A stretch of DNA of 64,000 nt, taken from assembly GCA_017303575.1 (NCBI GenBank), contig JAFLCL010000016.1, positions 1 through 64,000 on the forward strand, read 5' to 3'. This document shows, piece by piece, positions 1 through 64,000 of the stretch. Under the pieces are notes generated by a model. The model made no database searches, had not been told where the DNA came from, and was given only the letters and a program-made list of their open reading frames with translations. Numbering within the stretch: position 1 is the first letter of the stretch; each line of letters starts with the position of its first letter. The position numbers and the translations under genes are program-made. This stretch comes from Deltaproteobacteria bacterium (GTDB lineage: Bacteria > Myxococcota_A > Polyangia > Polyangiales > Sandaracinaceae).

Positions 1-1323
1 GGTGCCATCGGCGGTGCAGCGGGCGGTGCGGCCACGGGCGCGGGCGGACGGTTGGGCACGCTCTGCGGCGAGGGGATCGACGCGAGGCCCGCGGCGCTGT
101 TCGCATCGCCCGAGAAGCCGAAGAAGGACGAGCTCTGGGGCGCGGGCGCGTCACCGAGGATCGCATCGAGATCAGCGACCTTCTTCTTCGCTTGTCCCGC
201 CTGCTCCTGGAGCTTGTCGAGCGCGTCGTTCACCGCGCTGGCGGCGGTACGGTACTGACCGCCGAAGTCCTGCACCTGGAAGCGGTCCATCTCGCGCTTG
301 CCCACCTTCACGGCGGCCTCGCGGAACTTCGCGAGCGGACGATCGCGCTCGAAGTAGAAGAGGATCATCGCGAGGAGCAGCAGCACGAACACCACCGCGC
401 CCATGAGCGGCAGCGCTGCGACCCAGTCGTCGCTCGAGGCGAGCTCCATGAGCGAGAGAGGCGAGGCCAGCGTGGGCACGGGCCGCGCGAGCACGTAGCC
501 CGCGTTCGCGAACGACGCGCTGCCGACCATCGGCGCATAGATCGCGAGGCCGCCAGTAGGCAGCGGGCTTGGATCACCGACCTGGCCCTGCGCGAACGGC
601 CCTGCGACGACCGTCGCGAGCGGCGCGCCCATGTCGTCGCGTCGCGGCGCGCCCGACACACCCTCGGGCATGGCGCTGCCGATCATCGCGTCGCGCACGA
701 AGAACCCGACGCTCGCGCCCGAGAGGCGCGACACGAGCCGGCCTGCGAAGACATCGTCGATGCGCTTGCCGTGCACGATCGCGCCGACGTAGCCGCCGTT
801 GTCGATCACGGGGCGCGCAGCCATGCGGTAGAGCTCGCCGTTCCAGAGCCACACGTCGTCGCGCATGTAGCCAGCCAGCGCCTGCGACACGAGCGGGAAC
901 GCACCGAGGCCTGCGCCTGCGGGAGGCGTCGCGGGCGCGTGATGCGCGACGATGATGCCGCGCGCATCGACGACGAAGACGAGGTCGCCCGACATCTCGG
1001 CGAGCTGTCCGTTGAGCGTCTCGATGTTCCGCTGGAGCGCGGTGCCGGCCTCGGCGGGGACCTCGGCTCCCGGCGTGCGCGCGTTGGCCGTGCGCAGCGC
1101 CTGACGGATCTCGCCGTTGGCGGCGATGGCAGCGATCGCGTCGATGCGCGCGCGCGCGTCGAGCTTGAGGACCATCTCGAGCTGCAGGCGATCGCGCGCG
1201 AGCTCGACCACCGTCTGATCACGGACGCGATCATCCAGCAGACGCGTCGCGATCACGGCGACGGCGATGCCCATGCCGGCGGCGATGGCGAGCACGAGGA
1301 TCCAGAAACGGGAGAGCAGCATC
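1..1323 (-). CDS. Membrane-anchored sensor with Cache-like ectodomain (3' end outside window)
   Basis: The first 441 residues of a protein are encoded; the C-terminus lies beyond the left edge. The start is an ATG at 1323. Residues about 7-23 form a first membrane span, and residues about 24-298 form an extracytoplasmic region that reads like a Cache ligand-binding domain (segments such as 'LVFVVDARGIIVAHH' and 'VWLWNGELYRMAARPVID'). A second span follows at about 299-321. The cytoplasmic part starts with a basic helical HAMP-like stretch and ends in a Pro/Ala-rich linker. The two-span topology suggests a signal receptor, but the output domain is not in view, so it could be a chemoreceptor, a kinase or another regulator. 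Similarity to the Cache fold is by eye. Confidence 0.75.
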
Positions 1324-1363
1324 GGGTGTCTTTCTCCGAGGGAACGAGGCGAGCGACGAGGAG

Positions 1364-2095
1364 CTACGGGCGCGCGAGCGTGATCGGCGCGACGACGATC
1401 TCGTGCGTGTCGCCGACGGTGACGGCTTGCGCGGGCCCCACCTCGTGCTCGCCCTGGAACACGTGGACGGTGTAGCTACCGGGCTCGACGCCGCGGAACA
1501 CGTAGCCGCCCGAGGGCTCCACGAACGCGCGCGCCACGAGATCGGGGAGCGCGTGGAGATGACCACGGACGTGCGGCAGGTTGCGATCGCGCAGCGGCCA
1601 GTGGCCGGGCGTGCTCACCGTGATGGGCCGCGCGTTGCCGGGCGCCGTCTGCACGGGGCCGAGCTCGGCGTTGCCCTCCGCCAGGATCTCGTAGGCGCAC
1701 GCGTCGTCGTTGCGCACGGGGCTCGCCACGCCGACGCGCACGATCACCGTCGAGGGGAAGAGCGATCCGTTGTGCAGGCGCAGCGCCGGCTGCTCGCCCG
1801 CCGAGGGACTGCCCGAGCCCGTCAGCACGACGGCGAGCTCGCGGGCCGTGTCGATGTGCGGCGTCGCGGGCGCAATCACGCCGTTCCACTCCTCCCAGTA
1901 CCGAAGGCGGGCGGCTTCGGCCTCGGCGGACGGCGTCACCACCGACGGGAAGTCCGTAGGGACCGTCAGCGTGCCACGCACGTCCCCTGCGAGCGCAGAG
2001 GCCGCGACGAGCGAGCCCGCACAGGCGATGGCCAACGCAGGGATGACGGGGGAGGGGAGAACGGTCGATCGAGGTCCGGAGGACGAAGTGCGCAT
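1364..2095 (-). CDS. Secreted protein with carboxypeptidase-regulatory-like (Ig-like) end
   Basis: This 243-residue protein has an N-terminal signal sequence (hydrophobic stretch about residues 16-36 ending in 'ASALAG'), so it is probably periplasmic or exported. The C-terminal third contains 'GGYVFRGVEPGSYTVHVF', typical of carboxypeptidase-regulatory-like/CnaB beta-sandwich folds that often sit in plastocyanin-like or surface proteins. No catalytic motif was recognised. It lies 40 bp upstream of the Cache-domain gene on the same strand, so the two may be cotranscribed and could act together in sensing. The function is unknown. Confidence 0.7.
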   Translation of the reverse strand: MRTSSSGPRSTVLPSPVIPALAIACAGSLVAASALAGDVRGTLTVPTDFPSVVTPSAEAEAARLRYWEEWNGVIAPATPHIDTARELAVVLTGSGSPSAGEQPALRLHNGSLFPSTVIVRVGVASPVRNDDACAYEILAEGNAELGPVQTAPGNARPITVSTPGHWPLRDRNLPHVRGHLHALPDLVARAFVEPSGGYVFRGVEPGSYTVHVFQGEHEVGPAQAVTVGDTHEIVVAPITLARP

Positions 2096-2164
2096 GGGCG
2101 CCCCGAGCCTACCGAACCCCTTCGATCGAGATCAACGTTTCCCGAGGCCCAGCGCTCCTCGATT

Positions 2165-2212
2165 CGACGGGGACCTCGAGGGGCCAGAGGTCCCTCGACC
2201 CAGGCCAACTCA
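2165..2212 (-). repeat. Dispersed stop-codon/hairpin element, copy 1
   Basis: Read on the minus strand, this begins with the TGA stop of the 108-residue gene and continues into a sequence nearly identical to 10295-10341. The core (2176-2198) is an inverted repeat, TCGAGGG...CCCTCGA around a TCT loop, so it can fold as a hairpin and may work as a transcription terminator. The two copies match for about 45 bases with a few differences, and both include the stop codon and the following GTTG. Confidence 0.7.
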
Positions 2213-2536
2213 GAAGAGGTCGCGGAAGCCGACGGCCGGCTTCTTGCGGCCTTCGAGGATCGCGTTCACCGCGCGGACGAGGCGCGTCTTGGCCGGACCC
2301 GAGATGGTCTCGCCGCGCATCGCCTTCTCGATCTGCGGAAGCGTCACGGGACGGCCCGAGCGCGGCTTCTGCTTCACGACGGCGTCGTCCTTCTCGGCCT
2401 TGCCAGCCTTGATGGCGGCCTTCTTGGCCACGAGCGCGAGGTCCTCGGAGGTGCGGCGCTCGAGGCCGCGCGAGGTGAGCGCGAGGCGGCGCGCATCGAT
2501 CTTGTGGTTCTTGAGCGAGTCACTGAGCTTCGACAT
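2210..2536 (-). CDS. Small basic protein of unknown function
   Basis: This 108-residue, lysine/arginine-rich protein starts at an ATG at 2536. There is no signal peptide, membrane span or cysteine, so it is probably cytoplasmic. It reads as mostly helical, with the segments 'TSRGLERRTSEDLALVAKK' and 'TLPQIEKAMRGETISGPAK'; the second looks somewhat like a helix-turn-helix or SAP-like helical pair and could bind nucleic acid, but no family was recognised. It is monocistronic. The stop codon is part of a dispersed hairpin element that also follows the gene at 9419-10297. Confidence 0.6.
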   Translation of the reverse strand: MSKLSDSLKNHKIDARRLALTSRGLERRTSEDLALVAKKAAIKAGKAEKDDAVVKQKPRSGRPVTLPQIEKAMRGETISGPAKTRLVRAVNAILEGRKKPAVGFRDLF

Positions 2537-2656
2537 TCGGTTCCCGTCGCGAAAAAGGGCGCCGAACCTAAACGCAGGCCCGCGGGATCGCAAGTGGAAC
2601 CATCCGCGTACGTCGTCACACGCCCGACACGCGCGCGCTGGTATGGTCACGCGCCG

Positions 2657-3274
2657 ATGCCAGACGCTGGGTCGTTCGCTCTCGAGCCGCGCACCGTACC
2701 CGCCCACGCCGGGGTCTCGCTCGAAGCGCGAGCGAACGGAGAGATCCTCTGTCGACGTGCGTTCTTCGAGGCGCTGCGGGACGAGCCCGGGATGCGCGCG
2801 ACGATGAGCGACACGCTCCGCGCGTTGGGGATGGCTGCGATGGCGTGGGAGACAGCGCCGCTCTCTCGCGCGAACGCCGAGCGACCGATGCTGCAGCTCG
2901 TGCTTCCGCATCCGGCGCTCGCGCGCGCCGAGCCCGATGCGCGTCCCTTCGACGAGCACCTCGCGCAGGGCGCTGGCAGCGAGCGCATCGTGTGGTTCGA
3001 GAACTTCGGGCACGACGCGCGTCTGGTCGTGCCGTGCGCGCCGAGCCCGAGGAGCCGCTTCGGTCACCTCGCGACCTTCCTCGCGAGCGCGAGCCCGTCG
3101 CAGTGCGATGCGCTGTGGCAGGTCGTGGGACAGCTCGCGTGCGATCACCTCGCGCGCACCGAGGCGCCCGTGTGGGTGTCGACAGCGGGCATGGCCGTGT
3201 CGTGGCTCCACGTGCGCCTCGATCTGCGTCCGAAGTACTATCGGACCGACGCGCTCCGCAGTCCCGACGCGTGA
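2657..3274 (+). CDS. DUF6940-like protein
   Basis: This 205-residue cytoplasmic-looking protein starts at an ATG at 2657. The C-terminal part carries 'RSRFGHLATFLASA', 'QCDALWQVVGQ' and the ending 'WLHVRLDLRPKYY'. I associate this pattern (Gly-His-Leu block, then Val-Ser-Thr-Ala-Gly, then Trp-Leu-His-Val-Arg-Leu) with the uncharacterised DUF6940 family. No catalytic role is known to me. It lies in the gap between divergent small genes and stands alone. The family assignment is from memory and has not been searched. Confidence 0.65.
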   Translation: MPDAGSFALEPRTVPAHAGVSLEARANGEILCRRAFFEALRDEPGMRATMSDTLRALGMAAMAWETAPLSRANAERPMLQLVLPHPALARAEPDARPFDEHLAQGAGSERIVWFENFGHDARLVVPCAPSPRSRFGHLATFLASASPSQCDALWQVVGQLACDHLARTEAPVWVSTAGMAVSWLHVRLDLRPKYYRTDALRSPDA

Positions 3275-3388
3275 CGCGACGGCGGCGGTGATCTCGCGCA
3301 CGTTGACGCGCCGCGGCGTCTGGTCGTGGCTTCCCTGGGGCGCGCGTTCCGTGCTACCGCAGGCCTCTTTTCGGAGGATCAGGAGCAC

Positions 3389-4432
3389 ATGCCGAACGCG
3401 TACATCTCGGGCATCGGTGGGTATGTCCCGCCGGACGTGGTCTCGAACGACGAGCTCGCGAAGCGCTACGGGATCGACACGACCCACGAGTGGATCCACC
3501 AGCGCACCGGCATCGAGGAGCGTCGCTACGCGGCCGAGGGCGTGGGCAGCGGCGAGATGGGCTACTACGCCGCGAAGAAGGCGCTCGAGAACGCGCAGAT
3601 GTCGATCCGCGACATCGACATGATCATCTTCGCGACGCTCTCGCCCGACATCCACTTCCCCGGCACGGGCTGCCTGATGCAGCGCCGCTTCACGGAGCTC
3701 TTCGAGGGCGACATGCCGCGCTACGTGCCGGCGCTCGACATCCGCAACCAGTGCTCCGGCTTCCTCTACGGCCTCGCGATCGGCGCGGGCATGGTGCAGG
3801 CCGGCACCGCGAAGCACGTGCTCCTCGTGGGCTCCGAGACGCACTCGGCCGCGCTCGACATGACGACGCGTGGCCGCACCGTCACCTCGCTCTTCGGCGA
3901 CGGCGCAGGCGCGGCGATCATCAGCGCCACCGACGATCCCAAGCGCGGCCTGCGCAAGTGGCAGCTCGGCGCGGACGGCCGCGGCGCCGAAGCGCTCTGC
4001 ATGCGCGTCTGGGACATCACCAAGCGCCCCTTCATCGACACGCCGAACGGCCGCGACGGAGTCGGCGTGATCCCGCCCGAGATCATGTGGCCGCAGATGG
4101 ACGGCAAGCAGGTCTTCAGGAACGCCGTCGAGAAGATGTGCATGTCGCTCATGGGCGTGTGCTTCGAGCTCGGCCTCTCCGCCGAGGACATCGATCTGTT
4201 CGTGTTCCACCAGGCGAACATGCGGATCAACCAGTACGTGGCGAACTCGCTCGGCATCCCCGAGAACAAGCTCATCCACAACATCCACAAGTACGGCAAC
4301 ACCACGGCCGCCACGATCCCGCTCTTGCTGTGGGAGGCCGTGGAGACGGGCCGCCTCAAGCCGGGCATGAAGGTCGCGATGAGCGCGTTCGGCGCGGGCT
4401 ACACGTGGGGCGCCGCGGTCATCGACTGGTGA
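3389..4432 (+). CDS. 3-oxoacyl-ACP synthase III (FabH) family ketosynthase
   Basis: This 347-residue thiolase-fold enzyme matches FabH in length. The start at ATG 3389 follows a purine-rich AGGATCAGGAG. The catalytic triad of the family is intact: Cys122 in 'NQCSGF', His274 in 'VFHQANMR' and Asn304 in 'KYGNTTAA'. These enzymes condense an acyl-CoA primer with malonyl-ACP. It could start fatty-acid synthesis or serve a specialised lipid, because no other fab gene is adjacent and no acyl-carrier gene is near. The stop overlaps the GTG start of the next gene by four bases, so the two are translationally coupled, although the partner is a lipoprotein with no obvious lipid role. Confidence 0.88.
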   Translation: MPNAYISGIGGYVPPDVVSNDELAKRYGIDTTHEWIHQRTGIEERRYAAEGVGSGEMGYYAAKKALENAQMSIRDIDMIIFATLSPDIHFPGTGCLMQRRFTELFEGDMPRYVPALDIRNQCSGFLYGLAIGAGMVQAGTAKHVLLVGSETHSAALDMTTRGRTVTSLFGDGAGAAIISATDDPKRGLRKWQLGADGRGAEALCMRVWDITKRPFIDTPNGRDGVGVIPPEIMWPQMDGKQVFRNAVEKMCMSLMGVCFELGLSAEDIDLFVFHQANMRINQYVANSLGIPENKLIHNIHKYGNTTAATIPLLLWEAVETGRLKPGMKVAMSAFGAGYTWGAAVIDW

Positions 4433-5046
4433 GCAACGTGCGGCTCGCGCGCGTGCTCGTGCTGCTCCTCGTGAGCACGCTCGGAGGCTGCACGTGCGAG
4501 CCGGAGCTCGAGCCATCGGCGGACGCCGCGCGGGTCGTTCGCGACGCAGCGAGCGACGCGCCCACGGCGACCGACGCGCCGCGCGACGACGACGCGCAGG
4601 TCGCGTCGATCGAGGACGCGTGGCTCGATCGCGTGGACGGTTGCATCTCACCGCTCCCGCTCGATCGCGCGGGCGCTCCGTGTCTGGACGGGACCGACTG
4701 TCCGCCCGGTCTGCTGTGTCTGCCGCCAGGCTCTCTCTCCGCGAGCGGCAGCTGCCAGGTGCCCGCGATCGATGGGTGCGGGTGCCCCGAGGGCTCGACG
4801 CTGGCGAGCTACGTCACGTCCTCGTCGGTGCATGCGATCTGCGCGCCCGATAGCTGCCCCGCGCGGGTGACCGACGCGTCCCGGCTCGGCGCCGCGTGCG
4901 AGACGCTGCGCGATTGCGCGGACTGGATGATCTGCGAGTCGGGCGTCTGCGCGCTGACGTGCACGGCGCAGTGCAGCTGTCCCTCCGGCCTCCGCTGCGA
5001 GTCCGTGGTGATCCCGAGCGGCGTCTCGACGCGCTGTCTGCGCTGA
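4429..5046 (+). CDS. Cys-rich lipoprotein with Asp/Ala-rich linker
   Basis: This 205-residue lipoprotein starts at a GTG that overlaps the ketosynthase stop (GTGA). A second GTG at 4438 is also possible. The signal sequence ends in the lipobox 'LGGC'. An Asp/Ala-rich linker follows, then a region with many cysteines in EGF-like or knottin-like spacing ('CPPGLLC', 'CTAQCSC', 'CESGVC'). It is probably anchored in the outer membrane and disulfide-stabilised. No enzyme motif was seen. Proteins of this design are common in myxobacteria and of unknown role. Confidence 0.75.
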   Translation: MSNVRLARVLVLLLVSTLGGCTCEPELEPSADAARVVRDAASDAPTATDAPRDDDAQVASIEDAWLDRVDGCISPLPLDRAGAPCLDGTDCPPGLLCLPPGSLSASGSCQVPAIDGCGCPEGSTLASYVTSSSVHAICAPDSCPARVTDASRLGAACETLRDCADWMICESGVCALTCTAQCSCPSGLRCESVVIPSGVSTRCLR

Positions 5047-5080
5047 GCCAGCGCGCTTCCGTTCCTCTCGCGAGGGCTCC

Positions 5081-6793
5081 ATGATCGCGCGCATGCGTCC
5101 AAGCCCGATCGCGCCGCTCGTCGTCTCCCTCGCGCTCTCTGCCTGTGATCCAGCACCGGTCTCGAACGACGCGGGGAGCGAGGTGGATGCTGCGGCTGGC
5201 GAGGATGCGCCCGCGATCGACGCGTTCGTACCCCCGATGGACTGGCCCGCGTCGGAGGTGCCCGCCTCGACGGAGATCGAGCCCGGCGTCGTGCGCGAGC
5301 TGATCACGATCGACGGCTTCGACGCGCCGCCCAACCCCACGACCTCGACCGACACGCCGGACACGCTCGACCGCGCGCGCTTCGTGCGCTTCCGCGCGAG
5401 CACCCCGAGCGAGCCACGCGCTGTCGTGATCGCGATGCCCGGCATCTTCGGTGGCGCGGGCAGCTTCGAGCCGCTCGCTCGCTCGCTCGTACGTCGCTCG
5501 ATCGAGAGCGCCGCGCCGATCGAGGTGTGGGCGATCGATCGTCGATCGAACGGCCTCGAGGATCTGCGTGGCCTCGACGCCGCCGAGGCCGAAGAGAACG
5601 TCGACATCGCGCGCGGCTACTACTTCGGCAGCGACACCGTGGGAGGCACGGCGTTCGCCGGCTTCGTCCCGCAGACCGACGTCGCCTACGCGAGCGAGTG
5701 GGGGCTCGAGACGCACTTCGGCGATCTGCGCGCGATGATCGAGCGTGTGCCCGAGGGCGCGCGTCGCGGTCACGTGTTCCTGCTCGGCCACTCGCTCGGC
5801 GCCTCGATGACGGAGACCTTCGCGGCGTGGACGTTCTCGGACGGTGTGCGTGGCAGCGACCTGCTCGCGGGCGTGGTGCTCGTCGACGGTGCCGCGGGCG
5901 AGGCGCCGATCACCGAGACCGAGTACCTCGAGGGCGGTGGCAGCTCGAGCATCCCCATCACCGGCCTCACCGCGATCCGCGACACCACGCGCTACGTCGC
6001 GCTCCCGATCCTCGGGGTCAGCGTCTACGCGCAGGCAGAGATCGTCGCGATGGCCGCCGCGCTCTCGCCCGACGAGGTGCGCATGGGTGATCGAGAGCGT
6101 GATCGTGTGCTGCGCACGCTGCTCAGCGCCACGGGCACGCTGCCGCCGATGACGAACGAGGCCGCGTTCGGCTTCGGCTTCGACGACGCATCGAACGGCC
6201 TCTCGTTCGCCGCCGTGTCGATGGGTCAGCCCGTCGGACCCGTGGAGCCCTACGACAGCGTGTTCGGCGCGCGACTGGAGCGGCCCTCGGATCGCACCGT
6301 CACCTACACGTGGATCGACGCGCCCGACGCGACGCCCGTGGAGTGGACGCCGCTCGCGAACCTCGCGGAGGCATGGAGCTCGGGCCGCACCAACTTCGCC
6401 GAGTGGTACTTCCCCGCGCGCCTCAGCCTCGATCTCGCAGCGTGCGGAGGCCTCGCGATCGAGGACGGCGCTTGGCAAGAGTCGCAGACGCTCCGCTGCG
6501 AGGGCGGCGCTGCGATGGACGCGCCGGTGCTCGCGATCGCTGCGGGCCTGCGCGACGTCGCGAGCTACGAGAGCTCACGCCTGCGGGGCGCGCCCGTCGG
6601 CGCGGGTCGTCCCAACGCGGGCGCGACACGTGACAGCGACGAGGGCTACCGCATCCTCGACGCGACCACGATGACGCACATCGATCCGCTCACCGCCGCC
6701 GACACCGAGGCCAACGTGGTGCCCGAGACGATCCTCGCGTTCGTGAGCGCGAACGTGGAGAGCGGCACCACGGGCCCGATCGATCTGCCCTGA
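5081..6793 (+). CDS. Alpha/beta-hydrolase lipoprotein
   Basis: This 570-residue lipoprotein has its lipobox at 'LSAC' (Cys22), followed by an Asp/Ala-rich linker. 'VVIAMPGIFG' at the first strand and 'LLGHSLGASM' (nucleophile Ser238) are hallmark alpha/beta-hydrolase elements, so a lipase or esterase acting outside the cytoplasm is likely. The acid and His of the triad were not fixed; 'MTHIDPLTA' near the end may hold the His. It is larger than a minimal hydrolase because of inserted lid-like regions. It follows the Cys-rich lipoprotein after 34 bases and may be in the same transcript. Confidence 0.78.
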   Translation: MIARMRPSPIAPLVVSLALSACDPAPVSNDAGSEVDAAAGEDAPAIDAFVPPMDWPASEVPASTEIEPGVVRELITIDGFDAPPNPTTSTDTPDTLDRARFVRFRASTPSEPRAVVIAMPGIFGGAGSFEPLARSLVRRSIESAAPIEVWAIDRRSNGLEDLRGLDAAEAEENVDIARGYYFGSDTVGGTAFAGFVPQTDVAYASEWGLETHFGDLRAMIERVPEGARRGHVFLLGHSLGASMTETFAAWTFSDGVRGSDLLAGVVLVDGAAGEAPITETEYLEGGGSSSIPITGLTAIRDTTRYVALPILGVSVYAQAEIVAMAAALSPDEVRMGDRERDRVLRTLLSATGTLPPMTNEAAFGFGFDDASNGLSFAAVSMGQPVGPVEPYDSVFGARLERPSDRTVTYTWIDAPDATPVEWTPLANLAEAWSSGRTNFAEWYFPARLSLDLAACGGLAIEDGAWQESQTLRCEGGAAMDAPVLAIAAGLRDVASYESSRLRGAPVGAGRPNAGATRDSDEGYRILDATTMTHIDPLTAADTEANVVPETILAFVSANVESGTTGPIDLP

Positions 6794-6809
6794 TCGTTCG
6801 CGGCGCTCC

Positions 6810-7850
6810 TCACTGCTCGAAGCGCATCGAGAGGATGCGCGTCGCCTCGGCGTCGAGCTCCTGATCGAAGCGCTCGCCGCCGAGGAAGCCCTCCGGCAGT
6901 GGCAAGAAGACACGCACGAGCAGCCGATCGTCGTGCGGCCACACCAGGATCCCGCAGCCCCGCGGTGCCTGCGCGCCCTCCGCCGGTTGCGTGTACGCGA
7001 GGCCGCGCACGGCGTCGGCGCCGTAGGCGAGGTCGGCCTCCGTCGAGAAGCACTCCGCGTGCGGCTGACATGCGGCCAGCCGATCGGGCACCACCCCTCG
7101 CATCTCGAGGCTCGAGAGCGCCACGCGCGCCGCGCGATCGAGCAGCTCGGGCGAGAGCGGACAGCGCGGACCTTCCGCAGCAGCGATCACGATCGTGATC
7201 GGCTCGCTCGTGGGGAGCGTCACGATCGTGTTGCCGCACGGGCCGAGGATCCCTTCGCTGGTGAGGCCGCTGCAGGCGCGCACGAGGTAGCGCCCGGGTG
7301 GCGGCCCGAACGCGTCGAAGCAGAGGCGCCCACGTTCGTTCGCCCATCGCCGCACGAGGCCGTTCCACTCGAGCTCCACGCGTGCGCCGGGTGGCAGCTC
7401 GAGCCGACGCGTCATCGGCCGCTCGCACTCGGGGCACACGCCACCGCACGGGCACGAGCACGCGCGCAGAGGCCCCTCGGGCTCGTCGATGGAGTCGGCC
7501 ACGAGCAGACCGAGCGGCTGCTCGAGAGACGAGAGCGTGATGCTCTCGAGCTGCCCGTACGTGGTGTCTACCGACAGCGCCTCGAGCGCGCGTGACTCGA
7601 TCACGAGGTGCGCCGGCGTGGGCGCGGTCCCGACGGGGACCGGGAGAACGGTCGGCGAGGGAAGGCGCGGCCCCGCGACGATGCTCGGCGCCGAGCCGCT
7701 CGAGAGCGCGCTCGGCGCGAGCACGGGTGACTCCGTCGGCGTGACGTGTGGGGGTGACGACGAAGGTGTCGTTGCGGGCGCGCTCGCGGGCGAGCTGCAT
7801 CCGATCACCGAGCACGACAGCAAGACGAACGAGCGTGATCGCATGGACAC
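6810..7850 (-). CDS. Lipoprotein with Cys-cluster, unknown function
   Basis: This is a 346-residue lipoprotein (lipobox 'VIGC', Cys18) with a Ser/Pro/Thr-rich linker to about residue 60. A compact Cys cluster, 'CSCPCGGVCPEC', sits near residue 130 and resembles a metal-binding knuckle, which is unusual in an exported protein. The middle part ('RYLVRACSG', 'TIVTLPTSEPITI') looks like beta-rich domains, and the C-terminus is helical. The gene converges with the hydrolase gene (16 bases apart) and follows the gene at 7866 on the same strand after 15 bases. No family was recognised. Confidence 0.65.
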   Translation of the reverse strand: MSMRSRSFVLLSCSVIGCSSPASAPATTPSSSPPHVTPTESPVLAPSALSSGSAPSIVAGPRLPSPTVLPVPVGTAPTPAHLVIESRALEALSVDTTYGQLESITLSSLEQPLGLLVADSIDEPEGPLRACSCPCGGVCPECERPMTRRLELPPGARVELEWNGLVRRWANERGRLCFDAFGPPPGRYLVRACSGLTSEGILGPCGNTIVTLPTSEPITIVIAAAEGPRCPLSPELLDRAARVALSSLEMRGVVPDRLAACQPHAECFSTEADLAYGADAVRGLAYTQPAEGAQAPRGCGILVWPHDDRLLVRVFLPLPEGFLGGERFDQELDAEATRILSMRFEQ

Positions 7851-7865
7851 CTCGTCGTCGGTCGC

Positions 7866-8504
7866 TCAGCGCGGCGCGCTGCGAGAGACCTCGAGCACGA
7901 TGTGCGTCGGCCGACCATCGCTCGTGGCGGGGAAGGGCGTGCGCTCGAGCGCCGCGTCGATGCACGGCAGCGCGCGATCGATCTCGGGGACCATCGTCTC
8001 GAGCTCGCACCGTGTCGCGCCCGAGGCCTCGACGTGGAGCGATGCGCGGATCGAGCCGACAGCGTCAGGACCGAGCACGCTGCGGTAGCACTGCTCCACA
8101 CGCAGGTGCTGCGCTGCGAGCGCGTGACGCGCGATGCCCGCGGAGATCGGTCCCGAGGTCGTGTGCACGGTGATCGTCACGTTCGATGCCTCGGCCCGCC
8201 GCGCCCGCGCCAACTCCTCGTCGCGCGCGCGCTCGCGTCGATCGAGCGCCTCCGCCTCGACCTCCGCGGCCTGCTGCGCCTGGGCCTCCGACTCGCTCTC
8301 GGTGTCCGTCGAGGATCCCGTCTCGGTGGAGGTCGTGGCCTCCGTCGATGTCTCCGTGGAAGCCGCAGTCTCGGTGGAGATCTCGCCTTCGTTCGTCGAT
8401 GCCTCTTCGCCCGACGTCTCGGAGCCGTGGTCACGCGTCGCGTAGTGCCCGCGGTCACACGCCACCAGCGCGAGGGCGCTCACGATCAGGAGCTTCTGCA
8501 TCAC
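7866..8504 (-). CDS. Lipoprotein with AgmX/PglI-like C-terminal domain
   Basis: This lipoprotein is about 212 residues long. The start is GTG 8504 or, just inside it, ATG 8501; the ATG overlaps the TGA of the upstream TetR gene by one base (TGATG). The signal ends in 'LVAC'. A long Ser/Thr/Glu-rich low-complexity linker follows, then an Ala/Glu/Arg helix, then a C-terminal domain with 'VEQCYRSVLGPDAVGSIRASL' spaced from 'CIDAAL'. That layout matches the AgmX/PglI C-terminal (TonB-like) domain of myxobacteria. The linker probably spans the periplasm or peptidoglycan. Coupling to a TetR gene suggests joint regulation. Confidence 0.72.
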   Translation of the reverse strand: MMQKLLIVSALALVACDRGHYATRDHGSETSGEEASTNEGEISTETAASTETSTEATTSTETGSSTDTESESEAQAQQAAEVEAEALDRRERARDEELARARRAEASNVTITVHTTSGPISAGIARHALAAQHLRVEQCYRSVLGPDAVGSIRASLHVEASGATRCELETMVPEIDRALPCIDAALERTPFPATSDGRPTHIVLEVSRSAPR

Positions 8505-9262
8505 GCCTTCTTCCCACGCGCCAACGCCTGCGCTTCGAGCACCTCGCGCTCGTCGAGGCGCACACCGGCCTCGGGATCGAGCATCACCGCAGCCGTCACG
8601 ATCGCGTAGACCGACTCGAGCAAGAAGCGCAGCAGCGTGTCGCGATCGACCGCCTTTCGATCGAGCCAGTCGATCGTCGCCGCCTCCACCAGGCCGAGGT
8701 AGCTGCGCACGGCGAGGCGAAACACGGGCCGCGGGTTCTTCTGCCCCATGTTCGCGAGCATGCGGACCAGGATGCGCTCGCGCGTCGCGTCGACGAGCTC
8801 GGTGACCTCGGGGTCGTTGCCGATGCCGCCACGCAAGAGCGTGAGGAACGCAGCCGAGTGCTCCTCTGCGAAGTCGAGGTAGCCCTCGAGGCCCGCGCGC
8901 GCGCGCTCGGCGGGCGGCAGCTCCGAGCCCACCTCGGTCGCCTCCACGAGCTTGTCCGCGGACTCGCGCACGATGGCCACGTAGAAGCCGCGCTTGCTGC
9001 CGAAGTAGTGGTAGAGGAGGCCCTTCGAGATGCCCGCGGCCTCGGCGATGTCGTCGATCGAGATCTCGTCGTAGGCCCGCTCGCCGAAGAGCTTCTTGCC
9101 CAGCGCGAGCAGCTGATCGCGCCGCTCGTCGAGGTCGAGCCGCTTGCGCCCGTCCTCCTCCGCGCCGTTCGCGGTGCGCCGCGTGGTCCTCTTGGTCGCG
9201 GTCGTGGTGCCGCGCGCGGAGGGAGACGGCGCGCTCGTCTTGCGCGAGGCGGTTCTCGTCAT
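8501..9262 (-). CDS. TetR/AcrR-family transcriptional regulator
   Basis: This 253-residue repressor starts at an ATG at 9262. Residues 1-45 are a basic, Thr/Arg/Ala-rich tail. The DNA-binding helix-turn-helix follows at about residues 68-92 ('IAEAAGISKGLLYHYFGSK'), a textbook TetR signature. The ligand-binding helical domain fills the rest. It is divergent from the PF10118-type hydrolase gene at 9419, and the region between them is full of inverted repeats, so it probably controls both that gene and itself. The ligand is unknown; fatty acyl compounds are a reasonable guess given TetR regulators of lipid metabolism. Confidence 0.92.
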   Translation of the reverse strand: MTRTASRKTSAPSPSARGTTTATKRTTRRTANGAEEDGRKRLDLDERRDQLLALGKKLFGERAYDEISIDDIAEAAGISKGLLYHYFGSKRGFYVAIVRESADKLVEATEVGSELPPAERARAGLEGYLDFAEEHSAAFLTLLRGGIGNDPEVTELVDATRERILVRMLANMGQKNPRPVFRLAVRSYLGLVEAATIDWLDRKAVDRDTLLRFLLESVYAIVTAAVMLDPEAGVRLDEREVLEAQALARGKKA

Positions 9263-9294
9263 CGGCGACACGCTACTCGGCCGCGCCCGGCTTG

Positions 9295-9370
9295 TGAACG
9301 ATCGTGCCGGAGGTGGATGCGTTGTTGACTCTCGTTCAAGATCGTTCATTCTCGCTTGAACGAAGTTCAA
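9295..9370. promoter_or_regulatory. Palindrome cluster, probable TetR operator in divergent promoter
   Basis: Between the divergent TetR and hydrolase genes the half-site GTTCAA/TTGAAC recurs. TTGAAC-GAA-GTTCAA at 9356-9370 is a perfect inverted repeat. GTTCAAG at 9334-9340 and CTTGAAC at 9355-9361 form a second, wider inverted repeat. Related half-sites occur at 9343-9348 (CGTTCA) and 9295-9300 (TGAACG). Dyads of this size are typical TetR-family operators. The lower-AT surroundings contrast with the T/A-rich dyads. Confidence 0.7.
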
Positions 9371-9418
9371 CAGACGTCGACACGCCCGGTCGAGGGCGGG
9401 TCGGAAGCGAGGTGGCTC

Positions 9419-10297
9419 ATGGATGGATCCTCCGCGACAGTCGAGACGACGGGCACGACCACCACGCGCCAGGCACCGAAGATCAAGGTGCGCGCGATGG
9501 GCTTCCCGTTCCGCGAGGCGGGCATCCCGCGCCACTGGTTCATGGGGAGCCCCCACCTCACGCACCTCTCGAACGCGCTCCAGCTGCTCTTCCCCGCGGG
9601 CGAGCAGTTCTTCATCCGCTCGGTGAAGCACTACGAGAAGCAGATCGACGATCCCGAGCTGCGCGCGCGCATCCGCGGCTTCTACGGGCAGGAGGGCCGG
9701 CACGGTCACGAGCACGAGCGCTTCTTCAAGGTGCTCGAAGAACAAGGCTACGAGCTCGAAAGCTTCCTCGCGTGGTACCAAGATCTCGCGTTCGGGAAGC
9801 TGGAGAAGCGCGTCTCGCCCGCGATGAGGCTCGCGATCACCGCCGCGCTCGAGCACTTCACCGCGGCGATGGGCCGCAACGCGCTCACGAGCGACTTCCT
9901 CGACGAGGCCCATCCGATCATCGGCGACCTCATGCGCTGGCACGCGGCCGAAGAGATCGAGCACAAGTCGGTGGCGTTCGACGTCTTCATGGCCGTCGAC
10001 GGGCGCTACCACGTGCGCGTGATCGGCCTCTTCGCCGCCTTGGCGGGGCTCACACGCTTCTGGGCCGAGGGCACCAAGCACTTCCTCCGCGAGGAGGCGA
10101 AGATGGGCACCGACCTGAAGGCTGCGGCCAAGGCGGCGCGCGAGAACCCGCGCCTCCAGCTCGAGCGCAAGCGTCGCGCGGAGATGTTCCGCAACGCCGT
10201 GCTCGAGTACCTGCGACCGAGCTTTCACCCCGACGACGTCGACGACTACGAGCTGGCGCGCAGCTACCTCGCGAGCATCGGTCGCCTCGACGGCTGA
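9419..10297 (+). CDS. PF10118-type putative metal-dependent hydrolase
   Basis: This is a 292-residue, di-iron/ferritin-like helical protein. I chose the ATG at 9419, preceded by GAGGTGG, over an in-frame TTG at 9356 because the latter lies inside the operator palindrome. Conserved blocks 'FPAGEQFFIRSV', 'GRHGHEHERF' and 'WHAAEEIEHKSVAFDV' supply Glu/His ligands as in the metal-dependent hydrolase family PF10118, whose members often sit beside TetR regulators. The cytoplasmic substrate is unknown. Expression is probably set by the divergent TetR. The stop codon is part of a dispersed hairpin element. Confidence 0.82.
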   Translation: MDGSSATVETTGTTTTRQAPKIKVRAMGFPFREAGIPRHWFMGSPHLTHLSNALQLLFPAGEQFFIRSVKHYEKQIDDPELRARIRGFYGQEGRHGHEHERFFKVLEEQGYELESFLAWYQDLAFGKLEKRVSPAMRLAITAALEHFTAAMGRNALTSDFLDEAHPIIGDLMRWHAAEEIEHKSVAFDVFMAVDGRYHVRVIGLFAALAGLTRFWAEGTKHFLREEAKMGTDLKAAAKAARENPRLQLERKRRAEMFRNAVLEYLRPSFHPDDVDDYELARSYLASIGRLDG

Positions 10298-10341
10298 GTT
10301 GTCTGGGTCGAGGGACCTCTGGCCCCTCGAGCTCCCCGTCG
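10295..10341 (+). repeat. Dispersed stop-codon/hairpin element, copy 2
   Basis: Starting with the TGA of the hydrolase gene, this stretch repeats the element found at 2165-2212 on the other strand. The inverted repeat at 10308-10330 (TCGAGGG, TCT loop, CCCTCGA) can form a hairpin about 10 bases after the stop and may terminate transcription. Confidence 0.7.
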
Positions 10342-10382
10342 CTCGCCTCGTCGCTTCGCTCCTCGACTCGACTCCTGCTCCA

Positions 10383-10414
10383 GGGGGAGCTGCGCTCCCC
10401 CGCCGCAAGGCGCC
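10383..10414 (+). repeat. REP-like hairpin with conserved flank (family B)
   Basis: GGGGGAGC-TGC-GCTCCCCC (10383-10401) is a perfect 8-bp stem, followed by GCCGCAAGGCGCC. The same flank follows a different but equally paired stem at 31592-31611, and a looser version lies at 56668-56686. Preserved pairing with changed bases suggests a REP-like dispersed family. Confidence 0.6.
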
Positions 10415-10457
10415 CCCGATTCTTTCTCGCTCCCTGAGTTGTTCCCATCGCGTCGAG

Positions 10458-11036
10458 CTAGATGGCGTCGAGGACGAGCGTGTACTGGCCGTCGAAGGTC
10501 ACGTCGTCGGGCGGCAGCGTTCCGACGGCGTTGGCCGAGAGGCGCGCGCCTTCGCGTGCGTACTCGATGATGTCGACGTCGTCGGCGAGGAACGTCGCCG
10601 TGCGATCGCCGGGCGCGACGGGCGCGAGCGTGGCGACTCGCTGACGCGGCAGGTTCGACTGCGGCAGCGCGCTCTCGATGAAGATCTCTGCGCCCTGGAG
10701 GAACGCGAGATCGTCGACGTCGCCCGCCGGCTCGGCGGTCGGGGTGACAGTGAGCGTGAGGGTCTCGAGGTACACGTGGCGCGCAGGGCCGGTGTCACGC
10801 GCCGCAGTCTCGGCGTCGAGATCGAGCGCGAGGGTCATCGGCTCGAGGACCGGCCCGAGCTGACTGGCCGAGATGCGCTGCTCCGCGATCGGCTCGCTCA
10901 CGCGGAACATGAGGAAGCCTGCGCATCCGGCGGCCGCGATCATGGGCGCGAGCACGAGCGCGTGACGCGGCTCGAGGTGGGGCAGGTGTCGGCGGAGAGG
11001 TCGCGGGGTCATGGGCTCGCACAGCGCACGCCGCAT
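10458..11036 (-). CDS. Membrane-anchored protein of unknown function
   Basis: This protein is 192 residues from ATG 11036, or 184 from ATG 11012; neither start has a clear ribosome-binding site. A basic N-terminus is followed by a hydrophobic segment with a lipobox-like 'AAAGC', so the product is either an inner-membrane-anchored protein or a lipoprotein. The rest alternates beta-type segments ('LETLTLTVTPTAE', 'VTFDGQYTLVLDAI') and resembles an Ig-like or lipocalin-like exported domain. No family was recognised. The gene stands alone, convergent with the hydrolase gene. Confidence 0.6.
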   Translation of the reverse strand: MRRALCEPMTPRPLRRHLPHLEPRHALVLAPMIAAAGCAGFLMFRVSEPIAEQRISASQLGPVLEPMTLALDLDAETAARDTGPARHVYLETLTLTVTPTAEPAGDVDDLAFLQGAEIFIESALPQSNLPRQRVATLAPVAPGDRTATFLADDVDIIEYAREGARLSANAVGTLPPDDVTFDGQYTLVLDAI

Positions 11037-11137
11037 ACCGTCGAAACACCCGTGAAAATTGCGGTTCTGTGTCCGCCGGGCGTGGCGTCACCGCACACGC
11101 GCGTGGCGTTCGGGCGTCCCCACCGTCGAGGCCGTGC

Positions 11138-12658
11138 CTACATCACGGACGCTGCGTCCAGCACCTGGATCCGGTGGTGGATGATGCTCCCCGCGGCGAC
11201 GTCGGGGTGAAGCCAGAACACGACGAGCCGGCCGCCCATCGACGTCAGCTCGAGCTCGCTCGCCAGGCTCTCGTCGCGATCGCTGGTGAGGACGACGCGC
11301 CCCGTCTCGGTGCCCAGGCCGTTGCGGCGCACGACGGAGAGCGCGAGCTGTCCGTCGGTGTGGAAGAGACTCGTGCCGTCGAACGCGAGCCCGCGCGTTC
11401 CGTCGAAGGTGCCGCTCGTGATCGGGAGCGTCGTCGTCGCGGTCCAGCTCGGATCCCAGAGGCGCAGCGCGAGGCCCGAGCCGCCGCCGGTGGTGATCGT
11501 CGCGTGGCCGCCCGTGCCGCGCGAGGTGAGGGCGATCTGCTCGCCATAGACGCCGAGATCGAGGTCGGGCCCGAGCGTGCCGTCGCCCGCGAGGGAGCGA
11601 ACGTGGAAGTAGTCGGGACGCCCACCGTCGGGGTCGTCGTGTCGGTAGAAGATCGTCCAGCCGTCGTTCCAGACGACGTGCGGCGAAGACCCATACTGCG
11701 GTGCCGTCGTCGCGCTCACGATCTGCTCCGCGCGCATCGTTCCGTCGGGCGCGACGATGCCCGCGTGGAGCTGACGCGTGTCGCTCTGCGACCACACCAC
11801 CATCACCTCGCCGTTGCTCGGGTGTGCCGCCGCGACGATACCTCCCAGCTGGATGTCGGGCGTCGTGGTGAGCCGCGTCTCGGCGAGCACCTGCGTTCCT
11901 TCGCGATCGAAGGCCGCCACGTAGAGCGCGCCGTCACAGCGCGAGCACGACTCGGGCGCGGTGTCGTGTCGCGGGTCGGACCAGAAGACGAAGAAACGAT
12001 CGTTCGCCCACGCGATCGAGACGCTCTGTGCTGCGCCCGGCGCTGTCGTCACACGCACGGGCCCGATCGGTGTGGCGGAGAGGGAGGGTCCGAGGATCAG
12101 GAAGAAGACCTCGTCGTTCTCCGAGCCCATCACCTGCTGCGCGTACGCGAGGCCCAGGGTGCCGGTGCACGGATCGATCGCGAGGTCGCCCGCGTCGAAG
12201 AAGTCCATGCCGTAGCGGCCCGTCGTCGGTGTGCGCACACCCAGCTCGGGTGCGATCGGCGTCACGCAGCTTCCGCTGCAGAGGACGGATCCGAAGCCGC
12301 AGTCTGCGATCGCAGCGTCGCTCGAGTACGCGTCGATGCCGCGCGCGTCGTCGCTCGCGGCGCCGAACGCATCCACCGTGGAGAACGCATCGTCGAGGCT
12401 CGACGAGGACGTGTCGTCGCTCGTCGTTCGCGCGTCGCTCGCGCTCTCGTTGGCGTCGAGATCGGCGGACACGCAGCGCGCGTCGGACGTGCACCGCTCA
12501 CCGGCTGCGCACGCAGGGTTGCATGCCGAGACGCACGCACCGCGCACGCACGCGAACCCATCGCGACAGGCGGGCTCACACGTGGCTTCCGGATCGGAGC
12601 AGCCCATCACCGACAGCATCGAGAGGGCGAGGAGAGACGACGTGAGGGGGCGCAGCAT
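11138..12658 (-). CDS. Large Cys-rich lipoprotein, probable beta-propeller
   Basis: This 506-residue lipoprotein starts at an ATG at 12658 and has its lipobox at 'VMGC' (Cys20). The first 60 residues contain closely spaced cysteines ('CEPACRDGFAC', 'CNPACAAGERC'), a motif shared by many myxobacterial surface proteins. An Asp/Ser-rich linker follows. From about residue 120, repeats such as 'NDRFFVFWSDPR' and 'GEVMVVWSQSD' look like blades of a beta-propeller. It is probably outer-membrane anchored, with a binding role. It is divergent from the sulfatase-like gene with only 59 bases between the starts, so the two probably share a promoter region. Confidence 0.72.
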   Translation of the reverse strand: MLRPLTSSLLALSMLSVMGCSDPEATCEPACRDGFACVRGACVSACNPACAAGERCTSDARCVSADLDANESASDARTTSDDTSSSSLDDAFSTVDAFGAASDDARGIDAYSSDAAIADCGFGSVLCSGSCVTPIAPELGVRTPTTGRYGMDFFDAGDLAIDPCTGTLGLAYAQQVMGSENDEVFFLILGPSLSATPIGPVRVTTAPGAAQSVSIAWANDRFFVFWSDPRHDTAPESCSRCDGALYVAAFDREGTQVLAETRLTTTPDIQLGGIVAAAHPSNGEVMVVWSQSDTRQLHAGIVAPDGTMRAEQIVSATTAPQYGSSPHVVWNDGWTIFYRHDDPDGGRPDYFHVRSLAGDGTLGPDLDLGVYGEQIALTSRGTGGHATITTGGGSGLALRLWDPSWTATTTLPITSGTFDGTRGLAFDGTSLFHTDGQLALSVVRRNGLGTETGRVVLTSDRDESLASELELTSMGGRLVVFWLHPDVAAGSIIHHRIQVLDAASVM

Positions 12659-12717
12659 GCGCGCATGGTACGCGCGTGCTCGACGAGAGATCCCTCGCGC
12701 GCAAAGCTCGCGCCGCC

Positions 12718-15084
12718 ATGGATCGACGCGCCCTGCTCCTCGTCGCCGCGGGCCTCGCCGCGTGCGGCTCGTCCTCCGACACACCGCCCGCCACGGCCAT
12801 CGATCCGAGCGGGCCCACCGAGCCAGCGACCGAGACGTCGACGACGGAATCGCCCGGATCCGAGGGCGACCCCCCGCCTGCCACCCCGCGGGGCACGCCG
12901 CGCGTTCGGTATGCGTTGGCCCGTCACGTCGCGCGAGCGGAGCTCCGGCAGGACGACACGCTGGTGCTCGACATGGGGGTGCCGGGGTCGGCCAAGTACA
13001 CGATCGGCGGCTGGCGCACGCGCGTCGGTGCCAGCGTGAACGAGCGTCCCGAAGGTCAGCCTGCGGCGAGCGCGAGCGTGATCGAGAACGTGACGGGCTT
13101 CGTGATCGTGCCGAGCGACGAGGCAGGTCCGCGACGTGTGCGCATGCGCGCGCGTGCGATCGGCGATGGCCGTCTCACTGCCTACGTGGATCAGGAGACG
13201 GTCGGGCTCGCGCGCCTGCCGACCGACGGGACGTACGGCATCGTCGAGATCACGATCCCCGCCGAGCGGCTGCACGTCGGCGACAACATGCTGCAGCTCC
13301 GCGTCTCGCAGACGGGCGTGCTGCCTCGCCCTGCGAGCGAGGGTGGCGCGATCACCAACGCGGGCATCGCCATCGACTGGATCCGTGTCGGCGCGCCGCT
13401 CGCCGAGGGAGCGACCGACGCGCACCAAGACGATCAGCCGCCCGCGCCCGAGGCGCTCGCGACGGTCGACGGCGCGCACGCGCGCCTCGCGATCCCCGAT
13501 GGCTGGACGCTCGGCTACACGATGGAGATCCCGAACGACGCACGCCTCCGCGGCGTGGCGCAGGGTGAAGGGTCGATCGAGGTGATCGCGGCGCGCGATG
13601 GTCGCGAGCCGACGTCGGTCGGACGCATCTCTGCGGGGACCTTCGATCTCGATCTCGACATGCTCGAGGGATCGATCGCGCGCCTCGATCTGCGCGCGTC
13701 GGGCGACATCACGCTCACGGACCCGAGCGTCGTCACCTTCGATGCGCGCACGATCGCGAGCCGGCCGACGATCCGCAACGTGCTCGTCTACCTCACCGAC
13801 ACGCTGCGCGCGGACAAGCTGCACCCGTACCGCGAGGCCTCGCGCGTGCGCACACCCGCGCTCGACACGTGGGCCGCTACGGCGGCCGTGATGACGCGCG
13901 GTCACGGCCAGGAGAACTGGACCAAGCCGAGCGTCGCGACGCTGCTGTCGGGCCTCTTTCCTTGGGAGCACAACGCGACCACGGAAGACGCCGTGGTGCC
14001 GGAGGACGTGCAGCTCTTGTCCGAGCGCCTCGGTCGCGAGTTCCACTCGGGCGCGTTCATCGCGAACGGGTTCTGCAGCGATCGGTTCGGCTTCCGGCAG
14101 GGCTGGGACACGTTCCGCAACTACATCCGCGAGGGACAGCGTACGCAGGCGCAGTTCGTCGCGGCCGACGTGATCGGCTGGCTCGACGCGCGGCCGCAGG
14201 ACCAGCCGTTCTTCCTCTACGTGCACACAGTCGATCCGCACGTGCCGTACATGCCGCCCGCCGACATGCTCGCGCTGTACGATCCCGATCCGTACGAAGG
14301 GCCCGTCGACTTCAACCGCGATCGCGAGCTGCTCGAGCACGTGAAGAGCGGCAGCCAAGCGCTGACCGAGCGCGATCGTGTGCGGCTCGAGGCGCTCTAC
14401 GACGGCGAGATCACCTACCACGACGCGCACTTCGGCTCGATCATCGAGGCGCTCGAGCGACGCGGGGTGGCCGACGAGACGATCGTGATCTTCACCGCCG
14501 ATCACGGCGAAGAGTTCTGGGATCACGGCTCGGTCGGTCACGGGCACAGCGTCTACGAGGAGCTGATCAACGTGCCGCTGATCGTGCGCATCCCCGGCGT
14601 GACGGAGGGCGGCGTGCGCCTCGAGGACTCCGTCGGTCTGGTCGACGTGCTGCCCACGATCTACGACGCGATGGGCCGCGACATCCCAGACGATCTCTCC
14701 GGCGAGTCGTTCCTCCCGCTCTTGCTCGGCGAGACGGCGGACGCGCCGCGCGTCGCGGTCACCGGCTTCATGGAGGGATGGCGCGCGGTGAACGTCGGTC
14801 GACTCAAGCTGATCCAGCGCACGGAGCGACGGGTGATGCTGCACGACCTCGTCGAGGATCCTGACGAGGTCACCGACGTCGCGGCCGATCGTCCCATCGC
14901 CGTTCGTTACGCACGAGGCCTCCTCGGCCTCCACCTCGCAGGCACGGAGCGACCGTCCCGTCGAAGGGCGGCGATCCGACAGCAGCGCATCGAGATCGAC
15001 GCAGAGACGCAGGCGCAGCTCGAGGCGCTCGGCTACGTCGGCGGCTCGCGCGCAGGCGTCGCGCAGCCCGAATCGGACGAGTGA
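12718..15084 (+). CDS. Sulfatase-superfamily lipoprotein lacking Cys/Ser nucleophile
   Basis: This 788-residue lipoprotein (lipobox 'LAAC', Cys16) has its start set at ATG 12718 because the signal peptide begins there. Residues about 30-330 are beta-rich, and the sulfatase/alkaline-phosphatase fold starts near residue 355 with 'LVYLTDTLRAD' (metal-binding Asp). The metal-binding 'IFTADHGEEFWDH' and 'GHGHSVYEEL' are intact. At the place of the C/S-x-P-x-R modification motif the protein has 'WTKPSVATLLSG', with Thr402 as nucleophile and Val where Arg is expected. Formylglycine formation is therefore unlikely, and a phosphatase, phosphodiesterase or phosphotransferase activity (Thr-based, as in phosphoethanolamine transferases) is more plausible. 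It acts outside the cytoplasm. Confidence 0.8.
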   Translation: MDRRALLLVAAGLAACGSSSDTPPATAIDPSGPTEPATETSTTESPGSEGDPPPATPRGTPRVRYALARHVARAELRQDDTLVLDMGVPGSAKYTIGGWRTRVGASVNERPEGQPAASASVIENVTGFVIVPSDEAGPRRVRMRARAIGDGRLTAYVDQETVGLARLPTDGTYGIVEITIPAERLHVGDNMLQLRVSQTGVLPRPASEGGAITNAGIAIDWIRVGAPLAEGATDAHQDDQPPAPEALATVDGAHARLAIPDGWTLGYTMEIPNDARLRGVAQGEGSIEVIAARDGREPTSVGRISAGTFDLDLDMLEGSIARLDLRASGDITLTDPSVVTFDARTIASRPTIRNVLVYLTDTLRADKLHPYREASRVRTPALDTWAATAAVMTRGHGQENWTKPSVATLLSGLFPWEHNATTEDAVVPEDVQLLSERLGREFHSGAFIANGFCSDRFGFRQGWDTFRNYIREGQRTQAQFVAADVIGWLDARPQDQPFFLYVHTVDPHVPYMPPADMLALYDPDPYEGPVDFNRDRELLEHVKSGSQALTERDRVRLEALYDGEITYHDAHFGSIIEALERRGVADETIVIFTADHGEEFWDHGSVGHGHSVYEELINVPLIVRIPGVTEGGVRLEDSVGLVDVLPTIYDAMGRDIPDDLSGESFLPLLLGETADAPRVAVTGFMEGWRAVNVGRLKLIQRTERRVMLHDLVEDPDEVTDVAADRPIAVRYARGLLGLHLAGTERPSRRRAAIRQQRIEIDAETQAQLEALGYVGGSRAGVAQPESDE

Positions 15085-15241
15085 GCGAGCGAGATGGAGT
15101 CCCAGCGCTTCGGATCGGGGCTGCGGCGGAGGGGGTCCGATGCTCGAACATCCTCGGCCTCTCGGCCTGCGGAGCTCGCCCCTTCAGGTCTCGAGTCGAT
15201 TGTCTCTCGCTCCCCGAGAGCCCCACGTACGTACCGACAGA

Positions 15242-16369
15242 CTAGGGCGCGTGGCTCTGGAACGTCGCGGGGTTGTTCGTCAGCCAGCCGATGAGCCAGT
15301 CGATGAGCAGCGTGCCGTCCGCCGATCGCAGCGTGCCGGCCTGGCCGAGGATCACGTGGTCGGCGGAGTCGACGACGAAGTAGCGAGTGGTCTCGTTGTC
15401 GTCGAGCGTCTCGAGCAGCGGCGCGTAGAGCGGCGCGATGTCGGTGCCCCAGAACGACGTGATCACGGAGTCGCGCGTCGTCGCCATGAGTCCGAAGCGA
15501 GAGCTCGGGTAGCGGGCGTCGTAGTAGTCGTCGTAGGCGGAGAAGCGCGTCGCGCAGTCCGTGCAGTCGGCGGGTGTGTGCATGTTCCAGCTGGCGCGCC
15601 ACGTCGCGTACTGCGTGGCGTTCGGCTCGAGCAGCGGAGAGCAGTCGGCGAGCAGCGCGAGATCGGCGTCCGGCCACGCGTCGGCGTAGCGGCCCCAGTT
15701 GAGCTGCGTGCCGTAGCCGCCTGCGGAGAAGCCGATGACACGCACACGCGCGAGCTCGGGCCACGCGGCGCTCATCGCGTCGACGATGCGCTGCGTGTTC
15801 GGCGCGCCGCGGTGATGGATCTGGGCGCCACCGGGCGCACCGGGGTAGCTCTGCACCGCATCGCCCGCGTGGAGATCGCCGGAGCAGTAGGGAACGAAGA
15901 CCACGTGCGACTCACGGAACGGGTTCGTCACGCTGGCGCGATCGTCCCAGCCCGACGCCGTGACGAGCATGCGCTCCGTGTCGAAGATCGCGCGCGTGTA
16001 GTCCTCGGTCACGTGCGAGGCGCTCGCCATCGTGAAGCACGTCTCGGTGCTCCAGCACGCGCCGCCGCCCATCACCACCACGACCACCTCTTGGGCGCCC
16101 GCGTGCGGGTTCACGCCGATCGACAGCGGCGTCCCGTTGCCGCACACGGCGCCCGCGATCGGCACGAACGACCACGAGTCGTTCGGGAGCTCGGACAGGC
16201 TCGTGGGAGGCCCGGCATCGGTCGTCGATGCGGGCGAGTCGGGCCCCGGGGCGTCCGTCGTGAGGCCCCGCGCGTCGGCCTCCGGCCCCGCGTCGGAGGC
16301 TCCCGGCGGATCGCCACACCCCGACGCCAGACCGATCAGGATCGCGGCTCCCACGAGGCTCGTTCGCAT
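15242..16369 (-). CDS. Pectinacetylesterase/Notum-family hydrolase, lipoprotein
   Basis: This 375-residue lipoprotein has its lipobox at 'ASGC' (Cys18) and an Asp/Ala-rich linker. The oxyanion block 'GGGACW' (101-106), followed by Cys111, and the nucleophile motif 'GFSAGGYG' (Ser215) are the signature of the pectinacetylesterase/Notum family of alpha/beta hydrolases, which remove acyl groups from polysaccharides or other acylated targets. 'SADHVILGQAG' near the C-terminus probably supplies the catalytic His. It acts outside the cytoplasm. The 157 bases between this gene and the sulfatase-like gene hold a GC-rich hairpin-prone stretch but no gene. Confidence 0.82.
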   Translation of the reverse strand: MRTSLVGAAILIGLASGCGDPPGASDAGPEADARGLTTDAPGPDSPASTTDAGPPTSLSELPNDSWSFVPIAGAVCGNGTPLSIGVNPHAGAQEVVVVVMGGGACWSTETCFTMASASHVTEDYTRAIFDTERMLVTASGWDDRASVTNPFRESHVVFVPYCSGDLHAGDAVQSYPGAPGGAQIHHRGAPNTQRIVDAMSAAWPELARVRVIGFSAGGYGTQLNWGRYADAWPDADLALLADCSPLLEPNATQYATWRASWNMHTPADCTDCATRFSAYDDYYDARYPSSRFGLMATTRDSVITSFWGTDIAPLYAPLLETLDDNETTRYFVVDSADHVILGQAGTLRSADGTLLIDWLIGWLTNNPATFQSHAP

Positions 16370-16408
16370 CGCCGCAGGGTAGCGTGCCGGTGCAACGCTG
16401 CGACGCCA

Positions 16409-16426
16409 CCTTTCGTGATTGAAAGG
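16409..16426. promoter_or_regulatory. CCTTTC/GAAAGG palindrome in divergent promoter
   Basis: A perfect 6-bp inverted repeat, CCTTTC-6-GAAAGG, lies between the divergent esterase gene (start 16369) and the small gene at 16486. It stands out as AT-richer than its surroundings and could be an operator or activator site. No regulator gene is adjacent. Confidence 0.35.
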
Positions 16427-16485
16427 CCCGCCGTCGATCTCGATCGAAATTGCTAGCTTTTCCTGCTGGCCCGGCGAGTGCTTTG

Positions 16486-16824
16486 ATGCTGCCCATGGTC
16501 GAGCGTCAACGCATCGACGAGAGCGTGGAGCGCCTCTTGTCGTCGCTGATCGGAACCGCGGTTGCGCGGACGATCCTCAAGCAGGCGCATGGTCGCGCCA
16601 GCGCAGCGTTGGTCGACGACGACGCGATGTCGGCGCGGGCCTTCGTGCGCGGTCCGCTCCTCGACGTGCTCTCGCCCCTCGTCGGTCGAGGCGAGGCCGC
16701 GCGCCTGGCGCACAAGGTGGAGCGCTCGCTCGCCGAAGAGCGCGACTGGCCGGTGCCCGAAGAGGACACGCTGCCGGGCGCGCGTCGCAGCTCGAACCCA
16801 GGCAACGGCGCAAACGAACGTTGA
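16486..16824 (+). CDS. Small protein of unknown function
   Basis: This protein is 112 residues from ATG 16486 or 109 from ATG 16495. It is helical and charged, without signal peptide or cysteine, and reads 'MVERQRIDESVERLLSSLIG' near its start. The middle has 'GPLLDVLSPLVGRGEAARL', suggesting a compact helical bundle. The end is disordered and Ser/Asn-rich. It could be a small regulator or a polar-organising protein, but no family was recognised. It is 43 bases upstream of the next gene and may be cotranscribed with it. Confidence 0.6.
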   Translation: MLPMVERQRIDESVERLLSSLIGTAVARTILKQAHGRASAALVDDDAMSARAFVRGPLLDVLSPLVGRGEAARLAHKVERSLAEERDWPVPEEDTLPGARRSSNPGNGANER

Positions 16825-16867
16825 GACACGTGGGCGCGCGGAGGCCGACGGGCTAACGTCGCGCCGC

Positions 16868-17659
16868 ATGCGTCACCTCGCTTCGTTCCTTCTCGCCTCA
16901 CTCGTCCTCTCGTTCGCGACCTCTGCTCACGCGCAGGCCACGTCGCGCGTGCAGGTCACCGACTTCACCGTGGACGGCGATCCGCCGCCCGCCGAGTACC
17001 GCCAGATCCTGGCCGACGCGATCCGTCCGACGATCGGCCAGGTCGAGCAGTGCTACGACCGTCGCCTCGCGGTGCGCCCGACGCTCGCGGGTGACTACCG
17101 CCTTCGGCTCTGGGTCTCTGCGCGTCAGGTGATCCGCGCGACGCCCGAGACGAGCGTCGGTGACACCGAGCTCGAGGAGTGCGCGCGCGCGGCGATCCGT
17201 CAGTTCACCCTGCCGCCGCAGGCGCCCGACGGTGGCGCCACGGTGCGCTTCGTCGTGCGCTTCACAGCGCCTCCGCCCGGCACGATCCCGCCCGCGACGC
17301 CGGCTGCACCCGCAGCGCCGACGATCGTGCAGGCGCCCGTCGCGCCCACGCCTCCGCCGGTGGTGTCCACGCCGCGCGTGACCGTCGCCGTGCGTTCGCC
17401 CTCGGGTGGCCTGAGCGCCGAGGCCATCGCGAGCGCGTTCCCTGCGCTCGTGTTCGAGGGCTGCGCCACCGGCTTCACCGGAACGCTGCCCGTGACGCTG
17501 ACGATCTCGACGCGCGGTCGAGTGACGGCGCGCGCCTCGCGCGGCACGACGGGCAACGCGCAGGCGCCGAGCTGCGCCGTGCGTCAGGCGCGAACGGTGA
17601 CTGCCCCGAGCGCCCGTCGCGCCACCACCGCACGACTCACGCTCACGTTCCTCCGCTGA
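16868..17659 (+). CDS. Exported protein with AgmX/PglI-like domain and Pro-rich linker
   Basis: This 263-residue protein has a cleavable signal peptide ('FATSAHAQA', cut near residue 22). The first domain (about 24-130) has 'IGQVEQCYDRRLAVRPTLAG' and 'LEECARAAIRQFTLPP', the Cys-pair layout of AgmX/PglI C-terminal or TonB-like domains. A Pro/Ala linker (about 135-165) leads to a second, shorter domain with Cys residues ('FEGCATGFTG', 'APSCAVRQA') that may be a degenerate second copy. It is periplasmic and its function is unknown. It ends 12 bases before the xanthine dehydrogenase operon, but a shared role is not implied. Confidence 0.7.
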   Translation: MRHLASFLLASLVLSFATSAHAQATSRVQVTDFTVDGDPPPAEYRQILADAIRPTIGQVEQCYDRRLAVRPTLAGDYRLRLWVSARQVIRATPETSVGDTELEECARAAIRQFTLPPQAPDGGATVRFVVRFTAPPPGTIPPATPAAPAAPTIVQAPVAPTPPPVVSTPRVTVAVRSPSGGLSAEAIASAFPALVFEGCATGFTGTLPVTLTISTRGRVTARASRGTTGNAQAPSCAVRQARTVTAPSARRATTARLTLTFLR

Positions 17660-17671
17660 TAGGCTGGCGCG

Positions 17672-19168
17672 ATGAGCGCCATCACCTTCGAGCTCGACGG
17701 CGCGCCCGTGCGCGCGGAGAACGTCGATCCGAACACGACGCTGCTGCACTGGCTGCGCGCGAACGCCAAGACAGGCACGAAAGAGGGCTGCGCCGAGGGC
17801 GAGTGCGGCGCGTGCGCGATCGCGTGGCGCGCGAACGGCCCCGATGGATCGGCCCGCTGGGAGGTCGTGAACAGCTGCCTCGTGCTCATGCCCTCGGTGC
17901 ACGGCCGCGAGCTGCTCACGAGCGAGGGGCTCGCGAGCCGCGCCGAGGGAACGCTCCATCCCGTGCAGCGCTGCCTCGCCGACGGTGGTGGATCGCAGTG
18001 CGGCTACTGCACGCCAGGCTTCGTCGTGAGCCTCTTCGGCGAGATGTACCGAGCGAGAGAGGGCGCCTTCGATCCCGAGTCCATCGCGGGCAACCTCTGT
18101 CGCTGCACCGGCTACCGGCCCATCCGCGAGGCCGCGGAGAAGCTCGCGGTGATCCGCGACAAGTCCCGAGGCGCGCCCGATCCGTTCCGTGATCGGCTCG
18201 CGACGCCAGTGGCTCCGCTCGAAGCGAGCGAGCACACGATCACGATCGGCGAGACGACACGATCGTTCGCGCGTCCGAGCACGTTGCTCGATGCCGTCGC
18301 GATCCTCGCGCGCGAGCCCTCGCGCACGATCGTGAACGGCGGCACCGACGTGACGGTCGAGGTGAACCAGCGTCACAAGCGACACGACGGCTACCTCTCG
18401 CTCGAGGGCGTGCGTGAGCTCGGCCAGTTCGAGGATCGCGACGACGCGCTGGTGATCGGCGCGGGGATCTCCCTCGCGCAGATCGAAGAGCGCCTGCACG
18501 TGCACGCGCACGGACCGACAGCGCTCGGACGTGCGCTGCCGATGCTGGGCGAGCTCCTGCCTCTGTTCTCGTCGCGTCTCATCCGCACGCGCGCGACGTT
18601 CGGCGGCAACCTCGGCACTGCTTCGCCCATCGGGGATGGACCGCCCGCGCTGCTCGCGCTGGACGCGGAGCTCGTGCTGGCCTCGCACGACGCGAACACG
18701 AACGCGATCACGCGACGCATCGTGCCGCTCTCCACCTACTTTCTCGGCTACCGCAAGACCGCGCGCGCTCCGCACGAGCTGATCGAGGCGGTGCGCATCC
18801 CCAAGCCGTACGCGTCGCTCCAGCGCTTCTACAAGGTGTCCAAGCGCAGGCTCGACGACATCTCGAGCGTCGCTGGCGCGTTCGCGATCGACCGCGGGCC
18901 CGACGGTCGCGTGACGCGCGCACGCCTCGCGTTCGGTGGTGTCGCGGCGGTGCCGCTGCGGCTCACGGAGATCGAGCAACGCCTGCTCGGCACACGCCTC
19001 GCGGCGAGCGAGATCGAGCCGCTCGCGATCGCCGCCAGTCAGCTCGTGACGCCGATCGACGATCACCGCGCGAGCGCCCGCTACCGCAAGGCGATGGTCG
19101 TGAGCCTGCTCCGTAAGCTCGCGTTCGACACCACGTCGCCGAGCGCGAGCCACGGGGTGTCGCCATGA
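17672..19168 (+). CDS. xdhA: Xanthine dehydrogenase small subunit (2Fe-2S and FAD)
   Basis: This is a 498-residue FeS/FAD subunit of a molybdenum hydroxylase. Cys40, Cys45 and Cys48 in 'GCAEGECGACA' and Cys69 ligate the first [2Fe-2S] cluster. 'CGYCTPGF' and 'CRCTGYRPI' ligate the second. From about residue 190 the FAD-binding domain follows ('TIVNGGTDVTVEV', 'RATFGGNLGTASPIGD'), then the CO-dehydrogenase flavoprotein C-terminal domain. Together with the next gene it should oxidise hypoxanthine and xanthine to urate in the cytoplasm. The stop overlaps the xdhB start (ATGA), giving translational coupling. Confidence 0.93.
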   Translation: MSAITFELDGAPVRAENVDPNTTLLHWLRANAKTGTKEGCAEGECGACAIAWRANGPDGSARWEVVNSCLVLMPSVHGRELLTSEGLASRAEGTLHPVQRCLADGGGSQCGYCTPGFVVSLFGEMYRAREGAFDPESIAGNLCRCTGYRPIREAAEKLAVIRDKSRGAPDPFRDRLATPVAPLEASEHTITIGETTRSFARPSTLLDAVAILAREPSRTIVNGGTDVTVEVNQRHKRHDGYLSLEGVRELGQFEDRDDALVIGAGISLAQIEERLHVHAHGPTALGRALPMLGELLPLFSSRLIRTRATFGGNLGTASPIGDGPPALLALDAELVLASHDANTNAITRRIVPLSTYFLGYRKTARAPHELIEAVRIPKPYASLQRFYKVSKRRLDDISSVAGAFAIDRGPDGRVTRARLAFGGVAAVPLRLTEIEQRLLGTRLAASEIEPLAIAASQLVTPIDDHRASARYRKAMVVSLLRKLAFDTTSPSASHGVSP

Positions 19169-21570
19169 GCGCCCACGACACCAAGTCGCCGATCGACCCG
19201 CGACGCGCGGCGCACGCGCTCGCGAGCGTGCCGAACGTCGGTCGTCCGGTCGCACACGAGTCCGCGGACGCCCACGTCACGGGCGCGGCGCTCTACACCG
19301 ACGATCTCGCCCTCCGCAGCAAGAACGCGCTCGCGTGCTGGCCGGTGTGCGCGCCGCACGCGCACGCGTGGCTCGATCACCTCGACGTCACGCCCGCGCT
19401 CTCGGTCCCCGGCGTGGTGCGCGTGCTGACGGCGAAGGACGTTCCCGGCACGAACGACACGGGCCCGAGCCGCCTCGACGAGCCGCTCTTTCCGCGCGCG
19501 GCCGAAGGTGAAGGCGCCGATCCTCGCCCCGAGATCCTCTTCCACGCGATGCCTGTCGCGTGGGTGATCGGCGAGAGCGAAGAGGCCGCCAAGCTCGGCG
19601 CCGCCGCAGTCATCGCGCGGTACACGCCGCGTCCGCCAGTGCTCGCCATCACCGACGCGATCGCATCGAAGAGCTTCCACCTCGAGGGCATGAAGATCCG
19701 TCGGGGCGAGCCCGAGCACGCCCTCGAGCGTGCGCCGCATCGCCTCGAGGGCAGCTTCGAGATGGGCGGTCAGGAGCACTTCTATCTCGAGGCGCACGCG
19801 TCGTTCGTGTACGTCGACGAGGCAGGATCGATCTTCGTCCACTGCTCGACGCAGCACCCGACCGAGACGCAGGACGTCGTCGCGCGTGTGCTCGGGGTCG
19901 CGAAGAACGAGGTCGTGGTGCAGCAGCTGCGGATGGGCGGCGGCTTCGGCGGCAAAGAGACCCAGGCCAATCCCTTCGCGTGTGTGGCAGCGATCGCGGC
20001 AGTGCTCACCAAGCGCAGGGTGCGTGTGCGGCTCGATCGCATGCGCGACATGCAGCTCAGCGGAAAGCGTCATCCGTTCCACGCGGCGTGGAAGGCGGGC
20101 TTCGACGAGACGGGCAAGCTGCTCGCGCTCGACGTGCAGCTCACCTCCGACGGCGGCCACTCGCTCGATCTCTCGCTGCCCGTGCTGGGTCGCGCGCTCT
20201 TCCACATCGACAACGCGTACTACCTCCCGAACGTCGAGGTCCGCGGGCGCGTCGCGAGGACGAACAAGATCTCGAACACGGCCTTCCGCGGCTTCGGCGG
20301 CCCGCAGGGCATGCACGTGATCGAAGAGGTCATGGATCGCATCGCGCGAACGCTCGGCCTGAGGCCCGAGGTGGTGCGCACGCTGAACCTCTATCGAAAG
20401 GGGCAGACGACGCACTACGAGCAGGAGGTCGTGCACGCCGAGCGCCTCGAGCGCGCGTTCTCCGAGCTCCGCGCGTCGAGCGCGTTCGAGCAGCGTCGCG
20501 CCGAGATCGACGCGTTCAACGCGACGAGCCCCCACACCAAGCGTGGCCTCGCGCTCACGCCGGTGAAGTTCGGCATCAGCTTCACGGCCAAGTACTACAA
20601 CCAAGCGGGCTCTCTCGTGCTCGTCTACAAGGACGGCTCCGTGCAGGTGAGCCACGGCGGCACCGAGATGGGGCAGGGCCTCTTCACGAAGATCCGTGCG
20701 ATCGCCGCGGACGGTCTCGGCGTGCCGACCTCCGCCGTGCGCGTCATGCCCACGCGCACCGACAAGGTGCCGAACACGTCGGCGACCGCAGCCTCCGCGG
20801 GCACCGATCTCAACGGCGCGGCGGTGAAGAACGCGTGTGACACGATCCGCGCGCGCCTCGCCGAGCTCGCTGCCTCCGTGCTCTCGAAGCCCGGCTCGGA
20901 CTGCACGGCGGACGAGCTCGTGTTCCGAGATGGCCTCGTGGTGTCCAGTAAGGACGCGTCCCGCGTGATCACGTTCGCGGAGCTCGTCGATCGCGCCTAC
21001 CACGAGCGCATCCAGCTCAGCGCCAACGGCTTCTACAAGACGCCCGACATCCACTACGACCCGGTCGCGGGCCGCGGGCGACCTTTCTACTACTACGCGT
21101 TCGGCGCGGCGGTCGCGGAGGTCGAGGTCGACGGCTTCACGGGCATGTACACGACGCGTCGGGTGGATCTGCTGCACGACGTGGGCGACTCGATCTCTCC
21201 GATGATCGACATCGGGCAGATCGAAGGTGCCTTTGCGCAGGGCGCGGGCTGGCTCACGCAAGAAGAGCTCGTGTGGGATCGCGACGGCATGCTCCGGACG
21301 AGCAACGCGTCCACGTACAAGCTGCCGAGCCTCGGCGAGTGCCCACCGATCTTCAACACGACGCTCTTGCGCGAGGCGCGCGCCGATGGCGTCGTGCACG
21401 GCAGCAAGGCCGTGGGCGAGCCGCCGTTCATGCTCGCGTTCGCGGTGCGTGAGGCGCTCAAGGACGCAGTCGCGAGCTTCGGCGCACCGGGAGGCGTCGT
21501 CGACCTCGCGTCGCCTGCGACTGCGGAGGCTGTCTACTGGTCGATCGAGTCACGCCGCGCGCGCGGCTGA
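19165..21570 (+). CDS. xdhB: Xanthine dehydrogenase molybdenum-binding subunit
   Basis: This 801-residue molybdopterin subunit is of normal length for separate XdhB proteins. The N-terminal 'a/b hammerhead' domain has 'VTGAALYTDDL'. The cofactor domains carry 'MGGGFGGKE', 'AFRGFGGPQGM' and 'TEMGQGLFTKI'. The catalytic Glu is Glu752 in 'AVGEPPFM'. It hydroxylates purines at the Mo centre and passes electrons to XdhA. No xdhC-type cofactor-insertion chaperone is next to it; that gene is probably elsewhere. The gene that follows is a PAS protein, not the expected chaperone. Confidence 0.93.
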   Translation: MSAHDTKSPIDPRRAAHALASVPNVGRPVAHESADAHVTGAALYTDDLALRSKNALACWPVCAPHAHAWLDHLDVTPALSVPGVVRVLTAKDVPGTNDTGPSRLDEPLFPRAAEGEGADPRPEILFHAMPVAWVIGESEEAAKLGAAAVIARYTPRPPVLAITDAIASKSFHLEGMKIRRGEPEHALERAPHRLEGSFEMGGQEHFYLEAHASFVYVDEAGSIFVHCSTQHPTETQDVVARVLGVAKNEVVVQQLRMGGGFGGKETQANPFACVAAIAAVLTKRRVRVRLDRMRDMQLSGKRHPFHAAWKAGFDETGKLLALDVQLTSDGGHSLDLSLPVLGRALFHIDNAYYLPNVEVRGRVARTNKISNTAFRGFGGPQGMHVIEEVMDRIARTLGLRPEVVRTLNLYRKGQTTHYEQEVVHAERLERAFSELRASSAFEQRRAEIDAFNATSPHTKRGLALTPVKFGISFTAKYYNQAGSLVLVYKDGSVQVSHGGTEMGQGLFTKIRAIAADGLGVPTSAVRVMPTRTDKVPNTSATAASAGTDLNGAAVKNACDTIRARLAELAASVLSKPGSDCTADELVFRDGLVVSSKDASRVITFAELVDRAYHERIQLSANGFYKTPDIHYDPVAGRGRPFYYYAFGAAVAEVEVDGFTGMYTTRRVDLLHDVGDSISPMIDIGQIEGAFAQGAGWLTQEELVWDRDGMLRTSNASTYKLPSLGECPPIFNTTLLREARADGVVHGSKAVGEPPFMLAFAVREALKDAVASFGAPGGVVDLASPATAEAVYWSIESRRARG

Positions 21571-21590
21571 GAGAGGGGCGGGGACGAGCG

Positions 21591-22154
21591 ATGGCGAACG
21601 ACGATCATCTCCTCAGGCGCTTCGTGGAGGAGACGGGCGCGCGCATGCCTTCGGTGATCGAGGCGTTCACGCTGCTGCTCGAGCGCAGCTGGCCGGTGCA
21701 GCCCGCGCTCGAGGATCTGCGCGAGGCCGCGCGCGTCGCAGCGAGACAGGAGGTCGCGTGTGCGCGCCTGCTCGCCGCGTTCGACGCTGTGCACGCACGT
21801 CACGGCACGGCGATGTTCTGGTGGAAGGACGAGACTTCGCGCTTCTTGGGCTTCTGTCCGCGCGTCGCGCTCGCCTCGGGCCTCGAAGCGCGCTGGCTCG
21901 TGGGAGAGACCGACGCCGATCCCCGCGTCGCGTGGAACCGTCAGGCCGCGCTCTACGCGCGCGACGATCGCGACGTGATGTCGAGCGGCACTCCACGCTT
22001 CGACATCGTCGAGCGGCAGGATCGCCAGGACGGAACCGTGTGGCTCCGCACCAGCAAGGTGCCTTACTCGAGCAACGCGGGCGCAGGCACCGTGGGCGGT
22101 CTCGACACGATCTCGGGGAACGAAGCGCAGCGCCTGACCAAGCTCGCGCGCTGA
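21591..22154 (+). CDS. Single-domain PAS-like protein downstream of xdhAB
   Basis: This is a 187-residue soluble protein starting at an ATG at 21591 after GAGAGGGGCGGGGA. Residues about 1-65 are helical. The rest reads like a PAS fold: 'FWWKDETSRFLGFCPRVA', then 'ALYARDDRDVMSSGTPR', 'DGTVWLRTSKVPY' and 'GGLDTIS', i.e. the helix, strand and hairpin order of PAS sensors. There is no output domain, so it would have to act by protein contact. It lies 20 bases after xdhB and is probably in that operon, perhaps as a redox or flavin sensor or assembly factor. That role is an inference. Confidence 0.68.
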   Translation: MANDDHLLRRFVEETGARMPSVIEAFTLLLERSWPVQPALEDLREAARVAARQEVACARLLAAFDAVHARHGTAMFWWKDETSRFLGFCPRVALASGLEARWLVGETDADPRVAWNRQAALYARDDRDVMSSGTPRFDIVERQDRQDGTVWLRTSKVPYSSNAGAGTVGGLDTISGNEAQRLTKLAR

Positions 22155-22198
22155 CCGCGCGTCTCGACGCTCTCGGCCGACTCCCGTACGCTCGACCT

Positions 22199-22774
22199 AT
22201 GCAGTCCGAGGCTGAAAGCGCCTGGGTTCTCCCGTACGCCACGCCGAGACGCACCTCGCGCGAGGAGTACGAGCGCATGACCGAGCTCGGCTTCTTCGAG
22301 AACGAGCGGGTGGAGCTCATCCGAGGAGTCATCGTCCGCATGCCGCCGCAAGGTCCGCTTCATTCGAGCCCGATCGAGAAGCTCACGTCGTTCCTCGTCC
22401 CTGCACTGCTCGGTCGCGCCAAGGTTCGCTGTCAGATGCCGCTCGTCGGTCCACCCGACTCCGTGCCCGAGCCCGATCTCGCGGTGGTCGCCCAGGGCGA
22501 CTACCGAGCGAAGCATCCGAGCACGGCGCACCTCGTGATCGAGGTGTCGCACACGTCGCGCGGCTACGACCGAGAGACGAAGGCTCCGCTCTACGCGGAG
22601 ATGGGCGTCCCCGAGCTGTGGCTCGTGGACGTCGCGCGGCAGACGATCGAGGTGCGCACCGATCCCGAGGACGGCCTCTACCGTCACGTCGAGACGTTCG
22701 GCCTCGCGCAGTCGATCGCGCCGCGCGCGTTCCCGGACGTGAGCGTGTCGGTGGCTGCGATCTTCGAGCCCTGA
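22199..22774 (+). CDS. Uma2-family PD-(D/E)xK nuclease-like protein
   Basis: This 191-residue protein starts at an ATG at 22199. It has the Uma2 pattern: 'NERVELIRGVIVRM' near the N-terminus, 'PEPDLAVV' (Asp ligand), 'HLVIEVSHTS' (Glu ligand) and 'YAEMGVPELWLVD'. The family has a restriction-endonuclease fold and is abundant in cyanobacteria and myxobacteria. Its cellular role is unsettled and it may be mobile-element or toxin related. It lies 44 bases after the PAS gene, transcribed the same way, but is probably an independent unit. Confidence 0.85.
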   Translation: MQSEAESAWVLPYATPRRTSREEYERMTELGFFENERVELIRGVIVRMPPQGPLHSSPIEKLTSFLVPALLGRAKVRCQMPLVGPPDSVPEPDLAVVAQGDYRAKHPSTAHLVIEVSHTSRGYDRETKAPLYAEMGVPELWLVDVARQTIEVRTDPEDGLYRHVETFGLAQSIAPRAFPDVSVSVAAIFEP

Positions 22775-22807
22775 CCCGTCTGGGCGAGTCGTGAGACGCT
22801 CTCGCGC

Positions 22808-25423
<2,616 letters not shown>

Positions 25424-25449
25424 ACGACGCAGCTCGCTCGCGGCCGTGA

Positions 25450-27471
25450 TCAGGGGATCGTGAACGTGCCCGAGGTCACTTCCGTGGTGCCGAGCTCCGT
25501 CGGAACGGAGATGCGAAGTCGATAGTCACCCGCGGGGAGTGGGGCGCCCTCGGATCCGCGTCGGCTGACGGGGAAGTGGATTCGATAGGCGAACGTGCGG
25601 GCGTCCGCGCGTTCCGTCTCGGCGTACGTGGGCGTGGTCGCGAGGTCGATCCAGAAGTCGACGCCTCGGCTGTCGAGGGGACGCCCATTCCCCCGCAGCA
25701 CGGGCTCGAACGTGCCAGTTCCGTCGTCGCGCTGGAGGGTGGCAGTCGGCAGGCCCAGCCACGGATCACTGCCATTCACCTCCACCTGCACGACGTCCGT
25801 GCGGAGGACGTTCGCGGGGGCGTCGATCGTGATCTCGCCGACCGCCAGCGCCCGCTCTGTCACGTACGGCGTGTACGTGTATCCGCTGAACGGAGGCACG
25901 GGCGCGGGCTCGCGCCAGGGCGGCTGGTTCCACAGCTCGTGGAACGACTCGTAGGACTCGATGGCACGTGCGGCGAGGTAGTCGCCCTGTCCGGGGCCCC
26001 ACAGCGCGCCCGAGGCTTCGTAGCCGCCCTGCCACCAATCGTCCTCGCCGGTGCTGTAGCCGGTGTAGTCGTTCGCGTAGCCGATCAACATCGCATCGCC
26101 GCCGCTCCGCTCCCGCACGCGATCGAGCACGCGCGCGCCGAGCGCTGTCGTCCACTCGCCGGGGGCAGTGACGAAACGGAGCGCGCCGATCTCTCCTGCC
26201 GTGAAGAGCGTCTGCTTGGGGAGGTTGTCTCTCGCGCTGATGGCGAGGCAGCGACGGTCGAGGCCCTCGATGCGCGCGACGTGCTCGCAGTCGCCGTCGC
26301 CACTGCAGTAGACGCCTCCGTGCGGGTAGCGGAACACGTCGGGCGCATAGCCGATGGCGTCGCGGTCGAGGCGCACGCGGAAGGTGCGCGCGCGAATGGC
26401 GACGTCGCTCGCGTACGTCATCGACGCGACTGCGGGCTCGATCACGTCGGCCACCACCCGTCCGAGCGCGTCCATGCGGTCGTAGCCATCGGGCTGCGCG
26501 GCGCCGGTCGCGCCCGGATCGATCGTGGGATCACCGGGCGCCATGTCGGCACCCCACGAGTTGAAGAACAGCACGCTCACCGGGTGATCGAAGCGCTCGG
26601 CGACGCGCTGCTCGACGACGGCGCCCATGTCGCCCGAGAGCGTGTGCTCCTCGATGCCGAGGATCGTGCCGTGGTAGCCGTAGCTCGCGACGATCGCATC
26701 GAGCCGCCCCTCGCGACGGATCGCGACGATGGGCATGTCGGGCGATTCCTGCAGCTGGGGCAGCGGGTCGTTCTCGCAGCGGCGGTCGGAGTGCGCGTCA
26801 CGGCTTCGTGCGACGACGTGGCCGATCTCCGCAGACCTCGCGTCGGCGAACGCCGCCTCGACGACGTCGGCGATGGTGTCGATCACGCGGTCGTAGAACT
26901 CGGGGAAGAACGAGTCCGCGAGGAGCTCGAGCGCGCCGCTCGCCAGCAGCAGTCGCCCGGGGCCCGAGTGTGTGTGGTTGCCCGCGAGCACGAGCGCGTC
27001 GTCGAGCCTTCGGCCGAGGCGCGTCTCGAGCTCGTCGAGCACCGCCTCGCGCAGCTGCTGGAACACGCCCACCGTGTCGAGCCGCACGAGCACCACCTCG
27101 TACGCATCGCCGCGTGAGAGCACGACGGCGCGGACGTCGAGCGTGCCGTGAGCGCGCGTGGTCCCCGGATACATCTCTGCGAACGGCGAGGGATTCGGAT
27201 CCACGCCGATCGCGCCGAAGCCCATCGTGCCGATGCCGAGCGGAACCGGCATGCCCGCTTCGGCGATGCCTGCGACGAGCGGGCCCGCGGCCGGCAGCTC
27301 TTCGCGGGTGCGTGGCGGGAGCTCGTCGGCGTCGTTGCCGACGTCGCGCAGGAGCGCGTCCGTGTCCGCGTCGGCCTCGATCGCGGCATCGCTCGTCGTG
27401 GGTGTCTGCTCGCACGCGACCACCACGAGCGAGCCGAAGACGAGCGATGCCAAGGGAAGCGCGCGTGCCAT
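25450..27471 (-). CDS. Neutral/alkaline ceramidase-family lipoprotein
   Basis: This 673-residue lipoprotein starts at an ATG at 27471 and has its lipobox at 'VVAC' (Cys20) followed by an Asp/Ala-rich linker. The catalytic core matches neutral ceramidases: 'GNHTHSGPGR' (residues 164-173) provides zinc-binding His and the conserved Ser region. 'HGTILGIEEHTLSGDM' and 'NSWGADMAPGD' follow, and a C-terminal beta-sandwich completes the usual architecture. It would hydrolyse the amide bond of ceramides outside the cytoplasm, from prey membranes or from the sphingolipids that some myxobacteria make. It is 21 bases downstream of pgl on the same strand. Confidence 0.88.
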   Translation of the reverse strand: MARALPLASLVFGSLVVVACEQTPTTSDAAIEADADTDALLRDVGNDADELPPRTREELPAAGPLVAGIAEAGMPVPLGIGTMGFGAIGVDPNPSPFAEMYPGTTRAHGTLDVRAVVLSRGDAYEVVLVRLDTVGVFQQLREAVLDELETRLGRRLDDALVLAGNHTHSGPGRLLLASGALELLADSFFPEFYDRVIDTIADVVEAAFADARSAEIGHVVARSRDAHSDRRCENDPLPQLQESPDMPIVAIRREGRLDAIVASYGYHGTILGIEEHTLSGDMGAVVEQRVAERFDHPVSVLFFNSWGADMAPGDPTIDPGATGAAQPDGYDRMDALGRVVADVIEPAVASMTYASDVAIRARTFRVRLDRDAIGYAPDVFRYPHGGVYCSGDGDCEHVARIEGLDRRCLAISARDNLPKQTLFTAGEIGALRFVTAPGEWTTALGARVLDRVRERSGGDAMLIGYANDYTGYSTGEDDWWQGGYEASGALWGPGQGDYLAARAIESYESFHELWNQPPWREPAPVPPFSGYTYTPYVTERALAVGEITIDAPANVLRTDVVQVEVNGSDPWLGLPTATLQRDDGTGTFEPVLRGNGRPLDSRGVDFWIDLATTPTYAETERADARTFAYRIHFPVSRRGSEGAPLPAGDYRLRISVPTELGTTEVTSGTFTIP

Positions 27472-27492
27472 CGCGCGATCGTACACGGCCAA

Positions 27493-28185
27493 TCAGCGCG
27501 CGGTGAGCGAGGAGGCGGCGCCTTCGTCGAGGATGACCGTGGCCGTCTTCGCGCAGCGGATCGCGAGCGCGAGCGGGAGGAGGCTCGTCTCGTCTTCGAG
27601 CGCCTCGCGCACCACGGCGGCCTTGGACGCGCCGGTCGCGACCACGACGATCTCTCTCGCGTTCGCGAGCGCAGGGAGCGTGAGCGTGAGCCGCGAGGGC
27701 GGTGGCTTGGGCGAGTCTTCGATCGCGCGCACCCAGCGCTCGTGCTCGTTCAAGAGCGCGTGGCCGGGAAAGAGCGAGCACACGTGACCATCGGGACCGA
27801 CGCCGAGGAGCGCGAGATCGAGACGGATCGCGCGCACGACCTCTTCGTGGTCACGCGCCGCGCCATCGAGGTCCGGTTCGTCCGCTGGCATGCGGTGCAC
27901 GTTCGCGATCGGGATCGGGCACGCGTCGATCAAGAGCCGCTTCGCGACGCCGTAGTTCGAGTCCGCGTGATCGGGCGGCACCGCGCGCTCGTCGCCCCAG
28001 AGGAGGTGCACGCGCGGCCAGTCGAGCTCGGCCTTCGCGAGCAGCGGAAAGCACGACGTCGCGACCGAGCCACCAGGCAGCGCGATCGAGAACGTCTCGT
28101 GACGCGCGAGCGTCGCGCGCATCGACCGCAGCACGTGCGCGACCAGCGCGTTCGCAGCGTCGTGGCTGACGATGACGCTCGTCAC
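27493..28185 (-). CDS. pgl: 6-phosphogluconolactonase
   Basis: This is a 230-residue enzyme of the second step of the oxidative pentose phosphate pathway. I chose GTG 28185 because it follows a strong GAGGGGGG and gives the normal family length. Conserved blocks are 'IALPGGSVATS', 'LLWGDERAVPPDHADSNY' and 'ALLGVGPDGHVCSLFPGH', as in the glucosamine-6-phosphate isomerase/6PGL family. The gene is transcribed away from gnd-zwf. Its ribosome-binding site lies in the nearest copy of an 18-bp tandem repeat that also contains the end of vapC. Confidence 0.9.
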   Translation of the reverse strand: MTSVIVSHDAANALVAHVLRSMRATLARHETFSIALPGGSVATSCFPLLAKAELDWPRVHLLWGDERAVPPDHADSNYGVAKRLLIDACPIPIANVHRMPADEPDLDGAARDHEEVVRAIRLDLALLGVGPDGHVCSLFPGHALLNEHERWVRAIEDSPKPPPSRLTLTLPALANAREIVVVATGASKAAVVREALEDETSLLPLALAIRCAKTATVILDEGAASSLTAR

Positions 28186-28192
28186 GACGCCA

Positions 28193-28246
28193 CCCCCCTC
28201 ACGACGACAACCCCCCTCACGACGACAACCCCCCTCACGACGACAA
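28193..28246. repeat. Three perfect 18-bp tandem repeats at the vapC/pgl junction
   Basis: CCCCCCTCACGACGACAA occurs three times in a row (28193-28210, 28211-28228, 28229-28246). On the minus strand each unit reads TTGTCGTCGTGAGGGGGG. Each unit thus holds a TGA, the in-frame end of vapC in the distal copy, and a GAGGGGGG that can serve as a ribosome-binding site for pgl. The unit is a multiple of three. Slipped-strand change of copy number would move pgl away from vapC in steps of 18 bases. Confidence 0.9.
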
Positions 28247-28642
28247 CCCCAGCACACGCACGTCGGGGAAGGCCTGGCGCAAGCGCTCGAGGTCGTCGAC
28301 ATCGCTCGTCAACACGGGCTCGCCACGCGTAGCCGCGAAGGCCATGACCATCGCATCGATGGCCGTCGCCCCACGTACGGCGGCGATCGCCTCACCGGCG
28401 GCGAGGTGCATCGCTGGTGTCATCGAGCCCACGTCGACGACCTGGAGGATGCGGCGTCGAACCTCCGTCGGACCACGCCACCACTCCGTCAGGACGGGTG
28501 CCGGGGCGACGAGCGTCACGAGGCCCTGCTCCGCCAGATCGAGGAAGTGGATGGCGCGTGCCTTCCTTCGCTCCATGCCGATCAGCGCGCCCGCGTCGAG
28601 GGTGACGCCTCTTCCTGCACGCGTGGTCTTGGGCGCAGTCAC
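28235..28642 (-). CDS. vapC: VapC-like PIN-domain ribonuclease toxin
   Basis: This 135-residue PIN-domain protein has the acidic residues in the expected places: Asp in 'TLDAGALIGME' near residue 16, then the 'ATAIDAMVMAFA' and 'VLTSDVDDLERL' blocks near the C-terminus. These coordinate Mg2+ for RNA cleavage in VapC toxins. The start overlaps the stop of the RHH antitoxin gene by four bases (ATGA), as in type II toxin-antitoxin operons. The last codons lie inside an 18-bp tandem repeat that continues to pgl, so toxin and metabolic gene are in one run. Confidence 0.85.
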   Translation of the reverse strand: MTAPKTTRAGRGVTLDAGALIGMERRKARAIHFLDLAEQGLVTLVAPAPVLTEWWRGPTEVRRRILQVVDVGSMTPAMHLAAGEAIAAVRGATAIDAMVMAFAATRGEPVLTSDVDDLERLRQAFPDVRVLGLSS

Positions 28643-28914
28643 GCGACCTTCTTCGAGCCGTCACTTCGGCCGTCGATCTCTGCGAGCAGCGCCTGCGTCT
28701 GCTCGGCATCGAGGCGGGGCACGCCCGAGCTGGCCAGGAGCCACGCCAGCGCCTCCTTCCGACGCAGCTCCTTGGCCATGGCGGTCACGAGCGCCGACAC
28801 GTTGCCGCCGAAGTGCCGCTTCGCGAACGTGCGCAGCACCTCCTCCGTGGTCGCATCGACGGAGATCGACATCGTGCGGGTGCTACCGGCTCGCTTGCTC
28901 GGGACGCGCTTCAT
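28639..28914 (-). CDS. vapB: Ribbon-helix-helix-type antitoxin
   Basis: This is a 91-residue basic antitoxin partner of vapC. 'TMSISVDATTEEVLRTFAK' at residues about 14-32 begins with the beta-strand and helix of a ribbon-helix-helix DNA-binding fold, followed by a toxin-binding helical tail. It comes first in the operon, as usual. The 137 bases to gnd on the other strand must hold both promoters. The symbol is by family only. Confidence 0.75.
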   Translation of the reverse strand: MKRVPSKRAGSTRTMSISVDATTEEVLRTFAKRHFGGNVSALVTAMAKELRRKEALAWLLASSGVPRLDAEQTQALLAEIDGRSDGSKKVA

Positions 28915-29051
28915 CGACGCGTTGTAACACAGGCTGTGCTGATGGACGGCTGCTCACGTGGGAGCGGGCTCATCGCCCTTCCGATCGCGCTCTCGCTTCG
29001 TTAGGCTGCTCGTCTCTCATCGGCGTGTCGTCGGTGGACGAAGGGGTCTCC

Positions 29052-30062
29052 ATGCAGCTCGGAATGATCGGTCTGGGACGAATGGGCGCGAACATGGTTC
29101 GCCGCTGGATGCGCGGCGGCCACGAGTGCGTCGTCTCCGACGTGAGCCCCGCGGCCGTCGAAGGTCTGGTGAAGGAAGGCGCGATCGGCGCGAGCTCCAT
29201 CGAGGACCTCGTGAAGAAGATGAAGGCGCCGCGCGCGATCTGTCTGATGTTGCCCGCGGCCATCACCGACAAGATCGCGAACGACGTGGCGCAGCACCTC
29301 GAGCCCGGCGACGTGCTGATCGACGGCGGCAACTCGCACTACCACGACGACATCGCGCGCGCGGCGCGGTTCAAGGAGAAGGGCATCCACTGCATCGACA
29401 TGGGCACGAGCGGTGGCGTCTGGGGCCTCGAGCGCGGCTACTGCCTGATGATCGGCGGCGACAAGGACGTCGTTCAGCGCCTCGATCCCATCTTCAAGAC
29501 GCTCGCGCCCGGACGCGGCGACATTCCGCGCACGCCCGGGCACGAGAAGGTCTCTGGCACTGCGGAGGAGGGCTACCTCCACTGCGGCGGGCCGGGCGCG
29601 GGGCACTTCGTCAAGATGATCCACAACGGGATCGAGTACGGGATGATGGCTGCGTTCGGCGAGGGGCTGAACATCCTCGCGAACGCGAACCTCGGGACGC
29701 GCTCGCACGAGAAGAACGCGGAGACCGCGCCCATGCGGAACCCCGAGCACTACGCGTACGACTTCGACCTTGCGGCGATCACCGAGCTGTGGCGTCGTGG
29801 AAGCGTCGTCACGTCGTGGCTGCTCGATCTCACCGCGCAGGCGCTCGCCGAGGATCCCAAGCTCGAGAAGTTCTCGGGCAAGGTCTCGGACTCGGGTGAA
29901 GGTCGCTGGACCGTCGATGCCGCCGTCGATCTCGGCGTGCCCGCGAACGTGCTGACCGCCTCGCTCTTCGCGCGCTTCGCTTCGCGTGATCTCGACGTGT
30001 TCCAGAACAAGGTGCTGTCCGCCCAGCGCTTCGGCTTCGGCGGCCACGTGGAGAAGAAGTGA
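29052..30062 (+). CDS. gnd: 6-phosphogluconate dehydrogenase, decarboxylating (short type)
   Basis: This 336-residue enzyme is of the short (GntZ/YqeC) class. The Rossmann motif '[12 protein letters not shown]' starts the protein. '[12 protein letters not shown]' and '[14 protein letters not shown]' are 6PGDH motifs, and '[15 protein letters not shown]' holds the catalytic Lys. It converts 6-phosphogluconate to ribulose-5-phosphate with NAD(P)H. It lies 7 bases upstream of zwf and probably forms an operon with it, so the shunt enzymes are made together. Cofactor preference (NAD or NADP) is not obvious. Confidence 0.92.
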
Positions 30063-30069
30063 GGGGAGC

Positions 30070-31479
30070 ATGACCACGCTGATCCAACCCGCGAAGCGGG
30101 AGAGGTCGGACGCGCTCGTGTTCTTCGGCGCGACCGGTGACCTCGCGTACAAGAAGATCTTTCCTGCCCTCCACGCGATGGCCAAGCGGGGCAAGCTCGA
30201 CTTTCCCGTGGTGGGCGTCGCGCGATCGGGGCACGGCCTCACCGAGCTCGTCGAGCGAGCGCGCGCGAGCTGCACCGAGTACGGCGGGCTCGATCCCAGC
30301 GCGTTCGCCCAGCTCGTGCGGCAGATGCGCTACGTCGACGGCGACTACAACGATCCCGTCACGTTCCAGCACCTCAAGAAGGAGCTCGGCGACTGCAAGC
30401 GGCCCACGCACTACCTCGCGATCCCTCCCAGCATGTTCGGTCCCGTGATCGAGCAGCTCGGCGCCTCGGGTGCGGCGGAGAACGCGCGCGTCGTGGTGGA
30501 GAAGCCGTTCGGGCGTGATCTCCAGTCGGCGCGCGAGCTCGATCGGATCATCCACACCGTGTTCCCCGAGCACTCGGTGTTCCGCATCGATCACTACCTC
30601 GGCAAAGAGGCAGTGCAGAACATCCTCTACTTCCGCTTCGCGAACGCGTTCCTCGAGCCGATCATGAACCGGCAGTACGTCGAGAACGTGCAGATCACCA
30701 TGGCCGAGAAGTTCGGCGTGACGGGGCGCGGCAAGTTCTACGAAGAGACAGGCGTCATCCGCGACGTCATCCAGAACCACTTGCTCCAGGTCGTGAGCTA
30801 CCTCGCGATGGAGGCGCCGAGCTCGATGATCCCGGAGGCGATCCGCGACGAGCAGGCGAAGGTGCTGCGCACGGTGCGGCCGCTCAGCCCCGACCACATG
30901 GTGCGCGGTCAGTTCCGCGGCTACCGCGACGAGCCCGGTGTGGCGAAGGACTCGTACATGGGCACGTACGCGGCGCTGCGCCTCTACGTGGACTCGTGGC
31001 GCTGGGAGGGCGTGCCCTTCTACGTGCGCGCGGGCAAGTGCCTCGCGACGACGACGACGGAGGTGATGGTCGAGCTCAAGAACCCGCCGCAGGTGGTGTT
31101 CAACGAGGCCGCGCCATCGATGGGCAACTACCTCCGCTTCCGCTTGAGCCCACAGGTGCACATCGCGCTCGGCGCGCGCGCGAAGCGGCCCGGTGAAGGC
31201 ATGACCGGTCGTCCGGTGGAGCTGTCGATCGTCGACGAAGGAAAGCCGGTGCCGGGCGAGGGCGTGCGGCTCGGCGACTACGAGCGCTTGCTCGGCGACG
31301 CGATGGCGGGCGATGCGACCCTCTTCGCGCGCACCGACATCGTCGAGGCCGCGTGGGCGATCGTCGATCCGATCCTGCACGGGCCGAGCGCGCTCTACGA
31401 GTACGAGCCCGGCACGTGGGGGCCCAAGGAGGCCGACGAGCTCACGCGGGCGGTGGGTGGATGGAACACGCCTGCTTGA
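30070..31479 (+). CDS. zwf: Glucose-6-phosphate dehydrogenase
   Basis: This 469-residue enzyme opens the oxidative pentose phosphate pathway. The start at ATG 30070 follows GAGGGGAGC. '[18 protein letters not shown]' is the dinucleotide-binding site, and '[16 protein letters not shown]' (His175) is the active-site signature. '[15 protein letters not shown]' completes the family pattern. It acts in the cytoplasm and supplies NADPH. It is closely spaced with gnd upstream; a hairpin-rich spacer of about 210 bases separates it from the glucokinase-like gene. Confidence 0.95.
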
Positions 31480-31591
31480 GTGCGCGCTCTGCTCGTTGCG
31501 CGCTTCGCGCGCGTCGGTGGGAGTCGGCAACTCCCCCCTATTCCCCCCTGCTCGTCCTTCGTCGCTGCGCTCCTCCATCCTCGCTGCTCCA

Positions 31592-31625
31592 GGGGTCTGC
31601 TTCGCAGCCCCCGCCGCAAGGCGCC
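31592..31625 (+). repeat. REP-like hairpin with conserved flank (family B)
   Basis: GGGGTCTGC-TTC-GCAGCCCC (31592-31611, one unpaired T) is followed by CGCCGCAAGGCGCC, the same flank as at 10402-10414. The preceding bases (CTGCTCCA, with CTCGTCGC-like text further upstream) also match the 10.3-kb copy. It lies between zwf and the glucokinase-like gene. A second hairpin, GGGAGT/ACTCCC, is at 31519-31535. Confidence 0.65.
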
Positions 31626-31691
31626 CCGACGAGACGATTCCTTCCAGCATTGTGATCCGAGCTCGCAAGTGTCTCGTCGTGAGAGGAAGTC

Positions 31692-32384
31692 ATGGCAAGC
31701 AAGAAGTCGAAGACCGCAGCCACGTCGTCGATCCTCGTGATCGACGTGGGCGGCAACAACGTGAAGGTCGCGCTCGGTCATCACACCGAGCCGGTGAGGG
31801 TTCCGTCGGGCAAGGACATGACGGCCGCGCAGATGGTCGCGGGCGTGAAGGCCGCGACCAAGGGCTGGGCCTTCGATCGCGTGAGCCTCGGGTTTCCTGG
31901 GCCGGTGAAGGACGGCAAGCCCGCACGCGAGCCGGTGAACCTCTCGACGGGCTGGGTCGCGCTCGACTACGAGAAGGCCTTCGGTGTGCCGGTGCGCATC
32001 GTCAACGACGCTGCGCTGCAGGCGCTCGGCAACTACGACGCGACGTCGCGCGGCCGCATGCTGTTCATGGGGCTCGGCACCGGCCTCGGCACCACGCTCG
32101 TCGGCGACACGTTCGTGCAGCCGCTCGAGCTCGCGCACCTGCCGTACCGCAAGGACAAGAGCTACGAGGACTTCGTGGGCGAGCGCGGCCTCGAGCGCCT
32201 GGGCAAGAAGAAGTGGACCGAGCACGTGTTCGCCGTGGTCGCGCTCTTGCGCGATGCGATGCAGGTCGACGAGGTGGTGCTCGGTGGTGGACAGACCAAG
32301 CGCCTCGAGGAGCTGCCGCCTGGTGTGCGTCGCGGACGCGACGACGCGGCGATCGTGGGCGGCGTCGAGCTCTGGTCGCGCTGA
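31692..32384 (+). CDS. ROK-family kinase, polyphosphate-glucokinase-like
   Basis: This 230-residue kinase has the actin-like ATPase fold. 'VIDVGGNNVKVAL' is the phosphate-1 loop, 'SLGFPGPVKDG' follows, 'IVNDAALQALGNY' carries the catalytic Asp, and 'MGLGTGLGTTLV' is the phosphate-2 loop. Its length and layout are closest to bacterial polyphosphate glucokinases, which phosphorylate glucose from polyphosphate or ATP. After gnd-zwf it would feed glucose into the pentose phosphate pathway. Phosphate-donor specificity cannot be read from the sequence. Confidence 0.85.
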   Translation: MASKKSKTAATSSILVIDVGGNNVKVALGHHTEPVRVPSGKDMTAAQMVAGVKAATKGWAFDRVSLGFPGPVKDGKPAREPVNLSTGWVALDYEKAFGVPVRIVNDAALQALGNYDATSRGRMLFMGLGTGLGTTLVGDTFVQPLELAHLPYRKDKSYEDFVGERGLERLGKKKWTEHVFAVVALLRDAMQVDEVVLGGGQTKRLEELPPGVRRGRDDAAIVGGVELWSR

Positions 32385-32397
32385 CGTCGAGCACGGC

Positions 32398-33360
32398 TCA
32401 CGCCTCGCGCGGTGGAGCGCGCGTGTCCTCGCGCGTCTCGTCGTGCTCCATCGACTCGACGCGCCAGTGCGCGTAGACGAACGGACCTGTCTCGAGCTGC
32501 CAGCTCACCTCGGCCTCGAACGGCACACGCATCCCCGAGACGGTCCGCCAGTCGCGATAGACACCACTCCACGGGCGCAGGATGCCGCCGTCGGAGTAGC
32601 GCTGCGCCGTCATGCGTAGGGGCAGACCGTCGGCGCCGAACTCGAAGACCCCCGACACCTCGCCATTGCCGTGGTCGAGCGTCGCGCGCGCGTGCGTCGC
32701 GTCGATCGCCGTCCAGCGCACCGTTCGCGTGTCGAAGAGCGCTGTCGGGTACCACGGCATCTCGGCGAGCAGCCGCAGCGCAGAGCCCTGATCGAGCTCG
32801 GGCCCGCGCGCGTCGGCGATGGGGATCGTGTCATCGAGCAGCACGAGCATGCTGCCCTGCCCCGAGACGCTCATGTCGCGCACGTCCACCCAGAGCCCAG
32901 GCCCCAGGCGCACGCGGCCCGTCCACACGAAGCCCGGCGGATCGACGGTGAAGAGCTGCGCGCCGCGGATCGGGCGAGCCTTGTCCCGCACGCTCATGCG
33001 AAAGGTCCCTCCGTGGCTGAGGCGCAGCGTGCGCACGGGGACGCGGCCTCTCACGGCGAGCTCTCGGTAGCGTGCGACGGGGGCTGGGAGCGCGACGTCG
33101 GTGGACGACGCAGGCGCGGTGTGCGGCAGCGCGAGCAGCGCGCGCATCTCGTCTGCGACCTGGTCCTCGAAGCGTCGACGGTTGAGCCGCACCACCACCA
33201 CCGGCACGACGACCGCGACGAAGCAGAGCACGACCGCGAACGCCTCCCATCCGAGCCACCTCGCCGCGAGCATCGCGAGCCCGACGCCGAGCAGCGTGCC
33301 GACGAAGACGAACGTGTGGAAGCGCGGACCCGCTCTCGGGGCCTCGATGGTCTGCTGCAT
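32398..33360 (-). CDS. DUF6544/DUF6920-like membrane-anchored protein
   Basis: This 320-residue protein starts at an ATG at 33360. Two closely spaced hydrophobic segments (about residues 15-30 and 38-57) anchor the N-terminus. The remaining 260 residues look periplasmic and beta-rich, with 'YRELAVRGRVPVRTLRLSH', 'RWTAIDATHARATLDHG' and 'PLRMTAQRYSDG'. This pattern recalls the uncharacterised DUF6544/DUF6920 proteins, which resemble lipoprotein-carrier folds. Function is unknown. It converges with the glucokinase gene. Confidence 0.65.
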   Translation of the reverse strand: MQQTIEAPRAGPRFHTFVFVGTLLGVGLAMLAARWLGWEAFAVVLCFVAVVVPVVVVRLNRRRFEDQVADEMRALLALPHTAPASSTDVALPAPVARYRELAVRGRVPVRTLRLSHGGTFRMSVRDKARPIRGAQLFTVDPPGFVWTGRVRLGPGLWVDVRDMSVSGQGSMLVLLDDTIPIADARGPELDQGSALRLLAEMPWYPTALFDTRTVRWTAIDATHARATLDHGNGEVSGVFEFGADGLPLRMTAQRYSDGGILRPWSGVYRDWRTVSGMRVPFEAEVSWQLETGPFVYAHWRVESMEHDETREDTRAPPREA

Positions 33361-33522
33361 GGGATCGCCACGCTCCTTTGCGTCGGCATCCGGGCGCCGT
33401 GCGCGAACCTCAGCACGATGCGGGCCGTGCCGATCATCACGGGCGAGCCTCCGAAGACACGCTTCAGGGTCGACGCTCACGTCTCACCCGGGGCGAAACG
33501 CCGCTGCGCTAAGCTTCGGCCC

Positions 33523-34209
33523 ATGCGTCGTCGACAGCTCCTCGCGCTCGCCTCCGTCTCCGTCGTCGCGCTCGCTCCTGGCGCGCCCGTGCTCGCGGAG
33601 TGCGCCGCGCCCACCGAAGAGCGCGCGCAGTGGCTCGTCACGACGGTGCGCGCAGGCGGTCCGCTGTACGTGTGGCTCGGCCAGCCGCGTGGTCTGCCGA
33701 TGCCTGCAGAGCTGCAGCTGAGCGGCGTCGGTCAGGGCGCTCGCCTCAACATCACGTGGATCGTGCCGGGTCTCGCCCGCGTGACCATGCCCGCCGACGC
33801 ACGCGGCACGGTGCGCCTCACCGCGCCCGCGCGCAGCCACGGGGGCGCGAGCGAGTCGTTCGACGTGACGATCACGCAGGGGGCGGCGGCGGCTCGCGTC
33901 GCGCCCGCGCCCACGTCGGTGCGTATGGAGCGCGCGTTCGTGCCCACGCGCTGGTCGCAGGGCGAGACCCTCCGGGTTCACTTCGACGCGGCGCCCTCGA
34001 GCATCCGTCACGTGCTCGCGCGCTGGGGACGCGAGGGCTCGTTCGCGACGATCGCCGCGGGCGCGACGCAGGCCGTGGTCTTCCAGGACGGTCGCTGCGG
34101 CACGCGTCCCGTCGATGCCGACGCACCGGCAGCGGGTGATCGCGTCGAGGTCTCGTTCGTCGACGACGAGGGCAACCTCTCGGGCTCGACGCGCGCGACG
34201 ATGCCGTGA
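33523..34209 (+). CDS. Secreted protein, paralogue A of a local pair
   Basis: This 228-residue protein has an Arg-rich signal ('MRRRQLLALASV', possibly Tat-dependent) cleaved near 'VLAEC'. It shares block after block with the protein at 34628: 'AQWLVTT', 'VWLGQPRGLP', 'DDEGNLSG' and two conserved Cys. The body looks like beta-sandwich Ig-like domains. It is probably periplasmic. The two proteins flank a cupin gene on the other strand, suggesting local duplication followed by insertion or inversion. No known family was recognised. Confidence 0.68.
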   Translation: MRRRQLLALASVSVVALAPGAPVLAECAAPTEERAQWLVTTVRAGGPLYVWLGQPRGLPMPAELQLSGVGQGARLNITWIVPGLARVTMPADARGTVRLTAPARSHGGASESFDVTITQGAAAARVAPAPTSVRMERAFVPTRWSQGETLRVHFDAAPSSIRHVLARWGREGSFATIAAGATQAVVFQDGRCGTRPVDADAPAAGDRVEVSFVDDEGNLSGSTRATMP

Positions 34210-34572
34210 TCAGATCTTCGTTCGTCGAGCCGTGAACACGTCGTCCCGCACGTCGCCGGTGTTCACCACGTCGGATGGCTCGAAGATCACGATCTCGGCT
34301 TCGTCGTCCGCGGCCGTGCGGTGCTCGACGCCGCGCGGCACCACGAAGAGCTGACCCGCCTCGAGCGTCACGATCCGATCCCGCATCTCGATCCGCATGC
34401 GCCCACGCCAGACGAGGAACATCTCCTCGGCGTGATCGTGCTGATGCCAAGGGAACACGCCCTGGATCTTCACGACGCGCACGTCTTGTCCGTTGAGCTC
34501 GGCGACGACCTTGGGCCGCCAGTGCTCGGTGAACGAGGCGAACGCGTGCCTCAGATCGAGCTTGTCGTTCAT
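34210..34572 (-). CDS. Cupin-domain protein
   Basis: This is a 120-residue single-cupin protein, starting at an ATG at 34572. The first cupin motif is present as 'FPWHQHDHAEEMFLVWRG', which supplies two or three metal-binding His and a Glu. The second motif 'QLFVVPRGVEHRT' supplies the last His. It is probably a small metal-dependent enzyme or sugar/regulator-binding protein in the cytoplasm; the substrate is unknown. Its stop abuts the stop of the converging gene at 34209 with no gap. Confidence 0.85.
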   Translation of the reverse strand: MNDKLDLRHAFASFTEHWRPKVVAELNGQDVRVVKIQGVFPWHQHDHAEEMFLVWRGRMRIEMRDRIVTLEAGQLFVVPRGVEHRTAADDEAEIVIFEPSDVVNTGDVRDDVFTARRTKI

Positions 34573-34627
34573 GCGTCGCACGGTGTCACCGCGTCGCTCG
34601 ACGGTCGAACGCGCGTAGGATCACGAC

Positions 34628-35320
34628 ATGCCGACGATGCACCGACGTCACTTCCTCGCGCTCACTTCGATCGCCCTGAGCGCCGCATCCACCTCGATCG
34701 TCGTCGCCGACTGCGCGCCCAACGAGGAGCGCGCGGGCTGGCTGACGACGAACGTGCACCCCGGCGGCGATGCGTTCGTGTGGCTCGGACAGCCGCGAGG
34801 CCTGCCGGTGCCGACGGATCTCGAGGTGACGATCAGCGGCGCGAGCTCACGCCTGCCGATCGTGTGGGTCGTCCCCGGCGTCGCGCGTCTTCGCGTTCCA
34901 GGAACAGCGAGCGGCGTGATGCGCATCGCGACACCACCCCGCGGACGAGGCCCCACGGGCGCGACGTTCGACGTGACGCTCGCGAGCGGCCCGCCTCCCG
35001 CGCGGATCAGCGCGCCGCCGAGTGGGCTCTCCCTGGCGCGCTCCCGCCATCCGATTCGTTGGGGCGAAGCCGAGGACGTCGAAGCGAGGTTCGCGGCGGC
35101 GCCTCCTTCGGTCCGTCACGTGATCATGCGGTGGTCACGCTTCGGCGCCGCGGCGTCGCTCGCGGCCGGCACCACCCGCGTGTCCGTCTACATGCAGGGC
35201 GGCTGCGGATCATCACCGGTGGACGCCGCGCCCCCCGCACGGGGAGAGCGCGTGGAGCTCGCGTTCCTCGACGACGAAGGCAACGTCTCTTCGTTCACGA
35301 GCGCGGTGATGCCTGCATGA
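34628..35320 (+). CDS. Secreted protein, paralogue B of a local pair
   Basis: This 230-residue protein is homologous by eye to the product of 33523-34209. It has a twin-Arg-like 'HRRHFLALTS' signal region and the shared 'FVWLGQPRGLP', 'LAAGTTRVSV' and 'LDDEGNVSS' blocks. It may be a periplasmic binding or structural protein. The stop TGA overlaps the ATG of the macro-domain gene (ATGA), so the two are coupled even though one product is exported and the other cytoplasmic. Confidence 0.7.
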   Translation: MPTMHRRHFLALTSIALSAASTSIVVADCAPNEERAGWLTTNVHPGGDAFVWLGQPRGLPVPTDLEVTISGASSRLPIVWVVPGVARLRVPGTASGVMRIATPPRGRGPTGATFDVTLASGPPPARISAPPSGLSLARSRHPIRWGEAEDVEARFAAAPPSVRHVIMRWSRFGAAASLAAGTTRVSVYMQGGCGSSPVDAAPPARGERVELAFLDDEGNVSSFTSAVMPA

Positions 35321-35778
35321 GCAGCGCACCGACTGCGATCGAGATCACGCGTGGTGACTTGTTCGCCGTCGACGTGGAGGCGATCGTCAACCCCGTCAAC
35401 ACGCGTGGCGTGATGGGCAAGGGGCTCGCGCTCGCCTTCAAGAAGAAGTTCCCCGACGCGTTTCGTGCCTACGCGAAGGCCTGTGAGCGCGGCGAGGTCG
35501 TCGTCGGTCGGATGCACGTGGTCGAGCGTGAGAGCAAGCCCCGCTACGTCATTCACTTTCCGACCAAGGACGACTGGCGCGCGCCTTCCCGGATCGAGTA
35601 CGTGCGTGACGGGCTCGTCGATCTCGTGAGGGAGATGCGTGAACGTGAGATCCGATCGATCGCGATCCCCGCGCTCGGGTGTGGGCTCGGCGGGCTCGAC
35701 TGGGACGACGTGCGGCCGCTGATCGTCGCGGCGCTCGAAGCAGTCGAGGCACGGGTCGTGGTGTTCGAGCCTTCGTGA
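35317..35778 (+). CDS. Stand-alone macro-domain protein (DarG/ALC1-like)
   Basis: This 153-residue macro domain opens with 'ITRGDLFAVDVEAIVNPVN', and its ligand-binding loops 'GVMGKGLALAFKK' and 'IPALGCGLGGLDWDDV' are intact. Such domains bind ADP-ribose and can remove it from proteins or, in DarG antitoxins, from DNA. The loop style is DarG-like. However, the C-terminal half of DarG is missing and no DarT gene is beside it. It could be an orphan antitoxin/anti-defence domain or a metabolite phosphatase. It stands at the left edge of the accessory region. Confidence 0.85.
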   Translation: MSSAPTAIEITRGDLFAVDVEAIVNPVNTRGVMGKGLALAFKKKFPDAFRAYAKACERGEVVVGRMHVVERESKPRYVIHFPTKDDWRAPSRIEYVRDGLVDLVREMREREIRSIAIPALGCGLGGLDWDDVRPLIVAALEAVEARVVVFEPS

Positions 35779-35934
35779 TCAGCACGAACCTAGCGCCAGG
35801 CTCATGGTGGCGACCGAGATGAACATTCTGCGTGGCCAGCCCTCGTCGGCCAGGACGACGAGGTCGCACGAGAAGTCGTTCACGTCGGAAGGTTGGATCC
35901 TCCGCGTGACGTATCCCCCGCCCCCGCCGGTCAT
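35779..35934 (-). CDS. Possible 51-residue protein (or coding remnant)
   Basis: This tiny minus-strand frame, from ATG 35934 to TGA 35779-35781, directly abuts the macro-domain stop on the other strand. Nearly all codons end in G or C, as in real genes here. The translation is balanced ('MTGGGGGYVTRRIQPSDVN', then 'DLVVLADEGWP', ending in '...LGSC'), unlike the Arg/Ala-rich noise of other non-coding frames. No good ribosome-binding site is visible. The frame stays open upstream into the end of the HerA-like gene, so it may be the tail of a broken larger gene rather than a complete one. Confidence 0.35.
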   Translation of the reverse strand: MTGGGGGYVTRRIQPSDVNDFSCDLVVLADEGWPRRMFISVATMSLALGSC

Positions 35935-35980
35935 CGTCGCCGTTTCGCCGCACTCACCAGCCGGGGCGGGTTGCCACGGG

Positions 35981-37360
35981 TCACGGCGTCGCTTCCCGCA
36001 GCCGCGCGAGCTCGCGGCCGGTCATCGGGCCGCGGAGGTAGCTCATCGCCCAGCGTGGGTTGAGCAGCGTGAGCTGGTTGCCCTTCGCTTCGCGTACGAC
36101 GAACCACCTCGGGCCGAGCTTCTTGAGCACGCCCGCGAGCACGCTCTTCTTCTTGTCCTCGCCCAGGCCCTCGACGACGCGTGCGCGGTCCGCGTCCGTC
36201 TGCAGGCGTCCGAGCATCCACGTGCCAGCGTTGCTGAGCGCGCGGTAGTCGAGGTCCATCGGGTTCTGCGTCGCGATCACGCAGCCAACGCCGAACGCGC
36301 GCGCTTGCTTCATCAGCGCCACGATCGGCCGCTTCGTCGGTGGATTCGCGGGGTGCGGCGGCACGAAGCCGTACACCTCGTCGAACGCGACGAGCGCCTT
36401 GAGGCGCGAGCTCCCCGGCTGGCTCCGCACCCAGCTCAGCACCTCTTCGAGGACCACGCCGAGCACGAGCTGTTTCTCGGCGTCGTCGAGGTGCGCGACG
36501 CTCACGATCGTCGCGGGCGTTCTGCCATCCACCTTCTGCATCCAGGCTCCGACGTCGATCGACTGACCCCGACGCCACGACGCGAACGACGGTGACGCGA
36601 CCAGCGTGTTGAGGTCCGCCGCGAGCTCCGCGCGCAGCTTCGGCGACACGAACGCGTCGAGCTCGAGGTCACCGATCTGCACGATCGGTGGCTCGTTCAG
36701 ATCGGCCATCAGCTCACCGAGCGTCGAAGTGCCTCCCTTCGACAAGCGCCGCTCCGCGAGCACCGACAAGAGCGCATGCTCCCGACTGCGCCCCGGATCC
36801 GCGTCGCGTCCGGTGAGACGAAGCACGAGCGACACAGCGGCCGACAGCGCCGCGCGTGCGGCAGCGGGAGCCCCGTCCCAGCGCGTGCTCCGTTGTTCGA
36901 GCGCCGAGAGCAGGTGCAGCGGCTCACCCGCCTCCGAGCCCGGCGTGATCACGCGCACGTGCATGCCCTTCGCGTACGCCGCGAGCTTGGCTTCATCGAT
37001 GTTCCACGACGCGAGCCCCTTGCGCCGCGTCTCGACGGCGCTCGCCACCACGGGCGGATCGGCGATGCCATCGTCGTCGCCCGCATCGGCCTCGACCCAC
37101 GGCGCCATCGCGGAGGGATCGAAGGAGGGCAGGGCGAGCGCCAGATTGGCGAGGTCGCCTTTGACGTCGATGAGGAGACAGGGCACCTGCGCCGACAACA
37201 CCTCTTCGACGAGCACGGTGAGGAGGCCAGTCTTGCCACTGCCGGTCATGCCGACGATCACGCCGTGGGTGAGGAGATCGTGCGCGGGAATGCCATAGGC
37301 ACCCAGGTTCGTGCGGGAGTCGAGGGTGTAGCGAGCACCGAGGTTCAATGTGGGAGTCAT
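35981..37360 (-). CDS. HerA-like ATPase (DUF87-type)
   Basis: This 459-residue P-loop ATPase of the HerA/FtsK class has its Walker A at 'IVGMTGSGKTGLLT' (residues about 35-48). Walker B may be 'LLIDVKGD', and 'KALVAFDEVYGFVPP' is a second hydrophobic-acidic block with the catalytic Glu. 'GVGCVIATQNPMDLDY' is sensor-like. Such ATPases act as hexamers on DNA, often with a nuclease partner (NurA, SIR2 and others). No partner is adjacent here, and the protein is shorter than many relatives, so a C-terminal part may be lost. A GGTTCC array lies directly upstream. Confidence 0.85.
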   Translation of the reverse strand: MTPTLNLGARYTLDSRTNLGAYGIPAHDLLTHGVIVGMTGSGKTGLLTVLVEEVLSAQVPCLLIDVKGDLANLALALPSFDPSAMAPWVEADAGDDDGIADPPVVASAVETRRKGLASWNIDEAKLAAYAKGMHVRVITPGSEAGEPLHLLSALEQRSTRWDGAPAAARAALSAAVSLVLRLTGRDADPGRSREHALLSVLAERRLSKGGTSTLGELMADLNEPPIVQIGDLELDAFVSPKLRAELAADLNTLVASPSFASWRRGQSIDVGAWMQKVDGRTPATIVSVAHLDDAEKQLVLGVVLEEVLSWVRSQPGSSRLKALVAFDEVYGFVPPHPANPPTKRPIVALMKQARAFGVGCVIATQNPMDLDYRALSNAGTWMLGRLQTDADRARVVEGLGEDKKKSVLAGVLKKLGPRWFVVREAKGNQLTLLNPRWAMSYLRGPMTGRELARLREATP

Positions 37361-37414
37361 GGTGTGTCTCTTGGTGTGGGGAGAGGGGCAGTCGGGGGGG
37401 CGGGGTGGGAATGC

Positions 37415-37730
37415 GGGATCTGGTTCCGGTTCCGGTTCCGGGATCCGGTTCCGGTTCCGGTTCCGGGATCCGGTTCCGGTTCCGGGATCCGGTTCCGGGT
37501 TCCGGTTCCGGTTCCGGGATCCGGTTCCGGGATCCGGTTCCGGGATCCGGTTCCGGGATCCGGTTCCGGTTCCGGGATCCGGTTCCGGTTCCGGATCCGG
37601 TTCCGGTTCCGGGATCCGGTTCCGGTTCCGGGATCCGGTTCCGGTTCCGGTTCCGGGATCCGGATCCGGATCCGGTTCCGGGATTCGGTTCCGGGATCCG
37701 GTTCCGGTTCCGCTTCCGGCTCTTGGTTCA
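37415..37730 (+). repeat. GGTTCC/GGATCC array 1
   Basis: About 315 bases consist of GGTTCC hexamers interrupted by the 7-base GGGATCC, with GGTTCC always on the plus strand. Because the 7-mer shifts the frame each time, all six frames stay open, giving meaningless peptides rich in Gly-Ser, Arg-Phe, Pro-Val, Glu-Pro and Gly-Thr. The array fills the space between the start of the HerA-like gene (37360) and the 3' end of the four-helix gene (37728). No gene or promoter was recognised in this interval. Confidence 0.95.
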
Positions 37731-38090
37731 GGCGCGCATTCGCCGCCAAGTCATGGCCGCGACCCGATCGAGCGCTGCGTCGATGTCGGTCGCGTCGGCC
37801 TCCGTGAGGTAGCCCCACGCCGCCGCGACCTGAATGCCTGCGCGCACTTCTCGCGCGCTGCCGAGAGCCGTGTGGAGTCTGGCGCGCCGATTGCCGCGGT
37901 CGCTTCCCTCCGCCTCCGCCAGATTCAACGCGACGCTGCTGGCAGCGCGTCGAATCTGGCGGGTCAGGTCTCGGTCGTGGCCCTCGATGACGCGGACGAT
38001 GGGTCTGAGTCGAGCAACGACCTGGAGCATCAGCGTGAGCGCCGAATTTTGGCGTTCGATGGTCACGTCAACTTCGTCGACCAGACTCAC
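37728..38090 (-). CDS. Four-helix-bundle protein (S23/23S-IVS family)
   Basis: This 120-residue protein starts at a GTG at 38090 that overlaps the TGA of the upstream gene (GTGA). The pattern 'DLTRQIRRAASSVALNLAEA' followed by 'ARLHTALGSAREVRAGIQVA' is the signature of the four-helix-bundle family that includes proteins encoded in 23S rRNA intervening sequences and the Avd proteins of diversity-generating retroelements. These pentameric bundles bind nucleic acids. No reverse transcriptase is nearby, so an Avd role is unlikely. The stop lies at the edge of GGTTCC array 1. Confidence 0.82.
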   Translation of the reverse strand: MSLVDEVDVTIERQNSALTLMLQVVARLRPIVRVIEGHDRDLTRQIRRAASSVALNLAEAEGSDRGNRRARLHTALGSAREVRAGIQVAAAWGYLTEADATDIDAALDRVAAMTWRRMRA

Positions 38091-39082
38091 GTGTTCGGAA
38101 ACGCGGGACCCCCGTTGATGGGAAATGCCGGACCACCATTGACCGGCACGGGTCCACCGGGCGTGACGAACGCGTCGTCGTCGCCACCGAGGTCCTCGTC
38201 CTCGCTCTCCTTGCCCTTGCGACTGCGACGGCCCGAGTAGAGCGACGGGACGAAGCGCTGCGCGTCGCCCTCGAAGTGACGGATGAAGAGCACCATGCGG
38301 CGCAGCTCCTCGTACTCACGCACGAGCAGGCTGAGCGCGCGCAGCCGCGTCTCGAGCGCCGACGTACGACCGCTGCTGCCCTGCGGCCCTGCGGCGAGCG
38401 CCTTGCCGAACCGATCGGCGATCTCCTCCGCCGCGTCGAGCACGTCCGGCGTGATGGGCGTGTGCGCAGCGATGGCGCGCCAGTTCTCGCGAAGGAGAGA
38501 CGCCAGGCCGATCACGGCGTCGAGCGCACCCTGGTAGCTGCGCGGGTCGCGGTGGCTCGCGACGGAGGCGCGCGAGAGGTGCCCGCGGATCGCGAGGGAC
38601 TCGGCGTCGACGAACAGCCGCTCGTGCATCGCGACGATCTCGCGGTGCATGGGCGCGAGCTGGACGCCCTCCTCCTGGCGCTCGTGGTCGTTCCAGGCCT
38701 GACGCGCCGCCTTCGCGGTGGTGTCGAGGCCATCCAGGATCTGCGCCGCGAAGGGGCCGAACTGGGCGACGAGCTCACCACGGAGCTCCCCCGCGGTGTG
38801 CACCGCAGCGCGCGCGACGGTGGTGGCGAAGGGGACGTCGAGGCGGATGCGACGGTTGATCCTCTCCTCGGGCATCGCCGCGAGGCGCTCCCGACGCGCC
38901 TCGAGCGCGGCCTGGTAGCTGCTGGTGTCGTTCTGGTTGTCGTTGAGGTTCGGCACGTTGTTCTCCTTGTTCTCCTTGCTGTTCTGGCTCTGGGTTTCGT
39001 TGAGGTTCGGCATGTTCGCTTCCTTGTGTTCCTTGCTGACGTTGAGGGTTTCGATCGACCGGGAACCAACTGAGGTGGGCAT
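38087..39082 (-). CDS. Helical protein with repeats at both ends, coupled to four-helix gene
   Basis: This 331-residue protein starts at ATG 39082 after a perfect AAAGGAGG. The N-terminal 45 residues are polar with a near-duplicated 'MPNLNETQSQN'/'VPNLNDNQND' unit. The long middle is helical ('AAQILDGLDTTAKAARQAWN', 'LLVREYEELRRMVLFIRHF'). The end has an acidic stretch, then a degenerate Gly-Gly-Pro repeat ('VNGGPAFPINGGPAF'). It has no cysteine, signal peptide or known motif. The stop overlaps the start of the four-helix gene, so the products are probably made in a fixed ratio and may work together. Function is unknown. Confidence 0.75.
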   Translation of the reverse strand: MPTSVGSRSIETLNVSKEHKEANMPNLNETQSQNSKENKENNVPNLNDNQNDTSSYQAALEARRERLAAMPEERINRRIRLDVPFATTVARAAVHTAGELRGELVAQFGPFAAQILDGLDTTAKAARQAWNDHERQEEGVQLAPMHREIVAMHERLFVDAESLAIRGHLSRASVASHRDPRSYQGALDAVIGLASLLRENWRAIAAHTPITPDVLDAAEEIADRFGKALAAGPQGSSGRTSALETRLRALSLLVREYEELRRMVLFIRHFEGDAQRFVPSLYSGRRSRKGKESEDEDLGGDDDAFVTPGGPVPVNGGPAFPINGGPAFPNT

Positions 39083-39181
39083 GAGCGCCCTCCTTTCCTG
39101 CGGTGCACTTCGCGCCGCTGGTGCAGTCATCAGCCCAGCCCCGATCCGGTTTCGTCCCCTCGCGAACAATTTCACAACGAG

Positions 39182-39205
39182 CCGGGAACACTGGCGTTTT
39201 CCCGG
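39182..39205. promoter_or_regulatory. CCGGGAA/TTCCCGG palindrome upstream of the helical-protein gene
   Basis: A perfect 7-bp inverted repeat with a 10-base spacer lies about 100 bases upstream of the ATG at 39082 in an unusually AT-containing stretch (AATTTCACAACG nearby). It could be an operator or a hairpin in the leader of the unknown two-gene unit. Confidence 0.4.
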
Positions 39206-39268
39206 ACACGCACGCACCCCGACGCCCTTACGCACGCCACGGATCGGGCTCCGAACCTCCCCCGATCG

Positions 39269-39520
39269 CTGTCGTCAGCGTCCGATCAGCGTCCGAACCT
39301 CGCCGATCGCTGTCGTCAGCGTCCGTTGAGCTTCCGAAGCTCCGCCGACGCTGTCGTCAGCGTGATCGCGAGGTTCCGAAGCTCCGACGGCGCTGTCGTC
39401 AGCGTGATCGGGAGGTTCCGAAGCTCCGAAGGCGCTGTCGTCAGCGTGATCGCGAGGTTCCGAAGCTCCGACGGGGCTGTCGTCAGCGGGGTGGGGAGGA
39501 TCGGAGGCTGGAACGGCGGT
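39269..39520 (+). repeat. 42-bp tandem repeat upstream of hsdM
   Basis: CTGTCGTCAGCG recurs at 39269, 39310, 39351, 39393, 39435 and 39477, so the period is 41, 41, 42, 42, 42 bases. From 39340 the whole unit is repeated, including GATCGCGAGGTTCCGAAGCTCCGA, with few changes. The two 41-base steps break any reading frame, so it is probably not a protein repeat, and there are no spacers, so it is not CRISPR. The 650-base interval 39083-39732 otherwise holds no recognisable gene. The array ends about 210 bases before hsdM and may hold regulator sites. Confidence 0.9.
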
Positions 39521-39732
39521 CGCGACAGCGATCGCGGAAGTTCCGATGCTGAAACTGCGGTCGAAAGACCCCGGGTGAGAGGTTGCGAAGCAGAACGCGT
39601 CACACGCGCGAGGGCGAATCAGCTCGAGTCGCCAGCGTCGACGTGCGCGGGCTTCGCCGAGACCACACGCGCACGCTCGGCCGCAAGGCTTGTAGGGGAT
39701 GTGGGTCTCCCGCTACGGTCGTCCGCCATTGC

Positions 39733-42195
39733 ATGCCGATCAAGAAGTCCGAGCTCTACACGTCCCTCTGGAAATCCTGCGACGAACTGCGCGGCGGCAT
39801 GGATGCCTCGCAGTACAAGGATTACGTCCTGGTCCTCTTGTTCGTGAAGTACGTCTCGGACAAGGCCGCCAGCCAGAAGAACTACCTGCTCGACGTCCCC
39901 GAGGGGGGCAGCTTCGCCGACATGGTCGCGCTCAAGGGCGACAAAGAGATCGGCGACAAGCTGAACAAGATCATCGCCAAGCTCGCCGACAAGAATGAGC
40001 TCAAGGGCGTGATCGACGTCGCCGACTGGAACGACGCCGACAAGCTGGGCAAGGGCAAGGACATGGTGGACCGGCTGTCGAACCTGGTCGCCATCTTCGA
40101 CAACCCGGCCCTCGACTTCCGGGGCAACCGCGCCGAGGGCGACGACCTGCTCGGCGACGCCTACGAGTACCTGATGCGCCACTTCGCCACCGAGAGTGGC
40201 AAGAGCAAGGGCCAGTTCTACACGCCGGCCGAGGTCTCGCGGATCATGGCCAAGGTCATCGGCGTTGGCAGCGCCAAGAGCGCGAGCCAGACCATCCACG
40301 ATCCCACCTGCGGCTCGGGCTCGCTCCTCCTCAAGGCGCACGACGAGGCCAAGGGCGCCACTGGCCTCGACCTCGCGCTCTACGGCCAGGAGATGGACAA
40401 TGCCACCAAGGCGCTGGCCCGCATGAATCTCATCCTGCACGACTGCCCCACCGGCGAGATCTGGCAGGACAACACGCTCTCCGCGCCGCACTTCAAGGAC
40501 GCCAAGAGCGGGGCGCTCAAGACATTCGACTTCGTCGTCGCCAACCCGCCGTTCTCCACCAAGGCGTGGACCAACGGCTTCGACCCCGCCAACGACCAGT
40601 ACGGCCGCTTCGCCTTCGGCGTCCCGCCTCAGAAGAACGGTGACTACGCCTTCCTGCTCCACATCCTCTCTTGCCTCAAGAGCACTGGCAAAGGTGCGGT
40701 GATTCTCCCCCACGGTGTGCTCTTCCGTGGTGGTGCCGAGGCCACCATCCGTCGCGAGGTCGTCAAGCGCGGCTACATCAAGGGCATCATCGGCCTGCCG
40801 GCGAACCTCTTCTACGGCACCGGCATCCCCGCCTGCATCCTGGTGCTCGACAAGGAAGGCGCCGCCGCCCGCAAGGGCATCTTCATGATCGACGCCTCCA
40901 AGGGCTTCATCAAGGATGGCAACAAGAACCGGCTGCGGGCGCAGGATATCCACAAGATCGTCGATGCGTTCACGCGCCTGCTCGAGCTCCCGCGCTACTC
41001 GCGCATGGTGCCGCTGGGGGAAATCAGCGACCCGAAGAACGACTTCAACCTGAACCTGCCGCGCTACATCGACTCAAGCGAACCCGAGGACATCCAGGAC
41101 ATCGACGGCCACCTGCGCGGCGGCATCCCCGACCGCGACCTCGACGCGCTGGAGCGGTACTGGAAGGTGTTCCCCGGCGTGCGCGAGGCGTTGTTCAAGA
41201 AGGCCGGACGCCCGGGCTACAGCGAGCTCAAGGTCGCCGCCACCGACATCAAGGCCACCATCTTCGGCCACGCCGAGTTCACCGCCTGGAGCACGCAGAC
41301 CAAGAAGCTGTTCGCCAAGTGGCGAGCCGAGGTCGCGCCCCGCCTGGCGGGCATCAAGAAGGGCGACAAGCCCAAGGTGCTCATCGAGTCGCTCGCCGAG
41401 GAGCTGCTGGCCACGTTCCAGACGGCGAAGCTGCTCGACGCTTACGACATCTACCAGCACCTGATGGACTACTGGGCCGACGCCATGCAGGACGACGTCT
41501 ACCTCATCGCCAGCGACGGCTGGCGCGAGGCCGCCAAGCCGAGACAGATGATCGAGGACAAGGACAAGAAGTCCAAGGACAAGCCCGACTTCATCCTCGG
41601 CAAGCAGAAGTTCAAGGTCGAGCTGATTCCACCCGCGCTGCTCATCGCTCGCCACTTCGCCGCCGAGCAGGCCGCCATCGAGAGGCTCGAGTCGGAAGCG
41701 GCGGCCGTCGCCCAGGAGATGGAGGAGTTGGCCGAGGCGCACGGTGGCGAAGACGGCCTCTTCGCAGAGGCCAAGAACGACAAGGACAAGCTCACCAAGG
41801 CCTCGGTGTCAGCGCGGCTCAAGGACATCAAGAACGACCGCGACGCCGCTTCCGAGCGCAAGGTATTGGGGGACTACCTGGCCCTCGTCGAGAAGGAGTC
41901 GGAGGTCAGCGCGAAGGTCAAGACCGCGCAGGAAGAGCTCACCGCGAAGGTCGCCGCCAAGTACGGGAAGCTGACCGAGGACGACATCAAGGCCCTGGTT
42001 GTCGAGGACAAGTGGCTGGCCACGCTCGAGGCGGCCGTGCAGGGGGAACTCGACCGAGTGTCGCAGACGCTGACTGGCCGCGTGCGTGAGCTTGCCGATC
42101 GCTACGCCACCCCGCTGCCGAAGCTGACCACTGAGCTGTCCCTCCTCGCCGCTAGAGTCGATGAGCATCTCAGAAGTATGGGGGCAGCGTGGTAG
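39733..42195 (+). CDS. hsdM: Type I restriction-modification methyltransferase (HsdM)
   Basis: This 820-residue N6-adenine methyltransferase subunit has an N-terminal HsdM_N helical domain (about 1-130). The SAM-binding 'DPTCGSGSLLLKAH' follows near residue 190, then the catalytic 'VVANPPFS' near residue 269. It is longer than the classic 500-residue HsdM: residues about 440-820 form a charged, coiled-coil-rich extension ('EQAAIERLESEAAAVAQEM'), typical of the large-HsdM class. It methylates host DNA together with HsdS and is needed for HsdR cleavage. The end overlaps hsdS by seven bases. Confidence 0.95.
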   Translation: MPIKKSELYTSLWKSCDELRGGMDASQYKDYVLVLLFVKYVSDKAASQKNYLLDVPEGGSFADMVALKGDKEIGDKLNKIIAKLADKNELKGVIDVADWNDADKLGKGKDMVDRLSNLVAIFDNPALDFRGNRAEGDDLLGDAYEYLMRHFATESGKSKGQFYTPAEVSRIMAKVIGVGSAKSASQTIHDPTCGSGSLLLKAHDEAKGATGLDLALYGQEMDNATKALARMNLILHDCPTGEIWQDNTLSAPHFKDAKSGALKTFDFVVANPPFSTKAWTNGFDPANDQYGRFAFGVPPQKNGDYAFLLHILSCLKSTGKGAVILPHGVLFRGGAEATIRREVVKRGYIKGIIGLPANLFYGTGIPACILVLDKEGAAARKGIFMIDASKGFIKDGNKNRLRAQDIHKIVDAFTRLLELPRYSRMVPLGEISDPKNDFNLNLPRYIDSSEPEDIQDIDGHLRGGIPDRDLDALERYWKVFPGVREALFKKAGRPGYSELKVAATDIKATIFGHAEFTAWSTQTKKLFAKWRAEVAPRLAGIKKGDKPKVLIESLAEELLATFQTAKLLDAYDIYQHLMDYWADAMQDDVYLIASDGWREAAKPRQMIEDKDKKSKDKPDFILGKQKFKVELIPPALLIARHFAAEQAAIERLESEAAAVAQEMEELAEAHGGEDGLFAEAKNDKDKLTKASVSARLKDIKNDRDAASERKVLGDYLALVEKESEVSAKVKTAQEELTAKVAAKYGKLTEDDIKALVVEDKWLATLEAAVQGELDRVSQTLTGRVRELADRYATPLPKLTTELSLLAARVDEHLRSMGAAW

Positions 42196-43442
42196 CCACA
42201 GCCGCGGCACTACACGAGTCGTGGGCATCCCCTAAAGGCTGGAAGCCAGTTTGCTTGGGGCAGATCTCGAGCCTCATCACGAGCGGGTCACGCGGCTGGG
42301 CAGCGCACTACGCTGACGTGGGCGCTCTGTTTGTGCGAAGCCAGAACGTGCGCGACGGGCGGCTAGATTTCAGCGACCGGCAATGCGTCGTCCCGCCAGC
42401 CGGGTCTGAAGGCACTCGGACACGTCTCGCTCCTGGCGACGTGTTGATTACGATCACCGGCAATAGCGTCGGCAATGTCGCCTGGGTGGACCAAGATTAT
42501 GGCGACGCCTACATAAGCCAGCACGTTGGACTCGTAAGGCTGACCGACCCGACGCTTGCGCCCTTTGTTTGCCGGTACCTCGCGCCAGGGGCACCAGGAA
42601 ATCCGCAAATTGCTGCGAGTCAGTCCGGACAGAGCAAGCCGGGTTTGAACTTGGGGAACCTTGCGGAGTTCCTGGTCAACTTCCCGCCTCCAGTCGAAGC
42701 CAAGGCCATCGCAACAACGCTGAGCGATGTGGATGCGCTGCTCGGTGCGCTGGACCGACTCATCGCCAAGAAGCGCGACCTCAAGCAAGCCGCCATGCAG
42801 CAGCTCCTCACCGGCCAGACCCGCCTGCCGGGGTTCAGTGGCAAGTGGGAGGAGCGGCGTGTTTGCGACATGGGCGAGGTGCTGGCAGGCAAGGCCCTCG
42901 ACGTGCATGGAGCCGGACGTCACCGGCCGTACCTGCGAACCAAGAACGTCCTCGACGGGCGCATCGACATCGACGATGTCCTGGAGATGCCGATGACCGA
43001 TGCGGAGTTCGAGCGGTTCCGCGTCAAGCACGGCGACGTACTCCTCAATGAGGGTCAGTCGGTGGAGCTGGTCGGACGGTGCTCTCTCTACCGCGACGAA
43101 CTCCCGGTCCCGTGCGCGATGCAGAACCAGCTACTCCGCTTTCGCGCCAAGCCGACGACCGCGTCGTCGTTCGCTGAGCAGGTATTTCGATGCTGTCAGC
43201 ACGACGGCACGTTCGCTTCGATCGCGACCCAGACAACCTCGGTAGCGCACCTCGGCAGTGTCCGATTTGCCAACCTTCGACTGCGTTGGCCCCTTGAACT
43301 CAAGGAGCAGGAAGCTGTTGGAGGCGTCCTTGCCGACATGGACGCCGAACTCCTTGCCCTCGAACAACGCCGCGACAAGACGCACCTGCTCAAGCAGGGG
43401 ATGATGCAGGAGCTGCTCACCGGAAGGACGCGCCTCGTATGA
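42189..43442 (+). CDS. hsdS: Type I restriction-modification specificity subunit (HsdS)
   Basis: This 417-residue protein starts at a GTG at 42189 inside the end of hsdM. There are two target-recognition domains: about 15-180 and 220-385. Each is followed by a conserved helix-linker, 'KKRDLKQAAMQQLLTGQTRL' and 'HLLKQGMMQELLTGRTRLV'. The pair sets the bipartite target sequence, which cannot be predicted by eye. The first domain (about 42240-42720) uses many A/T-ending codons, unlike hsdM and hsdR, as expected if recognition domains are swapped between strains. The stop overlaps the hsdR start (ATGA). Confidence 0.93.
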   Translation: MVATAAALHESWASPKGWKPVCLGQISSLITSGSRGWAAHYADVGALFVRSQNVRDGRLDFSDRQCVVPPAGSEGTRTRLAPGDVLITITGNSVGNVAWVDQDYGDAYISQHVGLVRLTDPTLAPFVCRYLAPGAPGNPQIAASQSGQSKPGLNLGNLAEFLVNFPPPVEAKAIATTLSDVDALLGALDRLIAKKRDLKQAAMQQLLTGQTRLPGFSGKWEERRVCDMGEVLAGKALDVHGAGRHRPYLRTKNVLDGRIDIDDVLEMPMTDAEFERFRVKHGDVLLNEGQSVELVGRCSLYRDELPVPCAMQNQLLRFRAKPTTASSFAEQVFRCCQHDGTFASIATQTTSVAHLGSVRFANLRLRWPLELKEQEAVGGVLADMDAELLALEQRRDKTHLLKQGMMQELLTGRTRLV

Positions 43443-46400
43443 GCACCATCGGCGAAGCGGAGAAGCGGACCCAGCGGCGCGTCGCCCGGCTGTTCGTCGA
43501 TGATCTCGGCTACGAGCACCTCGGCAACCTGAGCGAAGGCGACAACCGTAACATCATCGAGGGCCAGCTCGAGCACTTCCTGTGGGCCTATCAGGGCTTC
43601 GCCGAGCGCGAGGACGGCGACACCGTCATGCGCCGCGCCATCGCCGAGGTCGTCAAGGTCGCGGGCAATACCAGCCTCAGCCTCTACGACCGCAACCGCG
43701 CCGTCTACGAGCTCCTGCGCTACGGCGTGAAGGTCAAGGTCGACGTCGGGGCGCAAACCGAGACCGTCTGGCTGATCGACTGGAAGACGCCGGAGAAGAA
43801 CCGCTTCGCCATCGCCGAGGAGGTCACGGTCAAGCCGGCCGACCCGAAGGCCCACGGCAAGCGCCCCGACATCGTCCTGTACGTCAACGGCATCGCGCTC
43901 GGGGTCCTCGAGCTCAAGCGTTCGACCGTGTCGGTGGCCGAGGGCATCCGCCAGAACCTCGACAACCAGAAGAAGGAGTTCATCCAGCCCTTCTTCTCGA
44001 CCATGCAGTACGTCATGGCCGGCAACGACACCGAAGGTCTGCGCTACGGCACCATCCAGACCCCCGAGAAGTACTACCTCACCTGGAAGGAAGACGGCCC
44101 CGGCGACAACCCGCTCGACAACGGCCTCCGCCAGCTCTGCGGCACGGCCCGGTTCCTCGAGCTCATCCACGACTTCATCGTCTTCGACGCCGGCATCAAG
44201 AAGCTCTGCCGCCACAACCAGTACTTCGGCGTTCGCGCTGCGCAGGAGCACGTCCGCCGCCGAGAGGGCGGCATCCTGTGGCACACGCAGGGCAGCGGCA
44301 AGAGCCTCACCATGGTGTGGCTGGCCAAGTGGATCCGCGAGAACGTGAAGGACTCCCGCGTCCTCATCATCACCGATCGCACCGAGCTCGACGAGCAGAT
44401 CGAAAAGGTCTTCAAGGGTGTCGCTGAGGACATCCACCGCACCAAGTCGGGCGCCGACCTCATCGCCGCGCTGAACGCGACCAAGCCGTGGCTCCTCTGC
44501 TCGCTCATCCACAAGTTCGGCGGCAAGGAGGATGGTGAGCAGGTCGGCGACATCAAGGGCTTCGTCGAGGAGCTCAAGAAGTCGCTGCCCAAGGACTTCC
44601 GTCCCAAGGGGGATCTCTTCGTCTTCGTGGACGAGTGCCACCGCACTCAGTCCGGCGACCTGCACGAGGCCATGAAGGCCATCATGCCGGGCGCGGTCTT
44701 CATCGGCTTCACCGGCACGCCGCTGCTCAAGGCCGACAAGAAGAAGAGCATCGAGATCTTCGGCCGCTACATCCACACCTACAAGTTCGACGAGGCCGTG
44801 AAGGACGGCGTGGTGCTCGACCTCCGTTACGAGGCTCGCGACATCGACCAGAGCATCACCTCGCAGACGAAGACCGATCAGTGGTTCGAGGCGAAGACCA
44901 AGGGCCTCACGCCGCTGGCGAAGGCCCAGCTCAAGGCGCGCTGGGGCACGATGCAGAAAGTGCTCTCCAGCCAGTCTCGCCTGCAGAAGATCGCGGCCGA
45001 TCTCCTCCTCGACATGGAGACCCGCGACCGCCTGAAGAGCGGGCGAGGCAACGCGATGCTGGTGGCGGGGAGTATCTACGAGGCGTGCAAGTTCTACGAG
45101 CTCCTCGCCAAGACCCTTCTCGGCGGCAAGTGCGCGATCGTCACGTCGTACACGCCGCGGGCGGCGGACATCAAGGGCCAGGAGAGCGGCGAGGGCGCCA
45201 CCGACGCGCTGGAGAAGTACGGCACCTACCGGCAGATGCTGGCCGACTGGTTCAACGAGCCACCCGAGCAAGCGGTGACCAAGGTCGAAGCCTTCGAGAA
45301 GGCGGTGAAGAAGAAGTTCATCGACGAACCCGGGCAGATGAAGCTCTTGATCGTCGTCGACAAGCTGCTCACCGGGTTCGATGCGCCGCCGGCCACGTAC
45401 CTCTACATCGACAAGCAGATGCGGGATCACGGCCTCTTCCAGGCGATCTGCCGCGTCAACCGTCTCGACGGGGACGACAAGGAGTTCGGCTACATCGTCG
45501 ACTACAAGGACCTCTTCAAGAGCCTGGAGGGAGCCGTCGAGGACTACACGTCCGGGGCGCTCGATGGCTACGACAAGGAGGATGTCGCGGGCCTTCTCAA
45601 GGACCGGCTCAAGAAGGCCCGGGAGCAGCTCGAAGACGCGCTCGAGGCGGTACGTGCCCTCTGTGAGCCCGTCGCGCCGCCAAGGGATGACCAAGCGTTC
45701 TACGCGTACTTCTCGTCTGCCGAACACGGGAACGGTGCGCAGCTCAAGGCCAACGAGCCCCAGCGCCTCGCTCTCTACAAGCTCACGTCGTCCCTCGTGC
45801 GGGCGTACGCGAATCTCGCGAGCGAGATGACGGAGGCCGGGTACACGGCCGCGGAGGCCGAGCAGATCAAGAAGGACGTCACCTTCTACGAGAACCTTCG
45901 TGCCCAGGTGAAGCTGCACAGCGGTGACGCGATCGATCTGAAGCAGTACGAGCCGGCGATGCGGCACCTCATCGACACGTACATCCGTGCCGAGGAGAGC
46001 GAGAAGGTCTCCGAGTTCGATGACCTCTCGTTGGTCCAGCTCATCGTCGAGCGCGGTGCTGCAGCTGTGAAGGCGTTGCCCGAGGCGATTCGCAAGAAGG
46101 AGACGGCGACGGCGGAGACCATCGAGAACAACGTCCGCAAGCTCATCATCGACGAGTCGCCCATCAACCCGAAGTACTACGAGAAGATGTCGGAGCTCCT
46201 CGACTCGTTGATCGAGCAGCGACGACAAGCGGCGATCACTTATCAGGAGTACCTCGCGAAGATCGTGGAACTGACGAGGAAGGCAAAGAGCGGTCCGAAC
46301 GCGGGCGCCTACCCGCCGTCGCTCGACAGCACCGCCCGGCGGGCGCTGTACGACAACCTCGATCGTGACGAGGCGCTGGCGCTCAAGGTCGACCAAGCCG

Positions 46401-46543
46401 TGCGGGCGAGCCTGCAGGACAGCTGGCGCGGGAACGCGCTCAAGACCAAGCGCGTGCGCCAGGCGATCGCCGCGCTCCTCGACGGGGACGACGCCCGCAC
46501 CGATCGAACGCTCGAGCTCGTGAAGAAGCAAAATGATTACTGA
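43439..46543 (+). CDS. hsdR: Type I restriction endonuclease/translocase subunit (HsdR)
   Basis: This is a 1034-residue motor and nuclease. The N-terminal PD-(D/E)xK site is intact: Asp144 in 'RPDIVLYVNG' and Glu158-x-Lys160 in 'VLELKRS'. The SF2 helicase motifs follow: Walker A 'TQGSGKSLTMVW' near residue 283, DEAD-type 'FVDECHRTQSG' near 400 and 'GFTGTPLL' near 421. The C-terminal helical region binds the methylase core. It translocates DNA and cuts away from unmethylated targets. All key residues are present, so the system looks functional. Its end overlaps the metallopeptidase gene by 11 bases. Confidence 0.95.
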   Translation: MSTIGEAEKRTQRRVARLFVDDLGYEHLGNLSEGDNRNIIEGQLEHFLWAYQGFAEREDGDTVMRRAIAEVVKVAGNTSLSLYDRNRAVYELLRYGVKVKVDVGAQTETVWLIDWKTPEKNRFAIAEEVTVKPADPKAHGKRPDIVLYVNGIALGVLELKRSTVSVAEGIRQNLDNQKKEFIQPFFSTMQYVMAGNDTEGLRYGTIQTPEKYYLTWKEDGPGDNPLDNGLRQLCGTARFLELIHDFIVFDAGIKKLCRHNQYFGVRAAQEHVRRREGGILWHTQGSGKSLTMVWLAKWIRENVKDSRVLIITDRTELDEQIEKVFKGVAEDIHRTKSGADLIAALNATKPWLLCSLIHKFGGKEDGEQVGDIKGFVEELKKSLPKDFRPKGDLFVFVDECHRTQSGDLHEAMKAIMPGAVFIGFTGTPLLKADKKKSIEIFGRYIHTYKFDEAVKDGVVLDLRYEARDIDQSITSQTKTDQWFEAKTKGLTPLAKAQLKARWGTMQKVLSSQSRLQKIAADLLLDMETRDRLKSGRGNAMLVAGSIYEACKFYELLAKTLLGGKCAIVTSYTPRAADIKGQESGEGATDALEKYGTYRQMLADWFNEPPEQAVTKVEAFEKAVKKKFIDEPGQMKLLIVVDKLLTGFDAPPATYLYIDKQMRDHGLFQAICRVNRLDGDDKEFGYIVDYKDLFKSLEGAVEDYTSGALDGYDKEDVAGLLKDRLKKAREQLEDALEAVRALCEPVAPPRDDQAFYAYFSSAEHGNGAQLKANEPQRLALYKLTSSLVRAYANLASEMTEAGYTAAEAEQIKKDVTFYENLRAQVKLHSGDAIDLKQYEPAMRHLIDTYIRAEESEKVSEFDDLSLVQLIVERGAAAVKALPEAIRKKETATAETIENNVRKLIIDESPINPKYYEKMSELLDSLIEQRRQAAITYQEYLAKIVELTRKAKSGPNAGAYPPSLDSTARRALYDNLDRDEALALKVDQAVRASLQDSWRGNALKTKRVRQAIAALLDGDDARTDRTLELVKKQNDY

Positions 46544-47261
46544 GACCTCGACGCTCGTGGTGGGGCAGCTCCGCGTCGCCGTGGTCCGGAAGTCGATCAG
46601 GAACCTGCACCTCGGCGTGTACCCGCCCGACGGACGAGTGCGCATCGCCGCGCCAATCGGCCTGTCGGACGCGGCGCTCCGCGTGGCGGTTATAGGACGG
46701 CTGCGGTGGATCAAGCGGCAGCAGGAGGGCTTCGAGCGTCAGGCCCGCGAGTCCCCCCGCGAGATGGTGAGCGGCGAGTCGCACTACTTTCTCGGCCGAC
46801 GTTTCCGCCTTCGGGTGGAAGAGGGACCCGGACCTGGCGGCGTGTCGATCCGCGGCCGCACACGGTTGCTACTCCGCGCACCGGTCGGGTCCCCCGAGAA
46901 GCAGCGGGCTCACATCCTCCGTCGCTGGTACCGGGCACGGCTCCGTGAGCTCGCGGCCCCGTTGATCGCGAAGTGGGAGAAGGTCCTCGGCGTCACGATC
47001 ACCGCGTGGGGGATCAAGCGCATGAAGACCAAGTGGGGTTCATGCAATGCGAAGGCCCGGCGGATCTGGCTCAACCTCGAACTAGCGAGGAAGCCTCCAG
47101 AGTGCCTCGAGTACGTGATCGTGCATGAGCTCGCCCACCTTCTGGCCCCGCGGCATGACGAGCGATTTCACGCGCTGATGCACCGACACCTACCCGGCTG
47201 GCAGGCGGCGCGTCGACTCCTCAATGCATCACCCCTCGCGAGTGAGGAATGGCCTGGTTGA
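46533..47261 (+). CDS. YgjP/DUF45-like M48-type zinc metallopeptidase
   Basis: This 242-residue protein has the zinc site 'VIVHELAHLLAPRHDERFH' (HExxH plus downstream His) and the upstream 'KTKWGSCNAKARRIW' block characteristic of YgjP/DUF45 proteins. The N-terminal half is beta-rich and includes 'YFLGRRFRLRV'. Relatives are frequent neighbours of hsdR genes, so a role in turnover or control of the restriction complex is plausible but not proven. The start lies inside hsdR, making the gene an integral part of the operon. It is cytoplasmic. Confidence 0.88.
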   Translation: MITETSTLVVGQLRVAVVRKSIRNLHLGVYPPDGRVRIAAPIGLSDAALRVAVIGRLRWIKRQQEGFERQARESPREMVSGESHYFLGRRFRLRVEEGPGPGGVSIRGRTRLLLRAPVGSPEKQRAHILRRWYRARLRELAAPLIAKWEKVLGVTITAWGIKRMKTKWGSCNAKARRIWLNLELARKPPECLEYVIVHELAHLLAPRHDERFHALMHRHLPGWQAARRLLNASPLASEEWPG

Positions 47262-47286
47262 TCAAGGATCATGCTTTGGAGGATCT

Positions 47287-49140
47287 GTGGCCCTACTGCT
47301 GACGATCGAAGAGCTCTACAAGCGCATTCAACTCTTGCACAAGGACGGAGACCTCGATGCCGTTGTGGTGCATCTGAACGACACGTATCACATCGCGGAG
47401 CGACGCCGCGGCGCCACGCTTCAGTTGCCTGGCATGCCGCGGGTGAAGGCGTTCATCGACGAGTTGCGGTCCAAGATGAATGGCTACCAGACGAAGTTGC
47501 TCGTCGTACATAGCGGCGACTTTCTCTCGCCCTGTTGGCTCAGTTATCAGGACGGGGGCGCATCGATGGGCGAGATGCTGCGAGAGTGTGGCCTGACTCA
47601 CTTCACTCTGGGCAATCACGAGTGGGATCACGAAAAGGAGGACCGCCCGTCCACACTCCAAGAGAGACTGGCGGAGTTGGGTGACCCCAAAAGGACCGCC
47701 CAGCGCGGCATTCTGCGCGCCATCGGCGTCCTCTCGGGTCTCGATCCCTCCATGGCATCAGCGCTGCCCGGCGTTGTCCACTCCAGCAGGGCCGGTACCG
47801 ACGACTCCGTGCTCATCATGGGGATCATGGGGCAGTCGGTGTCCAAGACCGTTGGAGAGAAGGGTGTTCGCTTCAGGTGCGCGAACTTGGAGGACCGGAT
47901 CGAAGAATTGGTGCGGTGTTGTCGCCTCGAACAATCGCCGCCACGACACTTTATCGTCTTGTCCCACTGTGAGGTGAAGGACGATGAGCTCGTTGTCGAA
48001 AAACTTGCGGGAACCGGCGGCGCGGGCCCGTTGACGTACATCCTCGGGGGACACGATCACCATATTGCCAATTCTGATTGGAGCCAGAACGAACGCGTGC
48101 TTCTCACGAAGAATCCTTCGAACTGCGGAACGGTGAAGGTTCTGATCCTGAGAAGGTCTGCGACAACTGTTACGAATCCTCTGGACAGCATGCGCGTCTA
48201 CCCGGGTCAGATCGCGCCACTCGAGGACTCGAAACTCGCGCTGAGAGTGCATGAGATTGAAGATGGGGCCTGGAACAAGCCTACCCACGCCCCTCGACCA
48301 CTCAAGACAGCGACGGCCATCGGCGGGTCGGGGGAGATTGACCTTCGTGAGGCGTCGATGCGCGAGGAGTCGAGTGATTTTGGAACGTTCGTTGCCGAAC
48401 GAATCCGGGCGCATCTCGGAGCCGAGCTTGGCGTGATCAACGGCGGGGCGTTTCGCATCGACAGCTGCGTGGAGCTGCCGATCGACCATCGTCAGTACTT
48501 GGACGTCTTTCCGTTTCCGGGCGACATCGTCTCCGTTTGCTTGACCCGCAAGGAGTTGGACCAGTTGCTAGAGAACGGCAAGGAAAGGGGCGGGGGATTC
48601 CTCCATTTGTCTCACACGCCCGAAAGCAACACGGACGATGTGCTCGTCGCCGGCCCGGCCTACATCCTCGAACGGGGCGGCGACGAACTCGTCGCTGAGA
48701 TGGCTCATCGGAAGTTCACGAACCCTCATGGACGAGGATTGTTGAGCGAAGCGCTCGCCAACTCCAGCTTCACCGGTCAGCGCTCGTCCGAAGCGGCTCA
48801 CGTCGGTGCCGTGGAGAAGTTTGTCGCGCTTGCAGATGAGCTTCTGCGTGCAGGTCAGGACGCCCCCCGGGCCGTGCGGCGTCTTACCGCAACGTCTCCC
48901 GTCTTGCTTGCGGCAAGTGCCGCCTGCGCGGAGTTGGGCTGTAATGTGTACCAACTCAAGGGCGGTCTGGCGAGCCACCCCGCGTTCGGGGGAGGCGGAG
49001 TCGCACTCACACGTAGCAACGGGGAACTGCGACGCCTCGGAAACGCGATGCAGGTCGCCGAGTACATCGACAAGCCTTACACGGACGCCGTCGGAGGCCC
49101 TTCTCCGTTACCGTCGGTAGCTCAACGGGGCAGTAGCTAG
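47287..49140 (+). CDS. 5'-nucleotidase-family metallophosphatase in the restriction operon
   Basis: This 617-residue protein was assigned GTG 47287, four bases after GGAGG; an in-frame ATG at 47224 would overlap the peptidase gene. The calcineurin-like phosphoesterase core has 'VVHLNDTYHIAER', 'VVHSGDFLSP', 'LGNHEWDHE', 'VLSHCEVK' and 'LGGHDHH', which give the two-metal site. A 5'-nucleotidase C-terminal domain follows ('GVINGGAFRIDS', 'PFPGDIVSV'). There is no signal peptide, unlike most bacterial 5'-nucleotidases, so it acts in the cytoplasm on nucleotides or a nucleotide signal. Codons end in A/T much more often than in neighbours, which points to recent transfer. A nucleotide-depletion or signal-removal role beside HsdR is an inference. 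Confidence 0.8.
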   Translation: MALLLTIEELYKRIQLLHKDGDLDAVVVHLNDTYHIAERRRGATLQLPGMPRVKAFIDELRSKMNGYQTKLLVVHSGDFLSPCWLSYQDGGASMGEMLRECGLTHFTLGNHEWDHEKEDRPSTLQERLAELGDPKRTAQRGILRAIGVLSGLDPSMASALPGVVHSSRAGTDDSVLIMGIMGQSVSKTVGEKGVRFRCANLEDRIEELVRCCRLEQSPPRHFIVLSHCEVKDDELVVEKLAGTGGAGPLTYILGGHDHHIANSDWSQNERVLLTKNPSNCGTVKVLILRRSATTVTNPLDSMRVYPGQIAPLEDSKLALRVHEIEDGAWNKPTHAPRPLKTATAIGGSGEIDLREASMREESSDFGTFVAERIRAHLGAELGVINGGAFRIDSCVELPIDHRQYLDVFPFPGDIVSVCLTRKELDQLLENGKERGGGFLHLSHTPESNTDDVLVAGPAYILERGGDELVAEMAHRKFTNPHGRGLLSEALANSSFTGQRSSEAAHVGAVEKFVALADELLRAGQDAPRAVRRLTATSPVLLAASAACAELGCNVYQLKGGLASHPAFGGGGVALTRSNGELRRLGNAMQVAEYIDKPYTDAVGGPSPLPSVAQRGSS

Positions 49141-49333
49141 ATGGCGAGCGGAGTCTTTGTGAGACGGTAGGTGCTCCCGTCTCGCGCGTGTTCCGCGGGC
49201 GCATTGACGTGGTTGCCTAGCTATTTAGTCTGCTCGCCACGCAGCTTCGTCCGCGTGGAGTCGGACTGCCGTGGCGTGGTGGGTTCGAGCGGATGCAGCG
49301 TTTGGAGTCTCGCGCCACGTAGCCCTCACCCTC

Positions 49334-49681
49334 GGCGCTTCGCGCCTCTCCCTCTCCCGCGCGCGGGAGAGGGAACTGGTTGCGCGACCTCGGCGAAGTC
49401 GCGGGCCTGTGCTCGGTGGCTCTCGTGTCCCCTCCCCCGGCCCCTCCCGCGTTGCGGGAGGGGAGAGCTTCGCGAGCTCGTTGCGATCGCCTGGTGGCGC
49501 GACCTGGACGAGCACCGCTGACCCACCCCCGGCCCCTCCCGCTGGCGGGAGGGGGGCCTGTTTGCTCGACGGCTTTTCGAGACGGCTCCACCTGGACGAG
49601 CACCGCTGACCACACCCCCGCCGGCTCCACCTGCACCAGCACCGCTGACCCACCCCCGGCCCCTCCCGCTGGCGGGAGGGG
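49334..49681. repeat. Block of perfect GC-rich hairpin repeats
   Basis: The 654-base interval between the nucleotidase and amidase genes has no recognisable gene. It contains GGCGC-TTC-GCGCC (49334-49346) and a perfect 24-base palindrome CCCTCTCCCGCG/CGCGGGAGAGGG (49350-49373). It also has CCCCTCCCGC-GTT-GCGGGAGGGG (49441-49463) and two copies of CCCCTCCCGC-TG-GCGGGAGGGG (49533-49554, 49660-49681). The last two sit in longer direct repeats that begin with GAGCACCGCTGACCCA or CAGCACCGCTGACCCA and end with GCCTGTTTGCT. This is a REP-like cluster at the right edge of the accessory region. The first 190 bases (49141-49330) hold nothing I can name. Confidence 0.85.
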
Positions 49682-49740
49682 TGCCTGTTTGCTGCCGAGG
49701 CCTCGCTGACCTCCGGGCTCTTTTCGACGGAACGCATCGA

Positions 49741-49765
49741 GCCCCGCTGCTCTCGCAGGCGGGGC
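49741..49765 (-). terminator. Hairpin downstream of the amidase gene
   Basis: GCCCCGC (49741-49747) pairs with GCGGGGC (49759-49765), with TGC/GCA extending the stem around a short loop. It lies 30 bases beyond the amidase stop on the minus strand and is a good candidate terminator, although no run of T follows on that strand. Confidence 0.4.
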
Positions 49766-49794
49766 CCGATTGATGACGTGCTCTCTTCAGGTGC

Positions 49795-51060
49795 TCAGGT
49801 GCCGCAGCCGCGCTCGCCGGTCGTCTCGACGCAGGCGCACGAGCCGCAGGCGCCGCGGGTGCGCCACGTGCCGTCGCAGCACTGGTAGCTCTGCGAGCAC
49901 GCGGTGTCGGCGTAGCGGCCGCCGTACGTGTGACGGCAGGAGTCGCCCGACGGAGTCGACGGCGCGGGCGCGGGCGAAGGCGAGGGCGCCGGCGTGCTGC
50001 CGCCGAGCGAGCTCGAGCGGGCGATCGAGATGATGTCGCCGATGCGCGGGCGGAGGTTGTCGCCGGGGCAGGTCGTCGACTGGCCGGGGTGATCGCGGTG
50101 ACCACGCACGTTGCTGCTCGAGACGCTGATGCCGTAGAGACGCGAGAGCGTGCCGATGAGGCGGCCGGCGGCGTCGATCATCGCGCGGGGCGGCGTGGAA
50201 GGGCCGAGGCCAGCGCAGCCGCTCGTGTGGAAGCAGCCCACGAACGAGACGCCGATGTTGCCCGTGTTGTTGTTCGCGACGTGCGCGCCGAGCAGGTGGA
50301 GCGGACGGCCCTCGTAGATCGTGCCGTCGATGCCGATGAGGAAGTGGTAGCCGACGTCGCACCAGCCGCGCGAGTCCATGTGGTAGGTCTGGATGCCGCG
50401 GACCTGACGGCGCGGATCGGTCGAGCCCGAGACCGTGTGGTGGATCGCGAAGCGGACGCGGCTCGAGTCGCGGCTGGTGCAGCGCGTCGCGCGTGCGCCC
50501 CACGACTCGCGGCTCGTGATGCCGATGCCGCTGAGCTCGCTGCGGAGCGCCTCGCGCGTGGTGCCGAGGTCCTCACCCGACTCCTCGTGCACCTCGGGGA
50601 TGGACGCGTTCCAGCGGAGCGTGCGGATACGCGAGGTCTCGATCGCACGGATGCGGAGGCGCGCGCCATCACCCGCGGTGAGGTTCGCGATGCCGACCTG
50701 CGTGTCCTCCTCGCCCCAGCTCGAGGTCACCGCCGTCCACTCGCCCTCGAGGGTGCCGTCCAGGCTCTGGGCATCGAACGCCGGGAGCACGCCGGCCTCG
50801 TTCAGCTCCACGAGCACGCCGACGCGGGTCACGCCATCGGGCGCGTCGAGGCGGGGCGAGACCAGCCAGTCGCCGTCCGGTGTCCAATCGTTGAACATCT
50901 CGGCGCCGAACATCTGGACCTCGGCGACCTCGTCACCGTGGGTGGGCGCCTCGGCCTCGCCGAAGCGGTTCACGCAGCCGGAGCACGCGGCCGCGCAGAG
51001 AAGAAGGAGCGCCGCGGTGCGGAGCATCGAGCGGGCGGGGAGGGTGGAGAGCGTCGTCAT
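49795..51060 (-). CDS. PGRP-type N-acetylmuramoyl-L-alanine amidase, lipoprotein
   Basis: This 421-residue protein starts at an ATG at 51060. The signal has a lipobox-like 'AACSGC' (Cys26 or Cys29). Residues about 35-185 are a beta-rich domain. The amidase_2/PGRP domain follows: 'ITSRESWGARATRC', zinc-ligand His in 'RFAIHHTVSGS' and 'VRGHRDHPGQSTTCPGD' (His and Cys ligands). A Ser/Pro/Ala linker leads to a 45-residue Cys-rich tail (about eight cysteines). It cleaves the amide between muramic acid and the peptide, in its own wall or that of prey. The tail may bind the cell surface. Confidence 0.9.
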   Translation of the reverse strand: MTTLSTLPARSMLRTAALLLLCAAACSGCVNRFGEAEAPTHGDEVAEVQMFGAEMFNDWTPDGDWLVSPRLDAPDGVTRVGVLVELNEAGVLPAFDAQSLDGTLEGEWTAVTSSWGEEDTQVGIANLTAGDGARLRIRAIETSRIRTLRWNASIPEVHEESGEDLGTTREALRSELSGIGITSRESWGARATRCTSRDSSRVRFAIHHTVSGSTDPRRQVRGIQTYHMDSRGWCDVGYHFLIGIDGTIYEGRPLHLLGAHVANNNTGNIGVSFVGCFHTSGCAGLGPSTPPRAMIDAAGRLIGTLSRLYGISVSSSNVRGHRDHPGQSTTCPGDNLRPRIGDIISIARSSSLGGSTPAPSPSPAPAPSTPSGDSCRHTYGGRYADTACSQSYQCCDGTWRTRGACGSCACVETTGERGCGT

Positions 51061-51082
51061 GCCCCTGCCTATCGCAGGAGGT

Positions 51083-51149
51083 GTGCACAGTTCGTTCACC
51101 CCCCGCTGCGGCCTCGGGATCGCGCAACTGTGCCAACTTCGTACACCCC
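51083..51149. promoter_or_regulatory. 20-bp imperfect direct repeat in amidase/ferredoxin promoter region
   Basis: GTGCACAGTTCGTTCACCCC at 51083-51102 and GTGCCAACTTCGTACACCCC at 51130-51149 match at 16 of 20 positions with 47 bases between starts. They lie just upstream of the amidase start, in the interval shared with the divergent ferredoxin gene. They may be regulator sites. The rest of this 510-base interval is GGTTCC array 2. Confidence 0.4.
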
Positions 51150-51165
51150 GGCGGATGCTTTATTA

Positions 51166-52618
<1,453 letters not shown>

Positions 52619-52623
52619 GGGAC

Positions 52624-52804
52624 GGGTCCGCATCCGGGTTTCGGATCCGGTTCCGGGATCCGGTTCCGGCATCCGGTTCCGGTTCCGGTTCCGGGATCCG
52701 GTTCCGGTTCCGGTTCCGGTTCCGGGATCCGGTTCCGGTTCCGGGATCCGGTTCCGGTTCCGGTTCCGGTTCCGGTTCCGGGATCCGGTTCCGGTTCCGG
52801 TTCC
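52624..52804 (+). repeat. GGTTCC/GGATCC array 3
   Basis: About 180 bases, the shortest array, between two plus-strand barrel genes. GGTTCC is on the plus strand as in arrays 1 and 2. The first units are degenerate (GGGTTTCGGATCC, GGCATCC) and the last are clean, which hints at growth from one side. Confidence 0.95.
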
Positions 52805-52886
52805 ATCGGGCCCTGAGCAATATTCCGACACGCGCGCGACGCCTGATCCGTCGAACGCGCGCGTCGCGCTCGGCATCTGCCTCGAC

Positions 52887-53702
52887 ATGACCCGCACGCC
52901 TGTCCCGGTGCTCGTGTCGATGGTGCTCGTGTCGATGCTCGTCGCGCTTCCTCTCGAGGCACAGACGGCCTCTCCGAGCGTCACGCTCTTTCGTGGAGAC
53001 GGGAGCTCCGCGTACCGGCCGAGCGCGGGGTCGAGCGAGTGGATCGCGTGGGAGCGTCCGCGCGTGACGCTCTATCCCGAGCGCGAGTCGCCCTATCCGT
53101 TCGTGCGATCGGATCGTGACGTGGTGCGCCTCGAGGTGCTCGGCGGCGTGAACGCGCCGCTCGGCATCGATCTCACGCTGCGTCTCGCGATCGCGCAGCA
53201 CTTCTTGATCACAGCGTCCGCGGGCGTCGTCACGTTCGGCGGCGCCGCGCGCACCGTGGCGTTGGGCTACGTGGACGAAGAGGCGGCGCAGAGCGCGCTG
53301 CTCGTCGATGGCGCGCTGATGCTGCGCGTGGGCGTGGGCGCGCGCATCGTGGAGGGCCTCGAGATCGTGGGCGGCTATGCAGTGCTCCACCGCGAGCTGA
53401 CGGTGCGGAGCGACTTCCTCGAGCTGCTCGGCGTGACGGGCATCACCGGCGCCGAAGGCCGCGTGACGCTGCAGGCGCTGTGGGCCGAGATCGGCTGGAC
53501 GTTCACCGTCCTCGATCACTTCCTGGTGCGTCCTGCCATCGGCGTGATGCACGTGCTCGACGCGAGCGCGTCGCTCGTCGGTGAAGGGCTGAGCGACAAC
53601 GAGGCCGCGTACCTCGATCGCACCGCGCGCACGGTGGAGACGTACGCCGAGCAGTACGGCACCTCGCCCACGCTCTCGCTGACGCTGGGCTACCGGTTTT
53701 AG
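52887..53702 (+). CDS. Exported outer-membrane-barrel-like protein
   Basis: This 271-residue protein starts at an ATG at 52887 and has a cleavable signal peptide ('LPLEAQ', cut near residue 26). The body alternates barrel-type strands ('VVRLEVLGGVNAPLGIDLTL', 'LRVGVGARIVEGLEIVGGY') and ends in 'LSLTLGYRF', again a terminal aromatic. It is probably an outer-membrane barrel. Its stop (TAG 53700-53702) overlaps the stop (TAA, minus strand, 53699-53701) of the converging gene. Confidence 0.68.
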   Translation: MTRTPVPVLVSMVLVSMLVALPLEAQTASPSVTLFRGDGSSAYRPSAGSSEWIAWERPRVTLYPERESPYPFVRSDRDVVRLEVLGGVNAPLGIDLTLRLAIAQHFLITASAGVVTFGGAARTVALGYVDEEAAQSALLVDGALMLRVGVGARIVEGLEIVGGYAVLHRELTVRSDFLELLGVTGITGAEGRVTLQALWAEIGWTFTVLDHFLVRPAIGVMHVLDASASLVGEGLSDNEAAYLDRTARTVETYAEQYGTSPTLSLTLGYRF

Positions 53703-54877
53703 AGAGACCAGCGGAGCGAGAGGCCGACGTGCTCTTCTTGGCGCTGACGCATCCACGTGGCGAGCGAGCCCACGCTCACCTCGGCCATCAGCGAGAGCTC
53801 GCCCATCGTCGCGTCACGCACGCAGCCGCCCAGCATCGCGCCGAAGCGCGCCTCTTCGAGGATGCGCGCCCCGCTCGGTGCGACGTAGCCCACGTGCAGC
53901 GCGCCGCAGAGCTGTACGTTGCCCATGGCCGACGCGGGCGAGCCCGATCGCAACACCACATCGACGCTCAGCTCCGCCGACTGCATGCCTCCGTCGTCGG
54001 TGAGGAGGCTCGTGTCCGACGCGAGGTGCACGCCGAGCGTCGTGCGCGCCAGGCCGTGGAGGACGCCCGCGTCGAAGAGCAGGCCGCCGCGCGCGACGAG
54101 CGCGTTGGTCATGACCACGCCCATGCGCGTCGCGCCCGTGGTGGAGAAGTCGCTGACGTGCTCGAAGCCGCCGCCCGCGAAGAGCGCGATCGAGGACGTG
54201 ACCGCCGTGCGGTAGGTGCCCGACACGGTGAACCCTGCGCGCACGAACGCAGCGGGTGTGTCGAGCGATCCGCTCAGCGTCACCGACGGCTCGAGACGGA
54301 TGCGTGCGCCGCGCGGCTCGCGGAACGCGTCGAGGCCTGCGCCTACACGGTTGCGGAGACCGTCGTCGAAGATGCCAGTGGAGACGACGGGCGCGTTCGG
54401 ACCGCTCACGCCGAGCTCGAGGCGGTCGATCGCGCGCTCGAGCGCGAAGGGCTCGGAGGTGTCGTTCGTGCGTGAGGCGGTGCGCGCATCGTTCGCGAAC
54501 GGGCTCGCGAGCAGGCGCGCCCTCGAAGACGACGCCGACGCGCTGCGCGCCATCTGCCGGCGACGCTCGACGAGCATCGCGTGCTGGAGGTGGCGGCGTT
54601 CCTCCGCGGCATCCTCTTCGATCACGTCGTCGCTCTGATCCTCGTCCTCGTCGATGCGCGGCTCGTACGCGCCGTCATCGCCCTCCGCATCGAACTCGGT
54701 GACGATCGGCGGCAGCGGACGTTGCGGCGGACGCGTCGCGGGCAGGTCTGCGTGATCGGCCTGCGTCTCGCCGTCGAAGTCGGTCACGATCGGCGGCGGC
54801 GGTCGATCCTGTGCGTGCGCGGCGCCCGCGAGGCCCGCCGACGCGAGCCACACCGACAACGCTGCCTCGACGCGCAT
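53699..54877 (-). CDS. Exported protein with acidic linker and outer-membrane barrel domain
   Basis: This 392-residue protein has its ATG at 54877 and a signal peptide cut near 'GAAHAQ'. Residues about 24-75 hold a duplicated 'PPPPIVTDFDGE'/'PLPPIVTEFDAE' motif, then an acidic stretch and a basic helix. From about residue 130 strands typical of a beta-barrel run to the end ('GTYRTAVTSSIALFAGGGF', final 'GLSLRWSL'). It may span the outer membrane with a periplasmic N-terminal arm. The converging partner at 52887 is also a barrel. Confidence 0.68.
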   Translation of the reverse strand: MRVEAALSVWLASAGLAGAAHAQDRPPPPIVTDFDGETQADHADLPATRPPQRPLPPIVTEFDAEGDDGAYEPRIDEDEDQSDDVIEEDAAEERRHLQHAMLVERRRQMARSASASSSRARLLASPFANDARTASRTNDTSEPFALERAIDRLELGVSGPNAPVVSTGIFDDGLRNRVGAGLDAFREPRGARIRLEPSVTLSGSLDTPAAFVRAGFTVSGTYRTAVTSSIALFAGGGFEHVSDFSTTGATRMGVVMTNALVARGGLLFDAGVLHGLARTTLGVHLASDTSLLTDDGGMQSAELSVDVVLRSGSPASAMGNVQLCGALHVGYVAPSGARILEEARFGAMLGGCVRDATMGELSLMAEVSVGSLATWMRQRQEEHVGLSLRWSL

Positions 54878-54981
54878 GAGGCGCGAGGCTCGCCCGCCCT
54901 CGCCGCGCTGACAAGATCGGGCCCGGTGAATCGGCAACGCCCTGTTCGCAAGGCGCGTGTCGCTCGGGTTAGGCTGACGTC

Positions 54982-55299
54982 ATGGTCTCGACCCAGGACG
55001 TCGGATTCGGAACACGGTGGGCCAAGCTGGTCGGCAAGAGCGCGCGCTGGGAGCCGGGCGGCGACGACGTCTCCGCGCTGCACGTGGAGCCCGGGGATCC
55101 GCCCAAGATCGGGATGGGCCTCGTGAGCATCTGGCTCGTGGGCGAGGGCTCGGTCTACGTGTGCGATCCGCGCAAGGGCCTCAAGGCGATCAAGGACCTC
55201 GAGCCGCCGATGCAGGCGAGCGAGGTCTACGCGGTGCTCGAGCGCGCAGGCGCGATCGTGCACGTGAGCCCGCATCCGCGCCGCGACTCACAAGCATGA
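54982..55299 (+). CDS. Small conserved-looking protein of unknown function
   Basis: This 105-residue soluble protein starts at an ATG at 54982. It is mixed alpha/beta, with 'LVSIWLVGEGSVYVCDPRKGL' and 'AIVHVSPHPRRDSQA'. It has one Cys and no signal peptide. It resembles a small barrel or adaptor domain, but no family was recognised. It is alone between two divergent or convergent neighbours and ends 4 bases before the cysN stop. Confidence 0.62.
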   Translation: MVSTQDVGFGTRWAKLVGKSARWEPGGDDVSALHVEPGDPPKIGMGLVSIWLVGEGSVYVCDPRKGLKAIKDLEPPMQASEVYAVLERAGAIVHVSPHPRRDSQA

Positions 55300-55303
55300 G
55301 CGT

Positions 55304-56611
55304 CTAGCGGGGCTCGCTCAGCAGCATGCCTGCGCCGACGGTGTTGTTCGTCGCTTCGTCGACGAGGATGAAGCTGCCGGTCGTGCGGTTGCGACGGTAC
55401 TCGTCGTAGGCGAGCGGTGAGCTCACCCGCAGCGAGATGCGGCCGATGTCGTTGAGCTTGAGCTGCGCCACGCCCTCTTCGCGGTGGAGCGTGTTGATGT
55501 CGAGCCTGTACTGGAGGTTCGTCACCATCGCCTTGGCCCAGCGCGTCGTGTGCTTGATCGCGTAGCGGCCGCGCACGTTGAGCGGCTGATCGCTCATCCA
55601 GCACACCATCGCCTCGAGCTCTTGTCCGACGAACGGGCGGTTGTTCGGACGACACAGCATGTCGCCGCGCGAGACGTCGAGATCATCCGCGAGGTGCACG
55701 GTGACGCTCATGGGCGGGTAGGCCTCGGCGACCTCGCCGTCGAACGTCTCGATGCGCGCGATCTTCGAGGTGAAGCCGCTCGGCAAGACGACCACGTCGT
55801 CGCCCGCGCGCATCACGCCGCCCGCGACCTGACCTGCATAGCCGCGGTAGTCGTGGTGCTCCTGGCTCGAGCTCGTGGGACGCACGACCCACTGCACGGG
55901 GAAGCGCGCGTCGACGAGGTTGCGATCGGAGGCGATGTGCACGTTCTCGAGGTGATGGAGCAGCGCACTGCCCTGGTACCAGGGCATGTTCTTCGAGCGG
56001 TCGACGACGTTGTCGCCCTTGAGCGCGCTCATCGGGATGAACGCGATGTCCTGCACGTCGAGCTTGCTCGCGAAGCTGCGGAACTCCGCCTCGATCTTGC
56101 GGAACACGGCCTCGTCCCAGCCCACGAGGTCCATCTTGTTCACAGCGAGCACGAGGTGCGGGATGCGCAGGAGCGACGCGATGAAGGAGTGACGACGCGA
56201 CTGCTCGACGAGGCCCTGTCGCGCGTCGACGAGCACGATCGCGAGGTTCGCGGTCGAGGCGCCCGTCACCATGTTGCGCGTGTACTGGATGTGCCCCGGC
56301 GTGTCCGCGATGATGAACTTGCGGCGCGGCGTGGCGAAGTAGCGGTACGCGACGTCGATCGTGATGCCCTGCTCGCGCTCGGCGCGCAGGCCATCGGTGA
56401 GGAGCGCGAGGTTCGTGTACTCGTCGCCGCGGCGGCGCGAGACGTCCTCGACGTGCGCGAGCTGATCCTCGAAGATGCTCTTCGTGTCGTAGAGGAGGCG
56501 TCCGATCAGCGTCGACTTGCCGTCGTCCACGCTGCCGCAGGTCGAGAAGCGCAGCAGCTCTGCGCCCTCCTCCATCACCGCCACGTCGCGCGTCACGAGC
56601 TCCGAGTCCAT
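55304..56611 (-). CDS. cysN: Sulfate adenylyltransferase subunit 1 (GTPase), without adjacent cysD
   Basis: This is a 435-residue translation-factor-type GTPase that drives sulfate activation to APS together with CysD. The start at ATG 56611 follows AGGAG. The P-loop is 'GSVDDGKST' (26-34), with 'ADTPGHIQYTRNM' and 'VNKMDLVGWD' as the other G motifs and beta-barrel domains after residue 230. There is no C-terminal APS kinase (CysC) fusion. The expected upstream cysD is missing; the neighbour is a lipoprotein gene on the opposite strand. CysD is either elsewhere or the protein has another partner. Confidence 0.92.
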   Translation of the reverse strand: MDSELVTRDVAVMEEGAELLRFSTCGSVDDGKSTLIGRLLYDTKSIFEDQLAHVEDVSRRRGDEYTNLALLTDGLRAEREQGITIDVAYRYFATPRRKFIIADTPGHIQYTRNMVTGASTANLAIVLVDARQGLVEQSRRHSFIASLLRIPHLVLAVNKMDLVGWDEAVFRKIEAEFRSFASKLDVQDIAFIPMSALKGDNVVDRSKNMPWYQGSALLHHLENVHIASDRNLVDARFPVQWVVRPTSSSQEHHDYRGYAGQVAGGVMRAGDDVVVLPSGFTSKIARIETFDGEVAEAYPPMSVTVHLADDLDVSRGDMLCRPNNRPFVGQELEAMVCWMSDQPLNVRGRYAIKHTTRWAKAMVTNLQYRLDINTLHREEGVAQLKLNDIGRISLRVSSPLAYDEYRRNRTTGSFILVDEATNNTVGAGMLLSEPR

Positions 56612-56667
56612 GCCTTCTCCTGAGAGACCGAGAGAGAATCTCTCGGGAACGAACTGTAGTACGGGGT

Positions 56668-56700
56668 CCGGGGGCAACGCCCCCGGCGCGAGGCGCTTGC
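56668..56700. repeat. REP-like hairpin (family B, divergent copy)
   Basis: CCGGGGGC-AAC-GCCCCCGG (56668-56686) is a perfect 8-bp stem followed by CGCGAGGCGC, similar to the GCCGCAAGGCGC flank of the copies at 10.4 and 31.6 kb. It lies in the spacer between divergent cysN and the lipoprotein gene. Confidence 0.5.
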
Positions 56701-56801
56701 GCCGCGCAAGGGATAGGCTCGACGTCGAGCCGAGATCCCGCGGAAAATGCGCGGGAATCGACGCTCGACGTGCGAGGCCGACATACCGGGAAGCCCTCGC
56801 G

Positions 56802-57995
56802 GTGGCAAGCATCGCGCTCCTCCTGGGAGGGGGCGTCGCGGGCTGCTGCTTCGACGCGAGCTCGCCGCCGCCGCACTTCGAGCCGCTGCCGGCGCCGACG
56901 CCATGGCCCGAGCCCTACGCGCCGGAGGACATCGAGCCGCCGCCGCCGCTGGCGCCCTACGTGGAGCCGCCCTATCGCTATGGGTCGCCGTCGATCGCGG
57001 CTGCGCTCGAAGAGGCGGCGCACGGGACGCCTCAGCGCGCGGATGCGCCGCAGATCTTCGGGCGCGCGCGGCCGATCGAGGGCGAGATCCACCGAGGGCT
57101 GCTCGTCTGTCGTGCGCAGATCCGCGGCCACTACGACGACTCGCTCTTCGCGGGTGGGGCCGACGTCGCGATGACAGTGACCCTCGGTCAGGGCGAGGCG
57201 ATGAGCACGGGCCAGCACGCTTCGCGAACGTTCACGTTCCCGATCGCGAGCCTGGATGTGGGCACGACCGTCGCGGCGAGCGTCGTCGACGTGGACGTGC
57301 TGTTCAGCGATCCGATCGGAGGCGGCACGGCGAGCTACGAGCGCACGCCGTTCACGATCGAGCATCCGAACGCGAGCATCGAGTGTCGCGCGCTCCCGAG
57401 CGTCGAGGCCGAGGTGCAGCGCTCGCTCGCGCGCTTTCGTCGCGTGCTCGATGGCTTCCACTCGGGCGAGCCCGATCTCGTCGCGGGCGATCTCGGCTTC
57501 CCGAGCGTCCAGCCGGTGCGCGCCGCGGCAGAGGACGTCGCCAGCTGGGTCGGCTGGAGCGACCCCGAGCTGCGCGCGGGCTTCGCGCACGCGCTCGAGC
57601 TCGGTGCTGCCTACCTCGCCACGATCGGGCCCGCCGTGGCCGCCCGACACGACGCGCTGCCTCCGATGAACGAGCCGACGAATGCGGGCGATCGCACGCT
57701 GCGCATCGTGCGCGTGGCCTGCGACGACGAGGCGCGCGCGCTGCGGGCCGAGATGGGCGTGCAGGTGAGCGATCGTCGCGAGCCGGCGTGTCACGTGATC
57801 GTCGAGGTGGAGGCGCGTCGCGCGATGCGCCTCGCACCGCGGCCGCCCGCGATCGACGAGGCCTGGACGCTCAGCGAAGACGGAACCCGCGAGCGCGCGC
57901 AGCGCATCGCCACGCACTGCGGCGACGAGTGGCTCCGCGCCGATGCGCCGCGCTCGATGCAGCGCGGTGACCGCTGCGAGGTGCACTCGGCGTGA
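56802..57995 (+). CDS. Lipoprotein of unknown function
   Basis: This protein is about 397 residues from GTG 56802; the start is uncertain because the basic residues that should precede the signal lie just upstream in the same open frame. The hydrophobic stretch ends in 'GVAGCC', a lipobox. A Pro/Glu-rich linker (about 20-65) leads to a beta-rich domain ('ADVAMTVTLGQGEAM') and then a helical domain from about residue 200. It is probably attached to the outer membrane. No family was recognised. Confidence 0.65.
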   Translation: MASIALLLGGGVAGCCFDASSPPPHFEPLPAPTPWPEPYAPEDIEPPPPLAPYVEPPYRYGSPSIAAALEEAAHGTPQRADAPQIFGRARPIEGEIHRGLLVCRAQIRGHYDDSLFAGGADVAMTVTLGQGEAMSTGQHASRTFTFPIASLDVGTTVAASVVDVDVLFSDPIGGGTASYERTPFTIEHPNASIECRALPSVEAEVQRSLARFRRVLDGFHSGEPDLVAGDLGFPSVQPVRAAAEDVASWVGWSDPELRAGFAHALELGAAYLATIGPAVAARHDALPPMNEPTNAGDRTLRIVRVACDDEARALRAEMGVQVSDRREPACHVIVEVEARRAMRLAPRPPAIDEAWTLSEDGTRERAQRIATHCGDEWLRADAPRSMQRGDRCEVHSA

Positions 57996-58067
57996 GCGCG
58001 CCGGGCGCGATCCTGCGCGTGGGCGCCGAGCTGTCGCTGACGCCCGTGCTCCTGCGCTTCGACTGAG

Positions 58068-58313
58068 GATGTGGTCGGCGTGAACCACGAAATAGAGATG
58101 CTTGTGGACGCGCGGCAGGTGCACGCGTCGAATCTCCGCGGCCGAGCCGATGCGTCGAAAGACAGGTGTGGTCGGCCCGACCAGGCTCAGCGTCTCCAGT
58201 GCTTCGGCAACGTCGATGGCGATGCTCCGTGGAGCATCCGCGCGATGTTCGCGCCACCACGCGTCAGCGGCCGCGATGTCCTCGGCCGCTTCCGACGTGA
58301 CGATGACCTTCAC
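58068..58313 (-). pseudogene. Decayed ParE/RelE-type toxin gene
   Basis: From ATG 58313 the first 80 or so codons read as a ParE-type toxin: 'KVIVTSEAAEDIAAADAWWR' opening, 'FRRIGSAAEIRRVHLPRVHK' and 'LYFVVHADHIL' in the middle. After that the family's usual last strand and stop are missing; the frame becomes Arg/Ala-rich and runs open for over two kilobases across the opposite-strand lipoprotein gene. The simplest reading is loss of the 3' end by deletion or frameshift. The start overlaps the antitoxin stop by four bases, as in a normal TA pair. Confidence 0.6.
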
Positions 58314-58519
58314 CGCGAACGCAGCCGCGCGATCAGCTCGACTGCGTCGATGGTGTTGCTCTCGTTTGCCGAGGCGAGACGGCGCTCGAGCTCCTCGTCG
58401 AGCTCGGCTGGCCAGGGCTCTTCGAGCATCACCAGCTCGACCTCGGAGCCTTCAGGCAGCTCGGGCGCGTCATCGACGACGATCTGCCCTCCTCGCACCT
58501 GTCCTCGAACACGCAGCAT
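58310..58519 (-). CDS. Antitoxin-like protein (DUF104/AF2212-like N-terminus)
   Basis: This 69-residue protein starts with 'LRVRGQVRGGQIVVDDAPE' and 'LPEGSEVELVMLEEP', the swapped-hairpin pattern of AF2212/DUF104-like antitoxins. It ends in a short helix 'IDAVELIARLRSR' like ParD toxin-binding tails. It is coupled to a decayed toxin gene and may be kept as a solitary regulator or anti-toxin decoy. There is no clear ribosome-binding site. Confidence 0.7.
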   Translation of the reverse strand: MLRVRGQVRGGQIVVDDAPELPEGSEVELVMLEEPWPAELDEELERRLASANESNTIDAVELIARLRSR

Positions 58520-58556
58520 CGAAGGAGGGTAGCCGATCGAGACGCGCGGGCCCGTC

Positions 58557-59900
58557 TCACCGTTCAGCTCGGTCGCCGACGACGTGTGCGAGCAGGTACA
58601 CGAGCCACCGGCCACCGTGCGGGGCCGCGCTCGGGCGCGCGAGCAGGAACACGGGCTCGGCCACGTGGAGGGCGAGGCCCGACGCGGTGAGAACATGGTC
58701 GAGCGCGAGGCGCGCGGCGCGTGCGTTGCCGTCGTCGAACGGATGGAACGCGCACACGTCGAGATAGACGCGCGCGGCACGCACCAACACGGCGTCGCGC
58801 CCGGAGGCCTGCGCGAGCGCGGCCTCGACTTCCGTCTCGAGCTTCGATCGCATGCCGTAGCGCTCGCGGCCTCGTTTCGCGTACGCATCGGTGGTGCGCA
58901 ACGTCGCGGGTCGACCGAGCGAGAGGCTCGTCCACGCGGCCAGTCGTTCGAGCGTGAGCGGCTCGCCCGAGGTGGCGCTCGTTCGTGCAACCGCGATCGC
59001 CTCGCGCATCTGCGTGGCGCGATCGGTGTCCCGCGCTGCGTCGTGCGTGTCGACGTAGGCGAGGTGACCGTCACGCACGACGGGTGCTCGTGTGGATGGA
59101 AGAGGCGACGCGTCGGTGAACGCTTTCTCGCGCGCCGCGATCCACTGCGCGAGCACATCGGGTTCCGCGCGCAGCGTGGCCTGCTGCGCGATCAACGCGT
59201 CGCGGACCTGGGAGGCAGCCTTCGTGAGCGTCGCCTCGTCCGGCGCGACCCAGCTCCGGAACACGCCGGAGGCCGCTTCGAGGATCGCAACGCCGATCGC
59301 GTCGTCGTCGTCTCCGCGCCGCTCGAGGTACCAGCGAAGGACCGTGGCGAACGTCGCGTACCAGGCGTCGGTCGCGCCGGTGCGCTCCACGGCCCACGAC
59401 GTGAGCTCGACCACTGCGTGCTCCGCCGCGCGAGGAACGTCGAGGTCGAGCCCCTCGATCTCGAGGCGTGTGAAGCGACGATCGAGATCCTCGAGCACGG
59501 CTCGCCAATCGAGCACGGCCCGCTTCACCTGCGCGATCGATGCCGTCACGGCCTCCGCGTCACGAAGCCGCAGGCTGTCGCGAGGACAGCACCATTCCCT
59601 GACCGGACCGCCACAGCCGGGCTCGGACGCAGCCCACATCCAGCCGTTGATCCACGGGCCGAACCGCGCCGTGAGCGCTCGATCCAGCTGAAGCGCGAGC
59701 AGCGCGCGCTCCGTCGCGACAGTGGGCGGTGGGGCGTGATCGGGATCGAGCGGGCGTCGTCGTGCTCGCTCCACGCTTCGCTCGGCCGCTTCGTGGACGA
59801 GGGGATCGACGACAGCGTCGAGCTCGTTCGGGTCGAACTCACGCTCGGCAGGGCTGACGTCCTCCCATCGCAGGCGCCTCGCATAGAGCGGCGGATCCAC
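58557..59900 (-). CDS. Fic-domain protein (putative AMP-transferase)
   Basis: This 447-residue protein has its Fic core at the C-terminus: 'FHPFDDGNARAARLALDHVL' with catalytic His386. The Gly after the Asn of the usual HPFxxGNGR loop is Ala here, so the phosphate-binding loop is slightly altered but the His and Arg are present. Residues 1-340 are long and helical, including 'RDGHLAYVDTHDAARDTDR' before the core. Fic enzymes transfer AMP or similar groups to protein Ser/Thr/Tyr. No separate inhibitory antitoxin gene is seen. It is cytoplasmic and divergent from the efflux operon. Confidence 0.88.
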   Translation of the reverse strand: MDPPLYARRLRWEDVSPAEREFDPNELDAVVDPLVHEAAERSVERARRRPLDPDHAPPPTVATERALLALQLDRALTARFGPWINGWMWAASEPGCGGPVREWCCPRDSLRLRDAEAVTASIAQVKRAVLDWRAVLEDLDRRFTRLEIEGLDLDVPRAAEHAVVELTSWAVERTGATDAWYATFATVLRWYLERRGDDDDAIGVAILEAASGVFRSWVAPDEATLTKAASQVRDALIAQQATLRAEPDVLAQWIAAREKAFTDASPLPSTRAPVVRDGHLAYVDTHDAARDTDRATQMREAIAVARTSATSGEPLTLERLAAWTSLSLGRPATLRTTDAYAKRGRERYGMRSKLETEVEAALAQASGRDAVLVRAARVYLDVCAFHPFDDGNARAARLALDHVLTASGLALHVAEPVFLLARPSAAPHGGRWLVYLLAHVVGDRAER

Positions 59901-60033
59901 GTGCAGAGCGTACGCGCCGAAGCGCCTCGGTGAGATCCACTGAACGCTGCTTCAGGCGGTCCATCATTCTTCACGTGTTCTTCGAGCTCGGCGCATCGCG
60001 CGTCGGGCGTTTGGTGCGTATGACTCGCACCGC

Positions 60034-61242
60034 ATGGACGAACGGCTCGACAAGCTCGGCATCCCTCCGCAACGGCCCTGGCGGAAGTGGGTGATGCGCT
60101 TCGTGTTCGTCGGTGTGATCGTGGGCGCGGTCGTGGGCTTCGGCGCCTACCTGCGGAGCAACGCACCGACGGGGCCGCAGTTCGCGACGTCGGCGATCAC
60201 GCGCGGAGAGCTGGTCGCGACGGTGAGCGCGACGGGCACGCTGCGGCCGAGGAACACCGTCGAGGTCGGCCCCGAGATCTCGGGGCGCGTGCGCTCCGTC
60301 GCCGTCGACGCCAACGATCACGTCACGGCGGGGCAGGTGCTCGCGGAGATCGAGACCACGCAGATCGACGCACAGGTGCAGACCGCGCGCGCCAACCTCG
60401 CGTCGGCGAGCGCGGGCATCCGCGTGGCGCGCGCCGCGCTCGATGATCTCCGGCGAACGGCGACACGCACCGAGCAGCTCCACACGCGGCAGCTGGCCTC
60501 CGACGCCGAGCTCGATCAGTCCCGCGGTGCGATCGCGCGCGCCGAGGCCGAGGTCGCTGCGGCCGGGGCACGCGCCGCTGTCGCGCGGGCCGAGCTCGAT
60601 CGCATCTCGGCCGATCTCGATCGCGCGCGGGTGGTCTCGCCCATCGATGGCATCGTGCTCGCGCGGAACGTCGAGCCCGGTCAGCCGGTGGCGGCGACGC
60701 TGAGCGCGCCGGTGTGGTTCATCCTCGCGGAGGACCTCTCGGCGCTCGAGCTCGAGGTCACGATCGACGAGGCCGACATCGGCCGCGTGCGCGAGGGCAT
60801 GGAGGCCACCTTCCGCGTCGATGCGCATCAGGATCGCGAGTTCCGCGCGACGATCCGCCGCATCCACTTCGCGTCGCGCACGGTGCTCAACGTCGTCACC
60901 TACCCCGCCGAGCTCTCCGTCGACAACGCCGAGGGGCTCCTTCGGCCCGGCATGACCGCGACAGCGACGATCGTGAGCGAGCGGACGAGCGATCAGATCC
61001 TCGTGCCCAACTCGGCCCTGCGCTTCGTGCCGCCGATCGCGCAGCGCTTCGGCGGGCCGCGTCGCGTGACCCCGACGGGCCCCACGATCTGGATCCTCCG
61101 CGAAGGTCAGGCCGAGGCGCTGGGCGTCGACACGCACGGCACCGACGGACGCAACACCGCGATCTCGGGCGAGGGCGTCAGCGAGGGCCTCGAGGTGATC
61201 ACCGGCCTCGCGCGCGACGCCGCCGAGGGCCCCACGCCGTGA
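60034..61242 (+). CDS. MacA-like periplasmic adaptor protein
   Basis: This 402-residue adaptor has a single N-terminal membrane anchor (about residues 22-40). The biotinyl-lipoyl halves are 'RNTVEVGPEISGRVRSV' and 'ARVVSPIDGIVLARNVEPGQ', with a coiled-coil hairpin between them (about 100-200) and a beta-barrel and membrane-proximal domain after. It links the inner-membrane MacB transporter to a TolC channel. The stop overlaps the GTG of the ATPase gene (GTGA), so the operon starts here. The 133-base gap to fic must hold both promoters. Confidence 0.92.
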   Translation: MDERLDKLGIPPQRPWRKWVMRFVFVGVIVGAVVGFGAYLRSNAPTGPQFATSAITRGELVATVSATGTLRPRNTVEVGPEISGRVRSVAVDANDHVTAGQVLAEIETTQIDAQVQTARANLASASAGIRVARAALDDLRRTATRTEQLHTRQLASDAELDQSRGAIARAEAEVAAAGARAAVARAELDRISADLDRARVVSPIDGIVLARNVEPGQPVAATLSAPVWFILAEDLSALELEVTIDEADIGRVREGMEATFRVDAHQDREFRATIRRIHFASRTVLNVVTYPAELSVDNAEGLLRPGMTATATIVSERTSDQILVPNSALRFVPPIAQRFGGPRRVTPTGPTIWILREGQAEALGVDTHGTDGRNTAISGEGVSEGLEVITGLARDAAEGPTP

Positions 61243-61973
61243 CCGGTCTCGTCGAGATCCGCGGCATCCACAAGGTCTACGGGCACGGCGAGACCGAGGT
61301 GCGCGCGCTCGACGGCGTGTCGCTCGACATCGAAGAGGGCGACTTCGTCGCGGTCATGGGCCCGAGCGGCTCGGGCAAGTCGACGTTCATGAACATCCTC
61401 GGCTGCCTCGATGTCCCCACGGCCGGCAGCTACCGCCTGCGTGGCGTCGAGATCGGCAAGCTCGATCGCGACACGCTCGCGCTCCTGCGTCGTCACCAGC
61501 TCGGCTTCGTGTTCCAGGGCTTCAACCTCCTCGCGCGCACGACGGCGCTCGAGAACTGCGAGCTGCCGCTGCTCTATCAGGGCGTGGCGCGCACCGAGCG
61601 CCGGGCGCGCGCGCTCGACGCGCTCGATCGCGTGGGGCTCGCCAACCGCGCGAACCACCTCCCGAACGAGCTGTCGGGTGGACAGCAGCAGCGCGTGGCG
61701 ATCGCGCGCGCGCTCGTGTCGCGACCGGCGGTGATCCTCGCCGACGAGCCCACGGGCAACCTCGACTCGACGCGAAGCGAGGAGATCATGAAGCTGCTCG
61801 TGGAGCTCAACGAGACGCAGCGCATCACCATCGCGATGGTCACCCACGAGCCCGACATGGCCGCGTACGCGCGACGCGTCGTGGTGTTCAAGGACGGCCG
61901 CGTGGTGACCGACGAGCGGCAGCGCGCGATCCCGCCCGACGCCCGCGGCGAGAGGCAGGGGGCGGCCCTTTGA
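61239..61973 (+). CDS. MacB-type ABC transporter ATP-binding protein
   Basis: This 244-residue ATPase starts at a GTG at 61239. It has Walker A 'MGPSGSGKSTFMN', the ABC signature 'LSGGQQQRVA' and Walker B 'VILADEPTGNLD', all intact. The short 'FVFQGFNLLARTTALENCEL' region is typical of the LolD/MacB export class. It powers MacA-MacB-TolC export of macrolides, siderophores or lipopeptides; the cargo is unknown. The ATPase and permease are separate genes here, unlike the fused MacB of enterobacteria. Confidence 0.94.
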   Translation: MTGLVEIRGIHKVYGHGETEVRALDGVSLDIEEGDFVAVMGPSGSGKSTFMNILGCLDVPTAGSYRLRGVEIGKLDRDTLALLRRHQLGFVFQGFNLLARTTALENCELPLLYQGVARTERRARALDALDRVGLANRANHLPNELSGGQQQRVAIARALVSRPAVILADEPTGNLDSTRSEEIMKLLVELNETQRITIAMVTHEPDMAAYARRVVVFKDGRVVTDERQRAIPPDARGERQGAAL

Positions 61974-63175
61974 TCACGACGACGCTGCTCATGGCGATCA
62001 CCGCCATCCGCAGGAACGCGATGCGATCGTTCCTCACCACGCTCGGCGTGATCATCGGCGTGGCCTCGGTCATCGCGATGGTCACGCTGGGCCGCGGCGC
62101 GACCGCGAGCGTGACCAACGACATCTCGGCGCTCGGCAACAACATGCTGATCATCGTGCCGGGCGCCGATCGCCGCTTCGGCTCGAGCTCGAGCGCGCAG
62201 CCGTTCACGCAGGACGACGTGAACGCGATCCGCGAAGAGGTTCCTGCCGTCGCGCTCGTGGCGCCGACGTCGGGCGGCGCGGGGCGTGCTGTCTACGGCA
62301 ACCAGAACTGGTCGACGGGCGTGACCGGCGCCGACAATTCCTACCTCCGCGTGCGCAACTGGAACGTGGAGCTCGGTCGCGAGTTCAACGACGGCGAGGT
62401 CCGCACGGGACAGGCCGTGTGCATCCTCGGCGAGACGCCACGGCGCGAGCTCTTCGGCGCAGGCAGCCCCATCGGCGAGCAGATCCGCGTGGGCACCGTG
62501 AGCTGCGAGGTGATCGCCGTGCTCGAGAGCAAGGGCACCTCGACGTTCGGCGAAGACCAAGACGACTTCATCCTCATGCCCTTGGTCACGTTCCAGCGGC
62601 GCATGAGCGGCAACGAGAACATCGGCGCGATCCTCGTGTCGGCGACCGAGGGCGTGCCCACGCGCGACGCGCAGCTCGATCTGATCGCCCTTCTTCGTCA
62701 GCGTCGGCGCATCCACGTGGGCGACGAGGACGACTTCGTCGTGCGCGACATGCAGGAGATCGGTCAGGTCGTCTCGACGGTGACCGGCGTGCTCACCACG
62801 CTGCTCGGCGCGATCGCCGCGGTGTCCCTCCTCGTCGGCGGCATCGGCATCATGAACATCATGCTCGTCGCGGTGACCGAGCGAACGCGCGAGATCGGCA
62901 TCCGCATGGCGATCGGCGCGCGCGCGGGCGACGTGCTCCTCCAGTTCCTCGTCGAGGCGATCACGCTCTCGGTGCTCGGCGGCGTGATGGGCATCGCGCT
63001 CGGTCTCCTCGGCAGCTGGGGCGCCGCCCGCGCGTTCGATCTGCCGTGGGTGCCGGGCATGGACGTGATCGCGGGCTCGTTCTTGTTCTCCGCGTTGGTC
63101 GGCGTGTTCTTCGGCTACTACCCCGCGCACAAGGCGGCCCAGCTCAACCCGATCGAGGCCCTTCGTTATGAGTGA
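61970..63175 (+). CDS. MacB-type ABC transporter permease (FtsX domain)
   Basis: This 401-residue permease starts at a TTG that overlaps the ATPase stop (TTGA); an ATG at 61991 is an alternative. The first membrane span is at about residues 15-38, then a large periplasmic domain (about 45-270). Three more spans follow ('LLVGGIGIMNIMLVAVTERT' near residue 285), which is the MacB/FtsX layout. The 'RTREIGIRMAIGARAGDVLL' coupling helix contacts the ATPase. The stop overlaps the outer-membrane channel gene by eight bases. Confidence 0.92.
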   Translation: MITTTLLMAITAIRRNAMRSFLTTLGVIIGVASVIAMVTLGRGATASVTNDISALGNNMLIIVPGADRRFGSSSSAQPFTQDDVNAIREEVPAVALVAPTSGGAGRAVYGNQNWSTGVTGADNSYLRVRNWNVELGREFNDGEVRTGQAVCILGETPRRELFGAGSPIGEQIRVGTVSCEVIAVLESKGTSTFGEDQDDFILMPLVTFQRRMSGNENIGAILVSATEGVPTRDAQLDLIALLRQRRRIHVGDEDDFVVRDMQEIGQVVSTVTGVLTTLLGAIAAVSLLVGGIGIMNIMLVAVTERTREIGIRMAIGARAGDVLLQFLVEAITLSVLGGVMGIALGLLGSWGAARAFDLPWVPGMDVIAGSFLFSALVGVFFGYYPAHKAAQLNPIEALRYE

Positions 63176-64000
63176 ACGAGCGCTCCTCGCGATCCTCCTC
63201 GTCGTGCTCCTCGGATCCTCCCCTGCTGCGGCGCAGGAGACGGCGCTCGGCCCCACGCCCTCGCGGCCGGAGGCCGCCGTGGAACCGATGGCTCCGACTC
63301 CGTCGATCGACGGAGTGGAAGCCATCGAGCGCGCGCTCGCGGCACACCCCGGCTACCGCGCTGCGGCGATCGAGGTTCGCCGCGCTCGGCATCACTACGT
63401 CGGGGAGACCTATCGGTGGGTGCCGATCCTCCACCTCGAGGGCGCCGCCAACATCGGCAACACACCCTCGCTGCAAGCGAACCAGAGCGTCGCGTTCCCT
63501 TACAGCGAGAGCGTGCAGCTCGTCGCCGAGATCCAGCAGCCCTTCGACGTCGGTACGGTCCTCGCGCTGCGCGCGACGGGCTCGCGTCGCTTCTCGCGCT
63601 CGTTCCTCTCGTTCATGGCGGGCGCCGACCCGTTCGTGTTCAACCTCGGGCCCGGCTACGGCTTCGATCTCACCTTCACAGCCACGCAGTCGTTCCTGCG
63701 CGGCTTCGGCGCCGACGTCGGACGCGCCGAGCAGCGCAACGCGGAGGCCGCGCTGGTGAACGCGGAGGCCTCGCGCGATCGACGCGCGACCGAGCTCGTG
63801 CGCGACACGCTGCAGGCCTACGCCGAGCTCTGGTACTCGGAGCAGGCCGTGGTGATCAACGGCTCCGCGCGGGACCTCGCGAACCGTCAGGTCGAGGACG
63901 CGCGGGCTCGCCTCGAGGTCGGCGTGCTGTCTCCTGCCGACACGCTCGCGTTCGCCACGCGCGTGGCGTCGCTCGAGGAGGCGCTCGCGCTGTCCGAGGC
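63168..64000 (+). CDS. TolC-family outer-membrane channel (3' end outside window)
   Basis: The first 277 residues of a TolC-like protein are encoded, running off the right edge. The start at ATG 63168 overlaps the permease stop, and a signal peptide is cut near 'PAAAQ'. The outer-membrane efflux protein pattern is visible: 'AIERALAAHPGYRAAAIEVR', 'ERNAEAA'-type coiled-coil heptads and 'QVEDARARLEVGVLSPADTL'. With the three genes before it, this completes a MacA-MacB-TolC tripartite exporter. There is no sign of damage in the visible part. Confidence 0.9.
   Translation, partial: MSERALLAILLVVLLGSSPAAAQETALGPTPSRPEAAVEPMAPTPSIDGVEAIERALAAHPGYRAAAIEVRRARHHYVGETYRWVPILHLEGAANIGNTPSLQANQSVAFPYSESVQLVAEIQQPFDVGTVLALRATGSRRFSRSFLSFMAGADPFVFNLGPGYGFDLTFTATQSFLRGFGADVGRAEQRNAEAALVNAEASRDRRATELVRDTLQAYAELWYSEQAVVINGSARDLANRQVEDARARLEVGVLSPADTLAFATRVASLEEALALSE

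Follow-up and report, generated by a model that had tools for sequence, protein, structure and literature searches.

Three intergenic GGTTCC/GGGATCC arrays in a Sandaracinaceae genome as probable slippage-grown microsatellites

Main finding

The draft genome of a member of the Sandaracinaceae (G000; 9.39 Mb, 540 contigs, 93.7% complete) carries three non-coding arrays with a GGNTCC-type motif, all within 15.4 kb of a single contig (C68), which is the 64,000-nucleotide stretch analysed here and called the window below. We think it likely that they are hairpin-prone hexa/heptanucleotide microsatellites which would have expanded by slippage and which may be largely neutral. As slippage-grown microsatellites, which is the best reading, they would belong to a general kind already known (PMC4692102, PMC4679880).

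Structure and gene neighbourhood of the arrays

The arrays and the features around them are as follows.

35981-37360, - strand: HerA-like ATPase gene (459 aa), downstream of array 1
37416-37719, T-strand on +: array 1 (26 GGTTCC, 12 GGGATCC, 3 GGATCC, 1 GGGTTCC, edge variants)
37728-38090, - strand: gene for a 23S_rRNA_IVP (PF05635) protein
39583-46543, + strand: type I restriction-modification system (HsdM 39583-42195, HsdS 42189-43442, HsdR 43439-46543)
49795-51060, - strand: N-acetylmuramoyl-L-alanine amidase (Amidase_2) lipoprotein gene, left neighbour of array 2
51166-51527, T-strand on +: array 2 (32 GGTTCC, 7 GGGATCC, 5 GGGGTCC, 4 GGATCC, 2 GGGTCC, variants)
51533-51560, + strand: candidate sigma-70-like promoter of the ferredoxin gene (sequence motif TTGACG-N16-CATACT)
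51571-51876, + strand: ferredoxin gene (101 aa), 88% identical in G002
51884-52618, + strand: outer-membrane-like protein gene, left neighbour of array 3
52637-52804, T-strand on +: array 3 (18 GGTTCC, 5 GGGATCC), with a degenerate left edge at 52624-52664

Units were counted after tokenising the arrays at CC|GG, and these counts, together with the window sequence itself, bear out the initial annotation as to where the arrays lie and that they are made of GGTTCC, GGATCC and GGGATCC. The arrays measure ~170-360 bases and hold 26-56 units each; the longest exact repeat among them is 67 bases. The window contains 44 copies of GGTTCCGGTTCC, every one within the three arrays, and none of GGAACCGGAACC. 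Head-to-tail copying of a short unit is present in all of them, which places them among simple sequence repeats (unit of 1-9 bases), and TRF gave periods of 6, 13, 19 and 25. Heptamers stood next to each other once, against 6.9 times expected in shuffles (P = 0.002). The three arrays are non-random. That a 7-mer among 6-mers shifts the reading frame, as had been proposed, is correct; so is the claim that none of the six frames has a stop within the units, although this is trivial, because the units lack TAA, TAG, TGA, TTA, CTA and TCA and selection is not required. One array had further been called degenerate at its left end: the left degeneracy is real but not unique, all three having degenerate units at their edges, most markedly on the left side in arrays 2 and 3.

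Array 1 occupies the gap between the 23S_rRNA_IVP-family gene and the HerA-like ATPase gene, both on the - strand; its right edge meets the stop codon of the former, and the start codon beside it belongs to the ATPase (37360, -), whose named relatives come from Sandaracinus and other Myxococcota MAGs. Array 2 lies in the divergent gap between the amidase gene (-) and the ferredoxin gene (+), beside the ferredoxin start codon at 51571, and array 3 between two + strand genes, ~6 bases past the stop codon of the outer-membrane-like gene and ~80 bases before the next start, again of an outer-membrane-like protein (~52887, +). The intergenic location claimed earlier thus holds for all three, since the gene models on either side stop short of the arrays or begin beyond them, and on the same ground we rejected protein coding, as a linker or otherwise, across them; the coding-like frame through array 1 is merely an upstream extension of the ATPase gene. 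No structured RNA in Rfam matched the arrays at gathering score. Searches for a viral, plasmid or phage origin returned no matches, BLAST low-complexity filtering weakening two of them. A mobile element or MITE was also rejected: the flanks of the three loci share no match longer than 11 bases, so that no element carried the arrays. Elsewhere in the window, at 39250-39550 and just 5' of the gene for the type I methyltransferase, stands another intergenic tandem array (~42 bases x 5.7) with the internal dyad CGCTGTCGTCAGCG and with stops in four of its six frames.

Two of the arrays had been described as upstream of start codons, which is true of those two but falls short as a count, since all three are 5' of one. 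This placement just 5' of genes counts against the slippage reading, as function would predict it too. The arrays could then be cis-regulatory tracts, in which a protein or a nucleic-acid structure adjusts expression of the downstream genes according to copy number. Such a role would suit the position of array 2, which stops 5 bases short of the -35 box of the predicted ferredoxin promoter, and the heptamer arrays of Xanthomonas and Nostoc, which lie near stop or start codons and are mostly transcribed (PMC4692102). The downstream genes, however, are unrelated; the T-strand is sense to two of them and antisense to the third; the related genome G002 does without array 2 and yet retains the ferredoxin gene and a promoter-like motif; and conservation of array position was not found in the relatives compared. 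A closely similar promoter motif precedes the ferredoxin gene in G007 and G008. Regulation is, on this evidence, an unlikely explanation, and slippage growth stays the preferred one.

Distribution and an empty orthologous site

An exact 25-mer of the arrays has 14 copies in the G000 draft, all on C68, none in nine other genomes of the family, and none in the genome_contigs collection of 84,980 species, which may leave out G000 itself. The 25-mer gave no sign of further arrays hidden at contig ends, though some may have been lost in assembly. A relaxed 6-7-6-6 pattern was found in four of 290 genomes of the class, with 22 matches in G000 and one in each of the three others. As judged from these searches, the three non-coding arrays are lineage-specific and their unit set appears private to the species.

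A contig of G002, a genome of the same genus, is syntenic with the window at roughly 70-92% DNA identity along the contig. Its amidase-ferredoxin gap consists of ~120 bases of ordinary sequence, versus ~445 bases in the window, and array 2 is absent. Array 2 was therefore gained in this lineage or lost in that of G002, and the unique distribution of the arrays favours a gain. The G002 gap that matches the position of array 3 is filled by different sequence, ~3.2 kb long, and array 1 falls within a ~28 kb stretch (21.6-49.8 kb), including HsdM, HsdS and HsdR, which is largely missing from the G002 contig. The same G002 contig (C595) has an array of its own with unrelated units at ~92.6-93.3 kb (L070; 154 bases x 4.4), and a further unrelated one at ~118.2-118.4 kb (L071; 44 bases x 4.2), at the junction where the window has the extra 28 kb.

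This ~28 kb stretch raises the question of whether the arrays are linked to replication or recombination, either with fork direction setting their orientation and position or with the arrays having promoted acquisition of the restriction-modification segment. The shared strand orientation noticed in the initial annotation is confirmed, with the T-strand on + in all three; array 1 sits inside the stretch and array 2 only ~1.4 kb outside it, and the restriction-modification core is lower in GC (~64% against ~70%). Against this, three arrays are co-oriented by chance with P = 0.25, none of the arrays lies at either end of the segment (near 21.6 and 49.8 kb), and heptamer orientation is mixed on contig C261 of G004, where GGCCTCC and GGAGGCC occur on one and the same strand, so that orientation follows no fixed rule in that genome. 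In the closed genomes of two relatives, G007 and G008, replication runs in the same direction as the ferredoxin gene, which lies 2.7-3.0 Mb from dnaA (the origin being assumed to lie near dnaA); by a weak inference, and provided that gene order is shared with these two, the leading strand would be the T-strand (+). Local GC skew of the window is too weak to indicate the replication strand. Altogether we hold a link to replication or recombination to be quite improbable.

Least probable is that the arrays are an artefact of assembly. The genome is indeed a short-read draft in 540 contigs, and assemblers fail at repeats, but the flanks are unique, unit order differs among the three arrays and the flanking genes are syntenic. 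The 67-base longest exact repeat is within ordinary read lengths, although exact array length may still be wrong.

Folding and growth of the arrays

What would favour growth by slippage is the self-complementarity of the units: GGATCC is a perfect palindrome, and GGTTCC pairs with itself apart from the central bases. Array segments were predicted to fold better than dinucleotide shuffles on both strands (z -4.2 to -5.1), with predicted energies of -16.9 kcal/mol for (GGTTCC)10 and -18.3 for (GGAACC)10, next to -19.8 for a (CTG)20 control. Microsatellites of the CTG/CAG type are trinucleotide repeats known mainly from eukaryotic disease loci; the arrays resemble them in mismatched self-folding and, at equal length, in predicted stability. 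Of the other roles suggested in the initial annotation, protein-binding tract and recombination substrate, this hairpin potential is the one feature that bears on either.

We propose that a slipped nascent strand would fold back, the GG-NN-CC unit being nearly self-complementary, and would be retained, with copy number rising as a result. Base changes and insertions of single G residues in the units would then yield GGATCC and GGGATCC, and later slippage would duplicate blocks in which a single heptamer is joined to between one and three hexamers (13, 19 or 25 bases); since heptamers are rarely adjacent, growth by such compound blocks is probable. Mismatch repair copes well with loops of 1-3 bases but poorly with longer ones (PMC4060949). 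Growth would be tolerated where it is harmless. Between genes it could run up to the edges of promoters or stop codons; inside genes, since no frame of the units contains a stop, arrays could persist as linkers read in frame as Pro-X or Gly-Ser. Independent slippage alone does not explain the vocabulary shared by three arrays in 15 kb, and one array likely seeded another locally. Recent copying between arrays was tried as an explanation and rejected: the longest runs in common, of 9-10 units, stand out only weakly from simple shuffles (45-183 of 1000), and under a Markov null, where 114-388 of 1000 simulations reach them, they are not significant.

Outside C68, the GGNTCC arrays of G000 lie mostly inside genes, where they encode in-frame Pro-X or Gly-X (Gly-Ser) linkers (contigs C113, C136, C229, C269, C348, C479 and C518); those on C269 and C479 stay open despite their 7-mers because all frames are stop-free. 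One gene with such a linker, present in both G000 and G002, encodes a protein which we take to be AgmX/TonB-like. Its GGNTCC-type DNA is read in the Pro-Val frame in G000 (C136, L016) and in the Gly-Ser frame in G002 (L082), the pair being taken as orthologous on visual inspection of a C-terminal stretch with strong similarity. This suggests that it is the DNA repeat, rather than one peptide, which grows in the linker. The gene on C269 with a frame-rotating GGNTCC array (L018) also has 8 copies of a 15-base repeat encoding ASMPV.

Comparison with known repeats

Long repeats with units of 6-7 bases occur in large high-GC bacterial genomes and have been little studied. The STRR heptanucleotide repeats of heterocystous cyanobacteria are tandem intergenic heptamers of unknown function. 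The present arrays share with them this tandem intergenic arrangement of heptamers and differ in sequence and taxon, so far as STRR repeats are cited in PMC4692102. The GGGNATC heptamer repeats of Xanthomonas and Nostoc are dispersed genome-wide in 2-26 units, with four units preferred, and form G-quadruplexes (PMC4692102). Ours resemble them in having a short G-containing tandem unit, in being mostly intergenic and in lying near stop or start codons; they differ in being three long arrays (26-56 units) which mix 6- and 7-mers, have G tracts of mostly two bases and are predicted to form hairpins. Nor does every unit contain a G3 tract, the main unit GGTTCC having a G2 tract, and instead of genome-wide intergenic dispersal we found non-coding arrays of this motif on C68 only. 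Marine Beggiatoaceae carry TAACTGA direct repeats in 169 sets, each with a single unit in 2-6 copies and most of them placed immediately ahead of a start codon (PMC4679880). These too are intergenic tandem heptamers upstream of unrelated genes with a patchy distribution, whereas the arrays described here are few, long and variable.

A parallel in another genus, and implications

A generic 7-6-6-6-6 pattern, absent from most of 155 genomes of the order, matched 22 times in G000 (0 for the reversed control) and 32 times in G004, from a second genus of Sandaracinaceae (4 for the reversed control). On contig C45 of G004, GGCCCC/GGCCTCC arrays at L189 807-936 (4 heptamers) and 1925-2074 (12 heptamers) show no coding-like frame, and no gene model of coding composition covers them; other 6/7-mer arrays of G004 are coding. 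Non-coding GGCCCC/GGCCTCC and GGAGCC/GGGGCC arrays are clustered there within 1.4 kb (L189 750-2140).

The arrays of G000 are unusual in their 6/7 compound structure, in the private vocabulary found in three nearby gaps and in having coding counterparts in shifted frames. They matter chiefly because they add a new case, private to one species, to a class of bacterial repeats that has been little studied, and most likely no dedicated system produced them. The empty orthologous site, the coding counterparts in other frames and the parallel in another genus together offer a place to measure array birth, promoter effects and linker creation. Rather tentatively, it is also conceivable that the Sandaracinaceae have a lineage-specific tendency to grow arrays of GG-N2/3-CC 6/7-mers, with units specific to each species, both between and inside genes, where stop-free units would let orthologous linkers switch frame while the repeat persists. 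If this is true, the family would have in such arrays a source both of new protein segments of low complexity and of spacers that expand close to promoters.

What the first reader, a model, noticed from the sequence alone, without database searches (positions are those of the whole stretch)
37728..39082. Coupled pair: unknown 331-residue helical protein and a four-helix-bundle protein
The two genes overlap by four bases, the first has a perfect AAAGGAGG, and an operator-like palindrome lies upstream. The four-helix family binds nucleic acid. The first protein has repeat-like ends (PNLN and GGP units) and no known domain. The pair sits between two tandem-repeat arrays next to a restriction operon.
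Basis: partly seen in the sequence, partly recalled or inferred. Interest (0 to 1): 0.55.

Follow-up and report, generated by a model that had tools for sequence, protein, structure and literature searches.

The report
Phased DNA array, helical protein, HerA-like motor

Summary
The coordinates, 4-base overlap, AAAGGAGG and flanking arrays are real. The 331-aa protein (here "F1") matches no curated family, has 13 near-full-length paralogues in this genome and is patchy across its order and phylum. Its recurrent partner is a short HerA/FtsK-like ATPase directly downstream: 35 ATPase copies follow F1, and 11 follow a second, apparently unrelated helical family (F2). The four-helix gene sits between F1 and ATPase only here; a DUF2188-like gene holds that slot at three F2 loci.

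The main surprise is in the DNA. The array at 39250-39550 is one example of a shared element: tandem arrays of 42-bp pitch (four helix turns) next to F1 genes, at 38 of 63 F1 genes against 0 of 298 control genes. Of 20 further F1 loci fetched afterwards, 11 had it and one had a 21-bp array. Pitch is constant but sequence is locus-specific; some units carry two dyads about 21 bp apart. F1 proteins end in a disordered tail with a [P/A]F motif: 27 of 29 ATPase-linked copies, 17 of 30 orphans.

Best reading (inferred): F1 binds its own phased array and, by its tail, recruits a DNA-moving ATPase, working like plasmid partition with different parts. No binding was tested.

The parts
39250..39550 (-). 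Phased array, 42-nt unit, 5.7 copies; site CGCTGACGACAGCG (read toward F1) at 41, 41, 42, 42 nt spacing, with a second, weaker dyad (GGAGCTTCGGAACCTCG) half a unit away
   Evidence: TRF; repeats; exact sites; dyads and distance 20.5
38087..39082 (-). F1: 331-aa protein predicted all-helical; low-confidence, probably disordered N-terminus (about 1-50) and C-terminal tail (285-331) ending GGPAFPNT
39089..39096 (-). Shine-Dalgarno AAAGGAGG of F1
   Evidence: sequence
37728..38090 (-). Four-helix-bundle gene (PF05635/TIGR02436), overlaps F1 by 4 bases; occupies the slot between F1 and the ATPase; probable passenger
35981..37360 (-). Short HerA/FtsK-like ATPase (459 aa), the recurrent downstream partner of F1
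37416..37719 (.). GGTTCC/GGATCC hexamer array between the four-helix gene and the ATPase; pattern found only on this contig; not taken as part of the conserved unit
39182..39205 (.).
39733..46543 (+). Divergent type I restriction-modification operon (methyltransferase 39733-42195, putative specificity gene 42189-43442, restriction 43439-46543); neighbour, not part of the unit
   Evidence: for the two enzymes; specificity gene inferred from position only

Best explanation
The locus is a three-part DNA-handling unit: a phased array of sites, the helical protein F1, and a short HerA/FtsK-like ATPase. F1 (inferred) binds the array as a line of molecules on one face of the DNA, because units repeat every 42 bp (4 turns), in some arrays with a second dyad 21 bp away (2 turns). 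The array mostly lies upstream of F1, so binding would also autoregulate the operon. The C-terminal tail with its [P/A]F motif (inferred) docks the ATPase, which would then move or position the DNA carrying the array. It works like a centromere-plus-motor partition system, but with a different motor and a binding protein of no known family. SHOWN: the gene association, the ATPase family, the array, its pitch, its specificity for F1 neighbourhoods, its locus-specific sequence, and the tail motif with its correlation with ATPase linkage. INFERRED: DNA binding by F1, autoregulation, tail-ATPase docking, translocation, and any segregation role. The four-helix gene is most likely a passenger or optional accessory.
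For: ATPase association: counting matches of 500 bits or more, 35 distinct ATPase copies have F1 directly upstream on the same strand and 11 have F2; 2 short copies have neither and 2 are at contig edges; of 4 distinct long-form copies 3 have neither and 1 is at an edge (with one locus fetched twice removed). In the own genome all 13 intact short copies have F1 (5) or F2 (8, one across 3.1 kb) before them. Array: 38 of 63 F1 genes with 700 bp upstream have a 40-44-nt array adjacent (34 upstream, 4 downstream) against 0 of 298 control genes; other 5-nt period bins from 25 to 69 hold 0-2. Periods: 42 in 28 of 41 arrays, 43 in 8, 41 in 3, 40 and 44 in 1 each. Lag scan: 54.5% of 66 F1 upstream regions pass at lags 41-43 against 0.5% of 396 random stretches, top lags 42 and 84. 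F2: 8 of 11 have a 20-22-nt array (score 60 or more) against 5 of 298 controls. Further test on 20 F1 loci fetched later: 11 with a 41-43-nt array, one with a 21-nt array, one with a 43-nt array whose F1 was seen only, 7 none. Dyads: 97 centres against 22.4 in shuffles (inflated by the repetition itself); per unit, best-dyad score 6.2 of 8 against 5.4 in shuffled units, and the two best dyads at least 19 nt apart in 29% against 11%. The window's 14-mer occurs 13 times in 9.4 Mb: 5 here, 5 at a decayed F1 locus, 3 single. Tail [P/A]F in the last 12 residues: 27 of 29 ATPase-linked F1 against 17 of 30 orphans, Fisher p=0.002.
Against: No binding or motor activity was tested. Many F1 matches are orphans without a linked ATPase (33 including fragments), and none of the 20 later loci shows one, so the ATPase is not obligatory. 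25 of 63 F1 genes show no 40-44-nt array by this test, and 7 of 20 later loci show none. Site similarity does not track protein similarity overall (Spearman 0.04, 763 pairs); of the 6 pairs above 70% identity, three share clearly (0.83-0.90) and three less or not (0.61, 0.55, 0.40). Dyads are weak or absent in many units and are not clearly enriched in F2 arrays (7 centres against 3.5). By the stricter lag test only 2 of 11 F2 regions pass at 20-22 nt. F1's core is near neutral in charge (30 K+R, 31 D+E) and no DNA-binding fold was recognised. F1 and the ATPase were not found in the plasmid collection, where partition systems are usual.
Confidence: 0.5

Rival explanations
1. F1 is only a self-regulating transcription factor: the array is its multi-site operator and the downstream genes (ATPase, four-helix) are varying regulated cargo.
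For: Arrays lie mostly upstream of F1 (34 of 38); orphan F1 genes keep arrays without an ATPase (20 of 29); the slot before the ATPase varies.
Against: Four arrays lie downstream of F1 and so do two of the later loci (L220, L222). The same ATPase recurs after two different partner families, and the tail motif follows ATPase linkage, which pure autoregulation does not predict. Several copies at constant pitch exceed a usual operator (inference).
Confidence: 0.25
2. A defence system: a HerA-type ATPase with a new effector or sensor, sitting in defence islands beside restriction systems.
For: Divergent type I restriction operons at the window and at L023 in the same genome; the ATPase scores against PADLOC HerA and mad8 models (40-55 bits). 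Neighbours of ATPase-linked F1 touch more PADLOC models in all (225 against 91 for orphan neighbours), though one specificity protein alone accounts for 64 of the 225.
Against: No defence family recurs: the most frequent reach 2 of 98 proteins against 3 of 100 (nearest two called genes per side of 37 and 30 loci, window not included). No nuclease domain was found in F1.
Confidence: 0.1
3. The array acts as RNA: a transcribed repeat array processed or bound by F1, loosely CRISPR-like.
For: Some units contain dyads that could form hairpins; arrays lie near the presumed leader.
Against: Pitch is fixed near 42 and 21 nt while sequences differ wholly, as helical phasing on DNA predicts and RNA does not; no Rfam match in window 35000-41000.
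Confidence: 0.06
4. One reading: F1 and the four-helix protein act together as a nucleic-acid-binding pair.
For: 4-base translational overlap here; two other F1 loci have a four-helix match within about 1.3 kb.
Against: Only the window has it in the operon; four-helix genes are common without F1; no profile similarity between them; the two reverse-transcriptase matches of the genome lie on other contigs, so an Avd-type role is unlikely.
Confidence: 0.05

Closest known systems
F plasmid sopABC (type Ia partition; ParB-F on sopC)
   Same: Tandem array of about 43 bp pitch, each unit with a short inverted repeat bound by a dimeric protein; an NTPase encoded in the same operon (passages of PMC9178275: twelve 43-bp repeats, 16-bp inverted repeat)
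   Different: ATPase is HerA/FtsK-like rather than ParA; F1 has no match to a ParB family; not found in the plasmid collection; many copies per genome, each with its own site; F1 often without ATPase; dyads weak in many units
HerA-NurA and anti-phage HerA systems
   Same: Same ATPase superfamily (PF05872/PF01935 matches over cut-off)
   Different: The Walker A motif (GMTGSGKT) is at residues 37-44, leaving no room for an N-terminal domain; NF042943 26.5 bits against a cut-off of 800; helical F1 or F2 partner, no recognised nuclease
Long-form (about 820 aa) relatives of the same ATPase in many phyla
   Same: 38-47% identical ATPase domain in L119-L186
   Different: Carry a C-terminal domain instead of a separate F1 or F2 gene; that domain is not detectably related to F1 or F2; 1 of 72 loci of this group has a 20-22- or 40-44-nt array upstream, and that one is weak (upstream sequence is short in some)
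PF05635/TIGR02436 four-helix bundle (23S rRNA IVP; Avd-like, recalled)
   Same: The 120-aa protein is a member
   Different: No rRNA match nearby and no reverse transcriptase on this contig

Membership tests
PF05635/TIGR02436 four-helix bundle (the 120-aa protein) | Score above the curated cut-off | tested here: met
   54 bits (cut-off 33.8) and 53.4 (cut-off 24)
Avd of diversity-generating retroelements | Adjacent reverse transcriptase | tested here: not met
   The two PF00078 matches of the genome are on contigs C268 and C63, not C68
HerA/FtsK-like ATPase superfamily (the 459-aa protein) | HerA-type P-loop domain over the Pfam cut-off | tested here: met
   PF05872 39.5 bits (cut-off 22) and PF01935 30.3 (cut-off 23.2); TGSGKT invariant in 18 of 18
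HerA-NurA / anti-phage HerA | Equivalog-level HerA | tested here: not met
   NF042943 26.5 bits against 800; NF040819 not listed for this protein at E<=0.001
HerA-NurA / anti-phage HerA | Nuclease partner in the operon | tested here: inconclusive
   F1 matches no family and the four-helix protein only PF05635/TIGR02436-type models; an unrecognised nuclease fold in F1 is not excluded
Type I (ParABS/sop) partition | ParA-type Walker ATPase | tested here: not met
   The ATPase is HerA/FtsK-like
Type I (ParABS/sop) partition | ParB-type centromere-binding protein | tested here: inconclusive
   F1: no Pfam match at E<=1, no solved-structure relative by sequence, fold comparison undecided
Type I (ParABS/sop) partition | Array of dyad sites beside the operon | tested here: met
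   dyads weak in many units; pitch compared with sopC from PMC9178275 passages
Type I (ParABS/sop) partition | Stabilises the DNA that carries it | not testable with these tools
   needs a plasmid-retention assay
F1 family (defined here) | Profile match plus phased array | tested here: met
   264 bits to the best paralogue; array 39250-39550

The most novel reading that the evidence does not exclude
A new class of chromosomal DNA-positioning or segregation machine: paralogous F1 proteins each claim a private array whose geometry (21 or 42 bp pitch, same helix face) is conserved while its sequence drifts, giving several mutually exclusive addresses in one genome, and a HerA/FtsK-type translocase replaces ParA, ParM or TubZ. 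F2 would be an independently recruited adaptor for the same motor.
Probability: 0.3. Interest if true: 0.9.

Novelty: new variant of a known kind. Interest (0 to 1): 0.72.

Why it matters
If right, it adds a HerA/FtsK-type motor and a new all-helical adaptor to the known ways bacteria address a motor to an array of DNA sites, in many copies per genome. The constant pitch with locus-specific sequence gives a ready experiment on how protein-site specificity diverges among paralogues. It also explains a class of intergenic tandem arrays in myxobacterial genomes that would otherwise be passed over as repeats.

Tried and rejected
Direct search for F1 alone in named genomes by pattern found no relative, and the F1 alignment was too divergent for a pattern scan; profile search of whole genomes and a scan with the ATPase replaced these. 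The idea that F1 is the split-off C-terminal domain of the long ATPase was tested by profile-profile alignment and found no support (probability 0.2%); F1 against F2 likewise (0.4%), and F1 against the four-helix family likewise (0.2%). Fold comparison of the F1 model (mean pLDDT 73, pTM 0.47, six sequences) gave no Foldseek match better than E 0.07. VIA-align gave only middling Z (best 8.2, to a BAR domain). Two chains of unknown function, one titled as S23 ribosomal protein family, appear at Z about 7 for residues 136-235, which for helical bundles may mean nothing. Defence-island enrichment was tested and not clearly seen (no recurrent family, but 225 against 91 models touched). The hexamer array was considered as part of the unit and set aside. 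F1 was not found in the plasmid or phage collections, nor the short ATPase in plasmids at E<=1e-20; six viral contigs hold 33-41% identical ATPases, not followed up. No known RNA family in window 35000-41000. A literature search for the methylation-associated defence terms gave 0 papers, as did one for the four-helix family.

Selection and rows dropped: loci were fetched because they matched F1 or the ATPase, so the pairing counts are not a random sample, and some loci are orthologues in related genomes. One search counts only ATPase matches of 500 bits or more; decayed, partial or lower-scoring copies (L079, L101, L197, L198, L199, L200, L205, L218) are outside it. L086 and L196 appear there as two frame-split pieces each and are counted once here. 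L113 and L204 are the same locus fetched twice and are counted once; L188 and L190 share the F2 gene but have different ATPases; no F1 duplicates were found. L195 has only F2 fragments and L189 has a 3.1-kb gap. One search drops 6 F1 near contig ends and matches under 100 bits. In one search, L086 and L088 were moved to 'linked' because the gene caller missed their ATPase (one search shows it). Of the 20 later loci, six are from the same order, two from the same class and twelve from elsewhere in the phylum; no control genes were run on them.

Full report
WHAT IS THERE. On the minus strand the order is: array 39250-39550, F1 39082-38087 (331 aa), four-helix gene 38090-37728, hexamer array 37719-37416, ATPase 37360-35981. 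Divergent from F1 runs a type I restriction-modification operon from 39733.

F1 IS A FAMILY. F1 has no Pfam match at E<=1, yet the own genome holds many paralogues: one search lists 19 matches at E<=1 (itself and fragments included), and 13 near-full-length paralogues were aligned with it (14 rows, A1). Profile search finds F1 in 21 of 56 genomes (own one included) and in 22 of 282 drawn from the phylum (own one included), so it is patchy. It was not found in the plasmid or phage collections. The model is all helical between residues about 48 and 277, with low-confidence ends; no convincing fold match.

THE RECURRENT PARTNER. Directly downstream of F1, on the same strand, lies a short (about 455 aa) HerA/FtsK-like ATPase: 35 distinct copies of 500 bits or more. 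Matches to PF05872 and PF01935 exceed the cut-offs, and the Walker A motif is invariant in 18 sequences. Other short copies have instead a second helical protein, F2 (about 255 aa), in the same place: 11 copies, one with only F2 fragments and one across 3.1 kb. In the own genome 5 intact short ATPases follow F1 and 8 follow F2. Two short copies elsewhere have neither (L109, L201). Long-form copies (about 820 aa) carry their own C-terminal domain: of four distinct ones of 500 bits or more, three have neither F1 nor F2 and one is at a contig edge. F1, F2 and the long-form C-terminal domain are not detectably related to one another in the comparisons made. So the short motor appears to work with interchangeable adaptors.

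THE FOUR-HELIX GENE. PF05635 genes occur in 28 of 56 genomes, up to 31 in one; 7 of those 28 have an F1 match and 21 do not. The own genome has three, one beside F1 and one about 13 kb from another F1. Within an F1-ATPase operon it was seen only here. Three F2 operons carry a DUF2188-like gene of 77-82 aa in the same slot (the family name is recalled from the sequence pattern and was not scanned). Two further F1 loci have a four-helix match within about 1.3 kb but arranged differently (L206, L080). Its coding score per codon is low in a crude model (11 over 112 codons against 138 over 331 for F1), which would fit recent arrival. I take it as passenger or optional accessory.

THE ARRAY. Tandem Repeats Finder on the loci showed arrays of 41-44 nt next to many F1 genes and of about 21 nt before many F2 genes. 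Tests: 38 of 63 F1 genes with 700 bp upstream have a 40-44-nt array within 900 bp upstream or 600 bp downstream (18 of 34 ATPase-linked, 20 of 29 orphans) against 0 of 298 other genes in the same loci; other 5-nt period bins from 25 to 69 hold 0 to 2. By a lag scan that does not use the repeat finder, 54.5% of 66 F1 upstream regions pass at lags 41-43 against 0.5% of 396 random stretches, and the mean profile peaks at 42, 84, 43 and 126; F2 regions (11) peak at 21, 42 and 63, though only 2 of 11 pass at 20-22. By the repeat finder 8 of 11 F2 genes have a 20-22-nt array of score 60 or more upstream against 5 of 298 controls; at score 100 it is 1 of 11 against 1 of 298. Twenty F1 loci fetched after the pattern was seen gave 11 with a 41-43-nt array, one with a 21-nt array of 14 copies, one with a 43-nt array whose F1 was seen only, and 7 without. 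Arrays rarely accompany the long-form ATPase: 1 of 72 loci, and that one weak. The period is 42 in 28 of 41 arrays, 43 in 8, 41 in 3, 40 in 1, 44 in 1; 40, 41, 43 and 44 are not multiples of three, which argues against coding repeats.

WHAT THE ARRAY LOOKS LIKE. Dyad centres are about four times as frequent as in letter-shuffled arrays (97 against 22.4), with spacings at 20-22 and 41-43; the repetition itself inflates the count and makes the 41-43 spacing expected. Per unit the effect is moderate: best-dyad score 6.2 of 8 against 5.4, and the two best dyads at least 19 nt apart in 29% of 41 units against 11% of shuffled ones. In the window the unit holds ACGCTGACGACAGCGT (7 of 8) and GGAGCTTCGGAACCTCG (6 of 8), 20.5 nt apart; L074 and L075 hold two stronger dyads (8 and 7 of 8) 20.5 nt apart. 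The exact 14-mer of the window occurs 13 times in 9.4 Mb: 5 here, 5 at C334 beside a decayed F1, 3 single. Unit sequence is shared only among some close F1 homologues (mean similarity 0.70 over 6 pairs above 70% protein identity, from 0.40 to 0.90) and falls near the shuffled level (0.44) below. Geometry is conserved and sequence is not. Two helix turns (21 bp) and four (42 bp) put sites on one face of the DNA; this reading of the pitch is my inference.

THE TAIL. F1 proteins mostly end in a proline- or acid-rich stretch with [P/A]F, F usually 2 to 5 residues from the end. It is in the last 12 residues in 27 of 29 ATPase-linked F1 and in 17 of 30 orphans (Fisher p=0.002). 9 of 11 F2 proteins have PF in their last 45 residues. 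I read this as a docking motif for the ATPase; that is inference. It recalls the SSB C-terminal tip (recalled, not tested).

MECHANISM. Most likely F1 coats its own array, represses its promoter, and hands the ATPase to that DNA. The nearest working analogue is F plasmid sopC, whose twelve 43-bp repeats each carry a 16-bp inverted repeat for ParB-F (passages of PMC9178275). The motor is not ParA-like by family search; relation of F1 to known centromere-binding proteins was not found but is not excluded. Orphan F1 genes keep their arrays, so F1 plus array looks like the core and the ATPase an add-on or shared in trans. The main rival is plain autoregulation. A defence role is less favoured: no defence family recurs among neighbours (2 of 98 against 3 of 100), although ATPase-linked neighbours touch more PADLOC models in all (225 against 91, 64 of them from one specificity protein).

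WHAT IS IN PRINT. Searches of the held open-access library with HerA, FtsK, myxobacteria and tandem repeat (14 of 14 listed), with HerA, DNA translocase and Sandaracinus (10 of 83 listed), with myxobacteria, intergenic tandem repeats, palindromic and DNA-binding (10 of 23 listed) and with HerA, centromere, iterons and partition (10 of 158 listed) showed no title or abstract start describing such a system; only the listings were seen. Subscription papers are not covered.

LIMITS. The loci are not a random sample, the genomes are mostly drafts, gene starts come from a crude caller, and no biochemical property was measured.

Noticed in passing
37416-37719, 51171-51527, 52633-52804: GGTTCC/GGATCC hexamer arrays: 23 matches to a 27-nt pattern in the whole genome, all on this contig and all on the + strand. 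Draft assembly may hide others.
   Followed up: partly
51400-51496 and 52607-52705: The only two tRNA calls of the window overlap the hexamer arrays and are probably artefacts.
   Followed up: no
L207 (1619-2202), L208 (1218-1842): Four-helix genes in tail-to-tail pairs about 20-100 nt apart; the match list shows many such pairs in several genomes (for example G012, G040, G053).
   Followed up: partly
L119-L186 (named contigs): A widespread ATPase of about 820 aa whose C-terminal domain has almost no Pfam match in the four members scanned, across many bacterial phyla and some archaea.
   Followed up: partly
L030, L034, L076, L079: Broken or partial F1 genes, some still next to a 42-nt array (L030, L076), which suggests turnover of copies.
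   Followed up: no
L188 and L190: Two contigs of the own genome carry identical F2 proteins before different ATPases: recent duplication or assembly duplication.
   Followed up: partly
L196:6836-7210: A 42-nt array of 8.9 copies lies at a contig end just upstream of a decayed ATPase with no F1 in view.
   Followed up: no
L240-L245: Six viral contigs (three of them 150-169 kb) encode 33-41% identical relatives of the ATPase.
   Followed up: no
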